Assembly (NCBI RefSeq): GCF_025127995.1
Contig: NZ_JAHLYP010000028.1
Location: 1 to 38,880 of the forward strand
Direction: 5' to 3'
Origin: Synechococcus sp. CS-1332
GTDB lineage: Bacteria > Cyanobacteriota > Cyanobacteriia > PCC-6307 > Cyanobiaceae
Length of the DNA stretch: 38,880 nucleotides
The notes beneath the pieces were generated by a model that made no database searches, had not been told where the DNA came from, and saw only the letters and a list, made by a program, of their open reading frames with translations. The position numbers were made by a program, and so were the translations under genes. Of this stretch, positions 1 to 38,880 are shown in pieces (position 1 is the stretch's first letter; each line of letters begins with the position of its first letter).

Positions 1-747
1 GGCCAGCACCACGGCGGCGGCCAGGGGCTGCATCGGATCCCCCACGGCGGCGACCACCCGCAGCGCGGCGCCGGACCTATCCCCTGCCTCGGCGACGGGG
101 AGGCCCGCCGCCCGCAGGCCCCGTTCCACCAGCGCCGCCTTGAGGCCATGGTCGGGGTGGCGCAGGCTGCCGCTCACCAGCCCGTGGGCCGCCACCCCCA
201 GACCCACCAGCAGGGCCAGAGCGGTGCTGGTGCCCCCAGGCACGCATTCAGCCAACAGCAGGGGCCGGCCGGGCGGCCGTGGCTCCCCCCAACGACGGCC
301 CAGGGCCAGCAGGGCCTCCAGCCGGGCCGGATCAAGGGCCTCGCCGCCGCTGAGACAGCGGGCCGAACCGGCCCCGGCCAGCCCCGGCAACCGCAGGTGG
401 GGCACCGCCGGGGCCACCGGGCAGCCCAGGTCAACCACCAGGGGGGCCAGGGCCAGCTCCCGCAGCACCACATGGCTGATCAGGGCGGGAGACACCCCGG
501 CGGGCAGGGGCGGCAGGGCGTGGGGACGCTCCCCGGCAGGCCCGAGCACCAGCAGTTCGGCGTCGGCCGCCGCCGTGCGGCGCCGGGAGCTGGGGGTGGC
601 GCCGGCGGCGGAGATGCCAGGCACGGCGGCGGTGTCGGTGGCCGCCAGCAGCAGCAGCACCTCACTGCGGCGCCAACCCTGGGACCAGGGCCCGCACCAG
701 CGGTCGGCGGCGGCCGCGGAACCGGAGATCCGCCGCAGCTGGCTCAA
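1..747 (-). CDS. cobT: CobT-like nicotinate mononucleotide phosphoribosyltransferase (partial, 3' end cut by window edge)
   Basis: Reads off the left edge; 249 codons are present of a family usually around 350-390, so the C-terminal third is missing. It resembles the TIGR00303 type of NaMN:dimethylbenzimidazole phosphoribosyltransferase, which activates the lower-ligand base for the nucleotide loop of (pseudo)cobalamin in the cytoplasm. Visible support is the segment TDTAAVPGISAAGATP near residues 36-51, the segment HGLVSGSLRHPDHGLK in the second half, and GDPMQP near the edge. The proposed start is a TTG that overlaps the TGA of the upstream DUF2232 gene (TTGA), which suggests translational coupling; no in-frame stop occurs over the whole stretch. 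It is the last visible gene of the topA operon. Family assignment is fairly firm; the exact base substrate is not readable. Confidence 0.82.
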   Translation of the reverse strand, partial: MSQLRRISGSAAAADRWCGPWSQGWRRSEVLLLLAATDTAAVPGISAAGATPSSRRRTAAADAELLVLGPAGERPHALPPLPAGVSPALISHVVLRELALAPLVVDLGCPVAPAVPHLRLPGLAGAGSARCLSGGEALDPARLEALLALGRRWGEPRPPGRPLLLAECVPGGTSTALALLVGLGVAAHGLVSGSLRHPDHGLKAALVERGLRAAGLPVAEAGDRSGAALRVVAAVGDPMQPLAAAVVLA

Positions 748-1400
748 AGGGGGTCGAGGGCCACCAGGCCGCGCAGGGCCGCCGGCGGCTCGCTGATCGG
801 CACATCCAGGCGCGGGAAAATCCAGTAGGCCACAGCGTGGAGGGCCAGCACCACGATCAGGTTCTGCAGCAGGACCAGCAACAGGGCTGCGACCTGCACC
901 TGGGCCAGATCGAAGCCCCCGGCCAGACCCACCACCCCCGCCAACCGGTCCAGCAGGTTGGCGGCGGCGGTGGTGATCACCACCCAGAGGTTCTCCCCCA
1001 CGAGCACCGAGAGCACCGCCACCCGCACCAGGAAACCGGCGGCGCCGATCAGGCTGCCCACCCCCAGGGTGAGCCACCAGCTACGGCGGTGGCGCCAGCC
1101 CCAACCCAGCCAGAGGGAGAGCAGGCCATAGGGGAACAGCACAAGGGGGCCGCGGATCGGCCCCATCAGGGCCACCAGCAACAGGGCCGTCACCACCACC
1201 CCCTCCAGGGCACAGCGCCAGCCATGGCGCAGCTGCAGCAGGGCCAGGGGCAGGGGCAGGGCGAGACGGAACAGGGGGCTGCCCACCGGCAGGTAGTAGA
1301 GCGCCACCCACAACAGGGCGGTGGAGGCCGCCAGGTAGGCAGTGTCCATCAGCTGGCGCGCCTGGCGAGGGCTCAGCTGCCGCCGGGAGGGAGGAGTCAT
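744..1400 (-). CDS. DUF2232 family membrane protein
   Basis: A 218-residue protein with about five or six hydrophobic helices, starting MTPPSRRQLSPRQARQLMDT. The length, the helix pattern and the position after topA and a small lipoprotein gene fit the DUF2232 membrane family found in cyanobacteria and in Firmicutes (YybS-like). The function is not established. The ATG at 1400 was chosen because an upstream ATG would add only a proline/arginine-rich stretch that overlaps the lipoprotein gene. It lies 4 bases after the lipoprotein stop, and its own stop overlaps the TTG of cobT, so the four genes are probably one transcript. The weak ABC/ECF-transporter-like look of the helices could mean a role in uptake near the cobalamin gene, but that is a guess. 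Confidence 0.8.
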   Translation of the reverse strand: MTPPSRRQLSPRQARQLMDTAYLAASTALLWVALYYLPVGSPLFRLALPLPLALLQLRHGWRCALEGVVVTALLLVALMGPIRGPLVLFPYGLLSLWLGWGWRHRRSWWLTLGVGSLIGAAGFLVRVAVLSVLVGENLWVVITTAAANLLDRLAGVVGLAGGFDLAQVQVAALLLVLLQNLIVVLALHAVAYWIFPRLDVPISEPPAALRGLVALDPL

Positions 1401-1404
1401 CGGC

Positions 1405-1899
1405 TCAGCGCGGCGCCGGCGCCGGACGGGAGGCGGGGGCGGCACTGCCGGTGGCCGGGGCGGGGGATTCCGTGGCCGCGGTACCGGCCGCTGGCATGCG
1501 CTCGATCGTTTCCACCTCGAACGGCACCCCGGCGGCCCGCAGGGCCTTGGTGACCACCTCGGCGGGGGCGGATGGATCCGCCAGGGGTAGACGGATGGTG
1601 ACGCGGTAAGGGGCCGGACGGACGGCCGGGGCCACGGGGGACACCGGGGTGGCAGGGTCTACAGGACGGGCCGGGGGTTCATTGGCCGTCGGACGGGGCT
1701 GACTCGCTGTGGTGGGGGCGGGGTTAGCGGGGGTCAGCGCCCGCGGGGCACCGGCCGGGGGGGAGGCAGGGGCGGCCGGGGCTCGGGAAAAGCTGCGGGA
1801 CAGGGCGTCACCAAACGTTGTTCCACCACAGGCGGACAGCAGCAGGGGCAGCATCAGCAGGGTTCCCGCCAGCGAAAGGGAGGGGCGGGGAGACGCCAT
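1405..1899 (-). CDS. Small predicted lipoprotein
   Basis: A 164-residue protein with an N-terminal hydrophobic segment ending in a lipobox (LLSAC, Cys24), so it is predicted to be lipid-anchored after signal peptidase II cleavage. The centre is a low-complexity Ala/Pro/Thr-rich linker (about residues 37-95). The only folded-looking part is a stretch of some 50 residues beginning PYRVTIRLPLADPSAP, which could be a small alpha/beta unit. The tail is again Ala/Pro/Thr-rich. The ATG shares one base with the topA stop (TGATG). I do not recognise a named family; the gene order topA, lipoprotein, DUF2232, cobT is what I would expect in picocyanobacteria. Confidence 0.75.
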   Translation of the reverse strand: MASPRPSLSLAGTLLMLPLLLSACGGTTFGDALSRSFSRAPAAPASPPAGAPRALTPANPAPTTASQPRPTANEPPARPVDPATPVSPVAPAVRPAPYRVTIRLPLADPSAPAEVVTKALRAAGVPFEVETIERMPAAGTAATESPAPATGSAAPASRPAPAPR

Positions 1900-4634
1900 C
1901 AGCTGCCCGCGGGTTTGATCACCCGCACGGCGCTGGCCCGCAGACGACCAGATTTGGTGGTGGCGGGGGGCTTCTTGGCGGTGACGGCCTTGGTGGCTGC
2001 TGGCTTGGCCGTGGCCTTTTTGGTGGCGGGGGGCTTCTTGGCGGCAGCCCTGGTGGCGCTGCGGGCCTTGGCGGCGCTCTTGCTGGTGGCGGCCTTGGCG
2101 GCCAGCAGCTCCACCGCCTGCTCCAGGGAGATGGTGTCGGCGGTGGTGCCCTCCGGCAGGGAGGCATTCACCTTGCCCTGCTTGACGTACAGCCCATAGG
2201 GACCATCGAACAGCTGGATGCTCTCCTCGGAGCCCTCCGGCGCTCCGAGATCCTTGAGCGCCGTGCGACCGCCACGGCCCTTCTTGGGCATGGCCAGCAG
2301 CTCCAGGGCCCGGTTGAGGCCCACGGCAAGCACGTCGTCCTCGGCCTTGAGGGAGCGGTAGTCCTTCTCCCCCTTGCCCTTGTCGTGGACCACGTAGGGG
2401 CCGAAGCGTCCCAGCCCGGCCTGCACCTTGCCCCCATCCGGGTGCTCACCCAGGTGGCGGGGAAGCCGCAGCAGCCCCAGGGCATCCTCAAGGCTGAGAT
2501 CCTCGGGCTTGACCCCCTTGGGCAGGGAGGCCCGCTTGGGCTTGGGCACCTCCTCGCTCACCTGGCCGCGCTGCACGTAGGGGCCGTACTGGCCGAACAA
2601 GAGGTACACCTGCTCGCCGGTCTCGGGGTCCTCCCCGAGCGATTCGGGTCCTTCGGCCTTCTGGCGCAGCAGCAGCTCGGCCTTCTCGGCATCCAGATCG
2701 GCGGGCGTGATCTCCTGGGGCAGGGTGGCCTTGAGCAGCTCCTCGCTGCCGTCCTCCGCCACCCGCTTGGTCTCGAGGTAGGCGCCGAAGCGGCCGATCC
2801 GCACCACGCAGGGCAGACCCTCCAGCACCACCGTGCGGGAGATGCCGGGGTCGATGTCGCCCTCCCGTTGCTGCACCTGGGTCTCCAGGCCCTTCTCGCC
2901 CTTGTAGAAGCCCTCCAGGTAGGGCAGCCAGGACACCTTGCCCGTGGAGATCTCGTCGAGGGTGTGCTCCATCTTCGAGGTGAAGGCCGTGTCCACCAGG
3001 TCGGGGAAGTGCTCCTCCAGCAGGGCCGTCACCGCGAAGGCCGTGAAGCTGGGGGTGAGGGAGTTGTTCTGCAGGGTGGCGTAACCCCGGTCGACGATGG
3101 TGCCGATGATGCTGGCGTAGGTGGAGGGCCGGCCGATGCCCTCCTTCTCCAGGGTCTTGACCAGGGCGGCCTCGCTGTAGCGGGCAGGGGGCTGGGTCTG
3201 GTGGCCGAGGGCCTCCACGGCCCGGCAGACGGGGGCATCACCAACGGCGAGCGAAGGCAGCAGCGCCTCCTGGCCCTCCAGGGCCGCGTCAGGGTCGTCG
3301 CTGCCCTCCACGTAGGCGCGGAAGAAGCCGGCGAAGTCGATGCGCTTGCCGCTGGCCCGGAACGTGGCGCCCGCCGCTTCGATGTCGACGGCCAGCAGGG
3401 TGAGCCGGGCGTCGGCCATCTGGCTGGCCACGGTGCGCTTCCAGATCAGCTCGTAGAGGGCCAGATCGCGGCCGTCGAGGCAGGAATCCTTGGGTGTGCG
3501 GAAGCTCTCGCCGGCGGGCCGGATCGCCTCGTGGGCCTCCTGGGCATTGCGGGCCTTGGTGCTGAACTGGCGCGGCTCCGGGCTGAGGAATTCCTTGCCG
3601 TACATGGCGCCGACGCAGTTGCGCGCCGCCGTCAGGGCCTGGCCGGAGAGGTGCACCGAGTCGGTGCGCATGTAGGTGATGAAACCCCGTTCGTAGAGGG
3701 CCTGGGCCGTGCGCATGGTGTCGCGGGCCGAGAGCCGCAGCTTGCGGTTGGACTCCTGCTGCAGGGTGCTGGTGGTGAAGGGGGGCACGGGCCGCCGCAG
3801 CGTGGGCTTCTCCTCCACCGCCGACACCCGCCAGGGGGAGCTTTCGACGGCGGCCTTGAGGGCGCTGGCCTCGGCTTCGCTGAGCAGCTTCACCTTGCTG
3901 CCCGGCTTGAGGCCGCCGGTGGTCTCGTCGAAATCGGAACCGCCGGCGATGCGCTCGGCCCCCAGGTGGGTGAGCTTGGCATCGAACGGCACCGCCGCCT
4001 GCGCGAGGCCGGCCTTGAGATCCCAGTAGCTGCCGCTGCGGAAGGCGCGACGGGCGCGCTCTCGCTGCACCAGCAGCCGCACCGCCACCGACTGCACCCG
4101 TCCGGCGGACAGGCCCCAGGCCACCTTTTTCCAGAGCAGCGGCGACAGGGTGTAGCCCACCAGGCGATCGAGGATGCGGCGGGTCTCCTGGGCATGGACC
4201 AGCTCCATGTCGAGGTCGCGGGTCTGGTCGAGGGCGCGGCCGATCGCCTCCTTGGTGATCTCGTGGAAGACCATCCGCTTCACCGGCACCTTCGGCCCCA
4301 GGAGCTGGAGCAGGTGCCAGCTGATGCTCTCCCCTTCCCGGTCCTCGTCCGTGGCCAGCAACAGCTGGTCAGCATCCTTGAGGGCGTCCTTGAGCTCCTT
4401 CACCACCTTTTTCTTGTCCTTCGGCACCACGTAGAGGGGTTCGAAGGCGTTGGCGGTGTTGACGCCGAGATTGGCCCACTTTTCGCCCTTGTGCGCCGCA
4501 GGAATCTCGCTGGCGTTGTTGGGCAGATCGCGCACATGGCCCATCGACGCCTCCACCCGGAAGGTCTTGGGCAGGAACGCCCGGATGGTGCGTGCCTTGG
4601 TGGGGCTCTCGACGATGACCAGGGTGTGGGCCAC
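1899..4634 (-). CDS. topA: DNA topoisomerase I (type IA)
   Basis: Relaxes negatively supercoiled DNA by single-strand passage. The 911-residue protein begins with the Toprim domain (VIVESPTK, Glu9; acidic cluster D96-E97-D98), followed by the type IA core with the catalytic tyrosine in ITYMRTDS (Tyr321). The C-terminal half has several repeated short motifs of the GRFGAYLE / GQYGPYVQ / GRFGPYVV / DGPYGLYV type, the TopA C-terminal repeats, and no Cys4 zinc ribbons. The last 65 residues or so are a basic Ala/Lys/Pro/Thr-rich tail. The GTG at 4634 was chosen because homology starts exactly there ([13 protein letters not shown]); the reading frame stays open upstream but that extension looks like noise. 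It is divergent from ndhB across 121 bases and first in the operon with the lipoprotein, DUF2232 and cobT genes. Confidence 0.97.
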
Positions 4635-4755
4635 GGGAAGGCGCGATACCGCTTCCTTCTTTATCGCATCGGCGGACCCAGCGGGTATCGGGGCACCAGA
4701 CCGACCCCCCAGATGGCGGCTACAGTCCAACCCATCGCGTGCCTCCTCGATCCCT

Positions 4756-6360
4756 GTGGCAGACCTGTTTCTGGCAGCAGCGAGCTCTGTCACCACGGCC
4801 GCTTCCGCCGCCGAGGCCATTGCCTCCGGTCTGGGCACCGGCGGCCTGGCCCTGCAGCTGAATGCCGGCGCGATCGCTCCGGAAGTGGCCGTCCTACTCA
4901 CCCTGGTGGTCTGTCTGGTTGTCGACCTGGCCGGCGAAAAGGCCGCCAGCCGTTGGGTTCCGCCCATCTGCTACGGCGGCCTTTCGGCTTCTCTCGTGCT
5001 GCTGGCTCTGCAATGGAACAGCCCCCTGGAGCCTTCCTTCCTCGGCTCCTTCCTGGCCGACAACCTGGCGATCGCTTTCCGGGCCGTGGTGGCCGCCTCC
5101 ACCTTGATCTCCTTGCTGCTGAGCTGGCGCTACGTGGAGCGCAGCGGCACCCCGATGGGCGAATACGCCGCCATCCTGCTGGCCGCCACCCTCGGGGCCA
5201 TGTTCCTGTGCGGCTCCACCGACCTGGTGAGCATCTTCATCTCCCTGGAAACCCTCTCAGTCGCCAGCTATCTGTTGGCGGGGTACATGAAACGGGATGC
5301 CCGCAGTTCCGAGGCGGCCCTGAAGTATCTGCTGGTGGGTTCGGCCGCCGCGGCGGTGTTCCTCTATGGCGCCTCGCTCCTTTACGGCCTCAGCGGCGGT
5401 GCCACCAGCCTGGCCACCATCGGGTTGGCCCTGCAGACCAGCGCCTCCCCGATCACCGCCCTGGCCCTGGTGTTCGTGCTGGCCACCGTGGCGTTCAAGA
5501 TCGCGGCGGTTCCGTTCCACCAGTGGACCCCCGACGTCTATGAGGGTTCCCCCACACCGGTGGTCGCTTTTCTGTCGGTGGGCTCCAAGGCCGCCGGTTT
5601 CGCCCTGGCGGTGCGCCTACTGGTGGGCTGTTTCGAGAGCTTCGACGCCCAATGGAAGTTCCTGTTCACCGTGCTGGCCGTACTGAGCATGGTGCTGGGC
5701 AACGTGGTGGCCCTGGCCCAGACCTCGATGAAACGGATGCTGGCCTACAGCTCCATTGGGCAGGCCGGTTTCGTGATGATCGGACTGGTCTGTGGCACCG
5801 AAGACGGCTTCTCGGCGATGGTGCTCTACATGGCCGCCTATCTGTTCATGAACCTGGGCGCCTTCGCCTGCATCATCCTGTTCTCCCTGCGCACCGGAAG
5901 CGACCGCATCGCTGACTACGCCGGTCTTTACCAGAAGGATCCCCTGATCACTCTGGGGCTGAGTCTGTGCTTGCTCTCCCTCGGTGGCATCCCGCCGATG
6001 CTGGGCTTCTTCGGCAAGATCTACCTCTTCTTCGCCGGCTGGGCCGACCACCAATACCTGCTGGTGGTGGTGGGCCTGGTCACCTCCGTGGTGTCGATCT
6101 ACTACTACATCTCGGTGATCAAGATGATGGTGGTGAAAGAACCCCAGGAGGCTTCCGATGTGGTCAAAGATTATCCCGCCATCACCTGGAATCTGGCGGG
6201 TATGCAGCCCCTGCGGGCGGCCCTCGTGGGCTGCGTGGTGATCACCGCCGTGGGTGGCGTGCTCTCCAGCCCCCTGTTCGACTGGGCCAGCTCCACCGTG
6301 GCCGGCACCCCGATCCTGCAGCAGGCCATCGCCGCAGCGGCCATCGCCCCACTGGGCTGA
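4756..6360 (+). CDS. ndhB: NAD(P)H-quinone oxidoreductase subunit 2 (NdhB)
   Basis: A proton-pumping antiporter-like subunit of the thylakoid NDH-1 complex, used in respiration, cyclic electron flow and CO2 uptake. The 534-residue product is hydrophobic throughout, with more than a dozen membrane helices. The conserved stretches include [11 protein letters not shown] near the N-terminus, the lysine-bearing helix around [18 protein letters not shown], and [14 protein letters not shown]. The GTG at 4756 ([11 protein letters not shown]) gives a length close to the family; the frame is open further upstream but without family resemblance. It shares a 121-base divergent spacer with topA. A TACAGT at 4721-4726 could be a -10 element, but I see no clear -35. 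An ABC ATPase gene follows after 30 bases with no terminator visible between them. Confidence 0.97.
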
Positions 6361-6390
6361 ACGACCGGCTGACTTCCTAGCCTTCTGCCT

Positions 6391-7074
6391 ATGGATCTCC
6401 CCAACCCACCGGTGGCCGAGCTGGTTCACGTCTCCAAGGTCTACGGCAGCGGTGACACAGAAGTTCGTGCCCTTGACGACCTCTCCCTGACGGTTCAAAA
6501 GGGTGACTACCTGGCGGTGATGGGAGCCAGCGGATCCGGTAAAAGCACCGCGATGAACATTCTTGGCTGCCTGGATCGGCCGAGCTCCGGCAGCTACCAC
6601 CTGAACGGCACCGATGTCGACAGCCTCGACGACGACGCGCTGGCCGACCTGCGCAACCAGCAGCTGGGCTTCGTGTTCCAGCAGTTCCATCTGCTGCCCC
6701 AGTTAAGTGCCATCGACAACGTGATGCTGCCGATGATCTATGCCCGCATCCCCAAGGAGGAGCGACGCCGGCGGGCCCTGGCGGCCCTCGATCGCGTCGG
6801 CCTCTCCAACCGGCTGGAGAACAAGCCCAACCAGCTCTCCGGCGGCCAGCAGCAGCGGGTGGCCCTGGCCCGGGCGATCATCAACGATCCGGCCATGCTC
6901 CTGGCCGACGAGCCCACCGGTGCCCTCGATTCCCACACCACCGAGGAGGTGCTGAGCCTGTTTGGTGATCTCAATGCCCAGGGCATCACGATCCTGCTGG
7001 TGACCCACGAAAACGAGGTGGGCGCCAGGGCCGATCGGGTGGTGCACTTCCGCGACGGCCGCATCAGCGGCTGA
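6391..7074 (+). CDS. ABC transporter ATP-binding protein, MacB/LolD/DevA type
   Basis: A 227-residue nucleotide-binding subunit of the MacB/LolD/DevA class, which powers mechanotransmission-type exporters or lipoprotein/glycolipid extraction rather than classic transport. Walker A is GASGSGKST (residues 45-53), the Q-loop is in FVFQQFHLLPQ, the signature is LSGGQQQR, Walker B is MLLADEPTGALDS, and the H-loop is in LLVTHENEV. No permease or membrane-fusion partner is encoded next to it: upstream is ndhB and downstream is a convergent peptidase. The partner is probably elsewhere on the chromosome. It may ride on the ndhB transcript, since the gap is only 30 bases. Confidence 0.92.
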   Translation: MDLPNPPVAELVHVSKVYGSGDTEVRALDDLSLTVQKGDYLAVMGASGSGKSTAMNILGCLDRPSSGSYHLNGTDVDSLDDDALADLRNQQLGFVFQQFHLLPQLSAIDNVMLPMIYARIPKEERRRRALAALDRVGLSNRLENKPNQLSGGQQQRVALARAIINDPAMLLADEPTGALDSHTTEEVLSLFGDLNAQGITILLVTHENEVGARADRVVHFRDGRISG

Positions 7075-7087
7075 AGCCCGCCGCGAC

Positions 7088-8332
7088 TCAGCCCGGGGAA
7101 GGCTTCCGGGTTCCTGGCAGGGGCAGCGGCAAGGGCGAGCGGGGCCGCTCCAGGGTGGCGATGAGCTGACCCATCAGCAGGGCTACAGCGTCGGTGGGGC
7201 CGCTGCCATCCGGACCGGCCATGCCGGCGAACAGGCTGCCGCCGGGATCGAGATCGCCGGGGTCGGTGGCGACCCAGCCGCCATCCTCGGGCAGGCGCAG
7301 CTCGAAATGCAGGTGGGGGCCGGTGCTCAGGCCCGTGCTGCCAACCCGGCCAATCACTTCACCCTGGCGCACCATCTCCCCGTCCTTGACGTAGAGCTCG
7401 GACAGGTGTCCGTAGAGGGTGCGGCGGCGGGGACGGTCGTGCTCCACTTCCACCGCCAGGCCGTAGCCACCAGCCAGACCGCTGCTGACGACGCGTCCTG
7501 ACAGGGCCGCCACCACCGGCGTGCCTTCGGGGGCCGCCAGATCGCGGCCAGCGTGCATCAGCCAGCTGCCGATCACCGGGTGCAGACGCCAGCCGAAATT
7601 GCTGGTGGTGACCGCTGAGCCGATCAGGGGGAAGAGCAGCCGCAGGTTGCCGTTGCCACCTATCGGAGCGGGCCGGGGGGTGACCCGGAACACGTCGGTC
7701 AGGCGGAAGCTGCCGCCGGCCCCGGTGAGCAGGGCGCTGACGGGCACGGTGATCGGCGGCAGGGGGGAGGCATCGAGGCCGAAGCCGCCGAAGCCGATGC
7801 CGCGGCCACCGGCCGCCAGATCACCCTCGCCCAGACCATCCGAGAGGCCATCCTTGCGGCCGCGACCGATGATGATCACGCCGGAATTGCATTCCTGGAC
7901 CGAGAGGGCCCCGGCGCGACAAGCCTTGTTGCGGGTGGCCGCCTCCTGGGGTGAGAGCAGGGAACCGCGCACCCGCACCCGCTCACCAGGGGTCACGACC
8001 CCCTCCCGCACCAGGGCATCGAGGGACGAATCGAAGCGGCGGACCGGCTCCGGACGGCGCTCCGCCGTGCCTGGGCGCAAGGTGGGCGGAGGCGCCTCAC
8101 CGCTGACCGGCGGAGGGGGCGCCAGGGGCTGGACGGGCGCCTGGAACTGGGGGCGGGTGACTGGCGCGGCGATCCTCACCGAAGGTCGCAGCACCGGGGT
8201 CGGAGCGGGCACTGGCGGGTCCGTCGCTTCGGCGCCTGGAACAGCCTGGGCCAGCACCAGGGGCATGGCCAGCCAGGAGGCCGTGGCGCCGGCCGTAAGG
8301 GCCGTCAGGACGGTGAGGGGCTTGGGGGCCAT
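7088..8332 (-). CDS. Secreted M23-family metallopeptidase
   Basis: A 414-residue exported protein with an N-terminal signal segment (about residues 1-35) and then a long Pro-rich linker. A central region contains KACRAGALSVQECNSG, with two cysteines. The C-terminal M23 (lysostaphin/LytM) domain carries the zinc-ligand pattern HAGRD in the segment beginning MHAGRDLAAP and the HLHFEL motif, plus LYGHLSEL. The catalytic residues look complete, so it could be an active peptidoglycan endopeptidase, acting in cell-wall turnover or division. It ends 14 bases from the convergent ABC ATPase gene. It begins 36 bases after the biotin ligase gene and may be last in the vipp1-to-birA run. Confidence 0.9.
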   Translation of the reverse strand: MAPKPLTVLTALTAGATASWLAMPLVLAQAVPGAEATDPPVPAPTPVLRPSVRIAAPVTRPQFQAPVQPLAPPPPVSGEAPPPTLRPGTAERRPEPVRRFDSSLDALVREGVVTPGERVRVRGSLLSPQEAATRNKACRAGALSVQECNSGVIIIGRGRKDGLSDGLGEGDLAAGGRGIGFGGFGLDASPLPPITVPVSALLTGAGGSFRLTDVFRVTPRPAPIGGNGNLRLLFPLIGSAVTTSNFGWRLHPVIGSWLMHAGRDLAAPEGTPVVAALSGRVVSSGLAGGYGLAVEVEHDRPRRRTLYGHLSELYVKDGEMVRQGEVIGRVGSTGLSTGPHLHFELRLPEDGGWVATDPGDLDPGGSLFAGMAGPDGSGPTDAVALLMGQLIATLERPRSPLPLPLPGTRKPSPG

Positions 8333-8368
8333 GTCAGGGAAAGGCGAAACACACTGTAAGGGGGGTGC

Positions 8369-9157
8369 TCATCCGGGGCCGAACCTGCGGTACAGCACCC
8401 GCTCCCGTGGGCCATGAACCAACCGCAACCCGCCATCGGCTGTCAGCCCGATGGGACGCCAGTCGTCACCGTCGAGGCGGATGGGGCCGGCGGGCAGCAA
8501 CAGGCGCTGCTCCGCCTGCCGGCGCACCTCCTCCGGGCGACCGGCCCAGGCCATGGCCCAGTCCAGGGCCACCAGCACCTCCCCACACCAATGCCACGGG
8601 TCAGCGCGCCCTGATCCCAGCACCGTGGCCACCGCCACGGCGCCGGGAGGCACACGGTTGGCGGCATTGAGCCCCACACCCATGCGGGCCCAGCGGCAGG
8701 CCTCCCCCCGCAGCCGCAAGCGGGGCAGCAGACCCGCCAGCTTCATCGGTAGGGCCCCGTCTGCGGCGACCAGCAACAGATCGTTGGGCCACTTGAGCCG
8801 CACCCGCAGCCCGCGGGCCTCCAGCCGCAGACACAGCCCGACCGCCGCCGCCAGGCCAGGGGCCGCGGCCTCCGCCGCCGCAGCGGGCCATGGCAGGGCC
8901 GCACTCAGCCAGACCCCCCCGCTCGGGGAGCACCAGGGGCGGCCCTGCTGGCCGCGGCCGAAGCGCTGGCGGCGGGCGATCACCGCCCGGGGGGTCCGCA
9001 GGGGCCCGGCGCCGGCGAGACGCGGATCGGAGGCCAGCCAGCGGTCGAGCTCCGTCTCGGTGCTGGCGCACACCGGCAGAGCCCGCAGCCGCCAGACAAA
9101 GGGTGACGCAGGGGGATCAGGCAGCGCCCGCCGATGGGCCCCGATCGCGCCGATCAA
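8369..9157 (-). CDS. birA: Biotin--[acetyl-CoA-carboxylase] ligase (monofunctional BirA)
   Basis: Attaches biotin through biotinyl-5'-AMP to the carrier subunit AccB of acetyl-CoA carboxylase. The 262-residue protein has the catalytic-loop motif GRGQQGR (residues 67-73), KWPND (122-126) and GVGLN, in the expected order. There is no N-terminal helix-turn-helix, so it should not act as the biotin repressor. The ATG overlaps the stop of the aminotransferase gene (ATGA), indicating coupling. The C-terminal part is a short SH3-like domain (about residues 215-262). The family assignment is clear. Confidence 0.92.
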   Translation of the reverse strand: MIGAIGAHRRALPDPPASPFVWRLRALPVCASTETELDRWLASDPRLAGAGPLRTPRAVIARRQRFGRGQQGRPWCSPSGGVWLSAALPWPAAAAEAAAPGLAAAVGLCLRLEARGLRVRLKWPNDLLLVAADGALPMKLAGLLPRLRLRGEACRWARMGVGLNAANRVPPGAVAVATVLGSGRADPWHWCGEVLVALDWAMAWAGRPEEVRRQAEQRLLLPAGPIRLDGDDWRPIGLTADGGLRLVHGPRERVLYRRFGPG

Positions 9158-10365
9158 AACCGACGCAGCCAGTCGCCGATGCGGGCCGCCCCGGCCTCCA
9201 GGTCACTGGCCGGGTGCACCAGGGCCAGACGTTGCCAGCCCTCGCCGCCGGGGCCGAAGCCGTTGCCGGGGGTGAGGCAGACGCCGGTGCCCTCCAGCAG
9301 GGCGGCGCAGAAACGCTCCGAATCCAGGCCCCGAGCCCGCGCCACTTCAGGGATCTGCAGCCACAGGTAGAGCGCCATCGAGGGCAGCCGCACCGGCCAG
9401 CCCTGGGCCTCGAGGCCGGCGGCCATCCGATCGCGGCGCTCCCGGTAGATGCCGCGCAGCTGCTGGGGCCAGTGGGGGGCCTGCTCCAGGGCGGCGATGG
9501 CTCCGGCCTGCAGGGCCAGGGACTGGTTGAAATCCACCACTCCTTTGAGCTGGCGCAGGGCGGTGATCAGCTCCTCGGCGCCGATGGCGAAGGCCAGCCG
9601 ATACCCCCCCAGGCACCAGCTTTTGGAGAACGAAAAGAATTCGATGCCGCAGCGACGCCAGGCGGGGTGGCGCAGCAGGGCGGGGGCCTCCCCGTCCAGG
9701 GCCAGATCCACGTAGGGGTTGTCATGAGCGAGCACCACGTCGTGGCGCAGGGCCCGGTCCACCGCCGCATCCAGCCAGGCCTGCTCGCCGGTGGTGGCCG
9801 TGGGGTTGTGGGGGAAGCCCAGCACCATCAGCTTGAGGGCCTGCCACTGGCTGGGGGCCAGCCGGTCGAAATCCGGCCGCCAGCCAGCCTCGGCATCGAG
9901 GGGCAACAACACCGGCTCGGCGCTGGCCAGATGCAATCCGCCCATATGGGACGGGTAGTAGGGGTCGAGCAGCAGGGCCGGATCGCCGGGGTTGAGCACC
10001 GCCAGCGGCAGATGGGCCGTGCCCTCCTGGGACCCCACCAGCAGCAGCACCTCCGTTTCCGGATCCACCACCACGTCGAAACGACGCCGCGCCCATGCCG
10101 CCACCGCCTCGCGGAAGGGGAGGGTAGCGGCGTGGAGGCAGTAGGAGGCGCTCTCAGGCCTGCCCAGGCCCGCGGCGATGGCCTCGAGGGCCACCGCGGG
10201 TGGCTGCAGGTCGGTGGAGCCGAGGGAGAGATCCAGCAGTGGCGGCAGGGGAGCGCCATCCGGGGCGCACTCTTCCAGGGCACGGGCGCTATAGGCGGCC
10301 TTGCGCTGGTCGTTACGGGCGAAGACGCCGCTGCCAAGCCGCGTCAGGCGCTCAGAGATGGGCAT
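9154..10365 (-). CDS. Class I/II PLP-dependent aminotransferase
   Basis: A 403-residue fold-type I aminotransferase. The Schiff-base lysine is Lys248 in SFSKSWCLGGYR, followed by the Arg of GYRLAF. HNPT (186-189) and HDNPYVDL (214-221) are the usual cofactor- and substrate-contact motifs. The overall look is closest to the branch containing LL-diaminopimelate and aspartate/alanine aminotransferases, but substrate specificity cannot be read from sequence alone. The ATG at 10365 (MPISERL) was preferred to one 19 codons upstream, which would run deeper into the thioredoxin gene. Even so the two genes overlap by 14 bases. It overlaps birA by 4 bases at its 3' end. Confidence 0.9.
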   Translation of the reverse strand: MPISERLTRLGSGVFARNDQRKAAYSARALEECAPDGAPLPPLLDLSLGSTDLQPPAVALEAIAAGLGRPESASYCLHAATLPFREAVAAWARRRFDVVVDPETEVLLLVGSQEGTAHLPLAVLNPGDPALLLDPYYPSHMGGLHLASAEPVLLPLDAEAGWRPDFDRLAPSQWQALKLMVLGFPHNPTATTGEQAWLDAAVDRALRHDVVLAHDNPYVDLALDGEAPALLRHPAWRRCGIEFFSFSKSWCLGGYRLAFAIGAEELITALRQLKGVVDFNQSLALQAGAIAALEQAPHWPQQLRGIYRERRDRMAAGLEAQGWPVRLPSMALYLWLQIPEVARARGLDSERFCAALLEGTGVCLTPGNGFGPGGEGWQRLALVHPASDLEAGAARIGDWLRRF

Positions 10366-10702
10366 CAAGGAACGCCTTGAGCTGGGACTGGGCCATGGCG
10401 CCTTCGTGGCGGGCCACTTCAAGGCCGGCCCGGAACAGGATCAGGGTGGGCAGACCCTGCACCTTGAGGCTGTCGCGGCTGATGGGGTTGGGATCGGCCT
10501 CCAGCTTGCCGACGCTGAGGGCGCCACCGGGAGCCGTGGCGTAGGCGGCGGCCGCCCAGGTCATCAGGGGGGCCATCAGCCGGCAGGGACCACACCAGGC
10601 GGCCCAGACGTCCACCAGCACCGGGCCAGGTGCCTCAAGGACCGACACCTGGAAGTTGGCGTCGGTGAGGGCGAGCACGGGGGGGTCAACGTCGGCGGCC
10701 AC
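10352..10702 (-). CDS. Thioredoxin family protein
   Basis: A 116-residue cytoplasmic thioredoxin with the redox-active motif WCGPC (Cys37, Cys40) and the cis-proline loop GLPTLILF. It is a single-domain protein of about normal length. It would reduce disulfides in target proteins with electrons from a thioredoxin reductase. It sits 35 bases downstream of vipp1 and overlaps the aminotransferase gene by 14 bases, so it is likely part of a minus-strand operon. Which cyanobacterial thioredoxin class (m, x or y) it belongs to is not clear to me. Confidence 0.92.
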   Translation of the reverse strand: MAADVDPPVLALTDANFQVSVLEAPGPVLVDVWAAWCGPCRLMAPLMTWAAAAYATAPGGALSVGKLEADPNPISRDSLKVQGLPTLILFRAGLEVARHEGAMAQSQLKAFLDAHL

Positions 10703-10737
10703 GGCACTGGAGAGAGCGATGGCCCGATTGTATGAAT

Positions 10738-11511
10738 TCAGAGCTTGTCGATGGACTGGCGCAGCTCCTCGAGCTCGGCATTCACCTCGGCCACTTTCAC
10801 CGGCTCCAGCTGGGGAGCCGGACCACCCTCCATGGGCAGGGAGATGGGGGTCTTGCCGCCTTCGAGCCGGTTCTTGAGGGCCGCCAGCTCTTCGTCGACG
10901 TTGCTGCCCTCCAGAGCCGCGAACTGGCTTTCCAGATCGGCCCCGGCCAGCTCGGCGGCGGCCTGGCTGCGGGCCTCCATGTTCAGCACCTTCTCCTCCA
11001 TCTGATCGAAGGCGGCCATCGAACTGTTGGTGTTCAGGCTGCCGACGGCGTTCTGGAGCTGCTCCTGGGCCTGGGCCGCCTGGGCGCGGGCCTTGAGCAT
11101 GTCCTTCTTGGTTTTGGCCTCGGCGATCTTGCCCTCGAGGGCGGTGAGGCTGCGCTTGAGGGTGTCGACCTGGCCGGCCTGGCCATTGAGCTGGGCGTTG
11201 AGGGCGGCGGCGGTATCGGTGTAGGTCTTGCGGCGGGAGAGGGACTCACGGGCCAGGTCCTCCTCACCCTTTTTGAGGGCCAGTTCAGCGCGCTCGTACC
11301 AGGTGCGGCTCTGGGCCTCGGCCTGCTCGGCCTGGTTCTGCAGCCGCTTCTGGCTGGCGATGGCCGTGGCCACGGCCTGGCGCAGTTTCACCAGGTCGGC
11401 CTGCATGTCCGCCACCGACTGATCCAGGATCTTGGCCGGATCCTCGGCCTTGCTCACCAGGTCGTTGAGGTTGGCGCGCAGGAGGCGGCTGAGCCGATCG
11501 AAGAAACCCAT
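10738..11511 (-). CDS. vipp1: Vipp1/IM30, PspA-family membrane-remodelling protein
   Basis: A 257-residue, almost entirely helical protein starting MGFFDRLSRLLRANLNDLV, the amphipathic membrane-binding helix of the PspA/IM30 family. A long coiled coil follows (roughly residues 25-215). After a Gly/Pro-rich linker there is an additional C-terminal helix (about residues 236-257), which is the feature that separates Vipp1 from PspA. It forms ring or rod oligomers that maintain thylakoid membranes. The ATG at 11511 was chosen because the conserved N-terminal helix begins there. It is divergent from dciA across 95 bases. Confidence 0.95.
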   Translation of the reverse strand: MGFFDRLSRLLRANLNDLVSKAEDPAKILDQSVADMQADLVKLRQAVATAIASQKRLQNQAEQAEAQSRTWYERAELALKKGEEDLARESLSRRKTYTDTAAALNAQLNGQAGQVDTLKRSLTALEGKIAEAKTKKDMLKARAQAAQAQEQLQNAVGSLNTNSSMAAFDQMEEKVLNMEARSQAAAELAGADLESQFAALEGSNVDEELAALKNRLEGGKTPISLPMEGGPAPQLEPVKVAEVNAELEELRQSIDKL

Positions 11512-11606
11512 GGAGGCGGGGCTATTGCAGTCCTCGACAGTAGCCAGAACCAGCCGGCAAGCCCCCTCCACCGGCCAGCGGATTGCCGCACCCCTAGCGT
11601 GGGGTG

Positions 11607-12182
11607 ATGGAGCCCTCCCGTTCCCGCCAGCGCCGCCAGGTCGATAACGGCGGGTCCCGTCGCTGGATCAGCGAGGCGGTGCAGACCCGCCGCGTGGGCA
11701 ACATCTCGTTGCTGATGCCTCCCCCCCGGCCGCCGGCCAGTGCCCTGGCGAGCTGCCTCGACAGCCTCCAGCAGGACTGGCGCCGCGACGGCCACCTGGC
11801 TGGTCTGTGGCGGGAATGGCCCCGGATCGCCGGCCCCCAGCTGGCCCCCCATTGCCGTCCCCTGCAGCTGCAGGGGGGCCTGCTGACCGTGGGTGCCGCT
11901 CCGGGGCCGTGGCTGCAGGCCCTGCAATACAACCGCCACCAGTTGCTGGGTTCGCTGCGGGCGGCTGGCTTCGTGGTGCGGGACGTGCGGGTGCAGCAGC
12001 ACCACCCCGGCGCCCCCGGCACGCCGGGCGGCCAGAGCGAGGCGGACGTCTGGGCCGTCCATCCCAGCCGTTGCGACGTGCATGGCCTGGCGGACTGCCC
12101 GGCCTGCGGCCGGCCGGCCCCGGCCGGGGAGATGGCCCGCTGGGGCCACTGCAGCTTCTGCCGCCGCACTGAGCTGGCCTGA
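11607..12182 (+). CDS. dciA: DciA/DUF721 family protein with C-terminal zinc-ribbon-like cysteines
   Basis: A 191-residue protein. The middle (about residues 45-130) matches DUF721/DciA, with the pattern LWREWPRIAGPQLAPHC followed by a hydrophobic strand and helix pair (GPWLQALQYNRHQLL). DciA proteins load or recruit the replicative helicase DnaB in bacteria that lack DnaC. A C-terminal CPAC (164-167) and CSFC (182-185) pair spaced by 14 residues looks like a zinc ribbon. An in-frame GTG one codon upstream (11604) is an equally possible start. It is divergent from vipp1 and convergent with the WbuC-type cupin gene, 18 bases away. Confidence 0.82.
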   Translation: MEPSRSRQRRQVDNGGSRRWISEAVQTRRVGNISLLMPPPRPPASALASCLDSLQQDWRRDGHLAGLWREWPRIAGPQLAPHCRPLQLQGGLLTVGAAPGPWLQALQYNRHQLLGSLRAAGFVVRDVRVQQHHPGAPGTPGGQSEADVWAVHPSRCDVHGLADCPACGRPAPAGEMARWGHCSFCRRTELA

Positions 12183-12200
12183 AGCCTTCAAAAGGGGCGT

Positions 12201-12755
12201 TCAGGGGAAGCCAGGTCCTCTCCGGTCCTCGAACAGGGCCCGCCAGGCCTGCTCCTGGGAAGCCGCGGCCTCGGTGCCCTCCATGGGGAACCCGGCCAGG
12301 AAGTCCTTGTCGGTGGCGGGCTCGTAGGGCCCCTGCTTGATCTCCATCAGCACCGCATCGGCGCTCAGGGCCACCAGGGTGTGGATCACCCCTTCGGCCA
12401 GCTCAATTCCGAACAGGGGTCCACCGGCGCTGATCCGTTCACACGCCTGCACCCGACCAGCACCATCGAGCAGCAGCAACCCCACCTCCCCCTGCAGCAC
12501 CAGGAAGCACTCAAAACCGGCGCCGGGGGTCCCGCGCCGGTGGCGGTGGGGCCGCACGTAGGTGCCAGGCTGCATCGCGTTGAGGAAGCGCTGCACCCGA
12601 TCGGTGGGGGCGTGGAAGTTGTGATTCAGGCGTCGGCGCGGTGAGGCGCCAGCGCCGGCCGCCACGGTGTTGAACAGCGCCTGATCGATGCGCTGCAGGT
12701 GGGAGGGGGCGGCGGACTCCAACGGGGGCACGGGCGACCATCGGCAACGACCCAT
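12201..12755 (-). CDS. WbuC-family cupin-fold metalloprotein
   Basis: A 184-residue protein whose N-terminal part resembles the WbuC cupin family (TIGR04366 type): SPRRRLNHNFHAP followed by a metal-site candidate PHRHRR and, 10 or so residues on, GFECFLVLQGE. The pattern HxH plus Glu is what a cupin metal site needs. WbuC proteins are usually found near surface-polysaccharide genes, but none is seen here. The ATG at 12755 was taken because upstream codons in the frame are an arginine/proline-rich run with no family look. It is divergent from the secreted methionine-rich protein gene with only 32 bases between start codons. Confidence 0.82.
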   Translation of the reverse strand: MGRCRWSPVPPLESAAPSHLQRIDQALFNTVAAGAGASPRRRLNHNFHAPTDRVQRFLNAMQPGTYVRPHRHRRGTPGAGFECFLVLQGEVGLLLLDGAGRVQACERISAGGPLFGIELAEGVIHTLVALSADAVLMEIKQGPYEPATDKDFLAGFPMEGTEAAASQEQAWRALFEDRRGPGFP

Positions 12756-12787
12756 AGATTGATCGCCCTCAGGGCAGCGGCAACGAC

Positions 12788-13975
12788 ATGGGCGCAGGTC
12801 AGCGGAGAATCCGGCAGGCGGCGGGCCCCTTGGCGGTTGTGCTCGGCACCGGCCTGGCCCTGCCGGCCCTGGCGGCAACACCCAAAGTGGGCGCCACGCA
12901 GGCGGCCCCGGTAGCCACCTATGGGATGGAGGCCGTCACCAGCTCAGGAATGGGGGCGATGGCCATGGGCGGCGCCGACATCATGCGGATGATGATGGGC
13001 GGCCGCCCTTCGATGAACAGCACCAGCCGCCAGCTGGAACTGCAGTTGCAGGCGCCCGGCAAGGTGGCCAGCCCCACGGCTGAGCACCGCATCCCCCCTG
13101 CCATGGCGATGGGCACGGCGCTGCCGTTGCGAAGCGGCAGCGACAGCCCTGGGCAGCCCGGCCAGTGGCAGGACAAGGACATCCCCGAGCCGAAGGGGCG
13201 GCTGTTGATCTACCGAGGCTGCGCCGAAAGCGCCGGCGCCGGCCAGCCGGAGATCATCACCCTGAAGGGGCGGTTGCCGGAACAGCGTCGCCAGGCCCTG
13301 GAGGGCCTCAGGCGTCTGGCCACCAGCCCCGCCGCAGGCGGCGCGCCCCTCACCAGCGGCCGCTGGCCCTCTGGCAGTGAGCCTCCGGCGGTGCCGCTGC
13401 AGGGCTCGCTGGTGGGCAGCCATGTGGTGGCCAGCAACTACGCCCCGGAGATCCGTTTCCAGGTGGAAAGCAGCCACGACTACCTGGCCCCGGTGACGCT
13501 GACCACCACCACAGCCGGCGGCGCCCAGCGGCTGGGCTGGCAGACCATCCCCACCGCCCTCGGCTACCAGGCCATGGCCACCGGCATGGGCCGCCAGGAG
13601 GGCGACATCGTGATGTGGACCTCCAGCGAGGCGCCCTGGGCGGACAGCTCGGTGCCGGGCGAACTGCGGGCCCCGGCAGCGGCCAGGCTGGTGCAGCGCG
13701 GCGTGCTGCTGGCGCCGGAGCGCACCACCTGCTCGATCAGCGCCCAGGCCATGGCGGCGATGCGGATGGCGATGCTCACCTTCACCGCCTACGGCGACAC
13801 CCTCTTGCTGAGCAGCGCCAAGGGGGGCCCCGCCTGGCGGCTCAGCCTCGAGCGCCGCTCCACCGCCCTGCGTCCGCTCGGAGAGGGCCTTGAGGGTCTC
13901 GATCCGGGCGCCGGTGAAGGGAAGGAGGAGCCGGCCCAAAAGGGGGGGGGCTTCAATCTGTTCAAGCTGTTCTGA
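12788..13975 (+). CDS. Secreted methionine-rich protein of unknown function
   Basis: A 395-residue protein with a clear signal peptide (hydrophobic core about 12-26, likely cleavage after ALA at 27-29). A Met/Gly-rich stretch follows: methionines at residues 47, 55, 58, 60, 66, 68, 69, 70 and 76, including MRMMMGG. The rest alternates strand-like segments, for example RLLIYRGC with one cysteine, and a segment about VTLTTTTAGGAQRLGWQTIP. I do not recognise a Pfam domain with certainty. I recall similar uncharacterised exported proteins in Alphaproteobacteria and Xanthomonas-like bacteria (same GMGAM...MRMMMG block), which would suggest exchange; that is from memory and unverified. The methionine cluster could bind copper or serve as an oxidation sink. 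Confidence 0.75.
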   Translation: MGAGQRRIRQAAGPLAVVLGTGLALPALAATPKVGATQAAPVATYGMEAVTSSGMGAMAMGGADIMRMMMGGRPSMNSTSRQLELQLQAPGKVASPTAEHRIPPAMAMGTALPLRSGSDSPGQPGQWQDKDIPEPKGRLLIYRGCAESAGAGQPEIITLKGRLPEQRRQALEGLRRLATSPAAGGAPLTSGRWPSGSEPPAVPLQGSLVGSHVVASNYAPEIRFQVESSHDYLAPVTLTTTTAGGAQRLGWQTIPTALGYQAMATGMGRQEGDIVMWTSSEAPWADSSVPGELRAPAAARLVQRGVLLAPERTTCSISAQAMAAMRMAMLTFTAYGDTLLLSSAKGGPAWRLSLERRSTALRPLGEGLEGLDPGAGEGKEEPAQKGGGFNLFKLF

Positions 13976-14041
13976 TGGCGCGTCACGCCGGACTTCACAG
14001 ATGTCTCCCGTGCCATCAACGACGTTGCCTGGTTTCCAGAC

Positions 14042-15775
14042 TCAGTTGCTGCGGGCGCTCCTGCCCGCCACCTGCCGCTTAAACCTGCCGATCTCCAGCT
14101 CCAGCACGCCTCCGGTGATGCCCAGCGCCCCGGCGAGATCCCGAAGCTTGCTGTCTTCCTCAGGCTCGATCATGCCGTCGGCACAGGCAACGCGAAAAGC
14201 GGCTTCGAGAATCAGTTCGCGGCCGTTGTCATCCAGCCGTGCCCGTTCCTCCCTGAGGCGAGCAAGGAGTTCATCAAACGGTGAGGTTCCAGCCGCGCCG
14301 GGGGCGGCATTGGTACGTTGGCGCGCTTCAGCGGCTGCACGGAGTTCCTCGGGATCCGGCCTTTCACCCATGATCTCGGCACAGGTGTCGGCCATGGTCA
14401 CAAGTTCGGGCGCTTCGATCTCCCCATCCGCCAGGGTGATGTCAATCATGCAGGCCAGCATGAGATCGCGCACCTTGGCCGCGTAGCGATCACCGAGGGA
14501 CACGGCCCAGCGCAGATCGGAGAGATCCCTTTGCTTGCGCTGGAGCTGGGAGGCCCTGGGATCGCGTTTGCACCCGGTGTGGCCGCCCGAGAGGCTGTCG
14601 TAGACGTGGAAAGTGAAGCGTTCCACAAGCTCACGGCAAAAGGCGACCCCACGCACCGAGTTGCCATAGGGGTCCAGGCGGGGAGAGAACGTCGCGAAGC
14701 CCATCAGGTTGGGCACCACCACCATCACCGCACCGGCCACGCCGGATTTCGCGGGCAAGCCCACCTCGAGAGTGAACACACCGGCGTTGTCATACATCCC
14801 GGCCGCCTGCATCACGGACAGGGTCTTCTTGACCACATCAGTGGGCAGAATCTCCATGCAAGTGATCGGACACACGCCGCCGTTGGCGAGGGTGGCGGCA
14901 GCCACCGAGAGCATGTTGGCCGTCATCTCGATGCTGCAGCAGGAGAGATACAGATCGAGCATCTTGTGGAGGTCCACCTGCCGTGGCAGCCCTTTGCCCC
15001 CCTGAAGCAGATAGGCAATCGCGAAGTTGTTGTGCGCCGTTTCCCGCTCGGACAGCATCGTCTGCTCACTGAACCGCATCGGCCCAACCCCTCCGCAGAG
15101 GGCCGACCAGAGATTCATGATGTCTTCGGTGATCTCCCTGGCATTCTTGTTTGGCCAGCCGGAAGCAACGACCCCGGCGGTCATGATGGCTCCGGCGTTC
15201 ACGCAGGGGTTGAAGGGACGACTGTCAGGCAGGAGATCGAGCGCGTTGAAGGGGCGCCCGGAGGGCTCGACTCCAACGAACTGATGGGTGAAGTCCGCTC
15301 CTTCACGATCAAGCGCATACGCATAGGTGAGAGGTTTGGAAACGGACTGAATCGAGTGATAAACATCAACATCCCCGATCGCCATCCGCTGGCCATCGAC
15401 CGTACAGATCGCGACCCCCCACTTCTCAGGATCCGCATCCCGCAGGATCGGGATGTAATTGGCATTCGCTCCAGTGAAGTCGAGGGCAACATGGTCGTAG
15501 ACAGTCTGAATATCGCAGCAGAATTCATCCCAGTCAGGAATAACAAGCTGGCGTCGCAAGACTCGGTTGACCATCATCAACTCGGGACCCACCAGGGCAG
15601 CGAAGCTCTCCTGATCGATTGGCCTGCCGCCCAGGGCCGCCAGCCGGTCGATGGTGGTGCGCAGGCGGAAATCGTCAACCGTGATGCCACTCTCGATCAG
15701 GCGCGCCTGAATCCTGGCGGCGTCGGTTGTGCCGTTCTCCGAAACACTGTCGAAAAGGGCCTGCATCCGATCCAC
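14042..15775 (-). CDS. glsA: Glutaminase with EF-hand-like N-domain and C-terminal TerB-like domain
   Basis: Hydrolyses glutamine to glutamate and ammonia. The 577-residue protein has three parts. Residues 1-90 resemble the EF-hand-like domain of animal kidney-type glutaminase (DSVSENGTTDAARIQARLIESG changes into RRQLVIPDW). Residues about 95-400 are the serine-dependent glutaminase core: VCTVDGQR-like AICTVDGQR, catalytic S144-x-x-K147 in QSVSKPL, EPSGRPFNAL, NAGAI and AKSGVAGAV. Residues about 430-565 contain two copies of an acidic helical motif (ITLADGEIEAPE and VACADGMIEPEE) typical of TerB-like folds. The start GTG at 15775 is set by AGGAAG five bases upstream; ATGs at 15766 and 15847 are alternatives. 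GC content is visibly lower than in neighbouring genes (29 of 60 in 15301-15360 against 44 of 60 in 16141-16200). It is divergent from the SDR operon. Confidence 0.92.
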   Translation of the reverse strand: MDRMQALFDSVSENGTTDAARIQARLIESGITVDDFRLRTTIDRLAALGGRPIDQESFAALVGPELMMVNRVLRRQLVIPDWDEFCCDIQTVYDHVALDFTGANANYIPILRDADPEKWGVAICTVDGQRMAIGDVDVYHSIQSVSKPLTYAYALDREGADFTHQFVGVEPSGRPFNALDLLPDSRPFNPCVNAGAIMTAGVVASGWPNKNAREITEDIMNLWSALCGGVGPMRFSEQTMLSERETAHNNFAIAYLLQGGKGLPRQVDLHKMLDLYLSCCSIEMTANMLSVAAATLANGGVCPITCMEILPTDVVKKTLSVMQAAGMYDNAGVFTLEVGLPAKSGVAGAVMVVVPNLMGFATFSPRLDPYGNSVRGVAFCRELVERFTFHVYDSLSGGHTGCKRDPRASQLQRKQRDLSDLRWAVSLGDRYAAKVRDLMLACMIDITLADGEIEAPELVTMADTCAEIMGERPDPEELRAAAEARQRTNAAPGAAGTSPFDELLARLREERARLDDNGRELILEAAFRVACADGMIEPEEDSKLRDLAGALGITGGVLELEIGRFKRQVAGRSARSN

Positions 15776-15780
15776 GGGAT

Positions 15781-15786
15781 CTTCCT
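15781..15786 (-). promoter_or_regulatory. Ribosome binding site that decides the glutaminase start
   Basis: AGGAAG on the minus strand lies 5 bases before the GTG at 15775, a good Shine-Dalgarno distance. The in-frame ATG three codons later would have a spacing of about 14 bases, and the ATG at 15847 has no purine-rich stretch before it. This favours the GTG. Confidence 0.6.
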
Positions 15787-15910
15787 GAACGCCAGGCAGG
15801 AGGCTATCTGCCTTCCTTCCAAGTCGGACCTCTCCAGGCGGAACCATGCAGCACAGATTGAGTGGCCCCGCCGTTGCGGTGACCGTGAGCTCGTTCCGGG
15901 TGTGCTGCCC

Positions 15911-16972
15911 ATGGAGCGGCTCCTTAGCCTGAGCCGGTTCACGGCACCCGATTCGCCGCCCGCAGGAGTCCGCCCCTTGGCCGCAGCGCGCCACATCCTC
16001 CTCACCGGCGGCAATTCCGGCATCGGCTTCGAAGCGGCCGTGGTCCTCTGCCGTGCCGGCCACCGCCTCACCCTGCTCTGCCGGGACCGGGCCACCGCCG
16101 AGGCGGCCGGCCGGCGGGTGCTGGAGCGGGCCTGTTCAGGCACCTCCCCTGCCGCCGAGGTGTGCGACCTGGGCGATCTGGACACCGTGCGGGCCTGTGC
16201 CACCGGCCTGCTGGCCCGGGGGACCCCCATCGACACGCTCGTGCTCAATGCCGGCCTGCAGTACGCCGGTGCCAGCGAGCCGCGGCGCACCGCCCAGGGC
16301 CATGAGCTCAGCTTCGGGGTCAACCATCTGGGCCATGTCCTGCTGGCCCACCAGCTGGGGCCCCTGCTGGCGGCCGGACAATCGCCACGGCTGGTGGTCA
16401 CCGCCAGCGAGGTCCACGACCCCGCCACCGCGGGGGGAAAGGTGGGGGCCCCGGCGGGCCTCGGCGAGCTGGCTGGCCTGCAGCCCGGCAAGGGGACCAC
16501 GATGGTGAACGGCTCAGATCCGTTCAATGCCGACAAGGCCTACAAGGACAGCAAGCTCTGCAACGTGCTGTTCGCCCGCGAGTTCGCCCGTCGCCTGGAG
16601 GCCCAGGGGACGCCTTATCCGGTGATCGCCTGGAGCCCGGGGCTGGTGATTCCGCCCACCAGCGAGGGCGGCTTCTGGCGCTACAGCCGCCAGTCGAATG
16701 AGCTGGGGCAGCGGCTGTTCGCCCTGGCGGCCCGCTCGATCCTGCGCCTCACCGAAAGCGTCGAAAACGCCGGCGCCCTGCTGGCCGCCCTGGCCGTCGA
16801 TGACGCCTACGCCGTTAACGGCTTCACCTACCACCGCAACCGCGTCACGGCCCCGGGCCGGCACGTGTTCGAGGCCACCGCCACCAGCGCCGAGGGCCAG
16901 GACCCTGAGCTGGCCTGCCGGCTCTGGGAGGCGAGTGCGGCTCTGGTGGGCGTGGAGGCCGATCGACCTTGA
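15911..16972 (+). CDS. Short-chain dehydrogenase/reductase resembling light-dependent protochlorophyllide reductase
   Basis: A 353-residue classical SDR. The cofactor motif is TGGNSGIG (32-39), the strand-end NAG motif is LVLNAGLQ (111-117), the serine is in VVTASEVHD (Ser166) and the catalytic pair is Y211-x3-K215 in KAYKDSKLCN. That last block and NPFNADKAYKDSK-like context are characteristic of light-dependent protochlorophyllide oxidoreductase, but the N-terminal extension and the C-terminal half (FWRYSRQSNELGQRLF) differ from genuine POR. I infer a POR-like NADP(H)-dependent reductase of unknown substrate rather than Por itself. It is first in a three-gene operon; its stop overlaps the TTG of the next gene. 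It is divergent from the glutaminase gene with a 135-base spacer. Confidence 0.85.
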   Translation: MERLLSLSRFTAPDSPPAGVRPLAAARHILLTGGNSGIGFEAAVVLCRAGHRLTLLCRDRATAEAAGRRVLERACSGTSPAAEVCDLGDLDTVRACATGLLARGTPIDTLVLNAGLQYAGASEPRRTAQGHELSFGVNHLGHVLLAHQLGPLLAAGQSPRLVVTASEVHDPATAGGKVGAPAGLGELAGLQPGKGTTMVNGSDPFNADKAYKDSKLCNVLFAREFARRLEAQGTPYPVIAWSPGLVIPPTSEGGFWRYSRQSNELGQRLFALAARSILRLTESVENAGALLAALAVDDAYAVNGFTYHRNRVTAPGRHVFEATATSAEGQDPELACRLWEASAALVGVEADRP

Positions 16973-17616
16973 CGGGCCTGCCCGAGCGGCTGCTGTTCCT
17001 CCCCGGCGCCTCGGGCAACACATCGTTCTGGCGTCCTCTGGAGCAGCGGCTGGCCTGCCGTGCCGAGCGGTTCCATCTGGGCTGGCCGGGCTTCGGCGAC
17101 ACCCCACCCCGGCCGGGGGTCGAAGGATTCGAGGACCTGCTGGCCCTGGTGCTGGAGCCGCTGGATCGCCCCTGCGCCCTGATCGCCCAGTCGATGGGAG
17201 GGGTGCTGGCCCTGCGGGCCGCCCTGGCACGGCCCCGGTGGGTGACGCACCTGGTGCTGTGCGCCACCTCCGGCGGACTGCCGATGGCGGAGCTGGGGGC
17301 CGCCGACTGGAAGGCTGAGTTCCAGGCCAGCCATCCCCAGCTGCCCGACTGGTTCGCTGCCGATAGGACGGACCTCTCCGGCCGATTGCCAGGCGTGTCG
17401 ACACCAACCCTGCTGCTGTGGGGCGATGCCGATCCGTTCAGCCCGGTGGCGGTGGGTGAGCGGCTGGCGGTCCTGCTGCCGCACGCCTGCTTGCACGTGA
17501 TCCCCGGCGGCGACCATGATCTCGGCCTGCATCACGCCGACCGGCTGGCCCCGCTGATCCAGGCCCACCTCAGCAACGCTCACCACGCCGAGGCCGCCCC
17601 CATCCCCCCACCATGA
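16969..17616 (+). CDS. Alpha/beta-hydrolase fold protein
   Basis: A 215-residue hydrolase starting at a TTG whose last two bases lie in the TGA of the SDR gene (TTGA overlap). The early segment LLFLPGASGNTSFW contains the oxyanion-region loop, the nucleophile elbow is AQSMGG (Ser), the acid is in LLLWGDADPFSP (Asp), and the histidine is in IPGGDHDL. So the Ser-Asp-His triad appears complete. Substrate unknown. The overlap with the following cupin gene (ATGA) makes a tightly coupled SDR-hydrolase-cupin unit, suggesting a shared small-molecule pathway. Confidence 0.88.
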   Translation: MTGLPERLLFLPGASGNTSFWRPLEQRLACRAERFHLGWPGFGDTPPRPGVEGFEDLLALVLEPLDRPCALIAQSMGGVLALRAALARPRWVTHLVLCATSGGLPMAELGAADWKAEFQASHPQLPDWFAADRTDLSGRLPGVSTPTLLLWGDADPFSPVAVGERLAVLLPHACLHVIPGGDHDLGLHHADRLAPLIQAHLSNAHHAEAAPIPPP

Positions 17617-17990
17617 GCAAAACCACCAGCCCCTACTGGAATCCGCTGGCGCCGGAGCAGGCGCACCACTGGCGCTGGCTGGAGGGCCTGGAGGGCCAGG
17701 TGCAGGAACTGGTGCTCAGCCACGATCAGGTCACCGGGGAACTCACCCGCCTCACCCGCTTCCTGCCAGGGGCCGACACCGCCGGATTCGGGGGCAAGGC
17801 CCACGACTTTGCCGAAGAGATCTTCATCGTCAGCGGGCGCCTGTTCGATGCGGCCTTCGGCCTGTGGCTGGAGACGGGGCACTACGCCAGTCGGCCGCCC
17901 GGGGAGGTGCATGGCCCCTTTCGCAGCGACGAGGGCTGCCTGGTGCTCGACATCTCCTTCCCCCAGCGAGGAGGGGAAGGATCGTCATGA
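17613..17990 (+). CDS. Small cupin-domain protein
   Basis: A 125-residue single-domain cupin of the kind seen in ChrR-like or anti-sigma-like cupins. A conserved-looking block FAEEIFIVSGRLFD gives the Glu and the strand of cupin motif 1, and PPGEVHGPF gives the histidine of motif 2. The first histidine pair of a classical HxH is replaced here (GKAHDFAEE has one His), so metal binding is likely but not certain. It begins with an ATG overlapping the hydrolase stop and ends overlapping by 6 bases with the convergent PNPOx-type gene. Confidence 0.82.
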   Translation: MSKTTSPYWNPLAPEQAHHWRWLEGLEGQVQELVLSHDQVTGELTRLTRFLPGADTAGFGGKAHDFAEEIFIVSGRLFDAAFGLWLETGHYASRPPGEVHGPFRSDEGCLVLDISFPQRGGEGSS

Positions 17991-18590
17991 GCGGGGCCGG
18001 CGCAGACCCTGGAGCTCATCCTCCAGCGCAGCGATCCGCTCCTGCAGCGGCCGCAGCTGGGCTTCCAGCTCCGCTGCCGTGAACCGGGGGGTGATGAACT
18101 GGGGGCAGTTCCAGTCGAAGGCCACCACCCGGATACGGAAGAGGCGCTCCACCTCCCCCGCAGCCTGAGCTCCCAGCTGCCCCGCCAGCTGAGGATCGGC
18201 AGCGAGCGGCACCACCTCGGCCTCGCCGTCGATCTTGAGTCGACGGCGGGCGGGGTAATCCATCAGGAACAGGGCCACCCGCGGGTCGCGGCGCAGATGG
18301 CCGGCGGTGAGCAACTGGCGATTGCCGCCGTAATCGGCGAAACCCAGGGTGCCCCCATCGAGCACCCGCAGGAACCCCACCGGCCCGCCCCGGTGCTGCA
18401 GGTAGGGGGCACCCGCTTCGGTGAGGCTGGCCAGATAGAAACTGTCGCGGGTGCTGATGAAGGCGATCTCCCTGGCGCTGAGCTGATCGGGCTCCGAGGC
18501 CGGTGGCGGCCCGTGGCTCTGGCCGTAGGAGGCGAGCTGGGCCCCCAGGACGGCGGGGGTGAGGTGGCGATGCAGGTAGTGCTGGCTCAT
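17985..18590 (-). CDS. Pyridoxamine-5'-phosphate-oxidase-fold (split-barrel flavin-binding) protein
   Basis: A 201-residue protein with a PNPOx-like split barrel: AFISTRDSFYLASL, HRGGPVGFLRVLDG, LGFADYGGNRQ and the C-terminal strand KIDGEAEVV. Such proteins bind FMN or F420 and act as oxidoreductases. The region about 165-200 is helical with leucine/glutamate heptads (ELEAQLRPLQERIAALEDELQGL), which could mediate dimerisation. It starts 15 bases after the GST stop, so GST and this gene are probably one transcript controlled from the shared GST/TetR spacer. Substrate unknown. Confidence 0.87.
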   Translation of the reverse strand: MSQHYLHRHLTPAVLGAQLASYGQSHGPPPASEPDQLSAREIAFISTRDSFYLASLTEAGAPYLQHRGGPVGFLRVLDGGTLGFADYGGNRQLLTAGHLRRDPRVALFLMDYPARRRLKIDGEAEVVPLAADPQLAGQLGAQAAGEVERLFRIRVVAFDWNCPQFITPRFTAAELEAQLRPLQERIAALEDELQGLRRPRS

Positions 18591-18605
18591 GGGTGGAAGC
18601 TCCGC

Positions 18606-19211
18606 TCAGGCCTCCAGGCCCTTCATCCCCACATAGCCCGGCAGTGCCTGGATCCGACCGATCCAGGCGCGAACGTTGGGATAGGGGGCCAGATCGATCC
18701 CCCCATCTCCCGCCAGCGCCACATAGGGGAACACGGCGATGTCGGCGATGGTGGGGCGCTCCAGCTCCAGCCAGGGCCGATCGGCCAGGTGCCGCTCCAG
18801 CTGATCGAGGATGAAGGCGGCCTTCTCGCTGGCCCGCTCGATCGAGATCGACGTCACGCCGAACAGGTGGTGCAGCCGGGCATTTTCGGGGCCCTGGCGC
18901 ACCTCGCCGGCGGCGGTGGAAAGCCAGCGCACCACGCGGGCCTGAGCGAGGGGATCGGCGGGCAGCCACTGGCCATCCCCCTGGCGCGCGGCCAGATAGA
19001 AGAGGATCGCCTGGGCGTCGCCAAGGGTGGTGCCGTCCTCCTCCAGCACGGGCACCTGGCCAAAGGGATTGAGCGCCAGGAAGGCGGGCGACTTGTGCTC
19101 GCCGGCCATCAGATCGACGCGAACCCATGTGAAGGGGACGCCGAGCAGTTCGAGCAGCAGGCGCACCTTGTAGCTGTTGCCGGAGAGTTCATGGCCGTGA
19201 AGCTTGATCAT
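18606..19211 (-). CDS. Glutathione S-transferase
   Basis: A 201-residue GST. The N-terminal thioredoxin-like domain (about 1-80) has ELSGNSYKVRLLLELL, NPFGQVPVLEED with its cis-proline, and DAQAILFYLA, the glutathione-contact serine/aspartate region. The all-helical C-terminal domain has PTIADIAVFPYVAL, the conserved folding motif. The likely catalytic residue is the Ser of SGNSY. It conjugates or reduces electrophiles with glutathione. Divergent from the TetR gene; the shared spacer carries two palindromes that probably bind that regulator. Confidence 0.93.
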   Translation of the reverse strand: MIKLHGHELSGNSYKVRLLLELLGVPFTWVRVDLMAGEHKSPAFLALNPFGQVPVLEEDGTTLGDAQAILFYLAARQGDGQWLPADPLAQARVVRWLSTAAGEVRQGPENARLHHLFGVTSISIERASEKAAFILDQLERHLADRPWLELERPTIADIAVFPYVALAGDGGIDLAPYPNVRAWIGRIQALPGYVGMKGLEA

Positions 19212-19256
19212 GACGTCGAAAGCGAGAGGAGGGAAGGAACCGGAGCCCGACGGCGC

Positions 19257-19270
19257 AGACAGACCTGTCT
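19257..19270. promoter_or_regulatory. Operator-like palindrome 1 (AGAC-N6-GTCT)
   Basis: Sequence AGACAGACCTGTCT is an inverted repeat of AGACAG and CTGTCT with a 2-base centre; the palindrome also extends by one C:G pair on each side (19256 and 19271). It lies between the GST and TetR start codons, the expected place for autoregulation by the TetR protein. Binding is inferred. Confidence 0.6.
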
Positions 19271-19287
19271 GACCAAATAAAAGTAGC

Positions 19288-19301
19288 AGACCTTTCTGTC
19301 T
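19288..19301. promoter_or_regulatory. Operator-like palindrome 2 (AGAC-N6-GTCT)
   Basis: AGACCTTTCTGTCT has the same AGAC and GTCT half-sites at the same 6-base spacing as the palindrome 31 bases away (centre to centre, about three helical turns). The inner bases do not pair. Two equally spaced copies on one helical face would suit cooperative binding by a TetR dimer pair. Confidence 0.5.
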
Positions 19302-19335
19302 AGTGCGCTAGGGTCAAAACAGTTCATCCGGGTCC

Positions 19336-19944
19336 ATGTCCGCAAGCAGCGCCGCCAACAGGTCCTCCGCCAAGCGGGACGCGCTGCTGGACACCGCCGA
19401 GGAACTCTTCACCCGGCAGGGCTATAGGGCCGTGGGCATCGACACGGTGCTGGCCCAGGCCGGGGTGGCCAAGATGACCCTCTACAAGCACTTCAAGTCG
19501 AAGGAGGAGCTGATCGCCGCTGTCCTTGAGCAGCGGGGCAGCGCCATTGCCGCGGCCCTGGCCGAGCGCATCGCCGCCGCGCCGGGGGGGCCCAGGCAGC
19601 GCCTCCTGGCCGTGTTCGACTGGCTGGCGGAAGCCGTTCGCTCGCCGGAGTTCCACGGTTGCCTGTTCATCAAGGCCGCCAGCGAGTACCCCGCGCCGGA
19701 GGATCTGCCGCGCCAGGCGGCAGAGGCCTTCAAGGACAGTTGCCGCCAGCTGCTGGAAGGGCTCTGCCGCGATCTCGCTGTTGCAGACCCCGAGGCTCTG
19801 GCCCGTCAGCTGCACCTGTTGCTCGAAGGCACGCTGGTGATGGCCTTCCTGCAGCGGAATCCCCAGGCCGCCAGCGATGCCCGCCGGGCCGCCGAGACCC
19901 TGCTGGCCGCCACGCTGAAGATCCCTCAAGAGCGCAGGCCATGA
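19336..19944 (+). CDS. TetR/AcrR-family transcriptional regulator
   Basis: A 202-residue regulator. The DNA-binding helix-turn-helix spans about residues 13-60 (LLDTAEELFTRQGYRAVGID, then AKMTLYKHFKSKEELI with the conserved TLYKHF turn). The remainder is the helical ligand-binding domain; the segment EFHGCLFIKAASE contains a cysteine that could sense electrophiles or oxidants, as in related regulators. Divergent from the GST gene, with two AGAC-N6-GTCT palindromes in the spacer, so I infer repression of GST-PNPOx and of itself. Its stop lies 10 bases before an ATG in the kdpA frame and 112 bases before the kdpA start I prefer; read-through into kdp is possible. Confidence 0.93.
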   Translation: MSASSAANRSSAKRDALLDTAEELFTRQGYRAVGIDTVLAQAGVAKMTLYKHFKSKEELIAAVLEQRGSAIAAALAERIAAAPGGPRQRLLAVFDWLAEAVRSPEFHGCLFIKAASEYPAPEDLPRQAAEAFKDSCRQLLEGLCRDLAVADPEALARQLHLLLEGTLVMAFLQRNPQAASDARRAAETLLAATLKIPQERRP

Positions 19945-20056
19945 ACAGCGGCTGATGACCGGCCCTGCCTGGGGCCTCCCTCTCCCCTGCCATTCGTCAG
20001 TTGCGGCAGCCCCCTCTCCGGCAGGACTGTGGGCGCGACTGCAGGACAGCCTTCCC

Positions 20057-21727
20057 ATGCTCCCCTGGTTCCTGGCCGCCCTCACCCTGACGGTGGCGGT
20101 GCTGACGGCCTTTCCCCTGGGCCGCCACCTCTGGCAGGTCTTTGACGATCGCCCGCAGCCCGCCTGGGACCCCTGGCTGCTGCCGCTGGAAACGGCGCTG
20201 TTGCGCTGGATCGGTGACCGTGGCCAGCCTGCGGCCAACGCTTGGGCCTATCTGCAGCCCCTGCTGGTCGCCAATGCCTGCTTCGGCGGCCTGGCCTACG
20301 TGCTGCTGGCCTTCCAACCCGCCTGGCTGAATCCCCTGGGATGGCCGGGTTTGCGCTGGGACCTGGCCCTGCACACCACCCTCTCCTTCCTCACCAACAC
20401 AGACCAGCAGCACCTCGTGCCCGAGCAGAGTCTGGGCAGCTTCGTGCAGCTGGGGGTGATCCAGTTCCTGATGTTCGTCTCGGCGGCCAGCGGCCTGGCC
20501 GTGGGTTTCGCGGTGATCCGGGGCCTGTGCGGCCTGCCCCTGGGCAACTTCCATCGCCAGCTGGTTCGCTCCCTCACCCGGGTGCTGATCCCCGGCAGCC
20601 TCCTGCTCGCCCTGCTGCTGCTGTTCTGCGGTGTGCCGATGACCCTGGCCGATCCCCTGCGGATCACCACCCTGGAGGGGGGCAGCCAACTGCTGATCCG
20701 TGGCCCGGTGGCCCTGTTCGAAGCGATCAAGCAACTGGGTGAGAACGGTGGCGGCTTCTACGGGGCCAACTCCGCCCACCCCTTCGAGAACCCCAACGGA
20801 CTGACCAACCTGGTGAGCACCTGGGCGATGGTCGCCATCCCGGCCGCCAGCATCGACGCCTTCGGGCGTTTTCTCGGCAACCGGCGCCAGAGCACCTTGT
20901 TGCTGCTGCTGGTCACGGCGCTGATCGCCGTGGGAGCCGCCGTCGCGATGGCGGCCGAGCAGGGGGGCAACCCGGCCCTGGCGGCCTGGCTCAGCGGCCC
21001 GAACCTGGAGGGCAAGGAGCTGCGCTTCGGTGCCGGGCTGACGGCGTTCTGGGCCGTTCTCAGCACCGGCTCGATGACGGGTGCCGTCAACGGCGCCATG
21101 GACTCGATGCTGCCGCTCTCCAACCTGGTGGCCCTGTTCAACCTGTTCCTGCAGGTGCTGTTCGGTGGCCAGGGCATCGGCATCGCCTACCTGCTGGTGT
21201 TCATGGTGCTGGCGGTGTTCCTCACCGGACTGATGGTGGGCCGGACCCCGGAGTTCCTCGGCCGCAAGGTGGAGAAGGCGGAGGTGGTGTGGAGCAGCCT
21301 GATCCTGCTGATCCATCCGGTGTTCGTGCTGCTGCCGGCAGCTCTCACCATGGCGGGAGCCACGGACCTGGCGGGGATCAGCAACCCCGGTCCCCACGGC
21401 ATCAGCCAGGTGGTGTACGAGTACGCCTCGGCGACGGCCAACAACGGCAGCGGCATGGAGGGCCTGGGCGACGGCAGCCTCTGGTGGAACCTCAGCGCCA
21501 GCCTCAGCCTGGTGGGTGGCCGCTACCTGCCGATCGCCGCCCTGGTGCTGCTGGCCGATGGCTATGCCCGCAAGCCGGCGCTGCCGCCGGGTCCCGGCAC
21601 CCTCGCCACCGACACCACCCTGTTCACGGGGGTGCTGGCCGTGGTGCTGCTGATCCTCGGCGCCCTCACCTTCTTCCCCGTGCTCGCCCTCGGTCCGATC
21701 GCCGACGCCTTGGTGCTGGCGGGCTGA
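20057..21727 (+). CDS. kdpA: Potassium-transporting ATPase subunit KdpA
   Basis: The channel-like, K+-selecting subunit of the KdpFABC pump in the cytoplasmic membrane. The 556 residues are almost all hydrophobic helices. The four selectivity-filter regions are recognisable: [44 protein letters not shown] and [13 protein letters not shown]. The ATG at 20057 (MLPWFLAAL) was chosen because it gives the usual family length; an in-frame ATG at 19955, only 10 bases after the TetR stop, would add 34 residues without family resemblance. First gene of the kdp operon. Confidence 0.96.
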
Positions 21728-21776
21728 TCGCCGCGCTGCCCGTCCCGTCACTCCCCATCGCCCCACGACTGCTCCG

Positions 21777-23876
<2,100 letters not shown>

Positions 23877-23916
23877 GCTGCGGCTCGCCCCATCCCCTTT
23901 TCAGCCCCCCTTTCCG

Positions 23917-24105
23917 ATGGATCTGCTCAAGCGACCGCTGTTCTGGCTTCCCCTGCTGCTCGCCGCCGGCACGGTGCTGCTCGCCCCCCTGCAGCGGGGC
24001 CGGCTGGACAGCCTCCAGAGCCATGCCCTGGCCCTGCTGATCAGCGTCACCCTGGCCCTCTCGGCCTATCTGTTCACCGCCATGGTTCGCCCGGAGAAAT
24101 TCTGA
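23917..24105 (+). CDS. kdpF: KdpF/KdpG-like small membrane protein between kdpB and kdpC
   Basis: A 62-residue protein with two hydrophobic helices (about 8-21 and 34-53). The second half ends ALSAYLFTAMVRPEKF, a good match to the single helix and terminal R-P-E-K/R-F signature of KdpF, which stabilises the pump. The N-terminal helix is extra compared with the 29-residue E. coli KdpF. From memory, cyanobacterial kdp operons such as that of Anabaena carry an additional gene in this slot named kdpG; this gene occupies that place. Its stop overlaps the kdpC start (TGATG), so it is co-translated with kdpC. Confidence 0.75.
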   Translation: MDLLKRPLFWLPLLLAAGTVLLAPLQRGRLDSLQSHALALLISVTLALSAYLFTAMVRPEKF

Positions 24106-24677
24106 TGAACGCCCTCTCCCGACTCGGCCAGGGGCTGCGCCTCACCCTGGCGCTCTGGCTGCTCACCGTCGTGGTGATCACCCTGCCGATGCTGGGCCTG
24201 GCCCGCCTGGTCGCCCCCCAGCAGGCCGAGGGCAGCCTGGTGCGTGCCGGCGGCCGCGTGGTGGGCTCGTCCCTGGTCGGGCAGGCCTTCACGAGCGATC
24301 GCTACCTTCAGGGCCGACCCAGCGCCGTGGCCTACGGCAGCGGCGATCCGCCCAGCTCCGGCCCCAGCAACCTGGCCCCGGGCAACCCCGCTCTGGCCCG
24401 GCGGGTCGCGGCGGACGCCGCCGCCTGGGCCTCCCGGGGTGTGGCCAGGCCCGCAGCCGATCTGCTCACCAGCTCCGGTTCGGGCCTCGACCCCGACATC
24501 AGCCTTGAAGCCGCCAGGCAACAGTTGCCGCGGATCGCCGTGGCCCGCCAGTTGCCACCCGAGCGGCTGGAAGCCCTGCTGCAACGCCAGACCCATCGGC
24601 CGTTGCTGGGCCTGGCGAGGCCCCCGCTGGTGAATGTGCTGGCCTTCAATCTCGCCCTCGATCAGCTGGTTCCTTGA
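24105..24677 (+). CDS. kdpC: Potassium-transporting ATPase subunit KdpC
   Basis: A 190-residue single-span membrane protein, the accessory subunit that stabilises KdpA-KdpB and raises ATP affinity. One N-terminal helix (about residues 14-37), then SSLVGQAFTSDRYLQGRPSA, SNLAPGNPAL and the C-terminal VNVLAFNLALD, all conserved KdpC landmarks. The family's usual SNLGPTN is changed to SNLAPGN. Overlaps kdpF at its start and the kdpD-like gene at its end. Confidence 0.95.
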   Translation: MNALSRLGQGLRLTLALWLLTVVVITLPMLGLARLVAPQQAEGSLVRAGGRVVGSSLVGQAFTSDRYLQGRPSAVAYGSGDPPSSGPSNLAPGNPALARRVAADAAAWASRGVARPAADLLTSSGSGLDPDISLEAARQQLPRIAVARQLPPERLEALLQRQTHRPLLGLARPPLVNVLAFNLALDQLVP

Positions 24678-25768
24678 TCCGCTCCAGCCGCGGCCGCGGC
24701 CGCCACAAGGTGTTCATCGGCATGGCCCCCGGCGTGGGCAAGACCTGCCGCATGCTCCAGGAGGGACGGGAGCTGCTCAAGCAGGGCGTCGACGTGGTGA
24801 TCGGCTTGCTGGAAACCCACGGCCGGCAGGAAACCATCCGCCAGGCCGAGGGACTCGAGCAGGTGCCGCGGAAACAACTGCTGTATCAGGACGTGGCCCT
24901 GGAGGAGCTGGATGTGGCCGCCGTGCTGCAGCGACGGCCCCAGCTGGTGCTGGTGGACGAGCTGGCCCACACCAACATCCCGGGCAGCGAACGCCAGAAG
25001 CGCTGGCAGGACGTGGAGGCCCTGCTGCTTTCGGGCCTGGACGTGTACTCCACCCTCAACATCCAGCACCTGGAGAGCCTCAACGATCTGGTGGCCGGGC
25101 TCACTGGGGTGGTGGTGCGCGAGCGGATTCCCAACCGGGTGCTGGAGCAGGCCGATGAGGTGGTGCTGGTGGATGTCACCCCCGAGACCCTCCAGGAGCG
25201 CCTCAAGGAGGGGAAGGTCTATGCGCCGGAGAAAGTCGACCAGGCCCTGGCCAACTTTTTCCAGCGCCGCCACCTGGTGGCACTGCGGGAGCTGTCGCTG
25301 CGGGAGGTGGCCGACCGGGTGGAGGAGGAGGAGCCCACGGCCTCGGGCCTGCGGGAGCGGGTGATGGTGTGCCTGTCCACCTACCCGAGTGCGCTGCGGT
25401 TGCTGCGGCGGGCCGCCCGCCTGGCCAGCACCATGGATGCGCCGCTGCTGGCGCTGACCATCCAGGATCCCGGCCGGTTCCTCAGCAAGGAGGACAGCCT
25501 GATGCTCGAGGAATGCACCACCCTCTGCCAGGACGTGGGCGGCACGTTCATGCGCATCGAAAGCGCCGACGTTCTCGGCACCATCGCCCGGGTGGCCCGC
25601 GAGCGGCGCATCACCCAGATCGTGCTGGGTCAGAGCCTGCGCTCCCGCTGGCAGGCGCTGCTGCGCCGACCGATCTCGGAACGGCTGCAGCAACTGCTGC
25701 GGGGCCTCAACATCGATCTGCATCTGATCTCCGACAGCTCGCTGCCGGCAGGCACCGAGGATCGATGA
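24674..25768 (+). CDS. kdpD: Truncated KdpD: cytoplasmic sensor half only (KdpD domain plus Usp domain)
   Basis: A 364-residue protein starting at a TTG that overlaps the kdpC stop (TTGA). Residues about 11-215 are the KdpD N-terminal domain with Walker A GMAPGVGKT (16-24), the block LLETHGRQET, VLVDELAHTN, and STLNIQHLESLNDLV. Residues about 226-355 are the universal-stress-protein-like domain (VMVCLSTYPSALRLLRRAARLAS, ITQIVLGQS). The four-helix membrane part, GAF and histidine kinase of full-length KdpD (about 895 residues in E. coli) are absent. The stop overlaps the start of a separate histidine kinase gene (ATGA), which supplies the missing half. Truncated KdpD is known in cyanobacteria (Anabaena). 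Confidence 0.93.
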   Translation: MIRSSRGRGRHKVFIGMAPGVGKTCRMLQEGRELLKQGVDVVIGLLETHGRQETIRQAEGLEQVPRKQLLYQDVALEELDVAAVLQRRPQLVLVDELAHTNIPGSERQKRWQDVEALLLSGLDVYSTLNIQHLESLNDLVAGLTGVVVRERIPNRVLEQADEVVLVDVTPETLQERLKEGKVYAPEKVDQALANFFQRRHLVALRELSLREVADRVEEEEPTASGLRERVMVCLSTYPSALRLLRRAARLASTMDAPLLALTIQDPGRFLSKEDSLMLEECTTLCQDVGGTFMRIESADVLGTIARVARERRITQIVLGQSLRSRWQALLRRPISERLQQLLRGLNIDLHLISDSSLPAGTEDR

Positions 25769-26838
25769 CTTCGGGCGCCCCGGCGGGAGACAAGGTCCGG
25801 CTCACGCGGGTGGCCCGATCGCCGGGGCCCCTCTGGGCACTCACCGTCCTGATCCTGCTGCTGGAGCTGGCCTCCCCCCCGCGGGTCGTGTTCGGCTACC
25901 TCTACGTGATTCCGCTGGTGATCGGGGCGCCACACCGCAACCGGCCCCAGGCCCTGGGATTTCTGACGCTCTGCTGCTCGCTCACCCTGCTGAATCTGGT
26001 GGTGCCCCTGCGGGATCCCGACTGGATGGCCGTGCTGATCGATCGCCTGCTGGTGTGCATCGCCCTGACGCTGACCACCTTCCTCTGCCTGCACAACCGC
26101 CATCTGCTGCGCCAGCAAGTGGACCTGGAGGTCCAGCTGGCCCAGGCCGATCTGCGCAGGGATGTGATCGCCACCCTCGCCCACGACCTCAAGACCCCCG
26201 TGCTGGGCACGATCGCCACGGCTCGGATGCTGGCGCTGGAGGCCGATGCGACGGCGGGAAGCCTGCTGGAACGGGGCGTGGCGGCCATCCTGGCCAGCCA
26301 GGAGCGGAGCCTGCGGCTGATCGAGGATCTGCTGCGCCTGTTCCGGGCCGATCAGGAGGGACTGCAACTGCAACCGGAAGCCTGCGATCTGGGCCGCCTC
26401 GCCAACGAGGCGATCGCAGCGGTGGGGGCGATTGCCCGTGAGCGGTCGGTGACACTGATCCAGAGACAACCCACCGGATCGCAGCCCCTCACCTTGCCGG
26501 GGGATGCCAGCGGGCTGCGCCGGCTGCTGGAGAACCTGCTGCTCAACGCCATCAACCACAGCCTGCGGGGCGAGCGGGTCTGGATCGACCTGCAGCGGCT
26601 GCCGTCCCAGCTGGTGGTGACCGTGAGCGACCGGGGCCGGGGCTTCCCCGAAGCGAGCCTGCCCCACCTGTTCGAGCGCTTCTACCAGAGCGATCCAGAA
26701 CAACGGGGCAGCGGGCTCGGCCTCTACCTGTCCCGCCAGATCACAGAAGCCCACGGGGGCAGCATCCAGGCCCGCAACCTGCCCTCGGGGGGGGCCAGCC
26801 TGGAGGTGGTGTTGCCGCTGCCGGAGCACGGACCCTGA
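25765..26838 (+). CDS. Membrane histidine kinase encoded next to truncated KdpD
   Basis: A 357-residue sensor kinase. Residues about 22-108 contain three or four hydrophobic segments (for example LWALTVLILLLELA and LTLTTFLCLH); a short coiled linker leads to the H-box TLAHDLKTPV (His140), HisKA class. The ATPase domain has the N-box ENLLLNAINHS, G1 DRGRGF (289-294), F-box-like HLFERFYQSD and G2 GSGLGL (315-320). It has no PAS or GAF domain. ATG overlaps the stop of the kdpD-like gene and its own stop overlaps the response regulator start. Together with the KdpD half it reconstitutes the domain set of full KdpD in two polypeptides. Confidence 0.93.
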   Translation: MTSGAPAGDKVRLTRVARSPGPLWALTVLILLLELASPPRVVFGYLYVIPLVIGAPHRNRPQALGFLTLCCSLTLLNLVVPLRDPDWMAVLIDRLLVCIALTLTTFLCLHNRHLLRQQVDLEVQLAQADLRRDVIATLAHDLKTPVLGTIATARMLALEADATAGSLLERGVAAILASQERSLRLIEDLLRLFRADQEGLQLQPEACDLGRLANEAIAAVGAIARERSVTLIQRQPTGSQPLTLPGDASGLRRLLENLLLNAINHSLRGERVWIDLQRLPSQLVVTVSDRGRGFPEASLPHLFERFYQSDPEQRGSGLGLYLSRQITEAHGGSIQARNLPSGGASLEVVLPLPEHGP

Positions 26839-27464
26839 TGCGCGTGCTGATGATCGAGGACGACGAGGCCTTCCGGGTGGGGATCGAAGCGTTCCTGCTG
26901 CGCCTGCCGGCAGTCACCGCCGTCCGGGCCGTGAGTGACGGGGAGCAGGGGCTGGAGGCCCTCGCGGCCGCCAGCGCCGACGTCGTGATCCTCGACATCG
27001 GCCTGCCCGGCCTGGGGGGCCTGGAGACCTGCCGGCGGATCAGCGACGACCACAACCTGCCGGTGCTGATCCTCACCAGCCAGGAGGACGGCTGCTGGGT
27101 TCAGCGGCTCTGGGATGCCGGAGCCAGCGGCTACCTGCACAAGGCCGAGGCCCTGACGCGGCTGGAGACAGCCCTGGCCAGCCTGGAGCAGGGAGCCAGC
27201 TGGTGGGACCGCTCCGCCACCCGGGCCCTCCGCACCCGCGAGACCCCGGCGGACAGCACTTCCGCTGAGACGTCCCTGGCCCTGCTGACCCCACGGGAGC
27301 GGCAGGTGCTGGCTGCCATGGCCGGCGGGCTCACCAACCGAGAGATCGCCACCAGCCTCGGCCTGGGCACCGGCACGGTGAGGGTCTATCTGCACACCAT
27401 CTTTCAGAAGCTGCAGGTGAGCAACCGCACCCAGGCGGTGCTCAAGTTTCTTCAGCCGGGCTGA
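26838..27464 (+). CDS. NarL/FixJ-type response regulator at the end of the kdp operon
   Basis: A 208-residue response regulator. The receiver has acidic pocket D8-D9 (IEDDEA), phospho-acceptor Asp53 in ILDIGLPG, the Thr of LILTSQ and Lys of YLHKAEA. The C-terminal LuxR/GerE helix-turn-helix begins LLTPRERQVLAAMAGGLTNREIATSLGL and ends with VRVYLHTIFQKL. The classical KdpE is OmpR-class with a winged helix; this one is not. ATG overlaps the kinase stop. I infer it regulates kdp transcription in response to the split KdpD-kinase pair, but there is no direct sequence evidence for its target. Confidence 0.94.
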   Translation: MRVLMIEDDEAFRVGIEAFLLRLPAVTAVRAVSDGEQGLEALAAASADVVILDIGLPGLGGLETCRRISDDHNLPVLILTSQEDGCWVQRLWDAGASGYLHKAEALTRLETALASLEQGASWWDRSATRALRTRETPADSTSAETSLALLTPRERQVLAAMAGGLTNREIATSLGLGTGTVRVYLHTIFQKLQVSNRTQAVLKFLQPG

Positions 27465-27560
27465 TCGACAGGCCGCCGCCCCTTGCAACTGTTCGCACCC
27501 GATGGGTGCCCGCCGGCACCCCTCTGCCTAGTCTCCCGGCAACGCTCCTCTCCACCTTCG

Positions 27561-28334
27561 ATGGCCGTCTCTCTGATGCAGGATCCCTCCGGTGGGTCCT
27601 CCCTGAAGGTGATCGAGGCGGTGAAGGAGGGGTGGCAGGCCTTCGCCCGGGCCCCCTGGGTGTTCATCGGTTTCACCCTGCTGGCGGGGGTCCTGAGCAG
27701 CCTCTGCTCCCTGATCCAGGGCCAGGTGGACCCCGAAGCCGCCGATGCCATCACAACGCTTCAGCTGGTCCGGGTGGTGGTGGGCTCGATCCTCAGCGTG
27801 CTGGTGAGCCTGTGGAGCACCACGGGGCTGGTCCGGGGCGCCTGGAGCGCCCTGGCGGGGGTGAAGCCAAGCCTTGGCACCTTCATCCGCTGGGACGGCC
27901 AGGCCAGCTGGAGGCTGTTCCGCAATGGCCTGGTGCTGGGGATCCTGTTTGCGGCAGTCCTGGTGGTGGCAGCCCTGGTGGGGGTCGCCGCCGCCCAGCT
28001 CAACCAGGTCCTGGCCGTGCTGCCCTTTCTGGTGGCGTTCGCCGTTCTGATCTACCTGGCGGTGAACCAGAAGTTCCTGGCCCAGATCGCCCTGCTGCAG
28101 GGGCTCGGACCGATCGAATCGATCACCCGCGGCCGCACCCTGCTCGATCCCCAGTGGGGCTCGGTCCTGTTGCTCGCCCTGGTGGAATTCGCGATCGCCC
28201 TGCTGGGCCTGCTGGCCTGCTTCGTGGGGCTGCTGGTGGCGGTGCCTGTGATCCTCTGCACCAGCACGGCGGCCTACCGCCAGGTGTTCGGCACGGAAGA
28301 CCTCACCGGCCTGCTGGTGGAGCCAGGGGCCTGA
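27561..28334 (+). CDS. Integral membrane protein of unknown function
   Basis: A 257-residue protein with about five or six membrane helices (roughly residues 28-52, 72-97, 120-150, 158-178, 205-240). A cytoplasmic-looking N-terminal amphipathic segment (LKVIEAVKEGWQAFARAPWVF) and RGRTLLDPQWGSVLLL resemble the DUF975/glycerophosphodiesterase-type membrane domain layout, but I cannot assign a family with confidence. The ATG at 27561 (MAVSLMQ) is preferred; an upstream in-frame ATG at 27483 would overlap nothing and lacks a membrane-protein look. It lies 96 bases after the response regulator, with no terminator visible. Confidence 0.72.
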   Translation: MAVSLMQDPSGGSSLKVIEAVKEGWQAFARAPWVFIGFTLLAGVLSSLCSLIQGQVDPEAADAITTLQLVRVVVGSILSVLVSLWSTTGLVRGAWSALAGVKPSLGTFIRWDGQASWRLFRNGLVLGILFAAVLVVAALVGVAAAQLNQVLAVLPFLVAFAVLIYLAVNQKFLAQIALLQGLGPIESITRGRTLLDPQWGSVLLLALVEFAIALLGLLACFVGLLVAVPVILCTSTAAYRQVFGTEDLTGLLVEPGA

Positions 28335-28432
28335 TCCGGATTCGGATGGGTTTCCTTGCCATGCAGCGATCTCGAAGCGGATGGCCGGAGACGACTCACA
28401 GCCAATTTTCAGCGTTCATTCACCCAAACGGC

Positions 28433-28450
28433 TAAGATCTCCTTAAGATC
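28433..28450 (+). repeat. Tandem TAAGATC repeat upstream of the broken methyltransferase
   Basis: TAAGATC occurs twice, at 28433-28439 and 28444-28450, with an 11-base period (about one helical turn). The 136-base spacer before the methyltransferase gene holds this and nothing else I recognise. The first copy could be the -10 element TAAGAT, but no convincing -35 is seen 17 bases upstream. Confidence 0.35.
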
Positions 28451-28470
28451 AGCACGAACAAGCCTCCTCT

Positions 28471-29210
28471 ATGTCCTTGCCGCGTGACGCCGCCGGTGGC
28501 GCCGCCTCCGTCCAGAAGCCCGCATTGCCGGGCCTGGAGGAACAGATCCTGGCCTCATGGGCCACCAACGCCGTCGCCTGGACCCGGGCCGTCCGTCGCG
28601 GTGAGATCCTCAGCCGCGAACGGGTCACCAACGGGGCCATTCTCGAAGCGATCAGGGATGTTGCGCCGCGCACCCTGCTGGATCTCGGTTGCGGTGAAGG
28701 CTGGCTTGCCCATCAGTGCGCCCTCCAGGGCATTGAGGTGCTCGGCACCGACGCCGTGGCCGAGCTCACCGCCATCGCCACGGAAAGCGCCCCGCCCGGC
28801 GCCCGCTTCCAGACGCTCACCTACCAGGACATCGCGACCGGCAGCTTGAACGAGCGGTTCGAGGTGGTGGTGGCCAACTTCTCCCTGCTGGGGGATCGCA
28901 GCCTCGGCGAGCTGTCCAGTCCCTGCCGAAGCTGCTCACCCCCGGTGGCTGCTTTCTGGTGCAGACCCTGCACCCCATGCTGATCTGCACCGACCATCCC
29001 TACGAAGATGGCTGGCGGGAGGGCTCCTGGTCAGGCTTCTCCCCGTCTTTCCGGACTCCGGCTCCCTGGTACTTCCGCACTCTGGAATCGTGGTCGCGGC
29101 TCTTCCGCCATCACGACCTCGAGCTCAAGGAGATGCGCGAACCGCTTGATCCCCTCAGCGGCCAGCCCGCCTCAGTGATCTTTCGCGCCACCACCAAGAA
29201 CGCCGCCTGA
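28471..29210 (+). pseudogene. Class I SAM-dependent methyltransferase, interrupted by a one-base frameshift
   Basis: The first 148 residues contain the SAM-binding motif DLGCGEGWLA (71-80), then LGTDAV and VVVANFSLLG. In this frame the protein would end in cysteine- and proline-rich nonsense at 28983. From about 28915 the typical methyltransferase sequence continues in the next frame: QSLPKLLTPGGCFLVQTLHP, then SWSRLFRHHDLELKEMREP to the stop at 29210. Adding one base (for instance C) after 28914 restores GELLQSLPK and one open frame of about 246 residues. Either this is a recent pseudogene or a sequencing error in a single base. Convergent with the alanine dehydrogenase gene. Substrate unknown. 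Confidence 0.85.
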
Positions 29211-29235
29211 GCCGCCTCAAGGCCCTGCCGCCGAC

Positions 29236-30348
29236 TCAGCGCAGGCAGGCCATCGGATGGCGGGGCGCCACCCCCAGGGCCTTGGCCACCCCGGGATGGC
29301 ACACCGCCCCATCCACGGTATTCAGACCAGAGAGCAGCTCGGGCCGGTCGGTGACCGCCTCGAGCAGGCCCCGTCCCGCCATCACCAGGATGTAGGGGAG
29401 GGTGACGCTCACCAGGGCCTCGGTGGAGGTGAAGGGCACGGCGCCGGGCATGTTGCCCACGGCGTAGTGCTGCACGCCGTGGATGGTGACCACAGGATCG
29501 GTGTGGGTGGTTTCACGGCTGGTGGCGATGCAGCCCCCCTGGTCGATGGCCACATCGACGATCACCGACCCCGGCCGCATGCGCTGCACCAGCTCCTCCC
29601 CCACCAGGGTGGGAGCCCGGCCGCCGGGCAGGAGCACGGCGCCGATCAGCAGGTCGGCCCCCGGCACCAGCCGCTCGATCAGGCTGCGGCTGCTCACCAG
29701 GCCGGTCATCCGGCCGCGCCGGGCGGCTTCCAGCCCCCGCAGGCGGTGTGGTGAGCGATCCAGCAGGAACACCTCCGCATCCATCGCCGCGGCGATGCGG
29801 GCCGCGTTCCAGCCCACCGTGCCGGCCCCCAGCACCACAACCCGGGCTGGCCGCACACCCGTGCAGCCCCCGATCAACACGCCACGCCCCCCGTGGGGCT
29901 TCTCCAGCAGGTGGGCCCCCACCTGGGCCGCCAGCCGTCCTGCCACCTCGCTCATCGGCGCCAGCAGCGGCAGGCTGCCGTCCTCGAGCTGCACCGTCTC
30001 GTAGGCCACCGCCGTGGTGCCCGCCTCCAGCAAGGCCCGGCCCACCTCGGGGTAGGCCGCCAGGTGCAGGTAGGTGAACAGCACCAGGTCGCTGCGCAGG
30101 AAGGCAAATTCCTGGGGCTGGGGCTCCTTCACCTTCACCACCAGATGGGCGGCCCAGGCCTCCTCACAGCTGACGGTGCGGGCGCCGGAGGCGCGGTAGT
30201 CGTCGTCGCTGATGCCGGCCCCCAGGCCGGCCCCCTCCTGGACGCGCACTTCCATGCCCTGGGACACCAGCTCATGGACGCCGTCGGGGGTAAGGGCCAC
30301 CCGCTGCTCGTCGCGCTTGATTTCCGTGGGCACACCGATGCTCGCCAT
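29236..30348 (-). CDS. ald: Alanine dehydrogenase
   Basis: NAD-dependent reversible deamination of L-alanine to pyruvate and ammonia. The 370-residue protein carries the substrate residues Arg16 (DEQRVAL), Lys74 (KVKEPQ), His95 and Asp269 (DVAIDQGGC), and the nucleotide loop GAGTVG (174-179). Near-full family length, all landmarks in place. The ATG at 30348 (MASIGVPTEIKRDEQR) was taken because family homology starts there; an upstream ATG adds a proline-rich extension. It lies 79 bases after the nadE stop and could be the last gene of that minus-strand run. Confidence 0.96.
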   Translation of the reverse strand: MASIGVPTEIKRDEQRVALTPDGVHELVSQGMEVRVQEGAGLGAGISDDDYRASGARTVSCEEAWAAHLVVKVKEPQPQEFAFLRSDLVLFTYLHLAAYPEVGRALLEAGTTAVAYETVQLEDGSLPLLAPMSEVAGRLAAQVGAHLLEKPHGGRGVLIGGCTGVRPARVVVLGAGTVGWNAARIAAAMDAEVFLLDRSPHRLRGLEAARRGRMTGLVSSRSLIERLVPGADLLIGAVLLPGGRAPTLVGEELVQRMRPGSVIVDVAIDQGGCIATSRETTHTDPVVTIHGVQHYAVGNMPGAVPFTSTEALVSVTLPYILVMAGRGLLEAVTDRPELLSGLNTVDGAVCHPGVAKALGVAPRHPMACLR

Positions 30349-30427
30349 CGGAGAGGCCAGGGGTGCCGGGCCGGGAGCTGGCATGGGCCGAAAAGGGTTG
30401 CCGCCCGAAAGCGATCGTGGCCAAACC

Positions 30428-32116
30428 CTAGGCCGAGGCGATGGGCATCCGCCAGCCACTGCCGAAGGCCCGGTCGCTCACCTTGAGGACCGGCGCGGCC
30501 TGGCGTCGCTTGAACTCGGCCCGCCGCAGCAATCCGGCCACCCGCGCCACCAGCTCCCGGTCCGCCCCCTCGGCCACCAACTCCTCCGGCGCGCGCAGCT
30601 CCTCGATGCAGGCCTTCAGCAGGGGATCGAGCACGGCGTAGTCGGGCAGGGAGTCGCTGTCGCGCTGGTCGGGGCGCAGCTCGGCGCTGGGGGGCTTGGT
30701 GCGGATCGCCGCGCCGATCAGCTCCCCTTCCGGGGGGAGCCCGAGGGCGGCGCGGCAGGGGCCGGAGGCCGCCCCATCCAGCCAGTCACAGAGCCCGGAA
30801 ATGGTGGTCTTGTAGAGGTCGCCGATCACCGCCAGGCCACCATTCATGTCGCCGTAGAGGGTGCAGTAGCCCACCGCCAATTCCGATTTATTGCCGGTGG
30901 AGAGCAGCAGACCGCCCTTCTCGTTGGCCACCGCCATCAGCAGCGTCCCCCGGATCCGCGACTGCAGGTTTTCTTCGGTGACCCCCCGCGGTGGCGCCCC
31001 CAGCTCGGGGGTGAGGGCGGCGGCGAAGGCCTCCATCAGCGGGTCGATCGGCAGGGTGGCGGTGCGCAGTCCGAGCCGCCGGGCCAGGGCGTCGGCGTCG
31101 TCGAGGGAGCCGGCTGAGCTGAACGGGGAGGGCATCCGCAGCCCCTCCACCCGGTCAGGACCGAGGGCCGCGGCGGCGATCACCGCCACCAGGGCCGAAT
31201 CGATGCCGCCGCTGAGCCCCAGCAGGGCCCGCTGGAAGCCGCACTTGGCGGCGTAATCGCGCACCCCCAGCACCAGCACCCGCAGCAGCTGCTCCCAGGG
31301 GTCCGGGGGAGCCGGAACGGGCGCCGTGGCCACGGCGGGGGCAGCCTCCCAGAGGCCTAGGTCTTCGGCGGCGCAGGCCAGCCGCAGCAGCGGCCGCCCC
31401 GATTCCGCCACCACGAAGCTGGCACCGTCGAAGACCAGCTCATCGTTGCCGCCCACCTGGTTGAGGTAGACCACCGGCACCCCGAGCCGGGCCGCCGCCC
31501 TCGCCGCCAGGGCCTGGCGCACCTCCCCCTTGCCGCGGCCGAAGGGGGAGGCCGAGAGGTTGAGCAGCAGGTCGATCCGGCCCGGCTCCAGATCGGCGAT
31601 CGGGTCCACCGCATCCGGCCAGCGGCTGCGCAGGTTCTCCTCCACCCAGAGGTCCTCGCAGATGGTCAGGCCCAGCCGCCAGGGGCGGCCGCCGGCCTCC
31701 AGCTCCAGCACCGCCGGGGCGTCGCCGGGCAGGAAGTAGCGGCGCTCATCGAAGACGTCGTAGGTGGGCAGCAGGCGCTTGCGACAGACATGGCGCCAGC
31801 GGCCCCGCTGCACCAGGGCCAGGGCGTTGTACAGGCCAGGCTGGCGCTGGCCAACAGCCGGCTCCGCCACCCCCACCAGCAGGGCCAGTCCGCCTGGGCA
31901 GGCTGCCGCCAGGGACGCAAGCACCTGCTCCTGGCGCTGGATCAGGGCAGGGCGCAGCAGCAGGTCCCGCGGCGGGTAGCCCCACAGCGACAGCTCGGGG
32001 GTGAGCACCAGGTCGGCCCCGCCGGCCCGGGCGCGCTCGGCGGCCGCCAGGATCCGCTGGCCGTTGCCCTCCAGATCGCCCACCAGGGGATTGAGCTGGG
32101 CCAGGGCGAGGCGCAT
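30428..32116 (-). CDS. nadE: Glutamine-dependent NAD+ synthetase
   Basis: Makes NAD+ from deamido-NAD+ using glutamine as ammonia source. The 562-residue protein has an N-terminal nitrilase-type glutaminase domain with triad Glu41 (LTPELSLWGYPPR), Lys113 (KRLLPTYDVFDE) and Cys153 (TICEDLW). The C-terminal synthetase has the PP-loop LSGGIDSALV (301-310) and STGNKSE. The ATG shares one base with the nadD stop (TGATG), so the last two steps of NAD synthesis are co-translated. Confidence 0.97.
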   Translation of the reverse strand: MRLALAQLNPLVGDLEGNGQRILAAAERARAGGADLVLTPELSLWGYPPRDLLLRPALIQRQEQVLASLAAACPGGLALLVGVAEPAVGQRQPGLYNALALVQRGRWRHVCRKRLLPTYDVFDERRYFLPGDAPAVLELEAGGRPWRLGLTICEDLWVEENLRSRWPDAVDPIADLEPGRIDLLLNLSASPFGRGKGEVRQALAARAAARLGVPVVYLNQVGGNDELVFDGASFVVAESGRPLLRLACAAEDLGLWEAAPAVATAPVPAPPDPWEQLLRVLVLGVRDYAAKCGFQRALLGLSGGIDSALVAVIAAAALGPDRVEGLRMPSPFSSAGSLDDADALARRLGLRTATLPIDPLMEAFAAALTPELGAPPRGVTEENLQSRIRGTLLMAVANEKGGLLLSTGNKSELAVGYCTLYGDMNGGLAVIGDLYKTTISGLCDWLDGAASGPCRAALGLPPEGELIGAAIRTKPPSAELRPDQRDSDSLPDYAVLDPLLKACIEELRAPEELVAEGADRELVARVAGLLRRAEFKRRQAAPVLKVSDRAFGSGWRMPIASA

Positions 32117-32697
32117 CAGGGCTCGGAAAGGCCGTAGAGATTGTGCTGCAGCAGCACGGGCCAGAGTTCGGACGGTACCTGGGCGGGATCGGGCCGCTCC
32201 CGGATCCGGGAGCTTGCGCTGGGCGGGATCGCCAGGGGCAGCAGGTCGAGGGTGGCCCCCAGGCTCTGCAGCCGCTCCAGATCCGCCGGCTGCAGCGGCC
32301 AGCCCTCCCGGCGGGCAATGCCGAGCCGGCAGCTCCGCAGCAGCGCGTCGGCCTGCTTCCAGCGGGGAATCTGGCCGGCCAGGTCGCTGCCCACCACGAA
32401 CACCAGCTCCCGCTGGGGCCAGCGGGCTCGGGCCCGCTCCAGGGTCTCCACCGCCCAGGGGCTGCTGAGCTCGGGCTCGAGGCTGAGCTGGGGGTCGTCG
32501 ATGGCGCCCACCAGGGCGGCCAGCAGGGCGGTGCGCACCTCCAGGGGGGCGCCGTGCTGCTTGAGGGGGTTGTCGCTGGCCCAGGTGACCACCTGGGGGA
32601 ACAGCCCCAGCAACCCCTCCAGCAAGGCCCGGTGGCCACGGGTGGGGGGATCGGCGCTGGTGCCGAACAGGGCGAGACGGGTTGCGGGGGGGGTCAC
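32116..32697 (-). CDS. nadD: Nicotinate-nucleotide adenylyltransferase
   Basis: Converts nicotinate mononucleotide and ATP to deamido-NAD+, the step before NadE. The 193-residue protein has LFGTSADPPTRGH with the T/H-x-G-H nucleotidyltransferase motif and the C-terminal SASSRIRERPD in place of the usual ISST-type motif. The GTG at 32697 (VTPPATRLALFG) overlaps the stop of the GTPase gene and gives the normal family length; a start further upstream would add 16 Gly/Arg-rich residues inside the GTPase gene. Confidence 0.93.
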   Translation of the reverse strand: MTPPATRLALFGTSADPPTRGHRALLEGLLGLFPQVVTWASDNPLKQHGAPLEVRTALLAALVGAIDDPQLSLEPELSSPWAVETLERARARWPQRELVFVVGSDLAGQIPRWKQADALLRSCRLGIARREGWPLQPADLERLQSLGATLDLLPLAIPPSASSRIRERPDPAQVPSELWPVLLQHNLYGLSEP

Positions 32698-34025
32698 GGC
32701 TGGAGGCCGCCGCCGGCGGTCCGCTCCCCCCCCTCCATCTGCCACTCGCTCAGCCAGCGACGGGTTTCCGGGTCCTGCCGCACGAGCCGGCGCAGCAGGG
32801 CCCCTGGCTGGCCGGCGGCGGTGGTGCTGCGCAACAGTTCGGCGGCTGCCAGCCGGCCCGTTCGCCGGGTGGTGTGGACCGCCAGGGCCGCCTGGGCCAG
32901 GGCCACCGGCGCCGCCGGCGCCAGGCTGAGTCCGCCGCTCAGGGGCGCCGCCAGCAGCAGCAGCTGGCGCAGACCGCCCAGCAGCAGCTGCAGGCCCAGC
33001 TGGGCGCCCCCCAACAGGGCGTTGTGGCCGCCCAGGCGGGTGAGCAGCGTACGGGCGCCGCTGCGGGTCATCGGCAGGCCATAAAGCTGGCAGAGCTGGA
33101 CCACCAGGGCGCTGTCGCAGGCCAGACCGCCGGCCAGATCGAGCAGCAGCAGGGGGTTGGCGGCCACCCCCGTGGCCTTGAGGGCCGCGAAGCGACCGAT
33201 CAGGCCCTGGGCCTGGCGGCGGCCATGGCGCAATCGGCAGCGGTGCAGGGCCTGGCTGAAACGGTCGGCGGCCCGCAGGGCATTGAGGGCCAGCAGCAGC
33301 TCCCCGTGGCGCTCCATCAGGCCGATGAGCTCCCGTCGCAGGGGCTCCACCCGGGGAGGGGCCGGCTCGCTGCGCACCCGGCCATCGGCACGCAGCCGGG
33401 CTGCTCGGGGGGCGGCCGCCACGGCCAGGGGCCGAAGGTTGCGGGCCCCCGCCGGCAGGCGCCGGCCGATGCTGGCCAGCAGGGCGTCGCGCTCGGCCTC
33501 AGGCCAGCAGTCGCTGCGGTTGAGCACCAGCAGCAGGGGCTTGCCGGAGGCCAGCAGATCGTCGAGGGCCTCGGCCTCCATCACAGTGAGGTCGCTGTCG
33601 ATCACCAGCAGCACCAGGTCGGCCCCCACCGCCACCCGGGCCGCCAGGCGGGCGCGGGCGGCGGCGGCGATCTCGTCGATGCCGGGGGTGTCCACCAGGT
33701 CGACCCCCTCCAGACCGGCCAGCGGCTGGCCCCAGGCCTGCTGCTGCTGGTGACGGGTGCAGCCATGGGCCACGTCGGTGGCGAAGTGCTCCTCCCCGAG
33801 CAGGGCATTGAGCAGGCTCGACTTGCCCACCCCCACCCGGCCGAACACCGCCACCCGCGGCCGGCGGCGACGCAGGCGTTCCAGCTGGCGATCAAGGCTG
33901 GCCAGTTCCGGCGCCAGGGCCGCCTGCTCCCGGCCGCTGAGCGCCAGCCCGGACCGCCAGCGGGCCAGCAGCTGCCTGCAGCGCTCGGCGGCGGGGGGGG
34001 CGACCAGGGGGACCGGTACCGCCAT
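32694..34025 (-). CDS. DUF697-type GTPase (Era-like G domain plus helical membrane-associated domain)
   Basis: A 443-residue protein. The G domain (about 55-210) has P-loop GRVGVGKSS (62-70), DTPG (112-115) and NRSD (169-172), the G1, G3 and G4 motifs; it is Era/YjeQ-like in arrangement. The C-terminal half is helical with hydrophobic stretches (GLQLLLGGLRQLLLLAAP), as in the DUF697/YcjF-type fusion of cyanobacteria and plastids. Role unknown; association with membranes is inferred. The ATG lies 2 bases after the stop of the CNNM-like gene and its stop overlaps the nadD start. Confidence 0.88.
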   Translation of the reverse strand: MAVPVPLVAPPAAERCRQLLARWRSGLALSGREQAALAPELASLDRQLERLRRRRPRVAVFGRVGVGKSSLLNALLGEEHFATDVAHGCTRHQQQQAWGQPLAGLEGVDLVDTPGIDEIAAAARARLAARVAVGADLVLLVIDSDLTVMEAEALDDLLASGKPLLLVLNRSDCWPEAERDALLASIGRRLPAGARNLRPLAVAAAPRAARLRADGRVRSEPAPPRVEPLRRELIGLMERHGELLLALNALRAADRFSQALHRCRLRHGRRQAQGLIGRFAALKATGVAANPLLLLDLAGGLACDSALVVQLCQLYGLPMTRSGARTLLTRLGGHNALLGGAQLGLQLLLGGLRQLLLLAAPLSGGLSLAPAAPVALAQAALAVHTTRRTGRLAAAELLRSTTAAGQPGALLRRLVRQDPETRRWLSEWQMEGGERTAGGGLQP

Positions 34026-34027
34026 CG

Positions 34028-35038
34028 TCACGGGGTGGTCTCGGCGGCGGCGGGCCGGCGCCACCAGCCCGCCAGCACGGCCAGCACCGCCTCGGGCCCG
34101 ATCACCCCCACAAAACCGCCGAACTCGTCCACCACCACCCGCACCCTGGGGCCGTTGCGGCGGAAGCTGGTCAGTAGCCTGTCGGCCCGGATCATCTCCG
34201 GCACGAACTCCACCGGTTCGCAGAGATCAGCGGCCTGGCTGGCGCCACGGCACTCCACCAGGGCCGTGAGCAATTGCTCGCGGCTGGCCACCCCCAGCAC
34301 CTCATCCACCTCCTCGCCCAGCACCACCCACCAGGCGGTGGCATGGCGCAACAGGGTGGAGCGCTGCTCATCGAGGCTCTGGTGGCCCGCCAGGGTGGGG
34401 GCCGAGACCCGGGGCAGCATCAGGTCCCTGGCGGTGAGGTCGTTCAACTGGAACACCTTGGCGATCATGGCGGCCTCATCGGCCTCGATCTGGCCCTTCT
34501 GGGATCCGAGCCGCGCCAGCAGCCGGATTTCCTCCTCGTCGGTGCTGATCTCGTTCTGGGCGGTGATGGCCGGCAGGATCCGCTCCAGCAGTAGCACCAG
34601 GGGCAGCATCAGCTTGGTGAACACCCCCAGGGCAGGGGCACTGGCCAGGGCCACCGGCAGGGCCAGCTTGCTGCCGATCGCCTTGGGCAGGATCTCCCCC
34701 AGCAGGATCACCAGCACGGTGAGCCCAACGGAGAACAGGGGCAACGCCAGCCCCTTGACGCCCTGGCGGACGAACACGGCGCTGGCGAAGCCGCCCACCA
34801 TCAGGCTGCCGAAGATGTTGAAGACGTTGTTGGCGATCACCAGCACCGCCAGGGTGCGGCCCAGTCGCAGCCGCAGGGCCTCCAGCCGCCGGGCCCCCGG
34901 CACCGGCCGGGTGCGGCTGGCCAGCTCATGCACCTTCACCGGATTGACGGTGAGCAGGGCTGCTTCCACCCCCGAGCTGATGAACGAACCCACCAGCATC
35001 ACCACCACCGCCAGCACCAGGAGCAGGAGATCGTTCAT
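34028..35038 (-). CDS. CNNM/CorC-type (DUF21) membrane protein with CBS-like region
   Basis: A 336-residue protein. The N-terminal half is a DUF21/CNNM domain with four hydrophobic segments, including a GSFISSGVEAAL block, IANNVFNIFGS and ILLGEILPKAIGSKLALP. The rest is a CBS-pair-like region (DLMLPRVSAPTLAGH, VVVDEFGGFVGVI). The family's usual C-terminal transporter-associated domain (CorC_HlyC) is absent, so it is shorter than CorC homologues. The family is linked to magnesium efflux or homeostasis. First gene of the operon with GTPase, nadD and nadE; it is divergent from pepP across 103 bases. Confidence 0.88.
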   Translation of the reverse strand: MNDLLLLVLAVVVMLVGSFISSGVEAALLTVNPVKVHELASRTRPVPGARRLEALRLRLGRTLAVLVIANNVFNIFGSLMVGGFASAVFVRQGVKGLALPLFSVGLTVLVILLGEILPKAIGSKLALPVALASAPALGVFTKLMLPLVLLLERILPAITAQNEISTDEEEIRLLARLGSQKGQIEADEAAMIAKVFQLNDLTARDLMLPRVSAPTLAGHQSLDEQRSTLLRHATAWWVVLGEEVDEVLGVASREQLLTALVECRGASQAADLCEPVEFVPEMIRADRLLTSFRRNGPRVRVVVDEFGGFVGVIGPEAVLAVLAGWWRRPAAAETTP

Positions 35039-35141
35039 CCGCGGGTGATGGAAACAGTGGAGGGCGGCACGCGCAGGTTCGGGGGGATCACGTGTATTTA
35101 ATCGGCTGTGCCATCTTCTCGCTGTACATCCCTTCACCGCG

Positions 35142-36473
35142 ATGCCGCCGACCCCCCCGATCGACGCCGCCCTGCTGGCCCGCCGTCGCCAGCGGTTCCT
35201 GCAGCAGCTGGACGGCGTGGCCGCTGTGATCCCGGGGGCGGCGCTGGTGACCCACCACGCCGACGTGGAGCATGCCTTCCGCCAGAACAGCGACTTCTGG
35301 TACCTCACCGGCTTCGATGAGCCCGGTGCCGTGGCGCTGTTCCTGCCCCACCGGCCCGACAACCCCTTCGTGCTGTTCGTGGAGGCGAAGGATCCCGGTG
35401 CCGAGGTCTGGAACGGTTTCCGCTGGGGTTGCGAGGGGGCCGTCACCAGCTTCGGCGCCGACCTGGCCCACCCCCGCAGCGAACTGGCCGAGCGGCTGCC
35501 GGAGTATCTCGACGGCGCCGAGGGGATCGCCTTCCGGGTGGGCCGCCATCCCCAGGTGGAGCCCCTGGTGCTGGCCGCCTGGGGGCGCCAGCTGGATCGG
35601 GCCCCCCGCAGCGGCAAGGCCGCCCTGGGGCTGGTGGCCCCCTGCCCGCTGCTGCACGAGCTGCGACTGCGCAAGGACCCCGAGGAACTGGCCCGCCTGC
35701 GCCAGGCCGCCCGCATCTCCGCCGAGGCCCACGAGCTGGCCCGGCGGGTGGTGCGGCCCGGCCTCAGCGAACGGCAGGTGCAGGCGGTGATCGAGCAGCA
35801 CTTCCTTGAGCAGGGGGCCCGCGGCCCGGCCTACGGCTCGATCGTGGCCGGTGGCGACAACGCCTGCGTCCTCCACTACACCTCCAACGCCGATGTCCTG
35901 CGGGACGGCGACCTGCTGCTGATCGATGCCGGCTGCAGCCTCGACGACTACTACAACGGCGACATCACCCGCACCTTCCCCGTCAACGGACGCTTCAGCG
36001 GCGAGCAACGGGCCCTCTACGAGCTGGTGCTGGCCGCCCAGGAGGCGGCCGTGGCGGCGGTGGCCCCCGGCCAGACCGCCGAAGGGGTGCACGACACCGC
36101 CGTACGGGTGCTGGTGGAGGGGTTGGTCGAGCTGGGCCTGCTCAGCGGCGCGGTGGACGGCCTGATCGAACAGGGGGCGTACCGCCATCTGTACATGCAC
36201 CGCACCGGCCACTGGCTGGGGCTCGATGTCCACGATGTGGGGGCCTACCGGCTGGGCGAGCACCACGTGGCGCTCGAGCCGGGCATGGTGCTCACCGTGG
36301 AGCCCGGCCTCTATGTGAGCGACCGGCTGGCGGTGCCCGAGGGCCAGCCGGCCATCGAGGAGCGCTGGAAGGGCATCGGCATCCGCATCGAGGACGACGT
36401 GGCGGTGAGCGACCACGGCCATGAGGTGCTCACGGCCTCCGCCCTCAAGGCGCCGGCGGCGATGGAGCGCTGA
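35142..36473 (+). CDS. pepP: Xaa-Pro aminopeptidase (aminopeptidase P)
   Basis: Removes the N-terminal residue before proline. The 443-residue protein has the creatinase-like N-domain (FWYLTGFDEPGAV) and the pita-bread metallopeptidase domain. The two-metal site residues are visible: Asp262 (LLIDAG), Asp274 (NGDITR), His357 (GHWLGLDVHDVG, with His364), Glu387 (LTVEPGLY) and Glu417 (GIRIEDDV). Usual family length. Its 3' end overlaps the convergent HAD gene by 29 bases (36445-36473). Confidence 0.97.
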   Translation: MPPTPPIDAALLARRRQRFLQQLDGVAAVIPGAALVTHHADVEHAFRQNSDFWYLTGFDEPGAVALFLPHRPDNPFVLFVEAKDPGAEVWNGFRWGCEGAVTSFGADLAHPRSELAERLPEYLDGAEGIAFRVGRHPQVEPLVLAAWGRQLDRAPRSGKAALGLVAPCPLLHELRLRKDPEELARLRQAARISAEAHELARRVVRPGLSERQVQAVIEQHFLEQGARGPAYGSIVAGGDNACVLHYTSNADVLRDGDLLLIDAGCSLDDYYNGDITRTFPVNGRFSGEQRALYELVLAAQEAAVAAVAPGQTAEGVHDTAVRVLVEGLVELGLLSGAVDGLIEQGAYRHLYMHRTGHWLGLDVHDVGAYRLGEHHVALEPGMVLTVEPGLYVSDRLAVPEGQPAIEERWKGIGIRIEDDVAVSDHGHEVLTASALKAPAAMER

Positions 36474-37242
36474 ACAGCTCCAGCACCTGGCGGGTGGAGC
36501 CCAGCACCCGGTCGGCCCCCGCCTGGTGCAGCTGGGCCTCATACCGCTGGCGATCGGCCTGCCGCCCCGGCTCGTGCAAGTGGGGGGGCGCCACCGCCAG
36601 GGCCTCGAAACGCTGGCCCGGCACCCTGGCGCGGGCCTGGCGCACCGTTTCCACATCGGCCACCGTGTCGCCGAGGTAGGCCACGGGCGGGGCGCCGGCG
36701 CCCAGGGGCACCCCCGCCAGGCGGGCCGCCAGGGCCAGCAGGCCGGTGGGATCGGGCTTGTCGGGGGCCTGGCCCATGGCGATCAGGGGCGGCGCCACCA
36801 GGCCCAGCCGCTGCTCCAGCACGAAGCGGGCGGACGGGGGCTCGGCGCCACTGACGAAGCCCCAGGCGATCCCCCGGTCGCTGAGGGCAGCGAAGAACGG
36901 CCCATCCACCAGCAGGGGCTCGCTGCCGATGAAGCCGCGCCAGAGCCCGGGATCCCCCTCCGGATCGCCACCGAAGTAGTTGCCGCTGAACGCCGCCACC
37001 AGCTCCCCCCAGGCGGGCAGGGGGGCCATGCCGCGGCGGCGCAGCAGCTCCATCGAGGCCTGCCAGTCGTTGTTCCAACGGCCTTCGCCCTTGAGGGCGT
37101 CGATGGCGGCAGGCTCGGGGGCCCAGCCGCTGAACTGCCGCACGGTTTCGACGATGGCGCGCCGGTAGCTGCCGCCCACATCCCTGATCACGCCGTCGAT
37201 GTCGAAGAGGAGGACGGCGCGGGGGACGGCGGGGGCGGCCAG
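36445..37242 (-). CDS. HAD-superfamily phosphatase-like protein (TIGR01548-type), no canonical start codon
   Basis: A HAD phosphohydrolase-like protein. The catalytic motif is VLLFDIDGVIRDVGG, with nucleophile and acid in DIDG; motif 3 is KPDPTG and motif 4 is YLGDTVADVETV. It resembles the TIGR01548 cyanobacterial HAD subfamily. The first in-frame GTG or ATG on this strand falls inside the motif (GTG in DGV at 37191), which would delete the nucleophile. Upstream, no ATG, GTG or TTG exists in this frame before a TAA at 37272. A CTG at 37242 (LAAPAVPRAVLLFDIDG) would restore the full motif, so I give that as the tentative start. A missing base is the alternative. Confidence 0.8.
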   Translation of the reverse strand: MAAPAVPRAVLLFDIDGVIRDVGGSYRRAIVETVRQFSGWAPEPAAIDALKGEGRWNNDWQASMELLRRRGMAPLPAWGELVAAFSGNYFGGDPEGDPGLWRGFIGSEPLLVDGPFFAALSDRGIAWGFVSGAEPPSARFVLEQRLGLVAPPLIAMGQAPDKPDPTGLLALAARLAGVPLGAGAPPVAYLGDTVADVETVRQARARVPGQRFEALAVAPPHLHEPGRQADRQRYEAQLHQAGADRVLGSTRQVLELFSAPSPPAP

Positions 37243-37284
37243 GGGGGTTGCTGCGAATCGGCTGGTAAGTTAATCGTTTGCTAG

Positions 37285-37773
<489 letters not shown>

Positions 37774-37782
37774 GTCCCGTGT

Positions 37783-37809
37783 GCCCTGGGCGGTTCAGCC
37801 GCCTTGGGC
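37783..37809. terminator. Possible bidirectional hairpin between the PSRP-3 and transaldolase genes
   Basis: An inverted repeat with an 11-base imperfect stem (two mismatches) and a 5-base TTCAG loop sits between the convergent stops, overlapping the last codons of the transaldolase gene. There is no run of Ts on either side, so the intrinsic-terminator call is weak. Confidence 0.4.
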
Positions 37810-38457
37810 CTCCCGTTCGAACTGTTCAGCGGCCGCGGCCGTGTCCGGGCTCGCGAACAGCGCTTCGGCAATGGCCGGACTGATCGTGTGGTGGGCCAGG
37901 CCGGCAGCGGCCAGGCGGGCCAGATCCCCCGGCTGGCGCAGGCTGGCCACCAGCAGGCGGGTGCTGGAGCCCACCCCGTCAAGAGCGCGCTGCATGGCGA
38001 TCAGCTCCCCATGGCCATCGCGGCCGAGATCGCCGATGCGGCCCAGGTAGGCGGCGATGCCATCGGCCCCGAGGGCGGCGGCCACCAGCACCTGGGCCAC
38101 CTCGTAGCAGGCGGTGAACGTCACGGGCACCCCTTCGGCGATCAGCTGCCGCGCCACCTCGGCCCCACCCCGGGTGATCGGCACTTTCACGAACACCCGC
38201 TGGGGATCGAGGGCCGCCAGGGCCCGGCCGGTGGCCAGCTGCTGTTCCCCATCAGCGCCCCAGGTCTGCAGATGCAGCTCGCGGCAGCCCAGGGCAGCAG
38301 CGCGCTGAGCCAGCCGCCCCAGGTGATCGATGCTGCAGGGCTGGCCGGCCCGCCGCAGCAGGGTCGGGTTGGTGGTGACGCCCTGGAACAGGCCGCTGGG
38401 CAGCCAGCGCTCCCACTCCAGGGGATCGGCGCAATCGAGCAGCAGACGCAAGGCCAT
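37795..38457 (-). CDS. Transaldolase-family protein (small, TalC/fructose-6-phosphate-aldolase type)
   Basis: A 220-residue TIM barrel of the short transaldolase/FSA class. Key landmarks are LLDCAD at the first strand, GVTTNPTLLRRAG, and Schiff-base Lys91 in VFVKVPITRGG, then ISPAIAEAL. Short transaldolases transfer dihydroxyacetone units in the pentose phosphate pathway, or cleave fructose-6-phosphate; which of these applies is not visible. ATG at 38457 matches where the homology begins. It lies 5 bases after the stop of the partial gene at the right edge. Confidence 0.9.
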   Translation of the reverse strand: MALRLLLDCADPLEWERWLPSGLFQGVTTNPTLLRRAGQPCSIDHLGRLAQRAAALGCRELHLQTWGADGEQQLATGRALAALDPQRVFVKVPITRGGAEVARQLIAEGVPVTFTACYEVAQVLVAAALGADGIAAYLGRIGDLGRDGHGELIAMQRALDGVGSSTRLLVASLRQPGDLARLAAAGLAHHTISPAIAEALFASPDTAAAAEQFEREAQGG

Positions 38458-38462
38458 GGGGG

Positions 38463-38880
38463 TCAGGGGGTAGTGGGAGCCGGGGACAGGGCCCACTGCC
38501 GGTCAAGGGCCTCCAGCAGGGCCGGGCAGGCGCCGAGGGCCTGTAGAGGGCGGTGGGGTTTGGCCGGTGCCGGTTGGGCCGCTGCAGGCTTTTCCTCCGT
38601 TGGATCGGCAGCAGGCAGATCCGCCGCGATCAGGGCCGCCAGGGGATCCGTGACGGCTGCGGCTTTCAGTCGGCCTGGATCCTGCCGGCCCTGGCGCAGG
38701 GCGACGAACAGCTCGCGGCGGCGGCGCAACTCCAGGGGAAGGGAGGCCGGCTGGCTGCAGAGGCGCTCCACCTCGGCAAGGGCGGCCCGAAGCCCGGGGG
38801 AGGTGGGCGCCGCCTGCGGCGGGGGCTGGGTTCGGGGCCAGACCAGGGCCAGCCAGCCCGCACCGGCGGCGGCCAGGGCC
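38463..38880 (-). CDS. Membrane-anchored hypothetical protein (partial, N-terminus beyond window)
   Basis: 139 codons are open to the right edge with no stop. From the edge inward: a hydrophobic stretch WLALVW that could be the end of a membrane anchor, a Pro-rich linker (TQPPPQAAPTSP), an Arg-rich helix (LRRRRELFVALRQGR), then an Ala/Pro-rich region and LEALDRQWALSPAP at the end. I do not recognise a family. The stop is 5 bases before the transaldolase start, so the two are likely on one transcript. Confidence 0.65.
   Translation of the reverse strand, partial: ALAAAGAGWLALVWPRTQPPPQAAPTSPGLRAALAEVERLCSQPASLPLELRRRRELFVALRQGRQDPGRLKAAAVTDPLAALIAADLPAADPTEEKPAAAQPAPAKPHRPLQALGACPALLEALDRQWALSPAPTTP

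Follow-up and report, generated by a model that had tools for sequence, protein, structure and literature searches.

The kdp genes of Synechococcus sp. CS-1332 lie on the forward strand of the analysed window, which is the whole 38,880-nucleotide stretch of contig NZ_JAHLYP010000028.1 (Table 1). The genes kdpA, kdpB, kdpF and kdpC all stand upstream of a short kdpD, and a membrane histidine kinase and a NarL-type response regulator close the series, as a sequence-only reading of the same DNA had described; open reading frames and Pfam matches agree with it. The TTG start of the short kdpD overlaps the kdpC stop (24677) in TTGA, while the kinase start overlaps the kdpD stop (ATGA) and the regulator start overlaps the kinase stop by one base (TGATG), the latter two exactly as given in that reading. 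In all eight relatives with the same layout that were examined (among such relatives, L054 and L235 are apparently one identical contig), a possible kdpD start overlaps the kdpC stop by 4 nucleotides, and the overlap between a possible kinase start and the kdpD stop is 1 or 4 nucleotides. Because these overlaps are kept, the frames are regarded as genes rather than chance. A longer kdpA frame from 19955 was set aside for the start at 20057, about where the alignment with relatives begins. A consensus scan found no promoter or terminator, and we infer that the operon is co-transcribed.

Table 1. Genes and candidate operator of the kdp locus of Synechococcus sp. CS-1332
Feature	Position	Strand	Remarks
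Candidate operator dyad CTGCC-N4-GTCAG with TTGCG tail	19987..20005	+	starts 70 bp 5' of the kdpA start; de novo motif
kdpA	20057..21727	+	PF03814, E 4.9e-193
kdpB	21777..23876	+	P-type ATPase domains
kdpF-like small membrane gene	23857..24105	+	PF09604, E 5.7e-7; start uncertain
kdpC	24105..24677	+	PF02669, E 2.3e-56
Short KdpD, 364 aa, TTG start	24674..25768	+	KdpD PF02702, E 1.1e-95; Usp PF00582, E 2.6e-5
Membrane HisKA histidine kinase, 357 aa, ATG start, four predicted helices	25765..26838	+	HisKA and HATPase domains (Pfam, over cut-off)
NarL/LuxR-type response regulator, 208 aa	26838..27464	+	Response_reg and GerE (Pfam, over cut-off)

The short KdpD as a putative serine kinase of KdpB

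Only the KdpD and Usp domains score above the Pfam cut-off in the short KdpD, which agrees with its earlier description as a protein without membrane and kinase parts. Most catalytic residues are kept in the alignment: the Walker A motif G-x5-GKT (G16, G22-K23-T24), the Walker B pair DE (D95-E96) and the adenine-binding arginine R176. In other species, the N-terminal domain of KdpD is reported to be an atypical serine kinase (ASK) that shuts the pump down by phosphorylating KdpB (PMC11018627, 2024). The serine of the KdpB TGES loop (E. coli S162) corresponds to residue 181 (nucleotide 22317) in CS-1332 and is present in 165 of 166 aligned KdpB sequences, the remaining one having a gap. Judged by these residues, the short KdpD is probably an atypical serine kinase of KdpB. 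It resembles Deinococcus geothermalis DgKdpD, which lies outside our alignment, in its KdpD and Usp domains, Walker A G-x5-GKT, Walker B DE, adenine-clamp arginine and the target serine of KdpB, as far as that protein is described in PMC11018627. The CS-1332 protein differs from this system by a cysteine (Cys25) in place of the adenine-clamp aromatic (E. coli W39), a replacement seen throughout its clade. Among 211 aligned KdpDs, in which some organisms occur twice, this position is Tyr in 168, Phe in 25 and Cys in 12; D. radiodurans KdpD has Tyr. Because Cys25 replaces the aromatic residue, the serine kinase activity may be altered. The NCBIfam model NF038185 for KdpD-like non-kinase proteins matches residues 7-355 with 391.6 bits, below its cut-off of 550.

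The short KdpD of D. geothermalis is reported to be stimulated by c-di-AMP (PMC11018627), and S. elongatus KdpD has been reported as a c-di-AMP binder (PMC5897029). The published Firmicutes motif (A/G/C)XSXSX2N(Y/F) (PMC8214093) occurs in none of 137 scanned KdpDs, the probable S. elongatus one included, and no diadenylate cyclase was found in the draft genome of the source strain itself. Control of the short KdpD by c-di-AMP was set aside on these two grounds. The missing cyclase was not built on, since a cyclase is present in 288 of 290 genomes of the class, the one-contig relative G090 among them, and an assembly gap is likely.

Kinship and linkage of the kinase-regulator pair

The sequence-only reading regarded the membrane kinase as the kinase half of KdpD, a view that is not supported, although a HisKA/HATPase core is present. 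Pfam finds nothing in the N-terminal part of the kinase, and hence no DUF4118 match. It also finds no GAF domain, as had been noted before, and in a structure model the fourth hydrophobic helix is continuous with the DHp helix (residues 87-163). The phosphoacceptor candidate H140 is invariant in 37 of 37 aligned kinases. The family profile of the membrane domain matched the DUF4118 region of KdpD with an hhalign probability of 0.2-1.8%, versus 88-99% among KdpDs of different phyla as a positive control and 97.9% for the Deinococcota kdp sensor. In the best tree, the cyanobacterial kinases and the Deinococcota sensor kinases (SK) form one clade (99/96), while the KdpD kinases form a separate one (99/96). 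A fold search with the kinase model returned kinase proteins among its best 50 rows and nothing certain on the membrane domain. By sequence, the kinase is a member of a cyanobacterial/Deinococcota family of kdp sensors, and the picture of it as the missing half of KdpD is weakened.

These data also bear on an origin by fission of an ancestral full-length KdpD, in which the kinase would be the C-terminal half after loss of GAF. A tree joining the kinase, the Deinococcota SK and the KdpD kinases in one clade was not rejected (p-AU 0.356), and a phmmer alignment with Lactiplantibacillus plantarum KdpD covers the membrane region. A basal subset of the kinases reached 0.1-19.9% against KdpD DUF4118 profiles, the highest value against one profile, and one of 21 orthologs, a basal kinase, has a DUF4118 match below the Pfam threshold (E 1.6e-4; 21.9 versus 28.4 bits). 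Because of this weak hint from the basal subset, a remote kinship with DUF4118 may exist. Nonetheless, fission appears quite improbable, considering the separate clades of the best tree, membrane domains that otherwise do not match although the positive control worked, and a regulator that is not of the OmpR-type KdpE class.

The DNA-binding domain of this regulator is of the GerE (LuxR/NarL) type, and its D53 is invariant in 18 of 18 aligned sequences. The regulators of the cyanobacterial and Deinococcota pairs match over their full length, and a NarL-type regulator adjoins the kinase in all five Deinococcota pairs compared. The combination of a HisKA kinase with a NarL regulator, formerly considered uncommon, is thus the rule within this kinase family. 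Hik2-Rre1 is a further HisKA-NarL pair. Since other such pairs exist, the combination was dropped as a curiosity.

The Deinococcota possess all three genes as well. Among the closest described systems is that of D. radiodurans, where a short KdpD (kdpD-N) likewise follows kdpC in kdpBAC-kdpD-N and is accompanied by SK (DR_B0082) and RR (DR_B0081) (PMC5716572). This regulator is reported to bind the promoter of kdp, and without it kdp is no longer expressed when K+ is limiting (PMC5716572). The D. radiodurans pair also consists of a membrane HisKA kinase, homologous in both its membrane domain and its kinase core, and a NarL-type regulator. In contrast to the CS-1332 pair, which sits downstream in the operon, it is divergent from kdp, and its SK of 515 amino acids carries an additional segment, between the membrane part and the kinase part, that the 357-residue kinase lacks. 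Separate two-component systems are stated for D. radiodurans and Anabaena in PMC11018627. In Synechocystis, Hik20 (Sll1590) and Rre19 (Sll1592) have been called KdpD/KdpE homologs, Rre19 being of NarL type (PMC7090099), and one mutant shows a joint increase of kdpD, sll1590 and sll1592 under ammonium (PMC10094980, Table 1); we liken this pair to that of CS-1332 by its published description, not by sequence. E. coli KdpD/KdpE shares the KdpD and Usp domains and the HisKA/HATPase core, but its KdpD is a single chain that also includes DUF4118 and GAF, and its regulator is of OmpR type. A split kdpD sensor-kinase gene in divergent kdp operons has reportedly been found in Alicyclobacillus acidocaldarius, to judge by a title of Schleussinger from 2006.

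Presence and absence across 290 genomes were taken from genome-wide tables and positions from among the matches listed. KdpD and the kinase occur together in 113 genomes, KdpD alone in 21, the kinase alone in 9 and neither in 147 (Fisher p 9e-47, uncorrected for kinship). KdpA and/or KdpD is present in 118 of the 122 genomes that have the kinase. In 102 of the 122, no more than 10 kb separate the kinase from kdpA or kdpD, and it is mostly divergent from kdpA. The kinase is therefore not found mostly away from kdp, and the assignment of the three downstream genes to kdp stands. Among 140 fetched neighbourhoods, from which partial KdpD matches (such as G187, G209, G286, G307, G362 and G398) were left out, 60 contain no ortholog of the kinase within the fetched stretch, and several of these are short contigs. 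L230, situated at the start of its record, shows no SK-RR. The kinase is included in 79 of the fetched neighbourhoods and was classed as divergent from kdpD in 66 of them. The order kdpD-kinase-regulator is found in one Cyanobiaceae clade. The position of the pair inside the kdp operon, downstream of kdpD, in this clade is new.

The two units also occur apart. In the one-contig genome G265 the kinase adjoins kdpA and KdpD has no match, while G178 and G208, likewise one contig each, have KdpD and KdpA but yielded no match to the kinase at E <= 1e-40. Such absence of the kinase calls for some caution: only 7 candidates were scored in most genomes, and the one-contig G234, although it lacks a kinase match, keeps a regulator fragment (60 bits) in divergent orientation to kdpA. 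The sequence-only reading proposed a bipartite K+ sensor, in which the membrane kinase would be bound by the short KdpD and both would act together like the halves of full-length KdpD. This draws on a gene order that mirrors the succession of domains in KdpD, with stop and start codons overlapping, on the strong co-occurrence, and on a reported importance of the N-terminal domain of E. coli KdpD in signalling (PMC2714519). The separate occurrence of the two units, the prevailing divergent orientation, the enzymatic role of the KdpD N-domain itself (PMC11018627) and a membrane domain that is not clearly that of KdpD make such a joint sensor unlikely. The co-occurrence by itself would also fit a functional contact between the two proteins.

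A pair that serves other genes and stands near kdp by chance seems very improbable. Twenty of the 122 kinases have neither kdpA nor kdpD within 10 kb, several of them being on separate draft contigs. In 29 genomes, KdpD and kinase are on different contigs or separated by over 20 kb, and 11 of the 20 kinase neighbourhoods covered hold no kdp gene. Against this weigh the 102 linked kinases, the knock-out of the D. radiodurans relative (PMC5716572) and the dyad of Table 1, whose sole perfect match in each of two genomes searched lies before kdpA.

A candidate operator and a proposed model with two regulatory arms

A de novo motif search revealed this dyad at -64 to -77 in 12 of 13 Cyanobiaceae upstream regions, and in each of two whole genomes searched the sole perfect match of the 20-mer lies before kdpA. 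Its information content is 19.4 bits versus at most 12.3 in 12 shuffled sets, and 17.8 versus at most 14.8 bits in 30 shuffled sets for five lineage representatives; the sequences share ancestry, which shuffling ignores, and fewer restarts were used for the shuffled sets than for the real one. Masking of the dyad still leaves a next-best motif of 14.1 bits. The only kinase-less relative examined (G032, locus L061) has no site at -70 and a weak two-mismatch dyad at -77. With 0-1 mismatches, the dyad occurs in 10 of 128 non-redundant cyanobacterial upstream regions, where 2.25 are expected; among nine of these matches listed, all but L164 are from Cyanobiaceae, and in L053 and L057 the best such match differs from the site at -64 or -74. 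As the candidate binding site of the regulator, the dyad offers a concrete putative operator of kdp control in a cyanobacterium. An operator common to all cyanobacteria was not found. In other orders, a CTAAAC-N5-CTAAAC element precedes kdpA in 12 of 34 regions without and 16 of 81 with an adjoining kinase; because it is no rarer without the kinase, it was not ascribed to the regulator.

We favour, with some confidence, a pump locus with two separately working regulators, a post-translational off-switch and a transcriptional on-switch. The soluble short KdpD would use its Walker motifs to bind ATP and, in ample K+, phosphorylate the TGES serine of KdpB and so stop the pump, with its Usp domain taking an input that is perhaps c-di-AMP. 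The membrane kinase and the NarL-type regulator would form a two-component system of their own. Low K+ or a linked signal would be read by the four-helix domain and reach the DHp helix by way of the fourth helix, leading to phosphorylation of H140 and phosphate transfer to D53. The regulator could then bind the dyad, some 70 bp ahead of kdpA, and turn on the whole operon. Because the pair lies inside the operon downstream of kdpD, it would be positively autoregulated.

Much of this is already known from other cyanobacteria and Deinococcus, while the gene order and the likely DNA switch site are new. The data suggest that off-switch (serine kinase) and on-switch (two-component system) are separate cyanobacterial genes, each of which can be gained, lost or moved without the other. 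The proposal that full-length KdpD of the E. coli type arose by ASK-HK fusion (PMC11018627) therefore becomes testable. Tentatively, and with considerable doubt, one Cyanobiaceae clade may illustrate a second, independent route to such a fusion, caught before it happened: a membrane kinase not clearly derived from KdpD would have left its divergent unit and come to stand immediately after the short KdpD, the frames overlapping and the genes following the order of the domains in full-length KdpD, with a change of the ASK nucleotide pocket (Cys25) in the same clade. In several of the named records examined, the labels 'universal stress protein' and 'HAMP domain-containing sensor histidine kinase' mask the system.

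Gene layout and distribution of the kdp regulatory genes

The window (contig C10 of a genome of 57 contigs and 2.97 Mb) carries kdpA, kdpB, kdpF, kdpC, a short KdpD, a membrane HisKA histidine kinase and a NarL-type regulator in this order. The short KdpD consists of KdpD and Usp domains only (364 aa) and is followed by a kinase of 357 aa and a regulator of 208 aa. The overlapping KdpD, kinase and regulator genes described in the sequence-only reading are present, with TTGA at the kdpC/KdpD junction, ATGA at the KdpD/kinase junction and a one-base overlap between kinase and regulator; possible coupled starts occur in 8/8 examined relatives with the window layout, two of which are apparently one contig. 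The nearest whole genome found, G090 of the same genus, encodes a kinase and a regulator that are 81% and 85% identical to those of the window, and the named relative Vulcanococcus limneticus LL has the window layout, too (KdpD 81%).

Features of the kdp region in the window
Feature	Position	Remark
TetR-family regulator gene	19336-19944	ends ~40 bp before the dyad
Candidate operator (dyad)	19987-20005	~70 bp before kdpA
kdpA start	20057	
Short KdpD	24674-25768	
Cys25 codon	24746-24748	within the short KdpD
Histidine kinase	25765-26838	
NarL-type regulator	26838-27464	

KdpD scored above the family cut-off in 15/151 genomes of the window's family and in 134/290 genomes of its class. Among the matches listed, frames of ~360-490 aa hold most full-length KdpD matches, and the sole full-length KdpD, an 893 aa protein with DUF4118 and GAF, is encoded by G213. 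A kinase ortholog (E <= 1e-40) is found in 122/290 class genomes, 113 of which also contain KdpD and four of which contain neither KdpA nor KdpD. kdpA or kdpD is located within 10 kb of the kinase in 102 of these 122 genomes, which bears out the earlier view that the kinase belongs with kdp. Within 140 fetched neighbourhoods, the kinase is divergent upstream of kdpA in 60, immediately after kdpD (the window layout) in 5, divergent from kdpD without an intervening kdpA in 6 and in another layout in 8; 60 have no kinase within the stretch and one has no KdpD match. A regulator ortholog adjoins 67 of the 80 kinases within the fetched stretches, and the window layout is seen in 3/80 named loci (L234, L235, L236). 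Twenty further neighbourhoods around kinases not near KdpD showed kdpA beside the kinase in 9 cases and no kdp gene in 11.

This kdp regulatory module is real and conserved, and mostly known in kind. Previous studies describe a split kdp arrangement, regulator binding and a knock-out in D. radiodurans (PMC5716572), term Synechocystis Sll1590/Sll1592 KdpD/KdpE homologs (PMC7090099), and place kdp under a separate TCS in D. radiodurans, Anabaena and Alicyclobacillus (PMC11018627). Our analysis adds the downstream layout and a dyad before kdpA, on neither of which a paper was found in the open-licence PMC literature, and evidence against the kinase as simply KdpD's missing half.

Relationship between the kinase and KdpD

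The kinase had been proposed to supply the other half of KdpD. Its modelled membrane part comprises helices 21-36, 44-57, 60-76 and the start of 87-163 (mean pLDDT 82). By hhalign, this N-terminal part matches the Deinococcota kdp sensors at 97.9% (E 3.5e-13), but the membrane profile of the kinase family does not match KdpD DUF4118 (0.2-1.8%); as a positive control, KdpDs of three groups match one another at 88-99%. Weak hints of kinship with KdpD come from basal kinases: one matches DUF4118 below the cut-off, and with one KdpD profile out of four their profile gives 19.9%. In one full KdpD, from L. plantarum, the phmmer alignment with the kinase takes in the membrane region. A tree of 53 kinase cores places 25 cyanobacterial and 5 Deinococcota kinases in one clade (99/96) and 7 KdpD kinases in a separate clade (99/96), and a constrained tree uniting both was not rejected (p-AU 0.356). 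The regulators of the Deinococcota pairs are NarL-type in 5/5 compared and match over their full length. Judged from these profiles and trees, the kinase is not clearly KdpD's other half.

KdpA, KdpD and kinase occur together in 112/290 genomes. KdpA and KdpD without a kinase ortholog are found in 18/290, based on a search in which just 7 candidates were scored in most genomes, and KdpA and kinase without KdpD in 5/290 (G241, G265, G367, G380, G386). As G265 is one contig, an assembly gap is unlikely to explain its missing KdpD; three one-contig genomes (G178, G208, G234) have no kinase at E <= 1e-40. An obligate bipartite sensor does not fit the separate occurrence of KdpD and kinase, but two arms do, in which the short KdpD would act as a post-translational off-switch and the kinase-regulator pair as a transcriptional on-switch.

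In G234 (L139), a 119-aa frame located divergently between two kdpA copies encodes a fragment of the regulator, its C-terminal half alone (60 bits), and is perhaps the remnant of a decayed pair. A Parabacteroides plasmid (L227:4965-7815) carries kdpABC, next a 373-aa short KdpD annotated as hypothetical and behind it an unrelated HAMP-PAS histidine kinase; hence, the short KdpD has different partners in different phyla.

The short KdpD as a probable serine kinase

In PMC11018627, the KdpD N-domain is shown to be an atypical serine kinase whose phosphorylation of KdpB S162 inhibits the pump; Cyanobacteriota, Deinococcota and Bacteroidota mostly have short KdpDs, and c-di-AMP stimulates that of D. 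geothermalis. In our alignment, the window's short KdpD retains its Walker A and Walker B residues as well as the arginine, and the target serine in KdpB is likewise conserved. The adenine-clamp aromatic is replaced by Cys25. Cysteine at this position occurs in 12/211 aligned KdpDs, all from one Cyanobiaceae group (94/92 support) that takes in every downstream-layout relative found and also G032, G022 and G074, for which the search gave no kinase ortholog (G022 and G074 are incomplete genomes). Cyanobiaceae kdp loci (e.g. L236, L237) form two groups, one with Cys25 and a downstream pair or none, the other with Phe/Tyr and a divergent pair.

Binding of c-di-AMP by S. elongatus KdpD in lysate is reported in PMC5897029. 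Diadenylate cyclase (PF02457) is present in 288/290 class genomes and was not found in the draft genome of the window (G000), which is probably an assembly gap. A motif scan of L127, which we take to be the S. elongatus KdpD, did not reveal the Firmicutes c-di-AMP motif.

In families f13 and f32 within the class, eight neighbourhoods (L168, L175, L177, L178, L179, L181, L182, L189) encode a tandem KdpD, in which one frame (725-935 aa) contains the KdpD+Usp unit twice. Seven of the eight have a Walker A motif (G-x5-GKT) in each copy; a serine kinase in duplicate would be unusual.

Elements upstream of kdpA

A de novo motif search, with no position supplied, revealed a dyad in 12/13 Cyanobiaceae sequences, located between -64 and -77 before kdpA and reading CTRCC-N4-NNYAG, followed by a TTGCG-like tail. 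Its information content is 19.4 bits versus <=12.3 across 12 shuffled controls run with fewer restarts, and five lineage representatives gave 17.8 bits versus <=14.8 in 30 shuffled sets; the next-best motif after masking the dyad reached 14.1 bits. The exception, G032 (L061), lacks a kinase match across the whole genome and still has a two-mismatch dyad at -77. When two genomes were searched with <=3 mismatches, the perfect site was the one before kdpA; G000 contained one additional 3-mismatch place, and its reversed control yielded one. The dyad is a candidate site at which the NarL-type regulator might bind.

In many other cyanobacteria (e.g. L102, L083, L137, L156), the region before kdpA contains a direct repeat, CTAAAC-N5-CTAAAC, as well as a TAAAC-N7-TATACCT element. 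Both occur with or without an adjacent kinase and may reflect another regulator or a promoter element.
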